Below are positions 1-64,000 of a stretch of DNA of 64,000 nt, in pieces. Made by a program: the position numbers and the translations under genes. Within the stretch, counting starts at the first letter, position 1. Every line of letters begins with the position of its first letter. Source of the DNA: Echinarachnius parma (lineage: Eukaryota; Echinodermata; Echinoidea; Clypeasteroida; Echinarachniidae); NCBI GenBank assembly GCA_037951105.1, contig JBAMJV010003769.1, forward strand, positions 55,671 to 119,670, read 5' to 3'. Under the pieces are notes generated by a model. That model was not told the DNA's origin, ran no database searches, and worked only from the letters and a program-made list of their open reading frames with translations.

Positions 1-1740
1 TAAAACAAATCGAATGTTTAAACTCATTCAATAATTTGGTGGTGAAATTAATATTCGAATTAAACCTAACGACCCTTTTTAAGGAGTTCATTATTTTACA
101 TCTAAAATGTATAAGAAGACATATTATTTCAATGTGTATCTTTTTCAGAGGTAACTGGTTTAATAATCACTATGGCCCGGGTTCTCATCAGTGGCACAAC
201 TTTAGTCCAAACTTAACATTAAATAAAGGACAAAAATTACCGGTATATAGTTAAACCATTTCGCACCTGTGTTGAATTTGACTACGTGTGCTTGTCAATT
301 CACATTTCTCATTATTTCAATGGCTCTATTGACATTCCAGTAAAACGGGTTAACCAGTAACATGTACATACTATGTCTTTTTGATCCATGTTAAAAAGCT
401 TTCGCACAGGATAAAAAGTACAAACTATTACTGGAATACTGGTGACTGGTTAAACTGTTTTAGCTGACTGTCAAGAGCTCCTCTGTCTGGCTGCCAATAG
501 GTAGAGAGTGCTGCATTGATAATATCAAGTTCCAAGCGTAACTAGATTGTTACCACATGTGTGCAATCCTATTATTAAACCAATTACCAGTAATTTAGGA
601 CATTCATCTAAACCGAACACAAAAAGTAACAACCCCCCTAAACAAATGCTTACAATTTCATAACTCATAATTGTCTCAAGCTCAGACTTTACCACAATAT
701 TATTATATTTGTTATTAACATGGCGTGTGAAAATCAGAGATATCCATTTCTTTATGTCTGAATGAGCACAGAGTTAAGACAAAATGACCCAACTTAAAAA
801 GTCACGAGAACTTGCGCATGCCCGTATTTTGTTGTGAAACAGCCCATGAGACTAAATACATTAATTATGGTTTATGAAACATTGCTGATTGAAATTCCAT
901 CCATTTTGATTGTCTAATGGCACATGCGGTTAAATGCATTAATTGAAATTGTAAAACTGCAATTAGAAATTTATCAATACTCAATAAAATGCAGTAATAA
1001 TATTACTTTTGCGATTTTTTAGATATGACTTATTTCTCAACCGTGAAAAAATGGTCACTAATTATTTTCACATATTTTTTTCCTTACTACCATAGAAATG
1101 TGTGTTCGAAACAAAATCTTGAAGCGATTATTGGTTATGAAATTATGAGCCGTTGTTTAGGGGGTAGTTACTTTTTTGTGTTCGGTTCATATGCCAGATG
1201 TTTTTTTGTTAATATTTCGTTTGTTTTCATTACCTCGTGAAAAAAACAATGTTGACTATGCTCGCTTTTTCATTCTCATTTATATATTCCTCTCATAATT
1301 TCCCATCGTGTCCTGCTTGTTCAATACACATTTTGTCCATAATTGGGACAAAAGTATTGACAAATATACTTTGTAAATGGGCAATTCCACGAAAAAGTGG
1401 ACATGACCTCAAAAAAACAATTGGCTCTATTTCAAATCCTATTGATTTTTTCTGGATTATTTTTCCATACAACATGATCCTATGATTATATCTGTCAGTT
1501 CACATGATTTTTTGTATTCTCGGGTGTCTCCTTATAGGAGAAACGGAAAGCATACATGAAACTCCACACATGGGACTACCCCGGCAAATTTCAGGAAAAT
1601 CCTTATATTTTCCAAATTTTCTGGTGTTTTTATTATTTAAGGCACCAAATTTGATGACTGATAATCAAAGTACCTTTTCAGATTAAAATTTCAGTCTTTT
1701 GAGTGCTCTAAAGTATATTTTTTAATTAATCAAATCCTCC
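1..1740. other. A/T-rich non-coding sequence
   Basis: No exon-like frame with splice signals, no RNA gene and no clear repeat was recognised. Open frames here are short and of chance composition. Confidence 0.5.
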
Positions 1741-1749
1741 GGACAAACT

Positions 1750-2196
1750 GTAATGTCCGTGATGCTGAAAAATGTAATGTCCGTGAGGCTGAAAAATGTA
1801 ATGTCCGTGACGCGACGTTTTGTTGTCTAGATCACATATACCTGGCCCGTTTCGCAAAATCCAACTTGGATTCAATTCATCATTGCCTTGTCTATAATTG
1901 AATACCTAAATCATCTTTGGGAGGTCTCAGAACTCACAGATTTTTGCAAAGATGTATTATATATGGATGCAAAAAGTCATGTCCAAAAAATGTAATGTCC
2001 GTGACGGCGCACATTTTGCAGAATTACTCAGTAACGAATTGGATAAATGTTCTGAAACTTTTGTTTGCATACTTAACCAGGCTATTGCTTTGTAATCAAA
2101 ATGAAAGTTAGATATTAGGTAGAGGTATGAATTAGTACTGGCATTGGAAAGTCATGAAAATACTGTCTGTTTGTAATGTCCGTGACGCTGGAGTTG
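1750..2196 (+). repeat. 24-bp tandem motif plus scattered copies (TAATGTCCGTGA)
   Basis: A 24-bp unit containing TAATGTCCGTGA is repeated about 2.7 times at 1750-1812. Single copies occur again at about 1992-2005 and 2173-2187. The scattered copies suggest a decayed longer array or an element with sub-terminal repeats. Confidence 0.55.
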
Positions 2197-2199
2197 CCC

Positions 2200-3450
2200 A
2201 AATAGTTAAAATATTTCTAGTCATAATTTTCTCTAAAATGTACAAAACGAATGTACATGTTTTTATATTGCCAGTAACAAGACTTACCTAATTGAATCTT
2301 TACAATGCCTGGATGAATGTCATTTCTGGTCCTCAGATGTCCAGGTCTGTGTCACTTTCATTTCCCTCTCTGCATCCCCTCAACACGGACTTGTCGTGAT
2401 CCTGAGCAGTGATCCGCTTCAGATTAAAAACTGATGTATTATTCCAATGTTATATATTGAAAATCGATGCTCTCGCTCTTCAGGGACAACCAGTTTGAAA
2501 AATGTGAACTAGTACTATGGCTATAAAAAGTCTTGAATCATGACTTACTTTACATTTTAGCCTAGTATCCCATATCAATGTTCTGAATTGTGTTTGTTGA
2601 TTATTTTTTCTGATCAAATGACAAAGGATGTAGTTTTGAAATCGTGACAGGTAAACAGGTTCGAAATGTCATACTGCGCTCTTAGTTTGTAAATATTCCC
2701 GCGATCTGGCACTGTTGAGGTTCAAATGCTCTTTCCGCGTATTATTACAGGATGGCAATTATCACCCTTTACGGTGACAAGTCTACTAATATTTACTAGG
2801 TAACGGTGCATCAGCTGGGTGGTGCTGAGCTGAGGTACGGCTTGGAAGGACTCCTAGGCATATTCCTCTTGAGACGTGCAGAGCATCTACTACAGTTTAC
2901 ACAGTCTGTTTTCATTTGTTAAGGTCGTGTGCGAGGAGCGATGCCACGATACTGACAGATCCTTTAGTGGTGACAGGACGGGGCGCCAACCCGGCACTGC
3001 GAGGCGAAGTGCCGCGCTAACAACGTCCCAAATTAAATCGGAAACAAGCAATGAAACTGGTTCATCTCAAATAACGATCGATTGTTCTTACGACTGAATA
3101 CACAGCTCACTTTCTATGATCAGCTGACGGACGATGTTTCTAGCAACTGAAAATATAATTTGATATTTCCAAAATATTAATCCCACCAAGAACTTGCGAG
3201 TGTGGCACAATTATCACCAAAACCGTGGAACGAGCTAACGGCAAGGGCTACTATTAGCCACATGCAGCCGCCAGAGCCCGCCAAAAGTGCATCCATCCAT
3301 GACATTCACAATCAAGTCCAGTGCCCACGCAACGCGTCACAGCCTCCCGGATGTAGGGGAATCCCCTGTCATGACTCATCTGCCTTATTACGCGTGTGAC
3401 CTACACGATGATAAACACTAATCTCCTGATTTTAATAATCACATGTTAAT
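2200..3450. other. Intergenic; short G+C-richer patch at 2800-3420
   Basis: The patch has higher G+C and more CpG than its surroundings, with a small hairpin-like GGCACTGCGAGGCGAAGTGCC near 2992. No supported exon or RNA gene was found. Confidence 0.35.
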
Positions 3451-3459
3451 GCCTACATC

Positions 3460-3610
3460 ACTATCATTATCATCATCATCATCATCATCACGGTCACTAA
3501 CACAGGCGTCATTATAAGTGTGTAAACACTCGGCATAATCACCAACATCATTCTACTTCCTATCATCATTTTCAGTTTCAACATAATCATCATCATCGTC
3601 ATCACCGCTG
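3460..3610. repeat. (ATC)n microsatellite
   Basis: Runs of ATC/CAT triplets at about 3460-3492 and weaker ones up to 3610. Acidic open frames on the minus strand here are only triplet-repeat translation. Confidence 0.8.
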
Positions 3611-3989
3611 TAACCATCACTGATCTCATCACCTAACTGCTGTATAATCATATTCAAAAGCACTATCATCACCTGAAAATGGTCAACCTCACAATAATCA
3701 GTTACCATAGATAACTTAGAATAATTACGCAGTCGCATGGAAGGTTTGTACGTATATCAATCATGATTCCGGCAAAACCTGAACTTGCACAGTCATTACC
3801 AATGATATTGATGAAATTGTTTCCACAAAATGCCATGTTAATAAGTTCACCCATACATTTTATGTGGCATATTTCCTTCACTAATATGCAATATCGTAAA
3901 ATGGAACATTGCCAGTTGGGTGTGATAAGTAAAAGAAAATAGTATTATATTATTTTCTTATAAACTATAATAGTTTACTTGCCAATAAC

Positions 3990-4507
3990 TTAAAGGGGTA
4001 GTTTAATTTTGGTAGAGAGGGCGCTGCACATCACAATTTTTTGGTGAGGTAATGAAAAACTGAGTGTCGAATTTGCTAAAACATGCAATTTTAATGGCAG
4101 CATAAACTTTATTTGGTCAAAATCGGCCCAGAAACGGCTGAAATATCAATAAATATGTCTGAACCTAGATGAATTTTTCAAACAAATAGAAAATGCTTGC
4201 ACTTTTTCAAAAATGTTTAAAAGCATTTTTTAAATAGTTGTTGATGATCTCTCTATTTAATTATTATTTCAATAAAACATCGCATGCATAATTGTATGAA
4301 AAATGGTTGAAACCAATGCCTTTTTAGAGAGCGCCCTCTTGAGTTTTAATGGCTCTTTTTTTTAATGATAACGGGCTTTTTACTTAGTCGTTTGTAATTG
4401 TGTATACCTTTCGAGCATGGTGGATTTAAACCTATTAGTTTTATAATGATACTGTCCATGCTTGGTTAGTAAAGTTGAGCCTTACCAAAACTGTAATACC
4501 CCTTTAA
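3990..4507 (+). mobile_element. TTAA-flanked MITE, family 1 (copy a)
   Basis: Bounded by TTAA at 3990-3993 and 4504-4507, with inverted ends starting AGGGGTAGTTTAATTTTGG and ending ...ACCCCT. Internal motifs (AAATCGGCCCAGAAACGGCTG, GAGCGCCCTCTTGAG) recur in copies near 6204, 16248, 22555, 24185 and 61885. TTAA duplications with short inverted ends are characteristic of piggyBac-type non-autonomous elements. Confidence 0.75.
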
Positions 4508-4759
4508 TAACAACAGAGCCCATAAGATCGCAAGTAACATGTATCGTATATAGCATGTCTATAGAAGAAGTTACATGTCTAAAAAGAAATTTCCTAAACA
4601 CACAGGTCAAACGGTTACGGTTTAAAACAAAAGTCGCAAACAAGGTCAAAAAGAAGACATACGAAGAAGAAAACAGTATTGTCATGCCATTAGTGTGTAG
4701 TGTGTAGGGGGGAATTTCCAAGTGCTTATGACCTTTGCCGACTGTTATAGACATCGGAC

Positions 4760-5720
4760 ATGAATACCCTTCCCAGGCGTCTACTCAAACATCTCAACAT
4801 TATCCTAATCATCCTCATGGTCGTTTACATCGTCATCATAATCAACTACACAATCGCCAACATCATCATCATCATCTTCATGTCGACCGTTTGTAGGTTT
4901 CATGTTTGTACAAAGGCCTCAGAAAACGGGACAAGGATATTCTTCCACTCTACTCAAACATCTAAACATCATCGTTTTCATCATCATCATAACCAACAAC
5001 ACACTCGTCATCATCTCCATCATCACAACCAACAACACGCTCGTCATCACCTTCATCATCATCATCATCATCATCATCATAATCAACTACACAATCGCCA
5101 ACATCATCATCATCATGATCATCATCTTCATGTCGACCGTTATGTAATAGGCCTCATAAAACGGGACAAGGATATCCTTCCCCTCTATTCAAACATCTAA
5201 ATATCGCCATATTCATCATCATGATCATCATATCGCAACACACTTGTCATCATCTACATCACCATCGTCATCATATCAAACAACACACTCGTCATCATCT
5301 ACATCATCATAACCAAAACCTCATTCGTCATCCGTCAACATCATCATAATCAACAACACAATCGCTAAAATCATCATCATCTATGTCGACCGTTATGTAA
5401 TAGGCCTCAGAAAACGGGACAAAGATATCCTTCCCCTCTATTCAAACATGTCAAATATCTTAAGATCGTCGTTTCCATCATCATTCTCAACAACACAATC
5501 GTCATCATAAACATCATCATCTTCATCATAATTAATGTTATTTTGTAAGAATTCCAGTTATTGAGATTTTTGGAATGCGAATACTCGAATAAGTTATTAC
5601 TTATTATGCGCTAAAGAATTTTGTACTATTATTATTATTATCATATTATAACCACAACAAACTCGTCATCATCTACATCATCATCATGCCATTCGTTCAT
5701 TGTTATCTGATATCCACATC
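4760..5720. repeat. CAT-rich variable tandem repeat, about 235-254 bp unit
   Basis: Three spaced copies of a non-microsatellite segment (AAAACGGGACAAGGATAT...) occur at about 4924, 5158 and 5413, separated by CAT/ATC tracts. This gives a higher-order unit of roughly 240 bp. His-rich and Ile-rich open frames across it are repeat translation. Confidence 0.7.
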
Positions 5721-5862
5721 CATCAGCATGATTCACCGTCCTCTCTTTATACCGCCTTCGTGCTCTTCTTCCCATTCTTATTGCGATTAATAAACAATAC
5801 TTTTTGCCTTATGACTTGAACTTTATTTACAAATTGTAAAATTGCCGCTGTTGTGTGGTGTA

Positions 5863-5865
5863 AGT

Positions 5866-5896
<31 letters not shown>

Positions 5897-5900
5897 GGGC
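5863..5900. repeat. (TG)n-(G)n tract
   Basis: About seven TG units run directly into about 20 G. Confidence 0.85.
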
Positions 5901-6200
5901 GTCGCTGATTTAGACCACTGATTTAGTTTTGTAAGCAGGGAGTTGGGGTCGTCAAAGGTAAAATGGACCGATCGCTGCCCGAGACCGAGAACGAAAAAAA
6001 GTGGACCCCATTGCTACGGGACTCCCAAATACACGAATATACTGTATACACCTAGGCATTTGTGACCTAGGCATACGGTATCACATGTTCTATATGTTTT
6101 CGGCCAATTTCGTAAGCTTCTCATTGGTTTCAATAAGCGTGTCATTCAATTTCGCAATTATGGTTTAAATTGCATTATGTTCATACGATTTAGCTCTTCG

Positions 6201-6610
6201 GTCAAAGGGATAGTTGAGTTTTGGCAAAGAGGGGCACAAGAATATTTTTTGTGAGATAATGACAAAACTGACTGTCAAATTTGAAAGAATATTTAATTTT
6301 TAATGACAAAATAAACTTGATTTGATCAAAATCGGTTCAGAAATGGCTGAAATATCATAAACATATTAGTATTCAAAAGATTCTCCACCAGAGATATTTT
6401 GTCTTTTTAGGACAACATTTTAGAAATGCTCATAGAGTTCTTCGAAACAAATTTAAATAGGCTTTTAAAAAAGTTTTGGATGATATCTATATTAACTCAC
6501 TATTTTCACAAAACATCAAAGGCACAATTTGTTTGAAAATGGCTAAAACCAATGAGTTCTTTTTAAAAGAGCGCCCTCTTCAGTTGTAACGGTGTCTTCA
6601 ATCGAAAGGG
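6201..6610 (+). mobile_element. MITE family 1 (copy b), 3' truncated
   Basis: Begins AAGGGATAGTTGAGTTTTGG and keeps the family core (AAATCGGTTCAGAAATGGCTG, GAGCGCCCTCTTCAG). The right end is replaced by a fragment of the GTTCG satellite family at about 6600. Confidence 0.6.
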
Positions 6611-6614
6611 TCAA

Positions 6615-6710
6615 TACGAACCCCGTATACATTTCGGATTAACGAAACCTCAGGTATACAAAATGTGTGTGTTCGGAATAACGAACCGCACCCTCACTTA
6701 CATACATGTT
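6615..6710 (-). repeat. GTTCGTTATTCCG-family terminal fragment
   Basis: Contains GGATTAACGAAACCTCAGG and ends GTTCGGAATAACGAACCGCACC. This is the same right terminus seen at 15,850 and 55,728. Confidence 0.6.
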
Positions 6711-7314
6711 CTTCCAGTCATAACGTAGGTATCATTAAACGAAGCTCCCTACCTAAATGGTTGGATGGTCAAGGGAATTGAAATCGAGATTTGTGTGTGC
6801 ATAATATAGACCATTTCGCGTCTTGTCCTATACGGTCAACAGTTTAGTTTGAAGCAAAGAAACTAACCTAACTTTGTTTTGTAATAAATAATCATGTCCG
6901 TTATTATAACAAACAATTTGTATTTGCATACAATGATCGCCTTGAGTATCTCATTCCCGTTTAAATTGTTTGCATTCATAATTGAATGTGAGTTCTGTTA
7001 TAATGGTTTAATAGTTTAATAGATATGACTAGTTTCATAACCACATGTCACGATTTATATATGTGAAATGTATATATTGTATGTGTTTTTTGTATAGACT
7101 ATGTGACAATGCAGTACATTTTAGATAAGTGTGTTGGTACAGCTCAGTCATTATTTTCATACTGATATCATGAAATAGTTGTGACAAAGTTGATGACGCT
7201 ACAAAAGAACACATTCCTAGTTTCGGGAACTTTTGAGGTGTACTGGGATTTGTGGTTTCAAATAAGCACGATATGTGTATTAATATGATGAAAACAAAAT
7301 GGTTCTAGGACTAA

Positions 7315-7525
7315 GTATCCCCTGGACAACCACCCACGGACGATTACCCTCCGGACACTACTACCCTAGGACAATTACCCCCCGGACAACTACCACCCGG
7401 ACAATTACCCCCCTAGGACAATTACCCCACAAGACAATTACCCCCTAAGACAACTACCCCCAAGACAATTACCCCCAAGACAATCGTCTGGGGGTGGTTG
7501 TCCAGGGGGTAGTAGTCCGGACACG
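7315..7525. repeat. Minisatellite with GGACAATTACCCCC unit
   Basis: About ten imperfect units of 16-18 bp (GGACAATTACCCCCTA and AAGACAATTACCCCC). At about 7485 the array turns into its reverse complement (GGGGGTGGTTGTCC), giving a small fold-back end. Confidence 0.75.
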
Positions 7526-7549
7526 GAAAAAACGAATGACTTTTAGTTC

Positions 7550-8730
7550 TATACAGGGCGTATCAAAAAAAGCGTTACACTTTTGAAATATCTGTCAAAA
7601 TTACATTTCAAAATATTTTGAAGATTTTTTCATGTCGATAGATGCCCAATGGTCTCATCTATCAAGTGCCACTAACAAAGCAAATTTTCATTCACGCTTG
7701 GGCGAACACTGACTGTTTTTGTCCAGATTGTGAAAAATGACTTGCGCCAAATTGATAGAAGAGGGAAAATTAAACCAGCAGTCCGAATAAGTACTCCCAT
7801 TCAAATAAATTGATCTTTGCCAGATAATTCCTAGACTAGTATAACCAGTGGGTACCAGTGGCGTACCCATGATTTTTCAAGGGGGGAGAGGGGGTTCAGA
7901 AAAAAATTCTGTCAGCGGGAGGGGGGGGGGGGGGGTGGAGTTGTAGAAAATGTTCAAAGCCGAGACGAAGTACCTGCACAATTTTCAAGACGAAAACCAG
8001 GTCCGGTGCACAATTTTCAAGGCCGATACCAAGACCCAGTGGTTAAGAATCAGATAAACGGGAGAGGGGGGTGGGTAGTCGTAGACAATTTTCGCGGCCG
8101 AGACTGCGAATTTTCAAGACCGTGGCCAGGTCCGGTCCACAATTTTCGATACCAAGACCAAGACCATGCAAGACCCAGTGGTTGAGAATCCGGTAAGCAG
8201 GGGGGGGGGGGGGGGGGGGGGGTGGTGGTCGTGGACATTTTCGAGGCCGGGACCACAGTTTTTCACACTTTTCGAGGTCGAGACAGACCATCAAAAATGA
8301 CGGTCGAAACCATTGACATTTGGTCTCGAGAACAGTTAAAATTTGAAATGGGGGGGGGGGGGGGGTGTTAAACCCCAAAAATTGTTTGGTTTAAGGGGGG
8401 GGGGGGTGACCCCTCCCCCCTGGGTACGCCTATGATCATAACATAATCCTAAATGTATGCAAAGGACCAATTTGTATTAATGGTAGTACTTATACGGACT
8501 GGTGGTTTAATTTTCCCTCTTCTTTCAATTTGGCGCAAGTCATTTTTCACACTCTGGACAAAAATAGTCAGTGTTCGCCTAAGCGTGAACGAAAATTTGT
8601 TTTGTTAGTGGCACCTGATAGATGAGACGATTGGGCATATATCGACGTGAAAAAATCTTCAGAATATTTTGAAATGTAATTTAAACAGATTTTTCAAAAG
8701 TGTAACGCTTTTTTTGATACGCCCTGTATA
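7550..8730. mobile_element. Mariner-like foldback element with TA duplication
   Basis: Termini TATACAGGGCGTATCAAAAA and the exact inverse ending ACGCCCTGTATA lie 1.18 kb apart, with TA on both sides. The inverted arms are about 270-300 bp (7552-7855 and 8440-8728) and diverge by scattered substitutions. Such long-armed elements with TA duplications are usually non-autonomous Tc1/mariner relatives. The centre is occupied by a G-run element. Confidence 0.75.
7856..8438. mobile_element. G-run element nested in the foldback
   Basis: Ends match as inverse copies (GTGGCGTACCCATGA / TGGGTACGCCTATGA). Inside are several copies of a segment with ACAATTTTC, AGGCCGA and GACCAGGTCC separated by runs of 14-30 G. 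The same family occurs at 18,850-19,437. Proline-rich minus-strand frames are translated C-runs, not genes. Confidence 0.6.
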
Positions 8731-8734
8731 TGTG

Positions 8735-10400
8735 TGACTACATTTAAATTACAATATATCGAATATGTTATACACATTAGTTCTTTATTGGTTTGCACTA
8801 TGTCAATAAAGTCTATTTCGATCAGACTTTCATATCAACATATACACATTATACCAAACATTCTGAAATAAAGGTATAGAAATATTAGAAGAGTGTTTGA
8901 TTTTTCGGAAAAATTGTATTAAAATGTGTATTAACTATCTACATGTATATATTGCAGATGAGATTTATGTTGGTTTACACCAGTCAACGTTGTGTATTAT
9001 GATCAGTTTTCCTATCAACAATGAATATATTGAGAAATGAGGAATACAAAGTGTTGACAGAGTGCGTGTTAATTGTGATCCGATACGTTCAATACGTGAT
9101 GTGTGAACATTTCACGCCACTGACGCTAGCCCATTAAGGACTGGTCCCGAAACAAATCGGGCTAGGGTTAAGGGAGAATACATTTTAGAGCAAAATCAAT
9201 CAGTCCTGAACGGGTATCATACATGTAATATGACCAAGTAATGAGCGTAAATGCAAAGTGCTAATCACTAAGTCATTTTTTAAAATCGGAAACTTCAATA
9301 AAATTGTTACATGCGTTTATTGGTTATACGAAGAATACGAGGAGGTATGTGAGACCTGCTAGAGTTATAATTAACCAACCAAAGCTGTGTCGATTTAGAC
9401 AATGTTACTAGATACCATAAGCATTTAGTAGGAACATTGCACGTTTCATTTGATTCCATTTGTCATATAAGAACACACAATTATCAATCAAGCATTCAAG
9501 TAAGGGAACAATAACATCACACATCTAGTAAATAATAAGGCAAATTACAAGATACAAGTTTATTACATAGGTATGATAATGTGGAAAACGTCAAGAAAGA
9601 ACATTCAAGTATTTTTTTTGCTGGTCCCACATGTGGTATTATAAACTCAGAAAACTGCACCCAATTAAAATGCCTAAAGTAATATGACGTGCAAATAATG
9701 ATGATATCATATTTACATACAGTGTAAGTGTAAGTGTTTGCATCTCCGTTTAAATGTACTCAAGGTTAGGCTTCATTTACGTACCATATAATAAGTCACA
9801 AATATTTCTTGAAAAAAAATAAATTGAGACGTGATATGCGAAAGTTCAATGGTTGCTTATAGTATCATTTTTGTATTACAGTTAAAACAGTATTTATATG
9901 CCAGATTAGCGGGAATTAAACCTTCATGATCTTAAACATCAATACAAAAATATTACAGATTAAATACAAAATATTTTAACAAACACGTACAAATACAGAA
10001 ATCATTTGCTTTCTTTTTGCAATGTGATAGACCAATAGTATAATCATGAGAAACACAACACATTACAAATGAATAATAAAATCTTACATTAACGATGGTT
10101 AGCAATATTAAAAATAAGAATTATGTTACAGAGGTCAATACAACTTACTTGATTATCTACATTTGTGTTTAAATCAATTGTGACACTTAATAATTTCAAT
10201 GAATTTCAACACTGTAGAACATAGACTTTATGATAAGGTGATAAATCAAATTTTGAATTAACTTGTCTGGTAAAATATCAAACATATGCAAATATATTAA
10301 CAACAGTTTTAAGAAAACCAAAGCAAATGCATCATGATACTCAATTTGAAAGGGATAAAACTAATTCGAAAAAGACATATAAATGAATTATTAAATAAGA
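8735..10400. other. A/T-rich intergenic sequence
   Basis: No supported exon, RNA gene or repeat structure seen. The 3' part (after about 10,000) may be the degraded 5' portion of the retrotransposon that follows. Confidence 0.4.
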
Positions 10401-12355
10401 AAATTACACAAAATGCTACTAAAATTAAAACACTTAAGAGAAGAAACTAATGGTACGAGCATGAATGTAACTAGTTCATTAGAAATAGCTAATACTTTTA
10501 ATGATTTCTTTGCTAATATTGGTGTTAATCTTGCAAGTAAAACTGTCGATACGAATACAAAATACAATGACTATTTAGGTCATCGTAATTAAAGGTTTTC
10601 TTTTTCCATCCAGTCACAAGTCTAGAAGTAAAGGATGTGATTAATACTCTTGACCCTAAAAAGGCATGTGGATATGATGATTTGTCAGTACGTTGGTAAA
10701 AAATGCAAAGGATTTTGTTGGTGAACCACTTGCACATAATGTTAAACTTGTCTTTAACAACAGGTATATTTCCAAACAAACTTAAAGTGGCAAGAGTAGT
10801 ACCGATATTTAAAAAGGAAGATTACCAGGTAATTATAGACCCATCTCTATTTTACCAATAAGTAGTAATGTATATGAAAAAAAATAGCTAATGGTCGCTT
10901 ATTGAAATTTTGGAAGGCAATTATTTATGTTATGAACATCAGTATGGGTTTAGACATGGTTATAGTACTAAACTCTCACTGATAAATATGATTAATCAAA
11001 TTACAAAATATACTGATGAAGGGCGTATGACAAAGCATTTGACACTATTGACCATTCTAAAAACTAGAGCATTACGAAATTCGAGGTGTGCCACTTGATT
11101 GGTTAAACGATTATTTGACTAATAGACAACAGTTTGTTAATTACGATGGTGCACAGTCTGTTAATGAATCGTTGTCATGCGTTGTTCCTCAGGGGGTTTG
11201 TTCTGGGACCAACTCTATTTCTTTTATATACATGTATTAATGATTTGCCTAACTCGTAAAAATATTTTAATTTGAGATTATTTGCAGATGACTCTAATTT
11301 ATTCCATACGTTTAATCCAGATGAAAGACTCGTTGATTTGACAGAAGTGTGCATGAACATGAAGGAAATTATTTAATGGTGCAATGCCAATAAATTGCAA
11401 ATCAATGTGAATAAAACTAAATATATTCTATTTCAAAATAAACGAAACATTTCTTGGTATCGGGTCAGCTGTTAATTAATGAAAACATTCTAGAATCTGT
11501 GGATTCAACATCGTTTCTTGGCATCATTATTGATACCAATTTAACTTGGAAAATATGTAAAATAAACAAAAAAAACATGTAAATAATGTGTGCAATATAG
11601 TCAGTAAAAAAATAGGAATTTTATATAGAATAAGACATTTTGTTTCGAGAAAAAATTTGGTTCTGCTTTATAATGCTTTCATTCTTCCACATATAACGTA
11701 TTGTCTAGAGGTTTGGGGTTCAGCAAATGAAACAAATTTGAATTCTATGTTGATGCTTCAGAAACGAATCGCACGGGTCTTAGCGTTTAAAGATTATAGA
11801 CATCCATCAGGTTTAAGAAAAAATGATAAGCAGAAAAGCTTTTGCCAAGCACTAAAACAATATATTTGTAGCGAGTATAATTAAGAAAATATACATTTAT
11901 TTATTCATCTATCTGTTATTATTATAAATATTGTATATGTACATAAGTATGTATATTTATTAACTTGTTTTCTTAAATCGAAAAATAGCTAGGCTGTATA
12001 CGACTCTAATTTTACCACATTGGCGATGTTTTAGTAGACAAGCAGTTTTCAGCAGTATTTTCCATATATATTTATTAAGAATCTTGTTAATGTATACAAA
12101 TTAAATGTATGTATATAGTGTAAATAAGTTACTAGTAGTTTAGCTGAAATGTATTTTGTTTAATTCACTATTTTGGGACTAACCTCGATTAGCACTGTGC
12201 TATTTTGTTAGTCCCTTTGGTCAATTTGTTTTACTGTATTGTTAATTCAAGATATTTCATTAATTTGTATCAATATGTATTATGACTATTGTACATTGTA
12301 CATTTTGAACTGATTATTATTGACAATAAATCCATATAATTTAATTTAATTTCAT
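10400..12355 (+). pseudogene. Decayed CR1-like non-LTR retrotransposon (reverse transcriptase region)
   Basis: Pieces of a reverse transcriptase can be followed in changing frames. They include a pre-RT segment with FNDFFANIGVNLA at about 10,495, NYRPISILP at about 10,833, HQYGFRHGYST at about 10,937, VVPQG at about 11,184, then the thumb and C-terminal part 11,588-11,884 (ILYRIRHFVSRKNLVLLYNAF, CLEVWGSAN). Stops and frameshifts are frequent, and the catalytic Y-x-D-D block is damaged. The 3' end is A/T-rich (repeated AATTT near 12,340), as in CR1/L2-type tails. Confidence 0.75.
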
Positions 12356-12518
12356 TTCAATATAACTTGTATTATTGTATATCTTAATAGCATCATATAG
12401 GCGCAGTAGGAGAGGGCCTAGGGGATGTAGCCCCCCTGGAGATTTATGTTATATTCGGGCAAAACCATGTAATTTTCGGGCAAATGTAATAAACTGCAGA
12501 AGCCACGACATCATTAAA

Positions 12519-12860
12519 TCCATTTTTAGAATTTTCAAATGTTAACTTCATTTTTCGAAAGAGAATACAAAATCACGTCCCAATACCGAAAAGGAATTGA
12601 ATATGTTACTTATTGGCTGAGATATGCCCATCCGAATGGATTTTACTTCAATGGACAATCAGTGTTATAGTGCACTGGTTCATAATTTTATGAACCAGAG
12701 CACTATAGCACTGAGTTCATATTCCCAAACAAATTCATTCTGATGGGCATATCTCAGCCAATACTTAACGTATTAAATTGATGTTCGGTATTTGGACATA
12801 ATTTGTTATGTTCTTTCGGAAAAATGAAGATCAAATTTGAAAATTCTAAAAATAAATTTT
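12519..12860. repeat. Foldback palindrome with central hairpin
   Basis: The outer arms (TTTAGAATTTTCAAA ... TTTGAAAATTCTAAA) and inner arms (TTGGCTGAGATATGCCCAT and its inverse) are arranged symmetrically around a near-perfect hairpin at 12661-12712 built on TAGTGCACTGGTTCATAA. It is probably a non-autonomous foldback element. Confidence 0.7.
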
Positions 12861-12869
12861 TGACCTCAC

Positions 12870-15010
12870 ACTTCACCACTCTATATCAGGGCAAAATAAA
12901 GACATATTCAGAAAAGGTTATTTTACCTTCTGAAAAAAACATAATATTAAAGCCCAAGTCTAGATTCGGGAAAGTAGCCGAATACATCTATATTGATCAA
13001 TATTGTTGAATATGTATTGAAGGGATTGAAATAGGGCTCGTGTGGTAAAATCCGAACCTAAGCATCGTTAAATACAAAAATATCGGAAGAAATCCGCCCA
13101 TTCAGACCTGTCAGCGCCGCTAGCGGTGGGGGAGAAATCGACAAGCTAGGGACAAGCCCGTATAGCGAACACACCTCGTGTACACCTAGTGGTCGTAATA
13201 CACGTAGCGTATGGGCGATTCCGCTTTGGCGATATCTATCCACGTCGGGATCAATTTATAATTTTGCAAATATATCAATTAGTAGGCAGTTTCTTGGCCA
13301 AATTTGGATAATCCTATATTAGTACAATTATATTCTTTTACATTATTGGTAATAAGAGCTTTCATTTCATTTTTTTGAGAGGGGGGCGTTTCCAATTTCC
13401 AAAACTGGCCTTTACCTTAAAAAAAAATTAAAAATTAAAACGTAATTTGGGGGCTTCAATGAGGCAAAGACCTTTTTTGTGTGTTTTGGGGGGCTTGTCA
13501 GGAGAAAAGGAGCAAGATAATTATTTGGGTAAAATACATCGCCCCCATTGTGATTGATGTGCTCCTATATGCCTATGAGTATCATAATTTCTAATGTTTG
13601 CACTTTTAGAAATTTAACTTGTTTTCCTAAATCGAAGAATTAACGTATCGATACTTAATTATGACCATGGAATTATTAAACACTTTATGTAAAAGTGTCC
13701 TTGCTTTGTCACATACACATTGGCACCTTCTTGTGTTAACTTAAAGAAAAATTAAAACAGCCCTCTTACTAAATCGTATATAGATTTTCTAGCATGGCGT
13801 ATGAATGAGTATATAACAATAAGTTCGCAATAATATCTTACAAATTTTAGTTTACTAAAATGCACTTTTATCATTACTTTAATATCCCTTTAAAGTACTT
13901 ATTTATGCACCTTAAGCTATATTAACATACAAATAAAACGAAACATAAACATGCTATGTATGAAACAAATATGGACAAATATCAACAAATATCAAGCAAA
14001 ACCCAGGAAGACTTGTTCGTGAGCAAAGAAAACAAAATTTCTCAATCTAAATCACAAATATGCATGGATAATACCTTTAACATGGAGTGTGTATTATGGT
14101 CATTCCGCATAAACTTATTGTAAATACTGCATTTGTAATAACTACAAGTCCAAAGCAGGAGTTTGTTTACATGTTTCCCTATACTGTTAGTGAACTAACA
14201 AAATAACAAAGGAAGAATAGTTACATCATGGATTTTAGTTCCCGTCACTGGTCAAGTTCAATCACATGCATAATTTTACAGATCTGGTATACTATTCTAT
14301 ACGAATGTTTAGAACCGTGCAAGGAGATAGTGGAAGTAATTTAGCAACTTTCGGGTTTGAAATCCTGGTCAGAAGTGATGCATTTACATTGGAACAGCGC
14401 AGATTATGCAGAAACATTGATATTGCCCCATCAGTTAGGGCTGCATTAAAGGCCAGTGCCCATCTCTTACAAATCGTCTGAACAGTTAACGATAGACGGA
14501 TGACGATAAATGTAGCACCCACATAAAAGTTTAGATCGAACAACCCTGTAATTTGTATTCTACGAATAAACAAATCAAATGTGTGGAGATCATCCCTACA
14601 TGACATATCGGCCAATAAATGTATTGATCTGAATAAGCATAATACTTATTACAACCATATTTTAGTTTTTGTAAAGGTATTGTATAGACGGTACAAGATA
14701 TGCCACGAAAATGGTCTCGAAAATGGAGAATAAACAATTACATAGTCAGTTTTACGAGTCTTAGTTATTTTGTTTAGTATTCGCTTACGCCGTTGTTCGA
14801 TCGCAATCTGTGCGCGGTTCACACTGAGCCACTTGGTGCTTAATAGCGCAATGCGCCAGTAGCTAATGTGAGCGAAGACTCGTAATGCAATATAAACGAC
14901 GGTCCGTCGCTTTTATTATTCTGAGTTCTATAACTCCCTAACTTCAATCTCTATTTTTTTTTTTTTAGGCATGCTGTTAAATTACATTTTCTTTTATGTA
15001 TAGACGATAA
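12870..15010. other. Intergenic, with CpG-richer patch at 13,040-13,250
   Basis: The patch at 13,040-13,250 stands out by G+C and CpG content but carries no recognisable exon, tRNA or repeat copy elsewhere in the window. The rest is A/T-rich and featureless. A run of T lies at 14,954-14,966. Confidence 0.35.
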
Positions 15011-15855
15011 CTCCGCAACTTTTGAAATTTGGCTTGCAAAAGACGGAGACCCCCTTAAAGGCAACAGCATGATAATGGTACCATTTGGTTACAGTCCGTT
15101 ATTCCGAAGGTTCGTTATTCCGAAGGTTCAGTTATTCCGAAGGTTCGTTATTCCGAAGGTTCGTTATCCGAACGTTCGTTATTCCGAAGATTCGTTATTC
15201 CGAGGGTTCGTTATTCCGAAGGTTCATTAGTCCGAAAATAAAATATGGTTCGTTAATCCGAAAATTAAATCGCAACTTTTGAAATTTGGCTTGCAAAAGA
15301 CGGACACCCCTTTAAAGGCAACAGCATGATAATGGTACCATTTGGTTACAGTCCGTTATTCCGAAGGTTCGTTATTCCGAAGGTTCATTTATTCCGAAGG
15401 TTCGTTATCCGAAGGTTCGTTATTCCGAAGGTTCGTTTATCCGAGAAAAAAAATCGGGTTCGTTATTCCGGCGGTTCGTTATTCCGAAGGTTCGTTATTC
15501 CGAAGGTTCATTAGTCCAAACATAAAATACGGTTCGTTAATCCGAAAATTAAATCGGGTTTGTTATAATACTATAATTTGTGTTTTGTTTATTTAATTTA
15601 CAGCCTGCATTTTTAAGCATGCATACCCCTCCCCCTTTCCCTCCCTTGGTCAACCCAATCAAAAATTTAAGTTTATTTTATATCTTTATATGAATTATAG
15701 CATTATAAAAAACCCAAATTAATTTTCGGATTAATGAACCCGATTTCATTTCAGGAATAGCGAACCTTCGGAATAACGAACCCTCGGAATAACGGACCTT
15801 CGGAATAAAGAACCTTCGGAATAACGAACCTTCGGAATAACGAAGCGCACCCGTT
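15011..15855. mobile_element. GTTCGTTATTCCGAAG satellite element with duplicated left part and inverted right array
   Basis: A left segment (AACTTTTGAAATTTGGCTTG ... GGTTACAG) is present twice, about 259 bp apart. Each copy leads into tandem 16-17-bp units GTTCGTTATTCCGAAG (15,090-15,240 and 15,352-15,550). At 15,735-15,850 the array recurs in inverse orientation and ends in ...GCGCACCCG. The family also occurs at 6,615, 54,179-54,500 and 55,155-55,728. Repetitive frames (RYSEGSLFRRF) are translated repeats. Confidence 0.75.
15588..15677 (-). terminator. Possible polyadenylation signals of the NLR gene
   Basis: Two AATAAA hexamers occur on the minus strand, at 15677-15672 and 15593-15588. 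They lie 250-345 nt beyond the stop of exon 10, past a short satellite block. The distance is normal for a 3' UTR, but the region is A/T-rich and such hexamers are common, so this is weak support. Confidence 0.25.
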
Positions 15856-15930
15856 TACTCATGGTCTCTGCGTGTCTATCTGTGCTCGTTTAGTAGGTAG
15901 TTACTGAGGTCTAACGATATTTCCACTTGA

Positions 15931-16135
15931 CTACCATGACTGCAACAACACCATGGCCATTAATGGAAGTAGTTTGGTATAGTTTACTTGATTAGACATG
16001 TGAGTTTCCTCCTGTGCCGATGATGAGATGGTAGTAGAGTCTTCGGGTATAGCAGGTTCTGAGGCAGTGTTGCTACTGGGGTCTACTGGATCACTATGTA
16101 CTGATTTGTCCGTAGCTGAGTCGATATGAATAACA
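15931..16135 (-). CDS. NLR exon 10: C-terminal exon with hydrophobic tail and stop
   Basis: The acceptor ttctttctattgacag is strong and the phase is 2, completing a Ser codon with exon 9. About 67 residues follow to a TAG stop at 15931-15933. The body is acidic and Ser/Thr-rich and probably disordered. The last residues contain a short hydrophobic run (LLPLMAMVLLQSW). A tail of about 13 hydrophobic residues is short for a membrane anchor, so membrane attachment is only a possibility. Downstream lies the GTTCG satellite. Possible AATAAA signals on this strand are at about 15677-15672 and 15593-15588. Confidence 0.62.
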
Positions 16136-19100
16136 CTGTCAATAGAAAGAATAGTTGACTTAGAATAACATCTCTGTCGCAATCCGATTGATTTATTTGT
16201 TTTATTTATAATTATATCTCTCGTGTGTAACAAACCGTTGTAGGGGGTTAAAGAAGTAGTTCAGTTTTGGTATTAAAGGCGCTCCAAACAAATGTTTTGT
16301 TAGGTAGTAAACAACAGGGTGTAACATTTGGAAGACTAAACAATTTTAACATAACATTATTTTGATCAAAATCGGCTTAGAGGCGGCTGAAATATCCATA
16401 ATGTAACCATATCTAAAACGTGTGGGATCTTTTTGAACCAGCCATCTATAAATTAACAAATCCTACTCATTTCTAAAAAATATACCAATATGGTTTTAAC
16501 ATTGTTAAAATCAATATCATTTTACCAAACTGCGGTCACATATTTTGATGCAAAAATGGTTAAAACTTGAAATGTGTAGATTGCGCCCTGTTTTTAACAG
16601 CTGCTCTTTTGGAATAAAAACAGTCCTGAATCATAGCCGTGTTTATGTTTTTCTACAATTCAAGCACCATTGGTTAATAACTGCATAATTTTGACTCGTC
16701 TTGTATACTATTTATTCTAAAGTAAATCGCATTATAAGACAGATATTAAAGTGATGCATGTAAAGTGTCTAACTCCACGAAAAATAATTCGAGCTTCCTC
16801 GTTTCTCTTATGCCGTGTTGTTTAGCTTATGGTAAGAGAAGAATAAAATAGGGTTTGATTTTTTTCAAATGTCCCTTTAGTATGAAGATAATTATCATTG
16901 AAAATAGAGCGTTGATCAACGCTTTATAAAAAAGTACGATTGTTTCAGCTGAAACCGTCCGAGCGTGGGAAACATTCACGACCTAGTGAACTTTGATCCA
17001 ACGCGTGCACAAATTCCATGAATTCTGCATACCGTATATGTAAACATACACGGGTGCGGATATATCGTCAACGGCTAATAATAACTGCTGCAATGGCCTC
17101 AGTATTCGGTGATAAAATATTAACTCAATATTCGTTTTTTTCACTAGGTAAACAGTGTTCGTTTTCCTTCAAACTTTCACAAATATTCCAATTGTATTTT
17201 ACAATGATATTGATATAGGATTGAAGTCTAAAATGTCATTTTGTGCAATATCTGACACTTTACCTGTATCACTTTAATATTACTTGTTATTGATACATTT
17301 ACCGTATAATAATACTGAATCCTACCTGCCATTCTTCTTCCTCACTGCTTGCAGAAAAGTGTCTATGTCAGTGTACGGGACATTATTGAACTTAAACTCA
17401 CGCCTGGAGATATGAGCCAAGCAGCCCTGTCAAGAAAGTCACAGAAATAGACGATAGTATCATGCACCAGATGATATTATGTGCTCATCTAGTGCCGGAG
17501 TAGTAAATTGCACCATGATATTATATCACAATACTAGGGTCCGAGCACCAAGTCACGACGTCGTAGTAAACACACTAGTTACATGGGTAAAACCAAAAAC
17601 GCTCAGACTACTCGCGAACGGCAAGCTTCGGGAGGGGTTTTGCTTTAGACAAAACAAGTTAACTGTACTGTATGATTTAAATGAACTTGTCTATAAAGGT
17701 GACCTGTTTATAGCGTCCACACTTATGGTCTGCATAGGGTGGTCACTATACACATGTTTGATTATATGATACCTACCTCAATACAGCGCCCACTCCCATT
17801 GTTTGATTTTGGTGGTCACAATACACAGGTTTGACAGTACACTGTTTTATGGAATTTGTCTTGAAAGGTCACCTGTTTATAGCGCCCACAAGTCTTGTTG
17901 CCCTTGGGTGGTCACTATACAAAGGGTTAACTGTATATGGTTTGATGGAACTGGTCTATAAAGTTCACCTGTTTATAGCGGTCAATGTTCTTGCTTTCCT
18001 TTGGTGGCCATTATACACAAGTTTCGGAACCTGTCTATAAACTAGGTCACGTAATTTAAGTGGCCAATTTGTGCGTTTTCCGTTTACATTGCACATACGT
18101 ATTTACTGTAAACAATGTATGGGAACCTGACTATAATGGTCACCTGCTTATAACGGCCAACTTTTTAATTTCCATATGGTGGTCATTATACACAGGTTTT
18201 ACTTTTAGATATATTGTTTAACCTGTCTATAATGGTCACCTGCTTATCATAGCGGCCAATTTTTAATTTCCATTTGGTGGTAATTATACACAGGTTTGAC
18301 TGTAAAATATATTCTGTAAACTGTCTGTGATGGATACCTGTTTATAATACGGCGTATTGTGTGTATCCTGTTGGTGGTCGTTATATACAGGTTTGATTGT
18401 AAACAATATTTTGGCACCTGTCTATAAAGACCACTTGCAATTTAGTTACAATGTTATTGTTTCCATTGAGTGGTCAATATACAGAGGGTTGACGTTATAC
18501 GAATTTATAAAAACCTGTCCATAAAGGTCACATGTTTATAGCGGTCACTTTTGTTGTTTCCATTTGGAGGTCACTATAGACAGGTTTGACTGTATTAAAT
18601 CTTAAAACATGTGTCACGAAACTAATCTTCTCTGCAACTTACGCGCGAGCACTGCATGACGTAACTGTCCAGAGACTTGAACGCGCGTCGTCGTGTGAAA
18701 TCGAAAAGGTAAAGAACAACAGTCAACTCAGTGTGGTACCTCACTGGGACGACAGGTCAACAGCCCTCGTCTAAGCCATCAAAAATTGCCTGATACAAGA
18801 TTATACCATTGTGTGCATCTACCAGTAGAAAAAAACAAACATCGTGGAACAGTGGCGGACATAGGAATTTCCAGGAGGGGGGGCCAGAACAGGTCCGGTC
18901 CAAAAATGTTCGAGGCCGAGACCAGGTCCCATTGGTGTTGAGAATCCTGTAAGCGGGGGGGGGGGGGGGGGGGGGGGTGGGGTAGTCGTAGAAAATTTTC
19001 GAAGCCGAGACCAAAAACTTTCGACAATTTCCAGACCGAAAATTTCCAGTCCCAAATTTTCAAGGCCGAGACCAGGCAGGACCCATTGGTTAAGAATCCT

Positions 19101-22100
19101 GTCAGCGGGTGGGGGGGTGGGGGGGGGGGGGGGGGTAGTCGTAGAAGCCGAGACCAACAATTGTCGACAATTTCCAGGCCGAGACCAGGTCCAGTCCCAA
19201 ATTTTCGAGGCCGAGACCAGAACCCAAGAATCCATTAAGCGTGGGGGGGGGGGGGGGGGGGGTGGGGGGGGGGGGGGGGGGGGTAGTCGTAAACAATTTT
19301 CGAAGCCGAGACCAAAAATTGAGTCCAAAATGTTTTTTTTTTTTTTTTTTTTTTTTTGACTGTGGGGGGGGGGGGGGGGGCGGGCGTCCTGGGCCCCCTC
19401 CCCCCCCCCCCCCCCCCCCCTGTGTCCGCCACTGTCGTGGAACATCTTTTTACCTTGCTTGATGCTGCCCAACATGTCATCTTCTGATAGAAGATGTCAC
19501 ACAGGGTCATGTCCTTTAGTTCTAGGTGTGTCAGGTCCGGCAAGCAACACAGCCATCTTGCTAGGGCTACGCATGCATGTTCGTTCAGAGTAATAACATG
19601 CAGCTTGAGATACCGAACCTGTGATTGTATTAGTAGTGAAGAAATTATATCATTATTAATCAAAGGCAAAAAAGGGTCTGAAAGAAATTCAATGTACCCC
19701 TCGAATGTATACATGGGCAACATTTGCATCAATTTGGTTATCAATTTGTTCAAATTGTACTTTATCACTTCGCATTGTTCCTTAGGTAAATTGTTTTGTT
19801 TAGATATCGCGATAACAAGCTAGTATGCATATTGATGAGCCCTGTGACTTTTGACCTCATGGGGGAATCCCCCACCTCCCCCCCCCCCCCCCCCCCCCCC
19901 CCCTCACCCCCATGTAAAATAACCCGGCCTGCTTAGGGTTCAATTCATGGGTAGAACTTCTTTTATAACGTATTATGCGTGGTCTATATGACTATGAGGG
20001 TATAACTAAGTGTTAGTATATATTTGTCCTACTTTGTATATTTTCCTGTATTTAAATTCGAATATACATACTTGTTTGTTATAACTCCAAGTTATTTAGG
20101 GTCGACTTGTAGTATTTCATGTAATTTGTTGTCATTGTTCGTTTTTACCAATAATGTAATGAGTGTCATAATGTTCTAAACCCCGTGGAAGATCAGGAGT
20201 GTTATGAACATGGGCGAACAAGCCGTAGGTTAGAACCGCACTGCTTAAATACTTGCATATGTATTTGTCTGTATGTTTAAACAGAAAATACAAAATAATC
20301 AAGTAAATACTCTGGCACGCTGGGTTATTTCCGGAAGGGCAGCTATTCTGCCTTGACTAACCATCGAAACACTCGCTACGTGTTAGAAACCGTGTTACTG
20401 ATTGATATGCGTGTTTTGTGGTTGTATTATGCTGTATAATAAAATGTGGAACAAAATAATACAAATCAGATCAGAGACTTCTCCCCAACGAATTTAAGGT
20501 GGTTTTCCCACTTATATTGTACCAATTCTATACTACTGCGTTATATGGGGATGATATTTCGGAGATGAAACTAAAATCAAAACGTTTAGCATTTATAGCA
20601 GTGGCAAGCAAAGTATAGGAACGATTTCTTGTCTAAACAATGTAAGGTCAATAATACAGATGCACCTTACACTCAACACTTTACCTTGCTTGATGCTGCC
20701 CTAGATGCCATCATCTGGTAGAAGCTGTCGCCTAGATTCATGTCCCACATCATCAGTTGATTCAGGTTCGACAGGCTACACAACCATGTCGCCAGCGTCC
20801 TGGATTCAACATCACTGGGTTCAGTTTCACTGGAGTTAGTATCAGTATGACACAGAGTCATGTCATGCAGCAGAATTTGCCTTATCTAGGTATGATACCA
20901 TAAAGTAACCATATAAATTCACTTTGCAATAACTTCCTATTTGTTATAATGCGCTATATAATACAATACATAATTTGGCCAAAATAAAAACCATGATGGC
21001 AACATTATAAGAAACAAAGTTTGAAGAAGAAACGAAGTTTGCATTTCACTATGATAGTTAATGCAAAACAAAAGAAAATATCCAATTAGGACTGGTTTAG
21101 GGAGTGTTCAAACTGGGATGTACGGATGTTTAAAGATAATGCAAAAACAAAATAGACTTTACTTGGTTATGAAAAAATCCATGTTTGGAAAGGTTTAAAG
21201 GGGTATTCCGGGCCTGATAAAACTATTCGTCATTTGAATAAGCAGAATAAGAGGCATAATTGGTGAAAGTTTGATTAAAATCGGACAGGAAACGCGAGAG
21301 TTATACTTATTTGAACATCATGTGGTAATGAGCGATCGTTTCAAAATTGCCGCCATATGTAACATCATTGACGAGCAACTTGCCATGGCTTTAGTACATG
21401 AAAATACACTTATTTCTCATTTTCGTTGATATAAATGAATTTTTCTCTGCTTGTTTTCACGAATTCATAGAAGAATATCGATGGGCCAACCTCTCTAGAA
21501 TTTGTAAGCTCATAAATTTGCTTTGTTATTAAGAAAATTTAAATTTTGTAAAAGTTCCATGTAGAAGTCAAAATGGCTGCTGCTCGCAAGTGACGTCACG
21601 ATCGATAGCAATTTCGAACGATACTAAAAATCAGAGCAAAGTTCATCATGTCATAACTTTTTTATTGCTCTACCGTTTTGGATCAGATTTTCGATCATGA
21701 TTCTTCATATTCACTTCATTTTATAGCAAACATCACATATCTGGGGTGGAATTCCGCTTTAAGTACAGGTTAATGTCATATTTCATGAAGAACCAATAGG
21801 AAGAAGTTTCCGACGCTTGGCCAGATAATGCGACTTTACGTTTGTGGCATCGTAATTAACAGAACAGCTTGTCAAGCAAAAAATCAAGTTTAAGCAATTG
21901 CTTAATTTCGTATGCATACTCTTTTGCTTGTGCTGAAAGCTTTTGCTTACACTGCATAATACAGCCGTCACACCGCTCTACGCTCTCGCGCCACTTTCAC
22001 TGCGCTCCTAATCCCCATTCATAAAATTGGAAGCGTGTGGAGGACGTGGGTAGAGTGGCGTTCATTGTTCGCTATTGTTTAGATATTACACTTTTATTGG

Positions 22101-23371
22101 TCGCTCTCGCGGCGCTCGCGCTGCGTCCAAGTTAAATTAGCGAATTTGCAACGCAGTGGGCAATGAATGGGAAGATTATCTCACATGCGTCAATAGATAT
22201 CCTTCCATGAATGCAGATACAATAGCTCGCTGAACAAAAGATAAGGTCTCCGAAGACCCACGCTCGCTTACGACATGTTGCAAACGAACGTGGGTCTTCG
22301 GCGACCTTATCTTTTGTTCAGGGGCTATTGTATGTCCATACATGGGAGGATATCCGTTCACAAAAATGTCATAATCTTCTTATTCATTCCCAAGCTGAAC
22401 AAAATACATTCTTGCAGATCTATTCCATGTATTTTGTTCAGCTTGGGAATTAATAAGAAGATTATGACATTTGTGTGAACACGGTCACATGATTGGAGTG
22501 TCATTGTATGACACCATGAACAGAGAGTTATTATGACACCCGCCCACGATTCAATTAAAGGGATAGTTGAGTTCTGGTAAAGAGATTACAGTTTTGGTCA
22601 AACTGAATTTGAGTAACCAAAACCTGCACCATAACATTACAAACTAATAGTTATAACTCTACCATGTTTGAAAGGAATTCAAAATCACAAACGACTGAGT
22701 AAAAAGCCTTTTATCATTCAAACAGAGGCGTTCAAACTCAAGATGGCGCACTCTAAAAACACATTGGTTTAAACAATTTTAAATAAAATATTGGGCATCT
22801 GAAGGTTTGTAATTATAGTGTTTAGATAGAGAGATAATCAACAACTATTAAAACAATTCTTTTGACCATTTTTGAAAAGAGGAAGCATTTTTTGAATATT
22901 TATAAGGGTTGGTTCAAAATCAACTAATAAATGTGGGGCACCACATTTATTACAAATGGTTACGTTTATGGATATTTCAGCCGTTTCTGAACCGATTCTG
23001 ATCAAATAAAGTTTATTCTGTCACTAAAATATTATGCTCTTTCAAATTTTACACTCAGTTTTTCATTATCTCACAACAAAATTATTATGTGTAGCGCCCT
23101 CTCTACCAAAACTCAACTATCCCTTTAACGTTTAACAAAAATGTACACATACTGGGGTACGTACCGCTATACGTACCGTACGATAATCATTCTTCTCGCA
23201 ATTTTATCAGAAGCTTACCTGATTAACATAATTGAAGGAAACACATATTTCCGATAGAAATACAGTGATCGGAACATGTTGTGATATTAGTGCGGAGAAA
23301 GGCAAATTACGTACGAAAATCGACTGTGTACAGGCTATGTATACTGTGTGTTGTGTTGTGTTGCGTGAAGC

Positions 23372-23436
<65 letters not shown>

Positions 23437-26400
23437 TACGAGTGATGAGTGAGTGAAATGCCCAACGTCCACGAAACGGATTACGATTTCAATTCGTTTT
23501 AGTTAAAATAGTTTGATGATTAAACAGTTATTAACTTTGTTATCGGGAAAATCATGGAATGTTCCAATCCTACAAATTTTAAATGCCATTTCGTGAACTA
23601 AATAAGTCCCTCGACTACGTTTCGGGGCTTATAAACTTCCCTCAATAGCGTTTAAAACCCTCGGAGTGGAACATTCCGTGATATCACCTCCACCACCAGT
23701 TAACTCTATAATGTTACCTTGCTTGATGCTTCCTGAGTGTAAAGGCTGCCAGACATAGTCACCTTAAATAACACCAGACGTGTCAGGTTTGGCAAGCAAC
23801 ACAGCCATGATAGCAGGGCACCGGATGCTGCCTCATCAAGAGTAATGTCATTCATACCAAAGATCTGAACCTGGGATTGAATTTTAAAGAAAGAATGGCA
23901 GCCTTACATACTATTTTTTAAACAACATACAGTAAGAGTACACAATAAAAATGGACTTCGTCTGCCTAAATGTCACAGATATTCACATAATGATCGTGGT
24001 ATCATATTAAAACGCATGGCATCGCTTTTGCTATGATATAGCATTTGGCCAACAGAATTATACCACATAGCGTTTTGTTGTATTTTAATGATTTTTTGGG
24101 GATCACAATTTGCTACCGGGGCCCTCATGATGTGAACTGTAAACATTTAGAAATTAGAAATATCACTTTGGTCATGTATTCATGTTAAAGGTAACCTTGA
24201 GTATTGGTAATTTCCAAAGTGCCCCCCCCCCTAAAAAAAAATGAATTGTAACGGATTTGGTTGATTTCAATTCCATATGAAAGATCATCGGAAAAAAAAA
24301 GATGGGAAATAATAATAATTCCCATTGAAATGCTCTCATTGTTGTGAAATTTGCTTTCAAAATATGATATAAAATTATTGACGTCCGGGTATCACTTTTT
24401 AGAGAACGCTAGCGCGAGGCGCTAGCGTTCTAGGTCCTCCTAATACAGGACTGAAAATAGATATTTTTGTGCACGCTAATTGTGCTAACGCGAGGCGCTA
24501 GCGTTCTAGGTCCTCCTAATACAGGACTGAAAATAGATATTTTTGTGCACGCTAATTGTGCTTAAAACTATACATATGATACGGTACTTACCACCAATTC
24601 ACTCTCCAATATGTGATCCAACTATAGGGTGGATTAAAATTATGATTTTTCCCCTCCATTCCAAAACAAATGAGTGTGTTAGCGCGACTCCGACTCCGAA
24701 CGAAAGACGAACGAACGGGGCTTGCGTTACACATGAATATGCCAGGGGTGTCGATCCGTTTTTGAGATTGGGGGGCGAAATTTGAAAAAAAATTCCAGAG
24801 TGACCTCTGAGAGAGCTAAAAGCCCCACAATGGCATGTCCGGTAGTTTTATTATGCGCTCATTGAAAGTGTCTTGATGGCTCGAAGACCGGACTTTGGGG
24901 GGGGGGGGGGGGGGGCACCCACATTTTGGGACAATAATGGGGGTCCAGGGGGCGGAGACCCCGGAATCTTTTAGATTTCTGACATTTGCTCCTAGCATGC
25001 GTGTGGAAATTGTATAAAATAGTGAACCAACTCATAACGTATTTTTAAAGGGCATAGCGAGGAAAAGACTGAGCCTTGCATGAGATGGATTCACGCGATC
25101 ATGTATACTATAGAGCCATCGTTATAGTCTAGGGCACTGGGCTCCCATGAAACTAAGCAAGGGCGTCAACAATTTCTCAAAAGTGTAGGGGAGACATTGC
25201 GAGGAAGCGAAGGGACCGAACGGGGGAGAGTGTGTCCCCTTCCCACATGTAGGGAGCTTTTGTATTTTTGGGCGTGAAATTGTGCGATTTGGTGCACACC
25301 TGAGACAGAAATTTCACGTAATATGAAGTATATAGGTATGGAACCAAACATACATAATGACAAAGGGAGGGGGACAATCTGCTCCTTTTTCAAATGTGGG
25401 GGGACATGATATTGCAATTTGATTTGTTTTCAGCGCATATGTACCGAGATTATTTTATTTTCTGTGACGGTGTGCTATCTATAGATGAGGGTTTAGTAAA
25501 CTTCGTTTGAGGTGTGCGTTTGAGAAATTACGCTGCCCAACACATTTCAAAAGGTGAGTTCCCGCAACCCAAATGAAACTTGCAATATGAAATTGTATGA
25601 GAAATGGCAAAAAAGAGATTTACAGTACTTTTTTAACAAAAAAAACACAGCTATTTTGAAGATTAATTATTGATAAATGTGTCTTTCCCCTCTTCGGCAT
25701 TATATCACTCAGTTTTTTCCCCTTATGTTCGGAATTATTGGGGGGCAACATGATATGTTCGCCCCCCCCCAATATTTTCATTGGGGGAGGGGGCGACCAC
25801 CCCCCCCCCCCCCTGCCCCCCCCCCCCCCCAGGATCGACACCCCTGGAATATGCACGGTACTATACTATTACCGTACCGCGCACTGCAGTCCCGTATTAG
25901 GACCTACAACGCTATCGCTTCGCGCTAGAGTTAATTTGACACTTGAGTTGTAACGGCTCTTTTTGAATGATAACAGGGGTTTTACTTTGTCGTTTGTAAT
26001 TGTGTATACTTTTCGACCATGTTGAAGTTATAAATATTACTTTGTACCGTAATCGTGCAGGTTTTGGTTACTAAAATTAAGTTTGACCAATACTCAAGGT
26101 TATCTTTAAAATTGAAGAAAATTCATACACACATTATCATGATTATCATTATCATGTACACTTCTAAACTCATATGAAGGATACATCTGATATTAATTTG
26201 AGGACATAATGTGGCACTAAACCCCATCATAATTATAGCACAAACATGTCATGATCTATATATGCCATAGAAGATGTAATTTTGCATAATAATGTTACAT
26301 GGTTCATTTTGCTGACATATCAGTCCAATTGGCAAAATCAGCTCTGTAATGTCACAAATCGGAGCATGTTCTTAGTTTGTCGTCATTATTATCGTAAAAT

Positions 26401-29400
26401 AGTGCCCTTATTTGGTAACCTTTATACTTTTATGATTGCAATTTGAAGAGCTTGACATGTGTCTCGAATATGAGAGTGGTCGATCTAATAATACATACAT
26501 TTTGCTGGGGTTAGTCATGTTATGCCGAAACGCTAGCAAGATTTAGGACCAATATATATTGAAGTTATTAGCAAGAAGAAGTAACAACAGCAACACATCA
26601 TCGAAGCATTAAGGTTTTGATTGCATATTTATATTTTCTTTTTTTTGGTAAGCGATATCAAATCTGCGTGCACAGTGTTTATTAAAAGGTTCAACTAATT
26701 AGTAATACATGTATTACACTGTGTGGAAAATATTCCTCACCTTTTTGTTTAAATAGACTGTACTGTAATAATATTTATCTTTTCTTTAATTGTATTATTT
26801 GTTGTGTATACCTTGATATGTGGTTTTTGTAGGTTGTAATATATTTTGTTTATTTAATTTAGTATGTAAAGCGCATAGATAGTCATTTTGATTATTATGC
26901 GCTATATATTGATATTATTATTATTATTAAACATTTTGTATGCGTTAATATTTTTACTCCAATGGTCATTATGAACTAGGAATTCATTCATGTTCTTTAT
27001 CATGACATTAACAATAAATTACACATGTGGAATATACTACATTATTTACGTTTGAATGTTGGCCTTTTTCAAGAAGTATTTCATAAAACCTGTTGTGCAG
27101 AGAACATCTTCCCAGGAAAACCTCTTTGAGAGAGCTTGGTGTGCAGATAATCTCGGCTAAACACTGTGACACCAGCAGTTGACAGTCTCTCGTCTCAACT
27201 ATCACATTAGTCTGGAGTAATGGAGGGAGTAAACAGTCAAATGTTATTAAAGTGAGGCATGTAAAGTGTCTAACTCCACGAAAAATACTTGGAGCTTCCT
27301 CGCTTCTCTTCTGCCTTGTTGTTTAGCTTATGGTAAGAGAATAATAAAATAGGGTTAGATTTTGTCAAATGTCCCTTTGGTATGAAGATAATTATCATTG
27401 AAAATCGTCATTTGAAAAGAGTTGATCAACGCCTTATAATTGTCCTAGGCGAAAACGTCCCGTCAGCACGCGTGAGAACCATCGATATACCGATGGTGAG
27501 AACATTCCGGAGATTGAACTTTGAGCCGAGCCAGTGCAAATTCCATGAATTCTGTACTCTGCAAACATACATTGGTGCGAATATCTCAAACGGATCACTG
27601 ATTACTGTGACAAATGTATGGCAGACCATCAGTATTCGGTGATAAAATATGAACTCAATATTCGTTTTTTTCACTAGGCAAACAGTGTTTGTTTTCTTTC
27701 AAACTTTCACAAATCTTTCAATTGTATTTTACAATGATATTGATATAGGGTTGAAGTCTCAAATGTCATTTTGTGCAATATCTGACACTTTACAGGTTTC
27801 ACTTTAAAAGTGTGTGCCCTCTATACCTAAACTCAACTATCCCTTTAAGTGTTAAAAAGTAGTAAAATATAAGCCGTATCATTTTACATATTTAATGCCC
27901 ATATCGTGTTTGTTCACATTTGGTTAATATCATTAAACTAAAACAAAAATAAATAAATAGTTAAAGAATGTGATGCACATTTTTGAAATAATCAATGACG
28001 TGCATTTCATTCAGTGAACGAAATCAATGTGTTGACATGTCTACCAAGCACGCAGTCATCACATCTGAATGGGCTCAAATACCATGTAATGTATAATTGA
28101 TCACCTGTATTTCAAAATGCATTTGAAATTTAAATACAGGAATGTTTACAACTGTCAATGATAACAAAAACGGAAAGTACATTCCTAAACTGGTGTAACA
28201 TAATCACTCTTAAAACATATTCTTTAACTTGATTGAATGAATATGCATGACTTACCAAACTTACGATGCCCGATGCTAGAAACATATGGCCAACTAGTGT
28301 ATGTGCTGTTCTCTTCTCATCTACTATTAACTTGTTAATTTTAGACAAGATATTGGTTTTCACGACTTCAGCTGCGTCCGGGTCCTGGCTTTCAAATGCA
28401 ACATCAATGATTAGATCAGTATTTTCTTGCTGAAATCGACTCATCCTTGTGATGACATCCTTCGCGACCTCTTTGCTAAGTGCCGTACAAAAGTACAGCA
28501 GATATCTAAACTCTTCCATTTTTGTCAGCACTTCCTGTTCAATCACTCGGATGTATTCCTTCTTATTTGTGCGAAACAGCTCAGACAAGTGCATTCCAGC
28601 CATGTACTCATGAAAGAGTTTGTGCGGGAAGGACACGGTATGCATCACTCGGTCCTGGGTAGTGTGCCATTGACTTTTCGGGATGAGTTTCTTCTCTGTT
28701 GTCAGAACCCCCATCTTACATGCACGTAGCATTGCATTCTGACAGTGCTCGAAGTCTTCTTCTTTGAAAGTCATCTTCTTTCTCAGAAGGCTCTCAAAGG
28801 CAATTTTAGCTATCGGTTTCATCGGCTCATCGATTTCAATGCTGAGCTTCTTTCGTGCGGGGTCATCTAAACTCTCATGACTCTTCATCATAAAATGTTC
28901 TTTGAGAAAGAGGAACATTTCCTTAAATAATTGGGAATATGTTTGTAATTCTTGGATTTGTCTACATTTGTCATCGTCTAGCTCCCTCCACATGAGACAC
29001 AACATAGCCGCGTATATAGGAAATGGTGCCATGTTCTCTGCGACTATGTCATTCTCCTGTACGAACTGGATCAGACTGCTCGCCTTGATTTTATCATCCT
29101 TGAAATACTTTTTGATGTATGCTGATAGATTTTCTTTAGTGAAGCCAACAATAGATATGAATGTGTATACTTTTCCAACCTTCACATCAAATCTAATTTG
29201 GTCTGCCATCCACGGACGAGATGTTACCATAGCCAGGCATGTTTTTAACTGTTCACAGCGAATCGTTTTAACAATATGTGTGACACTTGTTTGGCTATTG
29301 CTAGCATGATCATCTCTTCTGATTAATTGATCTGTAATGCACTCCGACTGCCATATATTTTCTCCATACTCATCAAGTCCATCATAGGCAATGAAAACCT

Positions 29401-32400
29401 TATCTGGAGAAGAAATTATAAAATGGTCCAGTTGGCTGGCTTGAACTGGATTATCGTTCCCAATGAGACGTTTAGCTATTTGACCCATGTTGGAGTTTTC
29501 AGCTTCTCGCAGCGGAACAATAATGACCATTTTATTCTGGAAGTGGATCCCATTTACCCAGTCCCATGCTATCTTCGCACAGAACGTGGTCTTGCCTGCT
29601 CCAGCTTCTCCCTGCACCATCAGTCGTCTTGGTAGCGCTCCATTAATTTTTATGTTGAAAAGTTCGCTGTAATCCAAGTCTTTCCAATGTTGGCCATCCT
29701 TCTCCAGCATCTTCAGATTGGTGTACATTTCTTCAAATCCTTGGTATGAGTAAGGGTCTAGGGGATCTTTCTTAATCTTACACAAATTAGTTCGATAGTA
29801 CTCCTTCAAATCCTGGCAACACGCATTAAACTGTTTCTCTGAGAGAGTTGATGCTGATACCGACGTAGATAGCTGAACTGTTGAGAAAGACATCAATTAT
29901 TGATGTTAAAAATAGGAAAAGGTATTTGTATTAATCATTAGACAACAATACAGCGTTCGTATAATAAACACATAGCCAATGCACCACTATAAATATCGCT
30001 AAATGAAGGCCATAGTACCGGTAACCATGGTACCTTTCTATAAGACAAATGCGAAATGGATCATATTCCTTTGACATGAGTCTACCTACTCCAGGAAGTA
30101 TTAAATGGTAGTTTGGTAGTGTATGATCGGAGGACATGAATAAGTACACAAATAAAACACAATATAACTTAGAAAGATCGGTGAATTACTCACCATCTTG
30201 TTCTCTTCTTGTCACTTCCTGAGGTACTGGTGATGCCGGGGGAAGATCTGTGATGCAAATTGTACAATCCTTTTGATTCACATGTTTTTTTGCTTGAACT
30301 GTTGGAATAAAAATACTGAAAACACTTAAATAGAATCTTAATAAGTTGTTTAACGTCAACTAAATTATTTAAGACAGACTGTAATCATATTTTGCAACGA
30401 ACAAGTTGCTATAATGATTAGTTCATATGTATGAGTCTTAGTATTATTATGTTAGAGGGGTAATTTGTGTTGACATGTTTAACAAAAGGTGTAAAACCAT
30501 ATAACATGTGTATAATTGTTGTGATCTGATATTTGTGATGTGTGAACGTGTCATAGTGCAGGAATGATATATTCCCGAGTACTGATCAAAAACGCAAGGT
30601 AATATGCATTACCTTATTGCACTGACTTAGTTTACAGTTTAAAAACTCCACTAGAGACTTTCATATCCGACCCTACAATCACACATAATTATTTGTATAA
30701 TAATATAGGAATTTTTTAAAACCGATGCCCCATGTTTCTATTGGTAATACGATTACAAAGTGGTATATTATAAATGCTAGAGGTCTTAGCATTTGTTGTG
30801 GATTTGGGAAATGATGCATCTACCGTGTGTCTCAAAAAAACTATACACTTTAGAAATGGCTGCCAAATTTTAAAAAACGTATAATTCTGGGAGGAAAGGT
30901 TTTATTTGTATGGAAAGCTCATAAACTCAACTTTCATATGACACTAACAAGTCCGAAAATAATTCATGCTTGGGTGAGCACTGTACTCACTTTTGTAAAG
31001 GGTATGGAAATTAGGTTGCGCAGGAATGTGTAAGAGGAAAGTCCTTTGGAGCTTACGGAATTGAGGATGATATGACAAATTTATGATCAATTGTGATGAG
31101 TTTGGGTTTGCTGAGTGAAATTTGTGGTTTATGGGATTAACATTTTATGCATGAGTGAACAGGAATTGCATTTATTATTGTAGCATTGTAACTTTCCCTG
31201 GTAGACTCAGTGGTGTGTTCATGGGAGTCAGGACGGGGTGATGGTACATGGTGTAGGGGAGGTGAAATTTCTCTCTCTCTATCTGGGTGTGCTTGTGCAT
31301 ATCTTGACAATTCATATTCGTTGGTCTCCACTCCAGGGAAAGTTACAATGCTACAATAAAAACATGCAATTCCTGTTCACTCATGCATACAAGTTTGGTT
31401 CAATAAACCATAAAATTCACTCAGCAAACCCAAACTGATCGCAATTGATCATGAATTTATCATATCACCCTCAATTGTGTAAGCTCCAAAAGACGTTATA
31501 CCTCTCCAAAGGTGAGCAGTGCTCACCCAAGCATGAATTATTTTCCCCCAGAATCATATATTTTTTTATTCGGCAGCCATTTCAAAAGTGTATAGTTTTT
31601 CTTTAGACACACGGTATAGTATACACTACTCACACAAAGTAAGTACCCCCTAGCATTTGTTCATATATCTCAACAAGTGTTTCACCGATTTTGATCATTC
31701 AAACGGTTTTCATCAACAACAAAATGAATTTTCTAAAACAAAGTGCAAAGAAAAGTTGCACTTTCAGTTTTATGTGGCATAGTGGGTACATTTTGTATGC
31801 GAGTAAACATCTTTATTGAATATTACCCGACACACAAATCTATTATGTAATCCATTACTACTGCTGCATTGTTCTTAGTGAAACGATTTTTCAAAAGCAT
31901 GCATTTTTCTAAAACAATAGGCCTTTCAATATGAAATTGTTGTAGATTATAATGACTGAAGTCATGTCCTGTTTTCATCTTTATTGTAGTTGGCCTAATT
32001 CATTAATCTGTTATATAATTCAGTATTTCTTCTGCATTGTTCACAGTGGAACCAGTTTTCAAAAGCTTACACGTGTACAAAATGTTCCCAGTATGCCACA
32101 TAAAAGTAAAAGTGCAGCTTTTTTTTGTGCACTTTGTTTCATCAAATTCATTTTTTGATGAGGAAAACTTAATGCTATGGCAACCATTCACCATTCACAT
32201 TGTGCGTAGAGAAAATTGCGCATCCATTACCGTATGAATGATCAAAATCGGTGAGATACTTTTTGAGATATATGAACAAAATGCTGGGGGGGGGGGGGGG
32301 TAAAGAAGTATCATGATAGCACATACATGGTGTTATTGTTGTTGGTGTGTTATTTTTATTTTATTTTTATTTTTTGGAAGGGGGGAATACTAAAGAAAAT

Positions 32401-35400
32401 ATAATGATATATAAGTTAAACAAGGTAAAAGAATACACACCTATACACTACCCCTCCCACCCCAATCCCCAACCTTCCATCAATGGTAGCAAGTTTATTT
32501 GTTATGGGATGGTTGACTATAGGATGACTGCTTGATGTTTTAAAGAATCTTACAATTAGTTTATTTTAATTGAAGATTAACCATTTATTATAAATGTATA
32601 TATTTTTTTAATCATTAAACATAACTTAAAGGGATGCCTGTAGAGTGTCTTACTCCACGAAAATTACTTGGAGCTTCCTCATTTCTCTTCTACCGTGTTG
32701 TTTAGCTGATGGTAAGAGAAGATAAACTAGGGTTCGATTTTGTCAAATGCCCCTTTAGTTTGACGATATCTATCATTCAGCTCAAAAGCGTTAATGAACG
32801 GTAATAAATCTCCGTTGTAAAAGCTGACGCATATTTTCGCTATTTTAACCAGGAAAGCAGTGTTACTTTTCAATGAAACTTTCACACACTAATTGGACAT
32901 ATCTTACAATGATTTTGATACAGGATTGAAGTCTCAAGTGTCATTTTGGGCAATATCTGACACTTTACAGGTGCACCTTTAAGATACTTAATAAAAAGCT
33001 TTTAATGTTGATACTAAGTATTTGATAGTTCTTCTTCTTGCGTATGAGGCAGCGCAGCTTCTACGCGACATCACGCAAGTTTTGCAGCCAATTAATGGTG
33101 TCGGGGTCCAAGTTGGTTAAATCTGGGTTTTGGTGGCCAGGTGGGCGAAGGATTGGGCACTCCTCAATGATGTGGGAAGCAGTCTGCTCGGGTGCTCCAC
33201 ATGTACAAGCCGGAGAAGGTCTGAGTCCCCAGCGCACAGTGGGCCAGGTGTGAGCCAAAGTGTGCCAAAATAGTGACTTGGTCATGGAAATGAAATTGCC
33301 TTTTTTCATGTTTTAAGCAAAGATTACAACCTGTAGAACATCCCCGAACAATATTTATTCTCGATATTTATTCTAAGTGGGTCATTTGTCTTCACAAAGT
33401 CCAGAAATGTTGATTTTAGGGAACACATTGTGTTAAATGCAATATTGGGTTTTTTTCATGATATTTGCCAAACGGCTTGCTTAATCGACTTAAAATTTTA
33501 AATGCTTGTTTTATAATAGTTATTCTAAGTAATCATACATTTTAAAGCCAAACTATTAGTTATGTCGGAATTTATGTTTAGTAGAATCAAACAAATAATG
33601 GGAGAAAATCGATGTTTTTTTTCATGCGCAAACATGGTCAACATTGCTGTCGATTGCTGCGCTAAAAGTATCATGATTGCCTTCCTTATAATGTATGCTT
33701 TACTTTGATACCAAATTTGTCTGCCACCATCTGCCACCTTATGAGTAAGAAGCGGTTTTCCAACCACATGTTCGCCCTTTTTTTGCCGAAATCGCCCTTT
33801 TTTGCGAAAGAGCGAGCCGTGCGCTCATTCCAACGAACGTTGAGGGCGTAAACACGTTCGTTGGGATCATACCATTGAAGTACTATATCACGTTAGTACT
33901 TCAATGGCTCATACATAGGCAAACTACATAAGATACAGTTGTACGCTTTTTTCTTTGTTGACACAAGTAGCATCTATAAGAAGTCCTCTGACATTTTGTC
34001 TAAGATGATGGGACAAGCATATGGATTGTATGAAAGTAGTCAATGGTAGAAGAGAGCTCAAAAATGGAAAGAGAGATAGCGAAAGATAGAAAGAGGTGGA
34101 GAAAGAGTGAGGGGAGAGAGAGAGGGAGAGAGAAAAAAACAAACATTATTTTAATGACGTCATAGACATTTGGAAAGTCCAGAAACCCCTTATATGTTAA
34201 TAATAATAATAATTATTATTATTATAAGTTCCACTAATCAGTGTAATTTAAATCTGTCTATACGTTACAATGAATATATCCCTTGTCCAATCAGAAAACA
34301 GTATTTTGATGACGTCAGAGAAATTTGTAAATGCTCCAATTGTGTTTCTTAGGTCCATAAACCCCTTATAAGTTCCACAAATCAGTGTAATATGAAATTG
34401 TCTATGTGTTACAATGAATATTTGCCTTGTCCAATCAGAAAACAGTATTTTGATGACGTCAGATAAATTTGTAAATGCTCCAATTGTGTTTCTTAGGTAC
34501 AGAAACCCCTTATAAGTTCCACTAATCAGTGTAATATGAATCTGTCTATGTGTTACAATGAGTATTTGCCTTGTCCAATCAGAAAACAGTATTTTGATGA
34601 CGTCAGAGAAATTTGAAAATGCTCCAACTGTGTTTCTTAGGTCCAGAAACCCCTTATAAGTTGTACTAATCAGTGTAATATGAATCTGTCTATGTGTAAC
34701 AATGAATATTTGCCTTGTCCAATCAGAAAACAGTACTTTGATGACGTCAGAGAAATTTGAAAATGCGCCAACTGTGTTTCTTAGGTCCAGAAACCCCTTA
34801 TAAGTTGCACTAATCAGTGTAATCTGAACCTGTCTATGTGTTACAATGAATATTTGCCTTGTCCAATCAGAGAACAGTATTTTGATGACGTCACACGGAT
34901 TTGAAAATACTCCCATCGAATTATATGGGTCTGAAAACCCTTAGTTCCTTTAAACTGGAACTTCAGTAACCTTCTTCAATGAGTAATTAATTTTGGCACA
35001 CTTTGAAACGGTTCTGGCCCACTGTGCAGCGGTGCATGCTGCCGTAGAACCTGCCGACCCCTGTTCGGAGCCTGTTGAGGGTGACCCAGTCCTTTCGGGG
35101 TAGATCCGCGCCTGGTGGTAGTTTTGTGTTTGGGGTTACTGTGAATTGAGGGGGTCTGGGGGTCTCCTGCCAGCTGTTCTTCCATGCGGTGAGGGTATTG
35201 TGGATGCCTTCCCGCAAGGTGTCAGCATGGCGACTGAACGGTCTGCGTGACCGTAGACGTTGGCGGACTGGTTGTGTGTTCTGGGTGGTACGGTGTAGAG
35301 GGTGTGTGCGGTCTTGGAGGGCCTTGTTGACTAGCTGTTGGGTGTAGTGTTCTCTGCGGAGGGCGGGGGGTGCGATACCAGCGAGCACTGGTAAGAGGTC

Positions 35401-36610
35401 AGTTGGTGTGGGTCTGAGGCATCCTGTGATGATCCTCATGGTTTCGTTTAGGGTGGTGTCCAATTTGGGCGTGTGTGAGATAGTTAGTTTACACTAGGTT
35501 GATATTACAATGATAATTTTGTTGTTATTCCTCATATTTTGATAACAATCATAACAATCACTCTTATTTATATTTGTATTGGAATAATATTATGTATATT
35601 TTCTTTCAATTAGTATGTAATATTTCATGTGTTTTTACCTTTTAAATTTACTTGTAATTTTGCCTTTTGGCTACACATAGTTGAATAAAAAACCTTGAAT
35701 TGAATTAAATTGATCAATAGTAAGTTTAAACACATTTCAGGTTTGAGGGAATTTATCTAGACTGCCCAAAAGCTGTTGATAACAACATTTATCATGCCCA
35801 ACAAGGGTTTTAAGTAATATGTAGAAAGTGCACCTCTGACAACCAGCTTGTCTATAAGCAGCTTCTCTGCCAGATCATTCAGCTCTACTTCCCTCAGCGC
35901 CTCAGCCAGAATATCTCTCTTGTCTCCTTCTTCTCTGGTATTCCATGTCATCAACACTTCAATAAGGGCACCTCTTACGTCGTTCAGATGTTTGACTCTG
36001 ATCTGATTCAGCTCAGCATACTGGACTCCGAGGTTGATTCCTATATCTTCGTAGTAGCGCGGATCAATCATCCGTGATAAAAGAGCAAGTTCCTTCTCTT
36101 GCAGGACACTGTGCCAAAATAGGAAACGTACATAACATGTTATTAATGCGTTCCTCATAATATTATTATAATTATAATAATTGTGAACAGATATTGAATG
36201 TTTTAATCACAGTTCTAAAAATAATATTCCAGTTGTCACGATGCTAAAGGATCTGTTGCCGTTCCACTCATCCCCTTTCCATTAAGAAAACAACTAATCA
36301 TGATTATGAGCTTCATGACACATGTAACGATGTAACGATTAATACGTTTCCATAATCAACACGGCATCCTGTATTATTTATCTTTAAAAGACGAAGATCG
36401 ATTTCTCGAAATGTAAACTTATGAGGGGCACTATATTAGGTAATCTTTTATTCATATTAACATAGTACGATTAGCTAACCTGGTCTGAATATCTGCACCT
36501 TTGGTCTTGGTCTTGGTCTTAGGACCAGGGTTAGGTTCTATGTCTCCTGCCTCCATGAGGTCAAGTGTGGCGTTGAACCACTTCCAGGGGCATTCACCCT
36601 GTCTTATCAT
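15931..36610 (-). CDS. Multi-exon NLR gene: 2A-like leader, Death, NACHT, LRRs, C-terminal tail (about 1,039 aa)
   Basis: Predicted cytosolic pattern-recognition receptor of the NLR (NACHT-LRR) family. Ten exons, listed separately, join as 36610-36480, 36108-35834, 30298-30194, 29877-28256, 27211-27050, 23870-23718, 20885-20685, 19618-19454, 17426-17326 and 16135-15931. Every donor begins GT and every acceptor ends AG, and the phases match at all nine junctions (2, 1, 1, 0, 0, 0, 0, 0, 2). The summed length is 3,120 nt, exactly 1,040 codons including the stop. Predicted residues: 2A motif 23-30, Death fold about 48-130, Walker A 260-268, Walker B 331-340, LRR exons 712-938, C-terminal module 939-1039. 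Family knowledge: the Death domain recruits adaptors, NACHT is an ATP-driven oligomerisation switch, and LRRs sense ligand or autoinhibit. No in-frame stop or frameshift was found. The 5' end is uncertain, because the first exon could be internal (see the upstream membrane-protein frame). Exon borders are read by eye, without transcript data. Confidence 0.82.
16248..16690 (+). mobile_element. MITE family 1 (copy c, divergent, 3' truncated)
   Basis: Starts TTAAAGAAGTAGTTCAGTTT and contains AAATCGGCTTAGAGGCGGCTG and the TTGCGCCCTG motif. The right inverted end is not found. A related divergent copy is split between about 41,330 and 47,200. It lies in the intron between NLR exons 10 and 9. Confidence 0.55.
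16746..17277 (+). mobile_element. TTAA-flanked MITE, family 2 (copy a)
   Basis: TTAA at both ends, with inverted termini around AGTGATGCATGTAAAGTGTC and GACACTTTACCTGTATCACT. Internal landmarks are CTTATGGTAAGAGAAG and CACTAGGTAAACAGTGTTCG. Sister copies lie at 27,247, 32,626 and 60,314. It lies in the intron between NLR exons 10 and 9. Confidence 0.8.
17326..17426 (-). CDS. NLR exon 9: unrecognised module
   Basis: A 101-nt exon with a strong acceptor (ctgtgactttcttgacag) and a donor GGCAG|GTAGGA. It enters in phase 0, matching exon 8, and leaves in phase 2, matching exon 10. It encodes about 33 residues that are charged and helical in outlook (…FLQAVRKKNG at the end). No family is recognised. 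It is called because both splice sites are good and both phases fit. Confidence 0.6.
17690..18600. repeat. Degenerate tandem repeat, about 100-125 bp unit
   Basis: About eight diverged units, each with a CCTGTTTATAGCGG-like segment and a GGTGGTCACTATACACAGG-like segment in regular alternation. It lies in the intron between NLR exons 9 and 8. Confidence 0.7.
18850..19437. mobile_element. G-run element, second copy
   Basis: Inverse ends AGTGGCGGACATAGG / TGTCCGCCACTG. Inside are three to four repeats of an ATTTTCGAAGCCGAGACC-type segment separated by runs of 15-24 G, plus a T-run and a C-run near the right end. It is homologous to 7,856-8,438. It lies directly beside NLR exon 8, and its Gly/Pro-rich frames are not coding. 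Confidence 0.7.
19454..19618 (-). CDS. NLR exon 8: LRR 4
   Basis: A 165-nt exon, phase 0/0, acceptor tactaatacaatcacag, donor AGCAAG|GTAAAA. It encodes 55 residues with the clearest LRR of the set (VRYLKLHVITL, then LARWLCCLPDLTHLELKD). It ends AASSK like its sisters. It lies just next to a G-run element whose long Pro/Gly frames overlap the downstream intron and are not coding. Confidence 0.78.
19866..19908. repeat. Poly-C tract
   Basis: About 25-30 C with one or two interruptions, in the intron upstream of NLR exon 8. Confidence 0.85.
20685..20885 (-). CDS. NLR exon 7: LRR 3 with acidic insertion
   Basis: A 201-nt exon, phase 0/0, acceptor ggtatcatacctag, donor AGCAAG|GTAAAG. The LRR core is LATWLCSLSNLNQLMMWDM. 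Compared with the sister exons it carries about 16 extra residues rich in Thr, Ser, Glu and Asp before the helix (around TNSSETEPSDVES). The 5' border is set by homology: the distance from acceptor to the conserved H/N-D-x-T-L motif is the same as in exon 6. The insertion would form a loop on the LRR surface and may mark a rapidly evolving position. Confidence 0.68.
20890..22180. other. Intron 6 sequence without recognised features
   Basis: Part of the intron between NLR exons 7 and 6. A segment at 21,190-21,760 (GGGGTATTCCGGGCCTG start, AATTCCGCTTTAA end) has the look of another TTAA/AATTCC-bounded non-autonomous element, but no second copy exists here to confirm it. Confidence 0.3.
22190..22478. 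repeat. Two adjacent inverted repeats
   Basis: First, arms at about 22,194-22,268 and 22,284-22,357 share AACAAAAGATAAGGTC / GACCTTATCTTTTGTT and GTGGGTCTTCGG. Second, 22,365-22,475 folds on CATAATCTTCTTATTCATTC and AACAAAATACAT with its inverse. Both lie in the intron between exons 7 and 6. Confidence 0.7.
22555..23128 (-). mobile_element. MITE family 1 (copy d)
   Basis: TTAA at 22,555 and 23,125, with inverted ends AGGGATAGTTGAGTTCTGG and CTCAACTATCCCT. It carries the inverse of the family core (AGCCGTTTCTGAACCGATT). It lies in the intron between exons 7 and 6. Confidence 0.75.
23370..23434. repeat. (TG)n microsatellite
   Basis: About 29 uninterrupted TG units. Confidence 0.95.
23718..23870 (-). 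CDS. NLR exon 6: LRR 2
   Basis: A 153-nt exon, phase 0/0, acceptor attcaatcccag, donor AGCAAG|GTAACA. It encodes 51 residues with the LRR core LLSWLCCLPNLTRLVLF. Its last codons (AASSK-like; here EASSK) and its splice borders are shared with exons 7 and 8. This points to exon duplication within the gene. Confidence 0.75.
24400..25940. mobile_element. Element with inverted CGCTAGCG-type ends inside MITE copy e
   Basis: The left end has GCGCTAGCGTTCTAGGTCCT; the right end has the inverse AGGACCTACAACGCTATCGC and TTCGCGCTAG. Just inside the left end a 76-bp unit is repeated exactly twice (24,413-24,564). Confidence 0.55.
24742..25856. mobile_element. G-run element, innermost of the nest
   Basis: Inverse ends CCAGGGGTGTCGATCC and GGATCGACACCCCTGG. 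G-runs lie near 24,897-24,915 and C/G runs near 25,765-25,830. No coding sequence recognised; Pro/Gly frames come from the homopolymers. Confidence 0.65.
26110..27049. other. Intron 5 sequence without recognised features
   Basis: A/T-rich, with only an ATT-type short run at about 26,910-26,930. Confidence 0.45.
27050..27211 (-). CDS. NLR exon 5: LRR 1
   Basis: A 162-nt exon, phase 0 on both sides. The acceptor is cattactccag and the donor is AAC|GTAAAT. It encodes 54 residues with an RNase-inhibitor-type leucine-rich pattern: a short beta segment, then CLAEIICTPSSLKEVFLGRC. This repeat type forms the ligand-facing arc in NLRs. It follows the NACHT exon directly in the splice model. Confidence 0.72.
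27247..27807 (+). mobile_element. MITE family 2 (copy b)
   Basis: TTAA at 27,247 and 27,804, with termini AGTGAGGCATGTAAAGTGTC and GACACTTTACAGGTTTCACT. It begins only 36 bp upstream of the splice acceptor of NLR exon 5, in the intron to exon 4. Confidence 0.8.
28256..29877 (-). CDS. NLR exon 4: NACHT ATPase module
   Basis: One 1.6-kb exon encodes about 540 residues. The Walker A is GEAGAGKTT, the Walker B is VFIAYDGLDE, and the sensor segment is LAMVTSRPW; these define a NACHT NTPase. Downstream come winged-helix and helical regions, including PFPIYAAMLCLMW and FPHKLFHEYMAGMHL, the latter a hallmark of the helical domain before the LRRs in echinoderm NLRs. The acceptor is tctttctcaacag (phase 1). 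Two in-frame donors lie 9 nt apart, ATC|GTAAGT (exon end 28265) and TTG|GTAAGT (exon end 28256), both phase 0. The exon is uninterrupted and all nucleotide-binding motifs are intact, so the ATPase is probably functional. Confidence 0.93.
29880..30190. other. NLR intron 3
   Basis: Short intron between exons 3 and 4, with no further features. Confidence 0.6.
30194..30298 (-). CDS. NLR exon 3: short linker
   Basis: This 105-nt exon lies between a good acceptor (tttttattccaacag) and a near-consensus donor (GATG|GTGAGT). Phase 1 on both sides makes it symmetric and skippable without a frameshift. It encodes 35 residues, basic at the start, then two closely spaced cysteines (DCTICITDLPP) and a Pro/Ser stretch. 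It links the Death domain to the NACHT region. No domain is recognised; the cysteine pair is too short for a zinc finger by itself. Support comes from the paired splice signals and from frame continuity. Confidence 0.7.
30300..30820. other. Part of NLR intron 2 without recognised features
   Basis: A/T-rich, no repeats recognised. Confidence 0.45.
30821..31616. mobile_element. Foldback element with TA ends
   Basis: Starts TACCGTGTGTCTCAAAAAAA and ends with the inverse TTAGACACACGGTA. The arms of about 340-380 bp share GCTTGGGTGAGCACTG / AGTGCTCACCCAAGC and GCATGAGTGAACAGGAATTG. TA at the borders suggests a mariner-like non-autonomous element. It lies in NLR intron 2. Confidence 0.7.
31630..32315. 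mobile_element. Second foldback element, abutting the first
   Basis: The left end GTACCCCCTAGCATTTGTTC is mirrored at the right by GAACAAAATGCTGGGGGG with an expanded G-run. Inner arms share TCACCGATTTTGATCATTC / GAATGATCAAAATCGGTGA. It lies in NLR intron 2. Confidence 0.7.
32626..32982 (+). mobile_element. MITE family 2 (copy c, internally shortened)
   Basis: TTAA at 32,626 and 32,979, with ends AGGGATGCCTGTAGAGTGTC and GACACTTTACAGGTGCACCT. It is about 200 bp shorter than the sister copies. Confidence 0.75.
33235..35026. mobile_element. 1.8-kb DNA transposon with CACAGTGGGCC ends and 5-bp duplication
   Basis: Perfect inverted ends CACAGTGGGCC / GGCCCACTGTG are followed by imperfect inverse sequence (CAAAGTGTGCCAAAAT). 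The flanks repeat CAGCG on both sides (33,230-33,234 and 35,027-35,031). Removing the element and one CAGCG restores the interrupted reading frame, which proves the borders. No transposase is seen inside, so it is non-autonomous. The superfamily is not assigned. Confidence 0.8.
34170..34916. repeat. 144-bp tandem repeat (five units) with CCAAT and CRE-like motifs
   Basis: Units begin near 34,206, 34,350, 34,494, 34,638 and 34,782 (TTAGGTCCAGAAACCCCTTA). Each has CCAATCAG and TTGATGACGTCAG. Because 144 is divisible by three, one minus-strand frame stays open as 48-residue repeats. It is probably not a protein (see rejected items). It sits inside the 1.8-kb transposon. Confidence 0.85.
35500..35755. 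other. Part of NLR intron 2
   Basis: A/T-rich sequence ending in TTGAATTGAATTAAATTG, possibly the leftover tail of a plus-strand retroelement. Confidence 0.3.
35834..36108 (-). CDS. NLR exon 2: Death-fold domain
   Basis: The exon opens after a pyrimidine-rich acceptor (cctattttggcacag) and encodes about 92 residues. These form a helical Death-fold domain with the pattern LLSRMIDPRYYEDIGINLGV, then EL..I, then a helix with ALIEVLMTWN, then ILAEALREVELNDLAEKLL. The W-N/T after helix 4 and the L..AL..... .L..LAE.L ending are typical of Death domains in invertebrate NLRs. Such domains make homotypic contacts with signalling adaptors or caspases. The incoming phase is 2 (AG|T gives Ser). The donor AGAG|GTGCAC is not a strong consensus, but it is the one that keeps the frame with the next exon. 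Confidence 0.8.
36480..36610 (-). CDS. NLR exon 1: leader with 2A-like ribosome-skipping motif
   Basis: Starting at the only in-frame ATG (36610; A at -3), this exon encodes a 43-residue segment. Residues 23-30 are DIEPNPGP, preceded by Gly, which matches the 2A consensus D-x-E-x-N-P-G-P. By the known mechanism the ribosome fails to form the final Gly-Pro bond, releasing a 29-residue peptide and restarting with the proline that opens the receptor. After the motif come a Lys/Thr repeat (KTKTKTK) and then a donor CAG|GTTAG in phase 2. The leader contains Trp, Phe and Leu but no long hydrophobic core, so it is not an obvious signal peptide. The open frame continues upstream of the ATG for about 22 codons, with possible acceptors at 36599 (phase 0) and after ATGCAG, so this may be an internal exon. 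2A-like sequences are known in sea-urchin NLR genes and in some non-LTR retrotransposons. No reverse transcriptase or endonuclease follows here. Confidence 0.72.
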
Positions 36611-36979
36611 GCTCCTGCATGACGTCAAAGACGACTTCTCAGAATAAATTGCCTTTTCGAGATAAACAGGGAACACAACATATTAAATATACTGATAGTT
36701 AATTCCACACTTTAAATGTCATTTGACCCCATTATAGAAAAGATTGCCTGGTAATCACGACTTATATAAACTAAAATTAAAAGGTATCTTGCATTCCATT
36801 AATCAAGTTGATATAACATGTATATTTAGTGAATTGAAATGTTTACTAACTCACAAACTGTAAATATTTTTGTGGTAGTGCTACTAATGTAAGTACTTAA
36901 CGACAGAGCTCTGTTCAAATAGTTGTAAATAAATAATTACCCACATCAGGCATTGTCAGTATTTGAAAGACAGACTACA

Positions 36980-38692
36980 TTACATTCTAAAAAAAATGTA
37001 TTTGTCTATTAAGACGGCGTTCAATTTGTGGATTTGTACCTGCATGGTAAGCCCGAAGCAAGATGGCAGCTTGGATGACGAGTTGTCGGATGATGCAGCA
37101 GCTGTCTGGATGGTTAATATTCTAGAGTTGAGTTCTGAAGCTAAGGCCATTGTCGATTGGTTGGATGTGGACGTGGATGTGCAAGAGTTGTATGGTGCAG
37201 ACGTTGACTGGATGTTCAAGTTCGTAGAGCTAAGTTCCGAATGCAAGTCAACTCCGAGTTGGTTACTAGTGGTTAACAATATGCGGAAGTTGTACTGCGT
37301 ACCCCTTGTATCTTCGACTGTTGCGGTTGTCAATAATGCCATGGAGGGTTTCTGACCGACGGTTATTGCTGATCTGGATATGCATGGTTCTCGGTGTATA
37401 CCATGTTTTGAATTGTACGAATGAGATGTTGACATAGAAGCACTTGGTTGGTTGTCCATGTTGCCTACCGATTGGTTGGACTTTGACGATAGCGACGGCC
37501 GATGTGACATTAATAAGTTCGCATCAAGTCCTGAAGATGTTTCAACGAGGGGTTTGGACGTGAAAGGTGCCACGCATGGGTCCTCATATAGCGAAGATGT
37601 TGACAGGGCACACACGTCTTGATCAGTTCTACCAACTGGTTTTGTGGACTGCCGTGTTGAAAGACGAAATGTTAATAAATGTGTGCCGGTCTGTGAGTGC
37701 AGTCCTGATGGTATGTTGACAGTGGATTTGTTGGAACTCTTAAACTTGTAAACGTTGTCATAATACGCTAGTATTGCCTTTTTGTGCAAGACTGTACGAT
37801 TACGTTTTGAACGCATGACAACTGTGTTTTGGTAGGATGAGGAAGTAACGCAGGAGTAGTCGTACACTGAACATTCTGACGAAGTGTATAAAGTAGGTGT
37901 TGACCGGTTAGTCAAAACTGCACATTTGAGGTCTACAAGCTTGTCAACTTCTGATGACGTCATACTGTATAATTGCTGACCAATGTTGCTTGTCGAATGG
38001 TAAGATAGAGAATCTGTAGTATGGAGGCATAGTCCGTTGCTCATGGAGCGTGCTGGTTGGTTGTACAGGGATAGTGTCAACGAGGCGCATGGTCGTATGC
38101 CAGTGTTGATTAGTGATTTATTGGATTGTGTTGCTGAAGAAAGGAAGGTTGATGTATTGCTCGTTGGTTCGGACTGTGGTGTTGAGATCGGGTACAGGTA
38201 GTCATGATCCGCACTGCTGGTTTGTTGGTAGAAATGCAGTAGTGTATTTCGGAATATATCTTGATCTGTTGGATTTAAGTTTTCATGGAGACAACAAAGT
38301 GCCTGGAGAGTGGAAACTCTTTCGAACCAGTTCGGTGTTTTATGCATCACACCTGAGCCATTTTCAAACGCAGTGATTTGAGTTGACTGATCTTCGCGTG
38401 ACGGGTGTGATGGTGGATACTGATTTCCATATTGACTTGACAGTGGCACTAAATGTGCAACAATGAAAGTACTTAATATAAATAGTGTTACGAGGAGGAT
38501 ATTCATTCCATTACGTGATCCTATCGATGTCGAATTTTCCCCATTCTGCGCTGGAGGCTTGGCAGTTTTTCTTTTCCTCCTGTATCTTTTCTTGCAATCA
38601 TCCCCTTTCCTTATTTGTATCTTGTCATCGCTCGGGGGTCGGGGAAGGAATCTCCCGATCCTTATCCTCCACTCACACAGAGAAACCGACAT
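36980..38692 (-). CDS. Ser/Thr-rich type II membrane protein (570-codon open frame; separate gene or 5' exon of the NLR)
   Basis: A long uninterrupted frame from ATG at 38692. Residues 1-60 are strongly basic (KKRYRRKRKTAKPP region). They are followed by one hydrophobic segment at about 64-84 (MNILLVTLFILSTFIVAHLV), then a roughly 480-residue tail rich in Ser/Thr with many N-x-S/T sequons (NTS, NKS, NRS, NRT, NQS, NSS). A cytosolic basic end before a single signal anchor predicts type II topology with a glycosylated, mucin-like outer part. Near the end are two imperfect repeats (ELSSTNLNIQ and ELNSRILTIQ). A donor-like CAG|GTACAA at 37040 (phase 0) would remove the last 19 codons. It fits in phase with an acceptor at 36599 in the 2A exon. 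Family unknown. The start context is poor. Confidence 0.6.
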   Translation of the reverse strand: MSVSLCEWRIRIGRFLPRPPSDDKIQIRKGDDCKKRYRRKRKTAKPPAQNGENSTSIGSRNGMNILLVTLFILSTFIVAHLVPLSSQYGNQYPPSHPSREDQSTQITAFENGSGVMHKTPNWFERVSTLQALCCLHENLNPTDQDIFRNTLLHFYQQTSSADHDYLYPISTPQSEPTSNTSTFLSSATQSNKSLINTGIRPCASLTLSLYNQPARSMSNGLCLHTTDSLSYHSTSNIGQQLYSMTSSEVDKLVDLKCAVLTNRSTPTLYTSSECSVYDYSCVTSSSYQNTVVMRSKRNRTVLHKKAILAYYDNVYKFKSSNKSTVNIPSGLHSQTGTHLLTFRLSTRQSTKPVGRTDQDVCALSTSSLYEDPCVAPFTSKPLVETSSGLDANLLMSHRPSLSSKSNQSVGNMDNQPSASMSTSHSYNSKHGIHREPCISRSAITVGQKPSMALLTTATVEDTRGTQYNFRILLTTSNQLGVDLHSELSSTNLNIQSTSAPYNSCTSTSTSNQSTMALASELNSRILTIQTAAASSDNSSSKLPSCFGLTMQVQIHKLNAVLIDKYIFFRM

Positions 38693-38889
38693 GACGGAAA
38701 GGCAGTTACGTCAAGAGTAAAGATTAACGCCCTCGTGATCCTCAATACATTTCTCCCGTGCTCCTTAAACCTGTTGACAGAAAAACAAGAACAAACATAA
38801 TGGTAATTCATTAATTAATAAACCATTCCAGATTCTTAAATAAATTATAGACTCATGTAGGCAGAGGGCGCGGAAAGGTTTTGAAAGTA

Positions 38890-38907
38890 TAGGGGGGGGG
38901 GGGGGCT
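38890..38907. repeat. G-run
   Basis: About 15 G at 38,892-38,906, followed about 80 bp later by GGGGCTGCAGCCCC. It could be the end of another G-run element. Confidence 0.5.
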
Positions 38908-39791
38908 GACCACATTTGAATTGTTATAATAACTGTTATTTTATGCTCATGTATTTCTTTGTTTTAAGCCAAACAGTGCGGGGCTGCAGCCCCACCCCCA
39001 GTTCCGTGGCCCCTGGTACGATGACTAAACTAATACAGTCTCCATATGCATGTCATTTAGGGTACTCCTCCGTTTCGCCATCGCTCACCTCTTAGTTGGC
39101 TTTCTATTTTACTTCTATTTTCCTGTTATATCATAGAAACATTGAAAACGGCGCATTTATCAGAAATACGGTGAATAAGGCCATGCAAAATAAATGGTTG
39201 GATTAACCCTAAAAATACCGCCGACCCTAAAGGTTTTTTTTTATTATTTGTTTTATTTTTTATTTTGCGATATGTGTTATTTGTGTGTTATATGTGTGTT
39301 TTTGTGTATTTGTGCGAATCCTGAAAAAAAAAACCTACCTACCTACCCTAATGTTTGGTTGCCCGTTACTGCAATCCAACAATTTTTTTGTTTGGCCTAA
39401 GTTGACTACATTCATACTCATGTACTGTTTCCCTCTTCTGTGTACTAAAAAATCAACAACAGTCATTTTTTATTCAATTAAAGTTGAAGTTGAAGTTCAA
39501 GTTAGTTCAAGTTATATATACATCTGTATAAAAAAAGGTGTAAAATACAGAAAACAGTGTAAAATGCACAATACAATATAAAACATAGAAAAACGAGTAT
39601 ACGCATATCAATTAAAGGAAGAGGAATCAGTTCACAAAATTCATAATGAAGGGGTAAAACAGAGGCCATTAAAGAATACTACATTTCAATAAATATGTTT
39701 TAGTGTCAATATCTAAAGTTCACAAAATAATACAATTACATTCAAACAGACTAGAAATATTTGTAAGGATTAAAAATGAGCATAGAAAATA

Positions 39792-39864
39792 GGCTTCGGC
39801 GGGAATCGAACCCGAGACCTCCAGGTTGCTAGACCGATTATCAACCCATTGAGGCATAATGACC
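39792..39864 (-). mobile_element. tRNA-derived SINE, head (copy 1)
   Basis: The minus strand reads as a tRNA-like 73-nt head: an A-box-like TGCCTCAATGGGTTGA and a perfect B box GGTTCGATTCC, 5' GGTCATTATG, 3' CGCCGAAGCC. The two ends do not pair as an acceptor stem. The body continues to about 39,745 with TTTTTAATCCTTACAAATA. This marks a SINE with an internal pol III promoter. Confidence 0.7.
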
Positions 39865-40777
39865 CTATACACACTAAGAAAAAATGGTTGATAAATGGTC
39901 CAAAGTAACGAAAAAGGGTGCAGACTCGGCATAGGAATAAAGTTGCACCATTTTATGCACCTTTTAGGGTGCATTTTGCTAAGGGGCAAAGTCGCACCTG
40001 TCTTAGTCTTGTTCCTAAACCATGGTCCTACTGCACGCATGGTTTTATGTTCTCCACTGTTAATACAAGATTCGTACACTCTATGTCAATCATCAAATAT
40101 ATCACGCACTATTATGAATGTATACCCTTATGGTTTTGAATGAATATGTGCCAATTTTATTTTAATATAATCTTGAAAAGAATTAGATGGGTCTGTACAA
40201 TCATATTAATGACAACTACGGCCACAGCAAGGCTATCAACCAATTACAGGGTCCGAGAGAAACAATTCACTCACGGAGAGAAAACACATGTATTTTGTGT
40301 TTAAATGCAATTTTTTTAAATTTACATCACTGCTCTATTGGTTCTTGCGTGAAATAATAGCTCATCATGCATGCAGGGATTTGAAAAACAGAGAAATAAT
40401 TAACTTACAGAGAGACAAAATATGCATTTAGTGTTTTAATGCAAAATGTTTAATATCCAACACCTGGTCACTACTCTATGATTCTTTTGTAAAATGATAG
40501 CTTATTATGCATGAAGTAAATAAAGAATTATGAGAATATTTATAATTTAGAAATAGTTTCGTTACAGCCCCTCTGATTGGTAATTTGTTTTGCCAAGATA
40601 TCGCACGTTATGCACACAAAGAAAAACATTAATCGGAAGGTGCAGACTTGACAATGATGCAGAGTATACAGTATAACCGGAGTAATAATACAATAATGCG
40701 ACATCATTAATTCGATGATCGAAGGACCAGTTTATGCGTAGCCTATCATCAATGGTGACTGACTAAAAATGATGTTT

Positions 40778-40880
40778 AATGATTGAAAATGAGCAAAAGA
40801 AAATCGGCTTCGCTGGGATAAAAACCCGAGACCTCAGGATTTCTATAGACCGGTTCTCAACTCATTGAGCCACAAAGACC
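40778..40880 (-). mobile_element. tRNA-derived SINE (copy 2, diverged)
   Basis: Same head with a damaged B box (GGGTTTTTATCCC) and an intact GTGGCTCAATGAG A-box region, followed by CGAAGCCGATTTTCTTTTGC and TCATTTTCAATC. Confidence 0.6.
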
Positions 40881-41021
40881 ATTGAATATGGGACGTTCCT
40901 ATACAAATATTGTCAATGCTCGATTAGCCCTAAGATTATTGAATTAACTTTGTTAGAGATTGCGCAGAATCGCACGAAGTGATGAAGCCTTTTATGAATA
41001 AAATGTAAACATAGAGGACAC

Positions 41022-41095
41022 TTTCTAGAAATATTTGTAAGGATTGAAAATGAGCAAAGAAAAATATGCTTCGTGGGACGCGAACCCGTGACAAA
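41022..41095 (-). mobile_element. tRNA-derived SINE (copy 3, 5' truncated)
   Basis: Keeps the B-box region (GTCACGGGTTCGCGTCCCAC) and the body TCATTTTCAATCCTTACAAA. The A-box half is missing. Confidence 0.6.
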
Positions 41096-41962
41096 TGTTA
41101 AGACATATTGCAAATCGGGGGTGTTTTTTTAAAACGATTTTGTGTTAAAATTGTTTGTATCTACATCATATCTACGTCACTACAAATAGTATACTATACT
41201 TAAGGAAAAGCGATATGCTAAAACATATTTTAGTGACGTAGATAAAATAAATTTTAACTTCAGAATACAGGACTTGGCTACACTACTACTATAAAAAAAA
41301 CATATACGGCAAATTGAACACTATATTTTGTTCAGTGTGAACAGTTGTGAGATGCAAAATTAAGTCTAAAATTTGGAAACGCGCACAATTGTAATGACAT
41401 AATCAAGTTTGTATGATTAAAATAGGTCCAGAAACGGACAGAATATCCATAAATATATGTTACGGACGATCTTTTATTCAATAATTTCAGAAAATATTTG
41501 TGACCTTACACCACAAAACGACCGTTATGTGGCCGTGGTAGTTTGTGTGTTATTGGCTGATATAGCCAAATTTTGTTTAAAATATGAAATTCACGATTTT
41601 GGTATTTCCTGAATTAGGGTATCATGATTTACCTTTTGTGAAACTTTGAGCGTCAGAGATCATGTTTAAATATGATTTTTAATTGAAAGATTAAACGAGA
41701 ACTTGTTTGAGATTTAATCTCAATTATATAAGTAATATAAAATGAGGGAATACGTTAACTGAGAGCCCGTCAGTGCGCATGCGCTAATCCGCAATATTCG
41801 TAGATAGCCGAGGATGTGCCTGCTGAACCAAGGCAGAAAGATTACGAGAACTCGAATTAGTACCCAACATTAGGGAGGGTAAGGGAGGGACGTAATCCCT
41901 CATTTTATATTACTTATATAATTGAGATTAAATCTCAAACAAGTTCTCGTTTAATCTTTCAA

Positions 41963-44900
41963 TTATACGACGTAATACCAATTTCGGGATTACGTTAACT
42001 GAGATTTTGAAGCTCAGCAGGTACATCCGATCCTGACAACAATATAATGTACAAATACATTTATTGAATGTAGGTATGGCCGGCATACAACAAGACCGTT
42101 GTACTGACAAAACCTTTTAGCCCAACTGACATTAGTGGTATCTTAAAATCACTCTTGGCCATGTCCATTTGAGTCCATTAAGGACTTCATGAGTGCACCC
42201 GTAAATGTTATGCTCATATTCTACACTGATCTCATGTATGAGTGCAACTATGAAGTTAATGTTCCTGTTCTTCACTAATTACATGTATAGCGAAGGAATA
42301 CTTTCCTAAGACCAGCCTGCCTAATGGGCCAGAACTCAACAGGAACAGTATAAATATAAGATAATATATTTTCTACATAAAATTATTCAAGCTCTTAGCC
42401 AAATTAACATGTGCTTGAGGTACCGGCACTGTCCGTTACCCCCATAGTCCTTGTTCTGCGTAAGTCGTAAAAGATATCGCAGGTAGCTAAATACACATGA
42501 GCCTCCTACAGCGGGTGTGACTTCATAAGACAGTTGAAGTACATACACACCCCGGATCCTTTTGGTAGAAGGTCCTTATTTTTAAGAGAGCCTCACTGCA
42601 CTATTAGAAGTCCAAAATACAAACAATACAGTGGCTAGACCCCCTGGGTCGATATAGAAAAATGTGCAAAATATCATAGTCTAAGTCAAGCGTGAGGCGA
42701 AGACCTATGATAACATCCTAAACCTCCTTTAACCTCAGGAGGGCGTAATTAAAGACATCCTCGTACGACATAAGAGGGTGTTTATATTACTGGATCTAAT
42801 ACCAGATATGCTGATAATGTGCTGCACGCCAGTAATCAATGACTCCGAAAATGCAAGCTTTCGTTTTATTCCGAAAGTCTGCCTGCAACTCAACAACGTC
42901 TATACATCCACCTCTATAGATAGGCATTGTGACTCATATTTAATTGATTGAGCAGGTAAGTCTAGTCTCCTTAAAAAGAGCATGGGTTATTGGGTTAAAA
43001 CCAATATCCAGGGAAGAGCACTTCCTAATTAAGCCTGTTCGAACTATGAGCAGACCAGCTACATCCCATCATTTTGAATTGTCCCAAAATGTTAAGGATA
43101 ACACAAAATGGGAACTTGGAGAAACTCAAACGTTGCAATCAACAGTGAATGCCTCAACTAGTAAATTCAATTTGCATATCTAACCAAATAAGGCTGGTTC
43201 TGGGAACCAAGTTCCAAACAACGCCATTGAATATGTATTCCGCACCTGAAAGTGCCTTTACATATGGCCTGCCTCCGAGTTATTTTCCCGTTAAAATGGG
43301 AATTACTAATAACATATCTATGTATATGTTTTACTCGTGCATAATTCACAAGTAATGATTTATGTTGCCTCGTTGCTATCCGAGGGCTTGCATCTATTAT
43401 ATCATATTCAATACAGGGTAGTACATGTACATTGTTCACATAGGAACACAATGATTAAGTGTCACATTACCCATCAGCTACCGTTACAAGGTAGTTCATG
43501 CCATAAGTTCTAGTTTGTAATTATAAGCCATTAGTATCAGCCACCTGTGCATAATTAGACTGAGGTTGATATATAGCATCCCAGCCATTCCCACTGGCAT
43601 GGACGCAACTCAAGCTCCTGATGGGGGCGAATAAAGATACCACATGGTCGGATCAACCCACCATAGAGATCATCCCCACAACAGCGTCATTTTTTAATAA
43701 ATAAAGGCTAACATTGAATGTTTGCTTTAAGTATTACAATTTTCTCTCTCTCTCAAATAGAGTATGATTGTAGAGAGGTTCACACATTGGCCTGCTGGAG
43801 AATCGAAAAAATCTTCCAGATAACCTTGGCAACGTATGTGCCTCATTGAGGGCTCCAATTTGTTAATACAAATCTTCAAAGCCATTCTCTTTTGAGCGCT
43901 TTGCATTTAAATGTCTAAATATCATAACTCAATGTTCAAAATGAAGCCAATGAGTATAATTCTTTAGTGGGATGGGTATTACCGACTTCCCAGGGTGGAT
44001 AAACCCGAGATGCACAAGGATGTCAGAAATAGCTTATAATAGCTTCCTTGAGTTGTAATCAGGATTGTGTCGTCCAGATTTCGAGACATGACACGACCAG
44101 CTTGAGAAAGCTGGTTTTGCAACTTGTACATAGACTTGGTGATGTACCAGAGCCATTGGATATGGCTAGAATAGCCAGCATTAATCATAGAATAAACTTT
44201 GAGGTATAAATTATCCTCATGGGTAGCTCAACACCATTTCGTCAAAGAGGTTGAGGGATGCTAGACAATATTCAGGGATACAAGATCCCGCACCAAGTGC
44301 ATGTAGGCCGTGTGGATTAAAATCCATTTAAAAGGCAGATGACATAAAGTTAGTCGATTCTAAAAGAATCATCGAGGGCTAAATCGTACCCCATTCTGTT
44401 TATCTAATACAACTATTAGATATGAATTCGCCCACTTCTATCTTGGCAGGGCTCAATAACATTCAATTATAGGCTATAAATAACCTCTTGTATGATTTCA
44501 GCATCACAAGTGACGCTTTTCCTATATTGTTTGAACGTTCATGAAGGATTAAATTTCCCACACCGGAAACTCAATCTAGCATCCAATGATAGTCTTGAAG
44601 TCTGTAATTCTTGCCAGTTTTCTGAAAACCTCAGTCAACCCAAACTTGGGATTTATTGGCATTTGTCGAATTGAATTCATTAAATAAATTCAGAATAATC
44701 CACTTGCCTTGTCTGAATTTGGAGTTCTATCATCTCCCCTGCATGCTGGCTTACGGGCCAACTCTTGGCACCCGGAACTAGCAATACATCTGAGACAGGC
44801 TTAACTTTAGCCTGTGACTGAGTGTGTGGAGGTAGTCTGTTCCTCCTTCCTGTGTGTACCCTAAAAAGGGGCTCATTCTTCAATCACTCCTGACATTGGC

Positions 44901-46628
44901 CTGGTATAGGCCTACACGGCCGGCCATGGGCTTGGCTCAGCGAGTCCAAGCGGATATATTCCAATGAATTTATAGTCATGTAACGTCCCCGGTGGGGATG
45001 GGTGGCGAGGCGGATGATTGAAATTACCTCTCATGCTCATTGTAGCTGGTAATTTGTACGTCTCCAAAGTGCATAAATCTTGCATTAAAGTCAGGTTGTA
45101 TAATCTCTTTTCACAGACATATTCAATTTTCAAGAGTTCAAGTATGAATTGCCATTGACTTAGCGATTCAATGCTAAGGGCCATCTTATCGATGTGTATC
45201 AGTATACCGCGGCCCATATAAATGGAGCGACTATAACAGTATAATAAGCATTGGCGCCACCAAGCTAGTATTAAATACGTATTTGAACTCCTGTACATGT
45301 ATACAAATTCAAGTCACGACATTCGTGGCTGTACATATCTGTAATTGCCTCTTATAATCTGACCGACAATATCAAGTTCTATTTGTATAGCGCATAATAA
45401 AGTCATTCTCTAAATATGCGCTTGCTTGGATATGGATATAAAATAAGCGGAGAATCTTCAAGAAACAAGTGTCACCGTGGTCACCTCTAGTACTAGTAGG
45501 TGTGACATAAAGTAAAGAGTAGACAAGCTACTTCTTATTCAACAAAATTAATAGATTCTCAAATATATCCGATGCTAATTGCCATATTGCAAATATGCGG
45601 CGATAGAGGGAATGACAACTTTTCCAGGTTTGCCTGAAATATACCAACTAATAAGCCCGGTGGGCGGTATGTCATTCATGATTGCTTGAAATGGATATTT
45701 CTCATTGCCGTGTGCTAACCCCCGTGGGGCCGCGGACGGGTGTGAGCAACCGTAGCAACGGGAGAGGCCAAGGCCTCGCAATTCACGCTTACAGTACAAG
45801 TAGCGCTTCCATATCCAGTCTATTACTGAACGAAAATATAGACTAGGGAATCAAGCTAGATTTCCCTTTATGATTGGAAATAGAGTCATTCTATTTCTCT
45901 GTCTCACTCATAGGCATAGCCTTATGCTTCGAATGTGAAGGGAATCATACTAGATTTCCCATTTTGTTTAGAAAAAGAGTAATTCCATTACTATGTGAGC
46001 CTGACTCGCTCACACTCGGTCATAGCCTTTGGCTTCGAGTTCAATTACGATTAACTTTCCCCAACCCCCTCTTGCCGACTGTGTCGACAGCGGCTGTGCC
46101 GCAAGAGAAGGCTAAATCCGCCCGTGAGAGCCCGTGGTTCCTGCGCTAGGCTGTGCCTAAGATGCAGACGGGGGACGGACTCGCTCGATCATTGCCTGTG
46201 GCTTCGAGTCTGACTTCGATTACTTTCCCCGCCCAGTATTGCCGACTGTGTCAGCAGCGGCTGAGTCGCCCATAGGAGCCCGTGGCTCTGGCCTGCGATA
46301 GGCTGTGCCTAATACGCAGGGGAAACATGCAGCTGAGCTGCAGTCCATAATATGAGAGGATCAAATCCGACGTAAAATATCACTTTGGATATACGTGATT
46401 TGATGCAAAAACCGTCTCAAAAGTACGAGTATATATCAAATATCAATTTAGAACAATTTCTTACCTTCAAAAGGCGGGGATTGCGCGGATAAAATTGCAT
46501 ATATTCTAGAGATCGAAAGGTGTCCTTTGGCTCAGAATGCACGCGAAACCAACGAATTTGCGGATTAGCGCATGCGCACTGACGGGCTCTCAGTTAAAGA
46601 AATCCCGAAATTGGTATTACGTCGTATA
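41963..46628 (-). pseudogene. Decayed DIRS-like tyrosine-recombinase retroelement
   Basis: The ends TATACGACGTAATACCAATT (41,963) and its exact inverse (to 46,628) are inverted repeats. A third copy of the adjoining terminal segment (ACTGAGAGCCCGTCAGTGCG) lies just outside the left end, at about 41,757. Minus-strand translation in broken frames gives RT-like VMSRNLDDTILITTQ at about 44,050-44,095 and an RNase-H-like HASGNGWDAIYQ at about 43,570-43,610, in the order expected for DIRS elements. Inverted termini with RT and RNase H but no LTRs fit DIRS. Frames are heavily broken, and the recombinase was not recognised. Confidence 0.5.
46005..46330. repeat. G+C-rich direct duplication within the DIRS-like element
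   Basis: Two copies about 180 bp apart share TTGCCGACTGTGTC, GCCCGTGG and AGGCTGTGCCTAA, each preceded by GGCTTCGAGT. Composition is clearly unlike the flanking A/T-rich DNA. Confidence 0.6.
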
Positions 46629-47539
46629 ATCAAATAAATATGATCCAATTACAGTGCTTGAATGGACGCCGATCTTTGAAACGCCCCGTTTTCTCCCTAA
46701 CTTTACAACTGATTTAGCCATGTTCCAAATCTTGGGTGCCCATTTTGAGAGGGTTTCGCATAGTCCAAATATAACAATTAATATACCATTTTAAAGGTAA
46801 TAACTTCTACTCTAATGTCATGTAAAAATTAGCACAATCATTTTTCCCGACTTATTGGTCGTTTTGTGGTGTGAGGTCACATTTATAAATCCAACACATT
46901 TCTGACAATAAACCAAAATGGTTTTAAAATTGTTTTCGATGACTTCTCTATTGAATAATTACTTTTACCAAACATCACATTCACATATTTTGATACAAAA
47001 ATGGAAGAAACTTGAGGTGTCTGGAGGGTGCCTTTTGGTTGCACAGCTAATTTTTGAATGGAACAATACCTGTAACTCAGCCGTGTATATGTGTGTCAAC
47101 CATTTAAGCATCATGGCATTATAACTTTTAGTTTGTAATGGTAACTCACAAGTTTCAGTTCTTTAAAATATGTTTGACCAAAGCCGTACTATCCCTATAT
47201 AATGACCATACAAATGTTACGAGTTTAACAAATAATATTTACATTTTCTTAAGAAGGTTTCAAGTGTCGGGCATTGTTTAACGTCATTTGATAATTCATT
47301 CCAAATTGTTGGTACAACATAAGTAATTGCTGAACGTAAACATTCCTATACCTTATAAAATTTGGCATAATAAATTGTTGAGTTCCATATTGTATAATAC
47401 TTGTAGGCCTATTTATTATAAACAACCATCTCATTTTAGTTTCCTTTGAGATTACATTATATACACTGTCACCATTCATACACATAATCATGTTAGTTTA
47501 TTAATATGTTATACTTTTTGCATTTAATTTCTCTCTATA

Positions 47540-48290
47540 GGTACACTGTCCATAGACATGGGCTTATTCATATACATCCACATTCTCATCATGCATAGTT
47601 CCACCTCTATTTTGATCATATTGTTCCACCCTCATTTGTCTCTCCACCTTCCCTCTGATCACCTACCTATTTAGGCTTCCTTTTGTTCACTATCTCTTTT
47701 ACACTCCCTGTCCCATTCATTTGTCTATGTTGTTTCCCTACATATCATCACCTACTGGGTCCTCATCCTTTCCACTCTCTCCTTTGAACTCGCCTATCCT
47801 ATTCATCCGATCCTGCAACACACTTCACTTCACTTTCTTTGTCCTAATCCTCTCGCTCCCATCCCCTACACTCATAATCCCCTCTATTGTTCCTCCCCTC
47901 TTAATGCCCCAGTGCACCCCCACACCTCATCGACTGTCTTTTGTTCACATGTCTCTTTCCATTTCTTGATTTATTTCTTTGATCCTCCCTACCTCTATTC
48001 TTCTCTAAGCCTTACACTCTCATCACATTTTCTTTGACTGCAGCCACTTAAGGACCCACCCATGCCTGTTTTTACCTGATTGGTCAAGCAGTCCTGACAC
48101 TCACCCACTCACAGTTGCTTTCATTGTTTTGTGTCTCCGCCTCCTTTCCTCTTTCCAGCCCCCCTTCCATACATGTGTTTATGTTGGTATATATTCTGTG
48201 TTTTTTCTGTAGTTACTGTCATTTGTGCCCTGACGAAGATTCTGCTATGATCGAAAGCTAGGCTGTATACGACTCTCATCTCAAAATGTT
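47540..48290 (+). repeat. Pyrimidine-rich tract ending in a retroelement-like tail
   Basis: About 600 bp strongly enriched in C and T on the plus strand. It ends with CCTGACGAAGATTCTGCTAT and GATCGAAAGCTAGGCTGTAT. The last part (TAGGCTGTATACGACTCT-like) also occurs at 11,988-12,006, so it is a shared element terminus. Confidence 0.45.
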
Positions 48291-48737
48291 GGTAACAAAT
48301 TGTGACGATAAGAAAGCAAAAGTTTATAAATAGCCATGCAAGCGATAGATAATGATTTGAATGGCTAAGTTATGTACAGTATGATGTTTTTGATTTTTTT
48401 TTTTTTTTACATGGCGTTCTTACAATTATTAGACACGGTTGTTATGTACCATCGAGGATATCTCGTAAACTCTGTCACAAATACACAAACATTTACGTAC
48501 ACAAATTGCATGAAACTTTTTTTTCGCGCCGGCAGTGGTTAGGACCGGGTTATTTCCATTTTGTGAACTTGTATTCGCATACAACGTAGAATTGTGAAAT
48601 GTATTGTTTGCTCTGCTTTTGTTTGCTAGCCAAAAAGATATGCTAGCATTCTATAGCTTGATCGTTCAAGGCCAAAATTCATTAATCAAACAGCGTTGGA
48701 TAATGCACGTTTTCACACTCACAGTGGCGAAGCGACG

Positions 48738-48758
48738 GGGGGGGGGGGGGAGGGGGGT
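48738..48758. repeat. G-run (end of a G-run element)
   Basis: AGTGGCGAAGCGACGGGGGGG resembles the end motifs of the other G-run elements. Confidence 0.45.
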
Positions 48759-49737
48759 GCCACCAATAATTAATTGAACAAAGAAAACCTCCCAACCTGC
48801 ACAATGGTTATAAAAGCACATGTACATCTTTTAGAAAATAGGGCCTCCCGCTCCCTGCGGGCATGATCAGTCCTCTTTTAGCCACAGTTTTTGCACAAAA
48901 GGCCACGTGCAAAGAAACTTCAAAGCATCAAAGTCCATCACCATTCAGAACGAGTGGGACGGTTCAAGTGTACCGGTGATGAGGTGTTGGTAAAAGGGGG
49001 ACAGTGGGGCCTGCGCCCCCTTCCCCAATAATATTTCAACAAAACTATCCCAACAAATATAAGGGGACAATGTTAAAAACGTAATAAAACTTAAAGAGTA
49101 CCCCAAACTATTTTGTCCCAAACCCCTGAAAGAACCAGAAACCAGAAAAAATGAAAACAACAACAACAAAAAAACAATTCTCCCACGCTACGCACTCGAT
49201 TTCATTGGTCTCCATGTTGTCAATGCTCTCCCGTTGTGTTAACGATATACTCAAGTAGTTCTATAGTATGCCATGAAGGTTGAATTGTGATAATTTAATA
49301 ACCACTATCAATCCCCGTTTTCAGAAAAGAAGCAAGTCTGTAAACATAATACATCACAGCATAACTTGTATTACTTACAATTACTACAAATTTGCAAGGC
49401 AAAGAAACAAACTGAATAACAATACAGACATAATTAAAACAAACTCATGAAACACAAATGTTGTTTATGACTTTATATTCTGAAACAAACGCATTTTAGG
49501 TTTGTTCATATTTCCTTCAATTTTTATTTTTCAGAAAAATTTATTGGATGAAAGCATATCATTTTGTTTCAAACTAGTTTATTTTCAAATGAATACAATA
49601 TTTTAATATACCTGGGTTCATGTTTCCAAGCTGAAGGCAGTACAAGTTCTCGAACTACAACTCCGAACATTATATTTGATTTAAGTTTCAGGTCACGTTG
49701 TTTAATGAAATTGTTTATACTATTTTAATAAAAGTAC

Positions 49738-50725
49738 TTCACCAATTAATGCTTCAGTTCCCCAGGGATCAGTACTCGGTCCACTATTGTTCTCCGTTTA
49801 CATTGATGATATTGGAGACAACTGTGAAAATACCCAGTACCTATATGCGGATGACTCCACCCTTTTCTGTGAAATCCGATCCCCTGACAATGCTGAGGCA
49901 ACATCAGCAAGCCTAAACAGAGACCTGGATAGACTATGGACTTGGGCTCACAAGTGGAAAGTAACATTCGAGCCAAGCAGGTGTAACGCCCTGATAATCT
50001 CTCGGAAGAGAACTCCAACAAGGACAGACCTACATTTCGGGAACTCCACACTAACAGAAGTAGATGAGCTTGTCATCCTGGGAGTCACTGTGGACAGGAA
50101 ACTTACTTGGACAAAACATATCACCAACTTAACAGCAAGAGCTGGACAAAAACTAGGAGCGTTAAGGAGGGTAGCTACCAAGCTTGATGTCGCAGGAAAA
50201 AGCTACCATCTACAAGTCCCAAATTCGCAGCGTAATGGAGTATGCTTCGCTATGCTGGATGAATGCATCTACCACTGCACTTGGACTGCTGGACTCTATC
50301 CAGAGGAAAGCTCTTCGAGTCATTGGCGTGAATGAAGAAGACGCACAATCACAACTTAACATCCCATCTCTTCAACACCGAAGACGTGTGGCTGCTGCAA
50401 CAGTACTCTACAAGATGCAGACCAACCTTTGTCCTTCAGACATGAAGTCCATGCTCCCTCAACCATACGTGATAAGAAGATCAACACGAACCAGCAGGGC
50501 AATGCCGAGACATGCCCTTACAATACCCACCTCTAGAACCTACTCAACAGGCAGAAGCTTTCTCCACATAGCAGTCCCTCTTTGGAACAACCTACCAGAG
50601 GGCACAGTTGGAGAGATCAACGAATCTGGTGTTCAATCTTTCAAGCGACGAGTACATCAGCACCTGTTATTTATTGATGGTGTCACATAGACGAGGCACT
50701 ATTTAATTTAATTTAATTTAACTTG
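49738..50725 (+). pseudogene. Non-LTR retrotransposon reverse transcriptase fragment, one frameshift
   Basis: The plus-strand frame has SVPQGSVLGPLLFSVYIDDI, then the catalytic YADDSTLF at about 49,840, then the thumb region. At about 50,190-50,210 the frame shifts by +1 and continues to a stop at 50,690 (QIRSVMEYASLCW, LFIDGVT). The N-terminal RT and endonuclease are missing (5' truncation). The tail is TTTAATTTAATTTAA at about 50,702. It is the best-preserved RT piece in the window. Confidence 0.85.
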
Positions 50726-50879
50726 ATTTTTGATTAAGCCGCTGTGAGCCACTGATTGGCCGATGAGGATGTTATTTATGGTGCTTTAATGCCCGTATTT
50801 GAGTTTGATGTATGTCTCGCCTTATTGGCTATTGCTCACAATAGCACCTTATATAAAAAAAAAAAATTAAAAAAAATCC

Positions 50880-51960
50880 TAATAAAAACATGATACTGGG
50901 TTGGGCCAAACTGTGTATTTGTTAAATACGACCTTTAACTTTCGCATTAACAATCTTATTTTGCTTAAATAGTTTGTATTAAACGAAGATAAAAATCAAT
51001 GTTTTAATCTTGCCCCAAAGATAATGATGGTCCCTCGGAAATGATGATATAAAACTAAAAAACAGAGTCAAATTGGAACATGAAATTGTTGACTACAATG
51101 GCTGGAATGTATGGAGATGCAACCGTTTTAGAAGTATAAACTTTACTTGGCATAGCCTACATGCAACCAAATTCAACGTTCCTTTCAAGATGGAATTGTG
51201 GTATTTTGTATATGTCTTTGCGATGCAATGAGGGAGAATTTGTTTATAGCGGGACCACGCAAGATGAATGAGTGAGTGTTTTTTTTTTTTGTATTAGAGT
51301 GGAATTATATGAATTTGAATAAGCAGCATATCGAGAAGAATTATTATAAGATATGAATGCCTCTATTTCAAGATTTGAAACAATCTATCAAATTTGGACG
51401 GTAGTCTTCCAATACTTGCAATATACATAACTGTTTCAACTTGAAAATATAAGATTGGATCCATGCGGGCTTGGGTAGAAGTGGAGACAGTCATATCCCT
51501 AAGGCCTTCATTGTAAGAATGATAGTTTGTAAAATAATACACATTTTATATCAATACCCCCAAATATCATTATAACAAGAAATGTCTTGACTTTTATGCA
51601 TGCTATTTTCTGTAAAGAGGGCTGTCGTGTAATGCTCTTCAAGAGAGCCATTACATTCACATACAAGTTTAAATCATTCATATATATATATATATAGGTA
51701 TATTAGAGTAAACCATGAAACAAACAAACATTCATTAAATTAAACAAGTGAAACTATGAGCAACATTACAAAATGAAAACATTAAAACAACAAAACGAGC
51801 AGACAATGAGAACATTATTATTTTCAACTTTACATTGAAAATATATTCGTAAGGAAATAGATATTTATAAACCACCTTTAAATTAATAAACACATTTTCG
51901 AGAGAGACATTCACACATTACAAAGTTATTACAATATTAGCAAAATTACTACACAGTAAC
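50880..51960. other. Intergenic A/T-rich sequence
   Basis: An (AT)n run at 51,682-51,696 and a T-run at 51,281-51,291. No gene recognised. Confidence 0.45.
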
Positions 51961-52862
51961 AATCAATAAGAGCCCACTTAGAGCGTTCACATTTATTTGG
52001 TTCCTCTTTGTTTTGCTTAATACGGATCCAATTTTGCATCGTTTATGTACATTAAAGGTTCATGATATCTATACGTTACAAACTGCAACATTCATGTATA
52101 AGGCAAGCATAGGAAAAGTACCCTCTCAGTTTTTAGATTTCTTTATCTGTAATAGAGACATTCATAAATATTGTACTCGTAATGCAACAAACTACCATTT
52201 ATACAATCCTACCTTAACAATAACCCATAAGTCAATTAGACATGCTGGTCCCGACGTGTGGAATCCTCTTTCAAAGGATATTAAAAATCGTCCTCAGTGC
52301 TATCGTTTAGAATGGGAATGAAAAATAAATTAATTCAATTGTATAAATTACCCTAACTCTGATTGTACCTTAGCAATGTTCTCATTGATACTGGTCGTAA
52401 GATTAATGATCTTAGACTCTTTTATGATATAATACGTATATATGAAATTACATATTTGTTAATTTGTTGCTGCCCAATTAAGCTGCATCTACATACATTC
52501 CATCCATCTATGCACAGCACTTTCACTTCCATATTCATCCGCACCCAACATCTCATTCCATCTTTGTCCCCTAGTTCTTTTTTCTTCGTTTTTCTCTTTG
52601 TATAGTTTGTAACGTATTATAGTATTTTTCAGGGACCATCATTTCCTCAAGCTCCGCTTACTATGGTGGTCCCGTACATAATCACCGATGTTAATATTAA
52701 AATGTTGATTTTACTGTTTTGACAGATGCTTATTATATATCCATTAATATTATAAATTGTATTATTATATTAATCAATCTATATGTTATACATGCTTATT
52801 TACAGTATTCAATTAATGTAATTCTTTCTGTATTATTTGTATAATAATAAAATGAACCAAAT
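51960..52862 (+). pseudogene. Non-LTR retrotransposon C-terminal fragment with 3' tail
   Basis: The frame 52,013-52,321 matches the C-terminal end of CR1-like ORF2 (VHDIYTLQTATFMYKA, GPDVWNPLSKDIK). It is followed by a long 3' region ending in AATAATAAAATGAACC. It is 5' truncated. Confidence 0.7.
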
Positions 52863-52969
52863 CAATCAAAATCAAATGGGTTTTTTTATCTTCAAAATAT
52901 ATCCCTTTTATAAATGGGCATATGTATGATATAGTGTAAAGCGTTCTATCAAATTAATAGGCAATAATT

Positions 52970-53480
52970 ACTTATCTGGCATCAAGTTTCCCCTTTTCAC
53001 TAGGTAAACAGTGTTCTCGGTGTTAGTGCATGAAACACACCATTCAGCATGTTGAGAGTAATCGTGTAATCATTTAAGTCTCAAATAATTATTTTGGGAA
53101 AATTCTAAAACCGTTTTTCACAACTATTAAAAAGAGTTTGTCTAGTAAAATGCGGTACATACTTCAGGCGTTGATAATAGTATAACAAAATATATATCTA
53201 AATATTTGTTTATATCGGCCTTTTCATAATTGTGTAGGTTTGCATGTCTTTGTTCTTTTTTCGTTCGTTTTATAGGAGCTCTTTATAAGCGCAGTGGAGT
53301 GTATATTTATAGCTGATTCCCTATTTCAAATCACTTGGCATTAAGTACTAATCTGGCATCAAGTTTCCCCTTTTCACTAGGTAAACAGTGTTCTCTGTAT
53401 TGGTGCACGAAACACACAATTCAGCATGATAAGATTAATTGGATCATCATTTAAGTCTGAAATAATAATTTTAGGAAATT
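52970..53480. repeat. Direct duplication, about 360 bp apart
   Basis: TCTGGCATCAAGTTTCCCCT, CACTAGGTAAACAGTGTTCT and the following CACGAAACACAC segment occur at about 52,976-53,060 and again at 53,350-53,430. The CACTAGGTAAACAGTG part comes from MITE family 2. Confidence 0.6.
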
Positions 53481-54589
53481 CTTTGTTGTTTTTTCCGTTG
53501 ATTTTATAGATCTCTTTATACGCACAGTAGAGTACGTGTTAATAGCCGCTACCCTTTTGAAATGTTCATATTATTATCATCATCGGCAATATTATTGTTA
53601 TTAGTTTAATTTTGTTTTGGGTATGTAAAGTTTACATTTCCTGCATCTTTTAAGATCTTAATCTATAAGGAGGCCACATCTACCCGAAAGACTATAACGT
53701 GCGGCGTGCCGCAGGGGTCAGTTCTGGGTCCTACATTGTTTTTAGTTTATATTAATGATTTACCTTGTTGTACTAACTATTTAATTTCAGATTGTTTGCA
53801 GACGATTAAAATATTGTTCACACTTTTGATAAGAATCAAAATGAAATTGATGTAAATGAGGTTAATGAGCAACTAGATGCAATTCAAAAATGGTGCGATG
53901 CTAATAAACTCACTATCAACTTAAAGAAAACTAATTATATGTTTATTAAAACCAAACGACGGGCAATTAATGTAAATAGTGTCCTTAGACTGTCTAATAC
54001 AGACATTAAGGATGTGAGCGTGGCATCTTTTGTAGGAGTTCAAATTGATAGTACATTATATTGGAAGCATCACATTGATTGTGTTAATAAGTGCGTTCGT
54101 AGAAAAGTGGGTTTGCTATTTAAATTGAGATATTTTGTTCCTCGGTATATCTTTGTGCTCTTGTATAAGTCGTTTATACGGTTACAGTCCGTTATTCCGA
54201 AGGTTCGTTATTCCGAAGGTTCAGTTATTACGAAGGTTCGTTATTCCGAAGGTTCGTTATTCCGAAGGTTCGTTATTCCAAAGGTTCGTTATTCCGATGG
54301 TTCGTTATTCCGAAGGTTCGTTATTCCGAAGGTTCGTTGATCCGAAAATAAAATCGGGTTCGTTATTCCGAAGGTTCGTTATTCCGAAGGTTCGTTATTT
54401 CGAAGGTTCGTTGATCCGAAAATAAAATCGGGTTCGTTATTCCGAAGGTTCGTTAGTCCTAAAATGAAATAGGGTTCGTTAATCCGAATATATAAATAAA
54501 TACGACGTAGAAAAGAATTGAGTTGATTTGATTTTGAGCAGTGTGGACTTGGGAAAGGGGATCAATCTTACTCTAATTGCCATGGCTGC

Positions 54590-55095
54590 ATGGGGGTGGG
54601 GGGGAAGGGGAGGGGGGCAAAGAGTGGCTTTACAATTCTAGTCAAATTGTATTTTATTTTTCTTTGTAAAACAGTGCAATAAGAATGAGATATATATATT
54701 TATATCTTTCTCATGTTAAAAAAAACATGAAATAAAACCAAAATCAATTTGATATGATTATAATTATGTCATAAAGTTAGATTTTGCTGCTTGATATCAG
54801 TCCAAAATCACATTTTATTTGTCTGAATTGTATGTATTTCATCATAAATAGCAACTAAGGGCAGGGGGGGGGGGGGGGGAGGGGGTTGCTATTTTGAATC
54901 CCCGCAAGTGATGTTTTCCACATCACATTTTCACTTGGCAGCCCAAGGGGGGGGGGGGGGGGGGATTGTTCTCTTTTTAATGTTCATGATTCCTTCATGC
55001 ATGCATGTTTATGCTTTATTAATGATTTAAATTGATTTGGGAGGGGGGCCCATGACACCCCCCCCCCCCCCCCCCCCCTCCCACCACTACGCCAG
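54590..55095. mobile_element. G-run element inside the GTTCG-family insertion
   Basis: G-rich runs at about 54,594-54,617, 54,865-54,885 and 54,949-54,964, and a C-run at 55,059-55,080, ending CCACTACGCCAGTG. It resembles the GTGGCG-type end of the other G-run elements. Confidence 0.5.
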
Positions 55096-55097
55096 TG

Positions 55098-55145
55098 CAC
55101 ACACACACACACACACACACAAAAAAAACATTCACACACACACAC
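55098..55145. repeat. (CA)n microsatellite
   Basis: Two CA runs separated by an A-run. Confidence 0.9.
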
Positions 55146-56786
55146 TATTTCATTATCGGATTAACGAACCCTAATTCATTTTCGAACTAACGAACCTTCG
55201 GAATAACGAACCCGATTTCATTTTAGGAATAGCGAACCTTCGGAATAACGAACCTTCGGAATAACGAACCTTCGGAATAAAGAACCTTCGGAATAACGAA
55301 CCTTCGGAATAACGAACCCGATTTCATTTTAGGAATAGCGAACCTTCGGAATAACGAACCTTCGGAATAACGAACCTTCGGAATAACGAACCTTCAGAAT
55401 AACGAACCTTCGGAATAATGCAATAAATGTTCGGATTAACGAACCCTATTTCATTTTCGGATTAACGAACACTCAGGTATAGGAAATTTGCGTGTTCGGA
55501 ATAACGAACCTTCGGAATAGCGAACCTTCGGAATAACGAACCTTCGGAATAACGAACCTTCGGATAACGAACCTTCGGAATAACGAACCTTCGGAATAAT
55601 GCAACAAATGTTCGGATTAACGAACCCTATTTCATTTTCGGATTAACGAACACTCAGGTATAGGAAATTTGCGTGTTCGGAATAACGAACCTTCGGAATA
55701 ACGAACCTTCGGAATAACGAACCGCACCCGTTTATACAGCCCCACATACTCTATGGAATCGAGGTATGGGGAAGCAGTTATAAATCTCGCTTGAATTGTA
55801 TTCATTTAGCTCAGAAGATGGCGGTGCGAGCTATTATGTTTTCATTATTGAGAACATCCTCCGGACCACTGTTTAAACAATTGGGGATATTGGATGTTTT
55901 TGGTTTGCATGAATTGGCAGTTTCGACATTTGTATATGATTTGTATTATAGAAATTTACCGCACACATTATTAGATTATTGTAAGATTGTACACCATACT
56001 TATGAAACAAGAGGAAAAGAAAATGCAATGCTACCTACCCTTACCAATTTGTAAGACGACACAAGGTACATTCACTATTTCTTTTGTTGGACCGAAGCGT
56101 TGGATCTAGCTTACCTCAGAAGATTAGAGAACAAAAAACGAGATATTCATTTCGTAATACCCTCACAATTTATTTGATTAACAAATAAATTATCTGTTAT
56201 GTTAGCAGTTAGTAATGTTTTGTATTTCAAATGTATACAATATACAATTGTAAGAACTAGTATAATGCTATAGTAATGAAGAGATACACTATCGATATAA
56301 TTATAGTGAACAGAGAAAACCGATCTCGACTAGCACTTGTGCTAACTTTTGGTTTTCTTTTAGCAACAACTTGAACTTTTGTATAAATGTGTTTTATGTA
56401 AGCATTAATTAAGCTTTGGCAGTAATTCATTGTTTTGTATATTATGTATAGTTTGTATTTTATTGTTTTTATGATGTACATACATTTTGTTGTTAATAAA
56501 CTTCAAACTTCAACTTCAAACTTCATCCAGTGATACGGGATTCAGTACAAATCATGGAAAAGTGTCTTCCGACTACCACGCTGTCTTTAACCACCCACCA
56601 ACAACTATGTCATATGTCGCCAACAATAGACGCATAATTATAATTTCAAAGTACGATGGAACATGAACATACAAACTCGTATTAATGTTTCATGATTAAA
56701 ACATTGACAGCTGCGTCATTAGTGGATGTTATCTGTCAAATAAACATGATTTCAAATGAAATTAACACCGTAAACCTCATTTGCAT

Positions 56787-58712
56787 AGGCGCCGGAAGTG
56801 GGGGGGGGGGGGGGGGGGGGCAGGGGGGGCGGCCGCCCCCCCCAATCCAAAAAGTGGGGGGGCAAAACACGTTTTTGCCCCCCCCCCCAAAAAAAAAAGC
56901 CCTCCCCCCTCAAAAAAAAAAAAAAAAGAAAGAAAGAAAAGGAAAAGAAACAATTACATGTATCAGCCAATACTTGTTAATTCTAACGTTTAAAAACTAA
57001 GTTATGTTTACATCCATTTAAAGTTTTCGCTGCGCGCTTCGCGCACAAACAAATAATCTTAGTTTGTTGTGTAACTTGCGTATGGTACGTCTTTGCCTTC
57101 TGTACAGGTCCATGTAGTTCCTGTGAAAGCTGTTCTGGCTCTGGCTGTTTGTGTGACGTGCACCAAATTGCACTATTTCAAGTATATAAATGCAAAATCT
57201 TCCCCATGGGAGGGGGATACCCCCTCCCAAACCCCTCCCCCTCTGGCTCTGGCTCTGCCCCAGCCCTCGGTCGCTTCGCTCCCTCGGGACTCATTTTTGG
57301 CTGTGAGCTATGATGTTGGATCATACAAATCTGGTATATGGTTTATGTTTTTTATGCACCAGATTGCAGCATTTTAAGTATATAAATGCAAAATCTTCCC
57401 CGTAGGAGGGGGGTGCCCCCTCACAAATCCTCCCCCTCTGGCTCTGCTCCAGCCCTCGGTCGCTTTGCTCCCTCGTGACTCATTTTTGGCTGTAAGCTAT
57501 GATGTTGGATCATACAAATGTGGCATATGGTTTATGTTTTTATGCACCAGATTGCACCATTTCAAGTATATAAATGCAAAATCTTCCCCGTGGGAGGGGG
57601 ATGCCCCCTCCCAAACCCTCCCCCGCTCCAGCCCTCGGTCGCTTCGCTCCCTCGTGACTCATTTTTGGCTGTAAGCTATGATGTTGGATCATACAAATCT
57701 GGCATATGGTTCATGTTTTTATGCAGCAGATTGCACTATTTCAAGTATATAAATGCAAAATCTTCCCCGTGGGAGGGGGATGCCCCCTCCCAAACCCTCC
57801 CCCACTCAAGCCCTCGGTCGCTTCGCTCCCTCGTGACTCATTTTTGGCTGTAAGCTATGATGTTGGATCATACAAATGTGCCATATGTTTTATGTTTGTA
57901 TGCACCAGATTGCACCATTTCAAGTATATAAATGCAAAATCTTCCCCGTGGGAGGGGGATACCCCCTCCCAAATCCTCCCCCTCTGGCTCTGTCCCAGCC
58001 CTCGGTCGCTTTGCTCCCTCGTGACTAATTTTTGGCTGTAAGCTATGATGTTGGATCATACAAATCTGGCATATGGTTCATGTTTTTATGCAGCAGATTG
58101 CACTATTTCAAGTATATAAATGCAAAATCTTCCCCGTGGGAGGGGGATGCCCCCTCCCAAATCCTCCCCCGCTCAAGCCCTCGGTCGCTTCGCTCCCTCG
58201 TGACTAATTTTTGGCTGTAAGCTATGATGTTGGATCATACAAATGTGGCATATGGTTTATGTTTTTATGCACCAGATTGCACTATTTCAAGTATATAAAT
58301 GCAAAATCTTCCCCGTGCGAGGGGGATACCCCCTCCCAAACCCTCCCCTTTGGATCTGCCCCAGCCCTCGGTCGCTTCGCTCCCTCGGGACTCATTTTTG
58401 GCTGTACGCTATATTGTTGGATCATGTTTTTATGCACCAGATTGCACAATTTAAAGTTTAAAAATGCAAAAGCTCCCTACCGTGGAGGGGGGGGGGGGGG
58501 GGGGGTGACACACCGATCAGGGGCCGATCAGTCAAAGCTTCTCTCCCTCGGGCTTGGTCGCTTTATCCTCGCAATGTCTCACTCTCTGGCTCAAAGTTGG
58601 CAAACCTGTGAGTGCGGTTGGGCATGAGCCCCTAAACACATAAATCGTGAGCCCCCTTAGGGTTTTGCCCCCCCCCCCCCCCCCCCCCCCCAATCCAAAA
58701 CTGCTTCCGGCG
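56787..58712. mobile_element. G-run element with GGCGCCGGAAG ends holding a satellite
   Basis: The left end GGCGCCGGAAGTGGGGG and the right end, inverse, CTTCCGGCGCGCC. Both are followed inward by long G or C runs and by AATCCAAAA. Inside lies a 179-189-bp satellite. Confidence 0.6.
57130..58480. repeat. 179-189-bp satellite, about seven units
   Basis: CTGTAAGCTATGATGTTGGA starts at about 57,301, 57,490, 57,669, 57,848, 58,036, 58,215 and 58,402. Each unit also has AAGTATATAAATGCAAAATC, a GGGAGGGGGAT...CCCCCTCCC inverted pair, and CTCGGTCGCTTCGCTCCCTC. Units of 179 and about 188 bp are interspersed, the longer type carrying an extra CTCTGGCTCT. Open frames here follow the repeat. Confidence 0.9.
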
Positions 58713-58739
58713 CGCCTGCTCATTTGAGTTTGCCTCAGT

Positions 58740-59400
58740 TTTCCGTTCAATCCACAATATTGTATGACCATATAACTCATTTGATGAATCGAAACGAATA
58801 AGTCGCGTTAACAGAAAAACACATCCGACCTTTGCACGGGAGACGAACGCGTGAATTATGTACGTCGTTAATCTGAATGAGGTGAGATCTCTGCGAAAAT
58901 ATTTCATTACGATTAAGTCTTGCATATCATTTTGATCTTTGACAGTAAGTTGACGAGGTCATATGTATTTGGAAAATGTAAATGCAGCATAACTGAAGTG
59001 ATTATTTATGATATAAGGATGGTCTGACAAATCTAGAAGGAAAGTCAACAAAGAAAGATGGTTCAAACTTTATAAAATGCATTGACTGAATCTATCGCAA
59101 CCAAACACTAGGCCTATTTTAATTTGATACAATTTGTATGCATAAAATGTTTACAAATATATGTGGTTATCGGATAGTAACGATCCATGAACACTTTCTT
59201 TCGTACTATATGCTACATGGTAATAATTAGAATATTGATTGCAAATTGGTGACGCCGAAATTCCCGCATCTTCTCGCTCTAATTTTAAAATAAAAGCACA
59301 TGATTTCAATACAAAATCGCAACTCGTTGATTCGAACATTCTGTACAACGTGTTTTTGTTTTATGGGATCCATTCACTTTTATAATTTAACTAAATATTT
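58740..59400. repeat. Diverged duplicate segment, copy 1
   Basis: Shares ordered blocks with 61,200-61,870: ATATTTCATTACGATT, AGGTCATA, ATGATATAAGGATGGTCT versus ATGATAAAGTGATGGTCT, and AATCTAGAA. Both lie in the same orientation, about 2.5 kb apart. Confidence 0.6.
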
Positions 59401-59627
59401 AATGGGGTGTCCTTTAATTTTCTCCATTCATGCTGTTTGGTAACAGAATAATTAAATGGGTTTTTTCGAATGTCTCTTGATTATGGAGATGTTCCTCTTC
59501 GATGGTAGTCAAAACATTTGGCAGTACTCCCGTAGTAGTACAGTACTAGTGTAGTTGATATAATCTGACATCAATTTACTATCTTCACTACGTAAATCCG
59601 TACGAGGTGCTCTTGAATTATATACCT

Positions 59628-60317
59628 TTAACAGTCATGCCCACTCTCGCTTTTCCACTATTTTGAAAATGTCGATATACCGCTATTCTCTCCGCGACGT
59701 CGCTAGATGGCGCATACATCGTGGCGATCAACTAGCGATAGTGACATGCGATAATATCGGTGATCGAACAAAAATAGAATTTTTTACAGCCTATACGGTA
59801 TACTACCCGTATAGTTACGCGTACGGCATGCATAGAGCCGACTCGCCCTACCTAGCTACCGGGGTAGGGTCGGCATGGCCGCAGCTCTGGACGGGCCGAA
59901 CGCTCGCTGCGCTAGCTAGCTGCCTCCGCGGGCTCGCTGTATCGATCGATTTAAAGTAGACGGTTGTCCTTAAAGACTATGTAAAAGTCAAACCGTCAAC
60001 AATTTGAAATCTGAAATCAAAGTTACGATTTCCAACGCTATTTTCTTCAAATGTTCTGGATAGATCATTGAGAAAAATGAAAATCTGCAGATCAATTATC
60101 ATTGATGGTACGAATGAAATATTAGAATGACCTATCCAGAACATTGGCTAAAATTAATTACATGAAATCAATTGTAATAGTAGTGTGAATTCCCCCATTG
60201 ACACAACACGCATAGCTAAGTATGACGTCATGATTCATAATAGGAAGGGGTTCAGGAATAGCGTTTTTCCGCTATTTTCAAGAATAGTGGAAAAGCGAGA
60301 GTGGGCCTGACTGTTAA
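59628..60317. mobile_element. TTAA-flanked MITE, family 3
   Basis: TTAA at 59,628 and 60,314, with inverted ends CAGTCATGCCCACTCTCGC and GCGAGAGTGGGCCTGACTG continuing as TTTTCCACTATT / AATAGTGGAAAA. The inner part has an unusually G+C-rich stretch (59,800-59,945). No transposase. Confidence 0.75.
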
Positions 60318-60867
60318 AGTCATACCTGATGTAAAGTGTCCAAATCCACGAAAATTACTTGGAGCTTCCTCGTTTCTCTTCTACCGTGTTGTTTAGCTTA
60401 TGGTAAGAGAAGAATAAAATAGGGTTTGATTTGTTCAAATGTCCCTTTGGTATGAAGATAATTATCATTGAAAATCATTATTTCAAAACCGTTGGCCAAC
60501 GGTTTTGAATAGTCGTAGCAATTGCGTCCACATTGCAGCACGCGTACCCCCCGTGAGAACATTCCGGAGATTGAACTTGGGACCCAGCGATCGCGAATTC
60601 CATGGATTCTGTACTACGCCTGTAAACATACACGGGTGCGAATATCTCAAAAGGCTAATTATTCCTGTGACAATGTATGGCAGACCATCAGTATTCGGTG
60701 ATAAAATATGAACTCAATATTCGTTTTTTTTCACTAGGTAAACAGTGTTCGTTTTCTTTCAAACTTTCACAAATCTTTCAATTGTATTTTACAATGATAT
60801 TGATATAGGATTGAAGTCTTAAATGTCATTTTGTGCAATATCTGACACTTTACAGGTATGACTTTAA
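60314..60867 (+). mobile_element. MITE family 2 (copy d)
   Basis: TTAA at 60,314 (shared with the right border of the family 3 element) and 60,864, with ends AGTCATACCTGATGTAAAGT and ACTTTACAGGTATGACT. The core matches copies a and b. Confidence 0.8.
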
Positions 60868-61199
60868 TGTTAAATGAGTATCCGATAAAACAATTTAAAC
60901 ACTAACAGTGTCATTAAAGTGGATGTCTCGTCTGTCACGCTAAAGTTGCCCTTTTATGGATTCTGCTTTTACATTTTTGTATAGAGTGAAATATTTGCAG
61001 GTGTTTTTATAGACCCATACTCGTCCCTAATATCAGAACTACATAAATTCAAATTAAATTTACATCGCCAGAACATCAAAGGTAGGCTAGCTTTTTTTAG
61101 ATTTCCGTTTCAATCCACACTACATTCAAAATTTCATAACCATGTATGATTAAACTGCATGCATTTTATGTCGCTTCTTATCGTACTGTTATGACGCCT

Positions 61200-61870
61200 G
61201 TCAGTTGTCACGCCTTTTGATTTGTTTAACTTGAACAACTCAATTGATAAAACGAAACGAAATAAAGTACACATGCCACGTAAATGAACAAAATATTTGA
61301 CCTTTGCACGAATAACTAATGCGCACCATGCACACTCATGATGTACTACGTATTCCCACAATTGAATGAAGATTATATCTCTGCTAAATATTTCATGTAT
61401 ATTTCATTACGATTTAGTTGTGCACATTAGTTTGAAGCTTGGCAGAGATGATTAGGTCATAATAATATATATGCAAAATGCAAATACAACATAATTCTGA
61501 ATTACTTATTTTATGATAAAGTGATGGTCTTAAAGAAATCTAGAAAGAAGGGTTGTACAAACGGTAATAAAGGCATTGGCTTTCTCACAACCAACATTAC
61601 TGTTTAATGCACTTTTTATACAAACAATCGGATAGTAACGATTCATTAAAAAATCCATTCATTCTATATTTAACACTGTTATAATTAAATATTCGCTGTA
61701 AAATGCTCACCTCACGATTCGCGTATCTTATCTAAGATCGCACCAATTTGACAATAAAATTCCTATAATGCATAATGAATCGAATACCAGTTGAGTTGAG
61801 TCAGATATTCTGTAGAATAATAACGTATTTTGTTTTAAAGTGATCCATTTACTTGACAATTTTAACTCAA
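61200..61870. repeat. Diverged duplicate segment, copy 2
   Basis: Counterpart of 58,740-59,400. Shared ordered blocks include CATTACGATTTAGT, ATGCAAAATGCAAATAC and GATAGTAACGATTCAT. Confidence 0.6.
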
Positions 61871-61884
61871 GATTTACTAGGAGC

Positions 61885-62426
61885 TTAAAGGGGTAGTTTA
61901 GTTTTGGTAAGGCTGATCTTTAGTAGCCAAAACCTGCACAGTAACATTATAAACTACTAGTTATAACTCCACCATGCTCGAAAGGTATACAAAATTACAA
62001 ACGACAAGGTAAAACGCCTGTTATCATTCAAAAAGAGCCATTAAAACCCAAGAGGGCGCTTTTTTAAAAGGCATTGGTTTCAACCATTTTCAACCAAAAT
62101 TATGCATGTGATGTTTTGTTGATATAATGATTAAATAGCGAGATCATCAACAACCATTTAAAAAACGCTTTTGAAAAATTTTGAAAAAGTGCAAGCATTT
62201 TTAAAATTTTTTCAAAAAATCATCAAATTATTTGGGCCCCAAATAATTATAAGATCAGATATATTTATTGATATTTCAGCCGTTTCTGGGTCGATTTTGA
62301 CCAAATAAAGTTTATTCTGCCATTAAAATTGCATGTTCTCTCAAATTCGACACTCAGTTTTTCATTACCTCACAAAAAAATGCGATGTGCAGCGCCCTCT
62401 CTACCAAAACTAAACTACCCCTTTAA
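61885..62426 (-). mobile_element. MITE family 1 (copy f)
   Basis: TTAA at 61,885 and 62,423, with inverted ends AGGGGTAGTTTAGTTTTGG and CCAAAACTAAACTACCCCT. It is full length and the inverse of copy a; the core reads AGCCGTTTCTGGGTCGATT. Confidence 0.85.
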
Positions 62427-62511
62427 ACATGTTCTGATATTATGTTATAAGGCTTATGTCAACAGAATAATTAAAGGGATCTAGTCACTTTGTTGGCATG
62501 TGCAAAAAGTT

Positions 62512-62584
62512 ATGAATGGTAGGTAAAATGTGTAGTTATGTGATTTGATATATCACATAACTACACATTTTACCTACCATTCAT
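62512..62584. repeat. Perfect palindrome, arms of 33 bp
   Basis: ATGAATGGTAGGTAAAATGT leads into a 7-nt centre and then its exact inverse. It lies 40 bp after a TTAAAGGGATC sequence, so it may be the core of a small TTAA element. Confidence 0.85.
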
Positions 62585-63099
62585 CAATTAATATATACAA
62601 TATACAATATTAAAACAACAAAATAATGGTTTGATGCCTCTGTCAAAAGGCTTTGTAATTGGGGGCCCTGCAGTTATAAAACTAAATAAAACAGTTTTAT
62701 TTTATATACATGTATACTATAAAACAACTAGAGAAAAGGGTTAACAGCTTGCTCACACATCTACATGCAGACACGTACACGTACACTACTTTTAATCCTT
62801 ATCAAACAGTTTGTAATAATTACATTAATTGTAATACTAGAATGTATATTTGCTATCTTGTTTGTTTTGGGTTTTTTATTTTTGTATTATTCATAATTTT
62901 TCCGTATTTGAATTGTTCGTATTTTTTTCCGTATTTGATACTTTCATTACTTTGTAAAACATTAATTTTTGAGGGATTCCACATTCTACAAGCCATGCTT
63001 TTTAGTGGATCCCTCCATTTTCACTTGAAATTTAAAGGACAAAGAAATCCAGACAAATTGTTGTATGCACTATAAGACACTAAATATAATGAATGGTGT

Positions 63100-63525
63100 C
63101 TGAAAATTTGAGCACGATCGGTCAAGAAATAAGAAAACTATGGCTCTTTGAAAAGAGCCATGTATTTCCTCGAGTGACTAAAATTAGCAACGCACTGTGG
63201 CAAAGTTGTGGACAACTCCCCATACATTTTGTACACAAAATTCAGTTTTGTTCAATTTTTTCAAAATTTATGTTTACCCTTCGTTCGAGTTCAACATATG
63301 TATTGTAGAATGCTTGTATACATAACATATCATGAGTTGGGGGAATGGAAAAATGTGACTATGAAGAAAACTGTAAAAAATAGGAACATTTGTGTACAAA
63401 ACATAATGAGTTGTCCACACACAGAGTGCGTTGCCAATTTGAATTCCCTATAGGAATAAATGGAAACTTTCAAAGAGCCGTAGTTTTCTTGTTTCTTACC
63501 CGATTATGCTCTAACTTTCAGAGAT
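63100..63525. mobile_element. Foldback element
   Basis: Left GAAAATTTGAGCACGATCGG and right CCCGATTATGCTCTAACTTTC are inverse. Inner pairs are AAACTATGGCTCTTTGAAA / TTTCAAAGAGCCGTAGTTT and GTTGTGGACAACTC / GAGTTGTCCACAC. Confidence 0.7.
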
Positions 63526-63529
63526 TATT

Positions 63530-64000
63530 CTTCTTAATCTCTTCAAGACTATGAAAGCAACATTTTGCTTAGGTTTCGTTGCCCTTTAAAACAATCATAC
63601 AGCAACATTCGTTTACTTTCTGATTCCGATTTTATAACATGATTATTTCTAAATGTCAAAATTGTATTGTACCTTATCTAAAAATTTAAAAATGTCGTTC
63701 TTAATTCATTGTATTTTAATTAATAATCATATCAACATAAATTTTGATTGCTAATGTTTATAATGTATTGTTTATACTGTTGTGTGACTTATTCATTGTA
63801 AATATATGTACCATCTGTTGAAAATGAAATAAAATTGAACATTACACACACACACACACGCACACACAAAATAGCAATACATGAGACAGATTTCTATAAT
63901 TATGCATAATGATATTAAGAGAGTAAATCTAATATAAAGATAGATTTTCTATACATACAGTTGCAAAATTAGATATAAAGTTGTGTACTGTATGATCCAT
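63530..64000. other. A/T-rich end of window with (CA)n at 63,843-63,868
   Basis: CA microsatellite with one CG interruption. Preceded by AAATGAAATAAAATTGAAC, which resembles a retroelement tail, but no coding part is visible. Confidence 0.45.

Follow-up and report, generated by a model that had tools for sequence, protein, structure and literature searches.

2A sequences are reportedly known from APE-type non-LTR retrotransposons through the work of Odon et al. in 2013. The covered part of Roulston et al. 2016 (PMC4981915) places retrotransposon 2As of this type, with the same core as the one studied here, in S. purpuratus as well, and presents the SpNLR2A signal sequences of that species, some of which lie 'within the N-terminal region', with no upstream protein described in the text covered. 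A further source (PMC12846837), in the part covered, portrays 2A recoding as such as mainly a viral trait that is uncommon in cellular genes.

We analyzed a window of 64,000 nt from Echinarachnius parma (GCA_037951105.1, contig JBAMJV010003769.1, positions 55,671-119,670 of the forward strand), the minus strand of which carries MIRQGECPWKWFNATLDLMEAGDIEPNPGPKTKTKTKGADIQT at 36610-36480, encoding GDIEPNPGP followed by KTKTKTK. The 2A core, DIEPNPGP (36521..36544, minus strand), with the bond between its last Gly and Pro as the one expected to be skipped, is the single occurrence of DxExNPGP in all six frames of the window; no instance of the pattern arose among 200 simulated 64-kb sequences, and its analytic expectation is ~2e-4 per 64 kb. 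As in the SpNLR2A signal sequences (PMC4981915, text covered), the core stands directly ahead of a Death-NACHT receptor. On the predicted exon structure, we consider it likely that this motif serves as an internal StopGo (2A) junction in a one-ORF, two-protein gene: ahead of the 2A-like sequence lies a large protein that is probably anchored in the membrane, after it comes an immune receptor, and one sea-urchin-like gene therefore probably makes two separate proteins. Rfam and tRNA scans of the window gave no matches, and phage relatives sought by tblastn were rejected as chance matches.

Exon structure and predicted products

The 2A exon (36480..36652, minus strand; AIYSEKSSLTSCRSMIRQGECPWKWFNATLDLMEAGDIEPNPGPKTKTKTKGADIQT) ends in a phase-2 donor, CAG|GTTAGC after 36480, which is in frame with the exon at 36108-35834; an alternative donor at 36499 is out of frame and was discarded. 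The exon so joined (35834..36108, minus strand) encodes the Death domain, with phase 2 in and phase 1 out (Pfam Death E=1.5e-8 for the enclosing open frame). Splice signals and the open frame point to a 54-nt linker exon of phase 1-1 (30194..30247, minus strand), followed by the NACHT exon (28256..29877, minus strand; Pfam NACHT E=9.2e-18), whose donor possibly lies at 28265 instead. The frame from the 2A exon through the Death, linker and NACHT exons is continuous and without a stop in this splice model, which contains the order of Death then NACHT by which we recognize an NLR and reproduces the first-pass claim of a GDIEPNPGP-KTKTKTK exon spliced from a phase-2 donor in frame to a Death exon. 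Open frame and splice signals tentatively suggest a next exon (27050..27211, minus strand) that is LRR-like by eye, as is a stretch near 19.8 kb; neither has a Pfam match at E<=0.01. A retroelement-like tail is seen in the intron after the 2A exon.

The true start of the 2A exon is probably 36652 rather than the Met at 36610: the acceptor AAG|GCA at 36652 is compatible in phase (0) with the upstream exon, and the corresponding boundary is readable in paralogs. Exon 1 of the predicted upstream protein (37040..38692, minus strand; 551 codons) would run from a Met at 38692 to a phase-0 donor, CAG|GTACAA, after 37040, and a putative phase-0 intron (36653..37039, minus strand) would join it to the 2A exon, with donor and acceptor both in phase 0 and no stop in the joined frame; similar boundaries of this intron are readable in paralogs. 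The donor is of moderate strength (6/9 consensus letters), and a phase-0 CAG|GT lies 5-30 codons ahead of the stop in 14/14 paralogous exon-1 copies seen whole, one of which is an identical copy of the window's exon 1. The stop-free run of exon 1 spans 576 codons, 570 of them from the Met, whereas the longest run among 100 simulated 64-kb sequences reached 228; internal stops are found in 0 of 100 matched stretches in its own genome. Codon usage does not discriminate, the exon-1 frame not being preferred to the other five.

Near its N-terminus the upstream protein carries EWRIRIGRF (38648..38674, minus strand), the core of an N-terminal WRxRIGxF module that is conserved among WR proteins, with 12 invariant columns over 18 aligned rows. 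A phmmer search with the first 60 residues of exon 1 against 135 proteins brought 18 WR proteins to the top (E 0.0005-0.011), the next match having an E of 2.4. The module is followed by a basic stretch and a predicted transmembrane segment, ILLVTLFILSTFIVAHLVP (38444..38500, minus strand; hydropathy 2.39 over 19 residues), and the best hydrophobic segment begins at residues 60-67, with hydropathy of 1.88-2.59, in 14/14 whole exon-1 paralogs. The long Ser/Thr-rich stretch of the protein is probably disordered; AlphaFold returned a mean pLDDT of 44 for exon 1 (396/551 residues <50), and Pfam a sub-threshold WxL match (E=0.0028).

We posit that exon 1 is spliced to the 2A exon and that the Gly-Pro bond is skipped in most ribosome passages. 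The first product, of ~594 residues, would comprise the WRxRIGxF module, the basic stretch, one transmembrane segment, the Ser/Thr-rich stretch and a 2A tail ending in DIEPNPG; the second would be a cytosolic NLR starting with P-KTKTKTK and continuing into Death and NACHT. The upstream protein is predicted to adopt type II membrane topology; if so, skipping would free the NLR into the cytosol, and ribosomes that do not skip would yield a fusion that is either tethered to the ER membrane or translocated through it.

Exon order and core conservation in paralogs and echinoid relatives

The 2A exon has 150 scored matches in its own genome, itself included (150 of 235 candidates scored), of which 147 are open and 3 have an internal stop; the Death exon also has 150 scored matches, itself included (150 of 538 candidates scored). 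For pairing with the 150 2A places we took all 67 exon-1 matches starting at residue 1, among them the window's own exon 1 and the copy identical to it: in 64, a 2A exon follows within 15 kb on the same strand, with 0 upstream and 0 on the opposite strand. One of the top-60 Death matches lies downstream within 10 kb of 21 of the best 22 2A exons, a cut set after inspecting the list, with 0 upstream and 0 opposite, and the number remains 21 among the best 50; a partly hand-picked Death list gives 27/50 downstream, 1 upstream and 0 opposite. Among 20 loci examined, 2 are without the WR exon and 2 without a Death match in the piece taken. The window's copy has the traits of a group that we define here as WR-module 2A NLRs, namely the WRxRIGxF start, the long exon with a phase-0 donor, the 2A exon and, on predicted splicing, the Death exon. 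D[VI]ExNPGP is intact in 39/40 paralogous loci examined from the 150 places, the remaining one having Gln for Glu. Among the 39 distinct paralogous exons compared, the 2A core has a pN/pS of 0.042, the part upstream 0.57 and the free, variable position p15 1.84 (one codon); the core is under purifying selection in its own genome, and the motif is therefore not a stray retrotransposon piece.

The named relatives of the NLR gene are sea urchins, and DxExNPGP is present in 55/120 of the relatives listed, in agreement with the earlier statement that 2A-like sequences are known from sea-urchin NLR genes. Echinoid database proteins show the window's order of parts: all 18 matches are WR proteins; 14/18 carry a 2A, at residues 113-727, and 11 of these 14 have NACHT in precomputed Pfam annotation. 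Of the 4 without a 2A, two are genomic ORFs and one is a short model; the fourth, P0127, is a full model. These uncharacterized WR-module NLRs (e.g., P0114, P0116, P0121 and P0129) proceed, like the window, from a WRxRIGxF start through a 2A to the NLR, but BLAST aligns short N-terminal stretches only (61% over 18 residues for P0114 and 36% over 45 for P0119), and Leu is less frequent in the 2A context of the window. Unlike the window with its transmembrane segment, the S. purpuratus WR members have no hydrophobic segment that we could find, and 7/10 Lytechinus members have differently placed ones. Together, the 64/67 linked first exons and the echinoid homologs support the first-pass alternative that the receptor is made with an upstream protein.

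In a NACHT tree (72/127 rows usable, quick method, midpoint root), the window sits on a long branch (1.13), joins genomic ORFs (support 89) and shares its side of the tree with the WR-2A proteins (SH-aLRT 100). Its Death exon scores 79.3 bits with the best short-2A non-WR protein versus 65.9 bits with the best WR-2A protein, so that tree and Death-exon scores place it with different classes.

Expected 2A strength and alternative readings

The window's 2A shares L5, L7, A10 and G11 with relatives but has D6 and E9. In the part of PMC4981915 covered, L14D and R11A substantially reduce the recoding of SpNLR2A6, and by our mapping L14 and R11 correspond to p6 and p9, where the window has Asp and Glu; the exon could be genuine with the 2A of this copy weak or dead, and the fused membrane-NLR protein the main product. 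We regard this as unlikely. The core is intact; Asp at p6 (5/39) and Glu at p9 (7/39) recur among paralogs, the window's copy included, and are therefore usual in the family, and the paralogs with these residues retain the core. Viral motif 4, with Asp-Leu at p6-p7 by our reading of its printed signature, is almost fully active in a tested example, and Pro at p15 is among the favored residues of viral 2As (both from the covered text of PMC12846837).

It is quite improbable that translation starts at Met 36610, with a 30-residue 2A leader skipped or kept to give two receptor forms, the arrangement published for signal-sequence 2As of sea urchins. This Met keeps the frame and has A at -3, an alternative promoter may lie ahead of it, 51/135 collected proteins lack the WR module and have a 2A that ends by residue 80, and the Death-exon scores lean to this short-2A class. 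However, the best 10-residue mean hydropathy of the window's 2A peptide is 0.47, compared with 1.96-3.30 in 53 collected non-WR 2A proteins, so by hydropathy only it is not a hydrophobic, signal-peptide-like sequence, and ahead of it lies the long exon with a conserved start and phase-0 donor, paired with 2A exons as above. The earlier proposal of a receptor 'with and without a leader peptide' is thus disfavored, and its placement of the 2A 'at the front' gives way to an exon model in which ~550 coding codons precede it.

That a non-LTR retrotransposon left the motif behind as a relic near the Death exon and outside the gene, an origin already raised in the first-pass annotation, is highly improbable: the genome holds 438 matches to the 2A DNA pattern, some within long ORFs unlike NLRs, and the next intron has its retroelement-like tail, but the reading is contradicted by the predominance of open copies of this exon, its ordered linkage to the first and Death exons, the lack of a reverse-transcriptase match (Pfam) in the exon-1 and exon-2 open frames and the purifying selection on the core. 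In a search for such an origin, the 2A leader query shared words with 20 candidates, eligible at 0.55-1.75 times the 694-residue model, none of which reached E<=10.

Comparison with known 2A systems

Extending the internal StopGo junction to the family, we lean towards StopGo being an echinoid cellular polyprotein device at gene-family scale, in which dozens of genes in this genome would each yield, through a single ORF, two products at coupled levels, a Ser/Thr-rich WR protein anchored in the membrane and a Death-NACHT receptor in the cytosol, and the efficiency of skipping would determine how much of the receptor is tethered to the membrane. This would be a large animal immune-gene family with 2A core residues conserved under purifying selection at a two-protein junction; if true, echinoderm immunity would have a testable feature in the linked output of a membrane protein and a possible partner receptor, and the family would supply dozens of naturally occurring cellular 2As, possibly differing in strength.

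Picornavirus 2A/StopGo sequences (e.g., F2A and P2A) are also placed between two proteins of a polyprotein. P2A has the D(V/I)ExNPGP core, Leu at p7 and Gly at p11. F2A shares this core, Leu at p7 and Gly at p11 with the window (PMC12846837, text covered), whereas the window's 2A belongs to a cellular immune gene of a large paralogous family and has the upstream context LDLMEA. The 2As of APE-type non-LTR retrotransposons are linked to reverse transcriptase, and that of the window to Death/NACHT exons. The SpNLR2As studied in the covered part of PMC4981915 are 26-residue hydrophobic N-terminal signal peptides; unlike these, the window's 2A is, on the exon model, internal rather than at the extreme N-terminus, non-hydrophobic and preceded by ~550 codons of a predicted membrane protein.

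The receptor chain and its 2A-like exon

Translation of the minus strand at 36610-36480 yields the 2A-containing peptide MIRQGECPWKWFNATLDLMEAGDIEPNPGPKTKTKTKGADIQT. The donor of this exon (CAG/GTTAGC, 3' of 36480) lies in phase 2 and is taken up by a Death exon at 36108-35834 of the same strand (Pfam Death E=1.5e-8); next in the chain, both in phase 1, are a linker exon of 54 nt and an exon for NACHT (E=9.2e-18). This bears out the claim of the first-pass annotation that a 2A-like exon joins in frame to a Death-fold exon. DxExNPGP occurs once in the 64-kb window and in none of 200 simulated windows (analytic expectation 2e-4). A search with the receptor model recovered 219 relatives; among the 120 listed, which form the basis for calling the gene echinoid-like, the named members are sea urchins (Strongylocentrotus, Lytechinus, Diadema), and unnamed genomic ORFs reach identities of up to 50%. 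As 55 of these 120 display DxExNPGP, starting at residues 16-247, and Roulston et al. (PMC4981915) reported 2A sequences in echinoid NLRs, the presence of a 2A in such a receptor is already known.

Such motifs are very common in this genome: the DNA pattern for D(I/V/M)ExNPGP has 438 exact matches and its reversed control none. Inspection of 28 loci places them in NLR exons as well as in ORFs of other kinds. One example on contig C218 (L007/L008) is a single ORF of more than 600 codons, retroelement-like by eye, in which 95 codons separate two 2A motifs. C-terminal retroelement-like pieces, again recognized by eye, also lie at 33061-35493 on the minus strand, within the Death-to-NACHT intron, and are split by a 144-bp tandem array (34222-34913). 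The piece at 33061-33312 matches zf-RVT below threshold (E=0.061), whereas that at 34987-35493 gives no such match. A reverse-transcriptase fragment is found at 49709-50332 on the plus strand (RVT_1 E=2.5e-11).

A predicted upstream WR protein linked to the 2A exon

In five of the 120 listed relatives the 2A lies past residue 100; three of these start with MPVALSEWRVRIGTF or near variants, and two (P0039, P0055) lack this type of start. In the window, a 576-codon open frame starting MSVSLCEWRIRIGRF (570 codons from its first Met) ends 0.3 kb 5' of the 2A exon, as against a longest run of at most 228 codons in 100 simulated 64-kb sequences. The donor of this first exon (38692-37040) and the acceptor at 36652 are both in phase 0, and the joined model of exon 1, 2A and receptor is stop-free over 1313 residues, with the bond expected to be skipped preceding residue 595. 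We found no description of an upstream protein with the WRxRIGxF (WR) module in NLR-2A genes in the mainly open-access literature searched.

Searching 118 candidates with residues 1-130 of the database protein P0119 (E<=10) returned 18 matches, itself included, all of them WR proteins; a 2A is present in 14, its position ranging over residues 113-727. The four without it comprise two genomic ORFs (P0133, P0134) that stop just beyond the point where P0130 enters its 2A part, with ends that look, by protein comparison, as if at a phase-0 donor, a short model (P0132) and a gene model with the 2A part replaced (P0127). Aligning the window with all of the 18 except P0127 gave 12 invariant columns over 18 rows.

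Across the animal's own genome (1.2 Gb, 14,790 contigs), the 2A exon has at least 150 scored matches, including the window's own, and the first exon at least 100 matched stretches; internal stops occur in 3 of the 150 and none of the 100 listed. We paired every listed first-exon stretch beginning at query residue 1, 67 in all, with the 150 listed 2A places: 64 are followed by a same-strand 2A exon no more than 15 kb away (median gap 2.1 kb), with three misses and none upstream or on the opposite strand. For Death, the 60 best matches supply a downstream partner at up to 10 kb for 21 of the 22 top-ranking 2A exons (none upstream, none opposite). The number remains 21 for the best 50, the more distant 2A exons pairing with more distant Death exons outside the best 60, and a longer, partly hand-picked Death list gives 27 of 50 downstream and one upstream. 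One copy, on C7151, shares 100% identity with the window in exons 1 and 2 and 99% in Death and may represent the second haplotype, so these counts are of places rather than proven separate genes.

We read about 5 kb at each of 20 loci around the best 2A exons, leaving out the window's own and a duplicate place on C6709. The 2A exon is present in all 20; a WR start is visible in 14, and in two more the long frame leaves the fetched piece. Genome-wide first-exon matches raise the WR count to 18 (these two and two others in which the exon lies farther upstream), with none in the fetched piece or among the listed matches for L070 and L073. Death matches occur in 18 loci, very short in two, with none in the fetched pieces of L074 and L078. 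The 14 whole WR exons, including L059, the identical copy of the window's, have a predicted transmembrane (TM) segment starting at residues 60-67 and a phase-0 CAG/GT 5-30 codons ahead of the stop.

A second WR-2A-Death set in one orientation lies outside the window (L066, C3768, 30.9-36.0 kb), about 60 kb away from the window's gene, with which it probably forms a cluster. On the minus strand of C175, L004 and L005 display a WR exon (MPVSLCDWRVRIGRF and MPVSMCDWRARIGRF, respectively) and a 2A exon, then a Death-fold-like exon of another type (Pfam Death E=0.0083, a sub-threshold match, and no match, respectively). On that of C1985, L026 and L099 have a diverged WR-type start (ELWRGRIGLF) and a hydrophobic 2A (LRVALFVLLLCCGDVESNPGP), with NACHT encoded several kb farther downstream (Pfam E=8.6e-18); taking these parts as one putative gene, other NLR subfamilies may also use WR-2A.

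Selection on the core and predicted topology

Among 40 of the 150 listed places (the 20 loci and 20 picked down the list), D[VI]ExNPGP is kept in 39 and one has DIQ; the extraction pattern AGD[VI][EQ]xNPGP lost none of the 40. Over 39 distinct DNA sequences, pN/pS is 0.042 at positions p11-14 and p16-19 of the 2A peptide, 1.84 at p15, the free residue of the core (one codon), and 0.57 at p10 and upstream, values drawn from non-independent paralog pairs and a similarity search biased to conserved copies. The contrast with p15, inside one core, is hard to explain otherwise than by selection.

In the upstream protein the first TM segment comes after a basic stretch, for which type II membrane topology is predicted; the long Ser/Thr-rich part (26% Ser+Thr, 10 N-x-S/T sites) would then lie outside. 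Given this topology, a cytosolic receptor would depend on skipping of the Gly-Pro bond. Of these steps the topology is the least certain, since the S. purpuratus WR members have no TM segment over our threshold. AlphaFold confidence for the exon 1 product is mostly low, in keeping with disorder but no proof of it.

The 2A peptide and known 2A sequences

The window's 2A has a hydropathy of 0.47, against 0.78-1.60 for 14 WR-type 2As and 1.96-3.30 for 53 others; by this measure it is not a signal sequence. Its L7, A10, G11 and core match those of its relatives, and Pro at p15 is among the residues favoured in viral 2As (PMC12846837). D6 and E9 are unlike the S. purpuratus type, in which L14D and R11A substantially reduced recoding (PMC4981915); by our own mapping these changes would correspond to p6 and p9. 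Asp-Leu at p6-p7 is, by our reading of PMC12846837, common to the window and the signature of viral motif 4, the tested example of which was nearly fully active.
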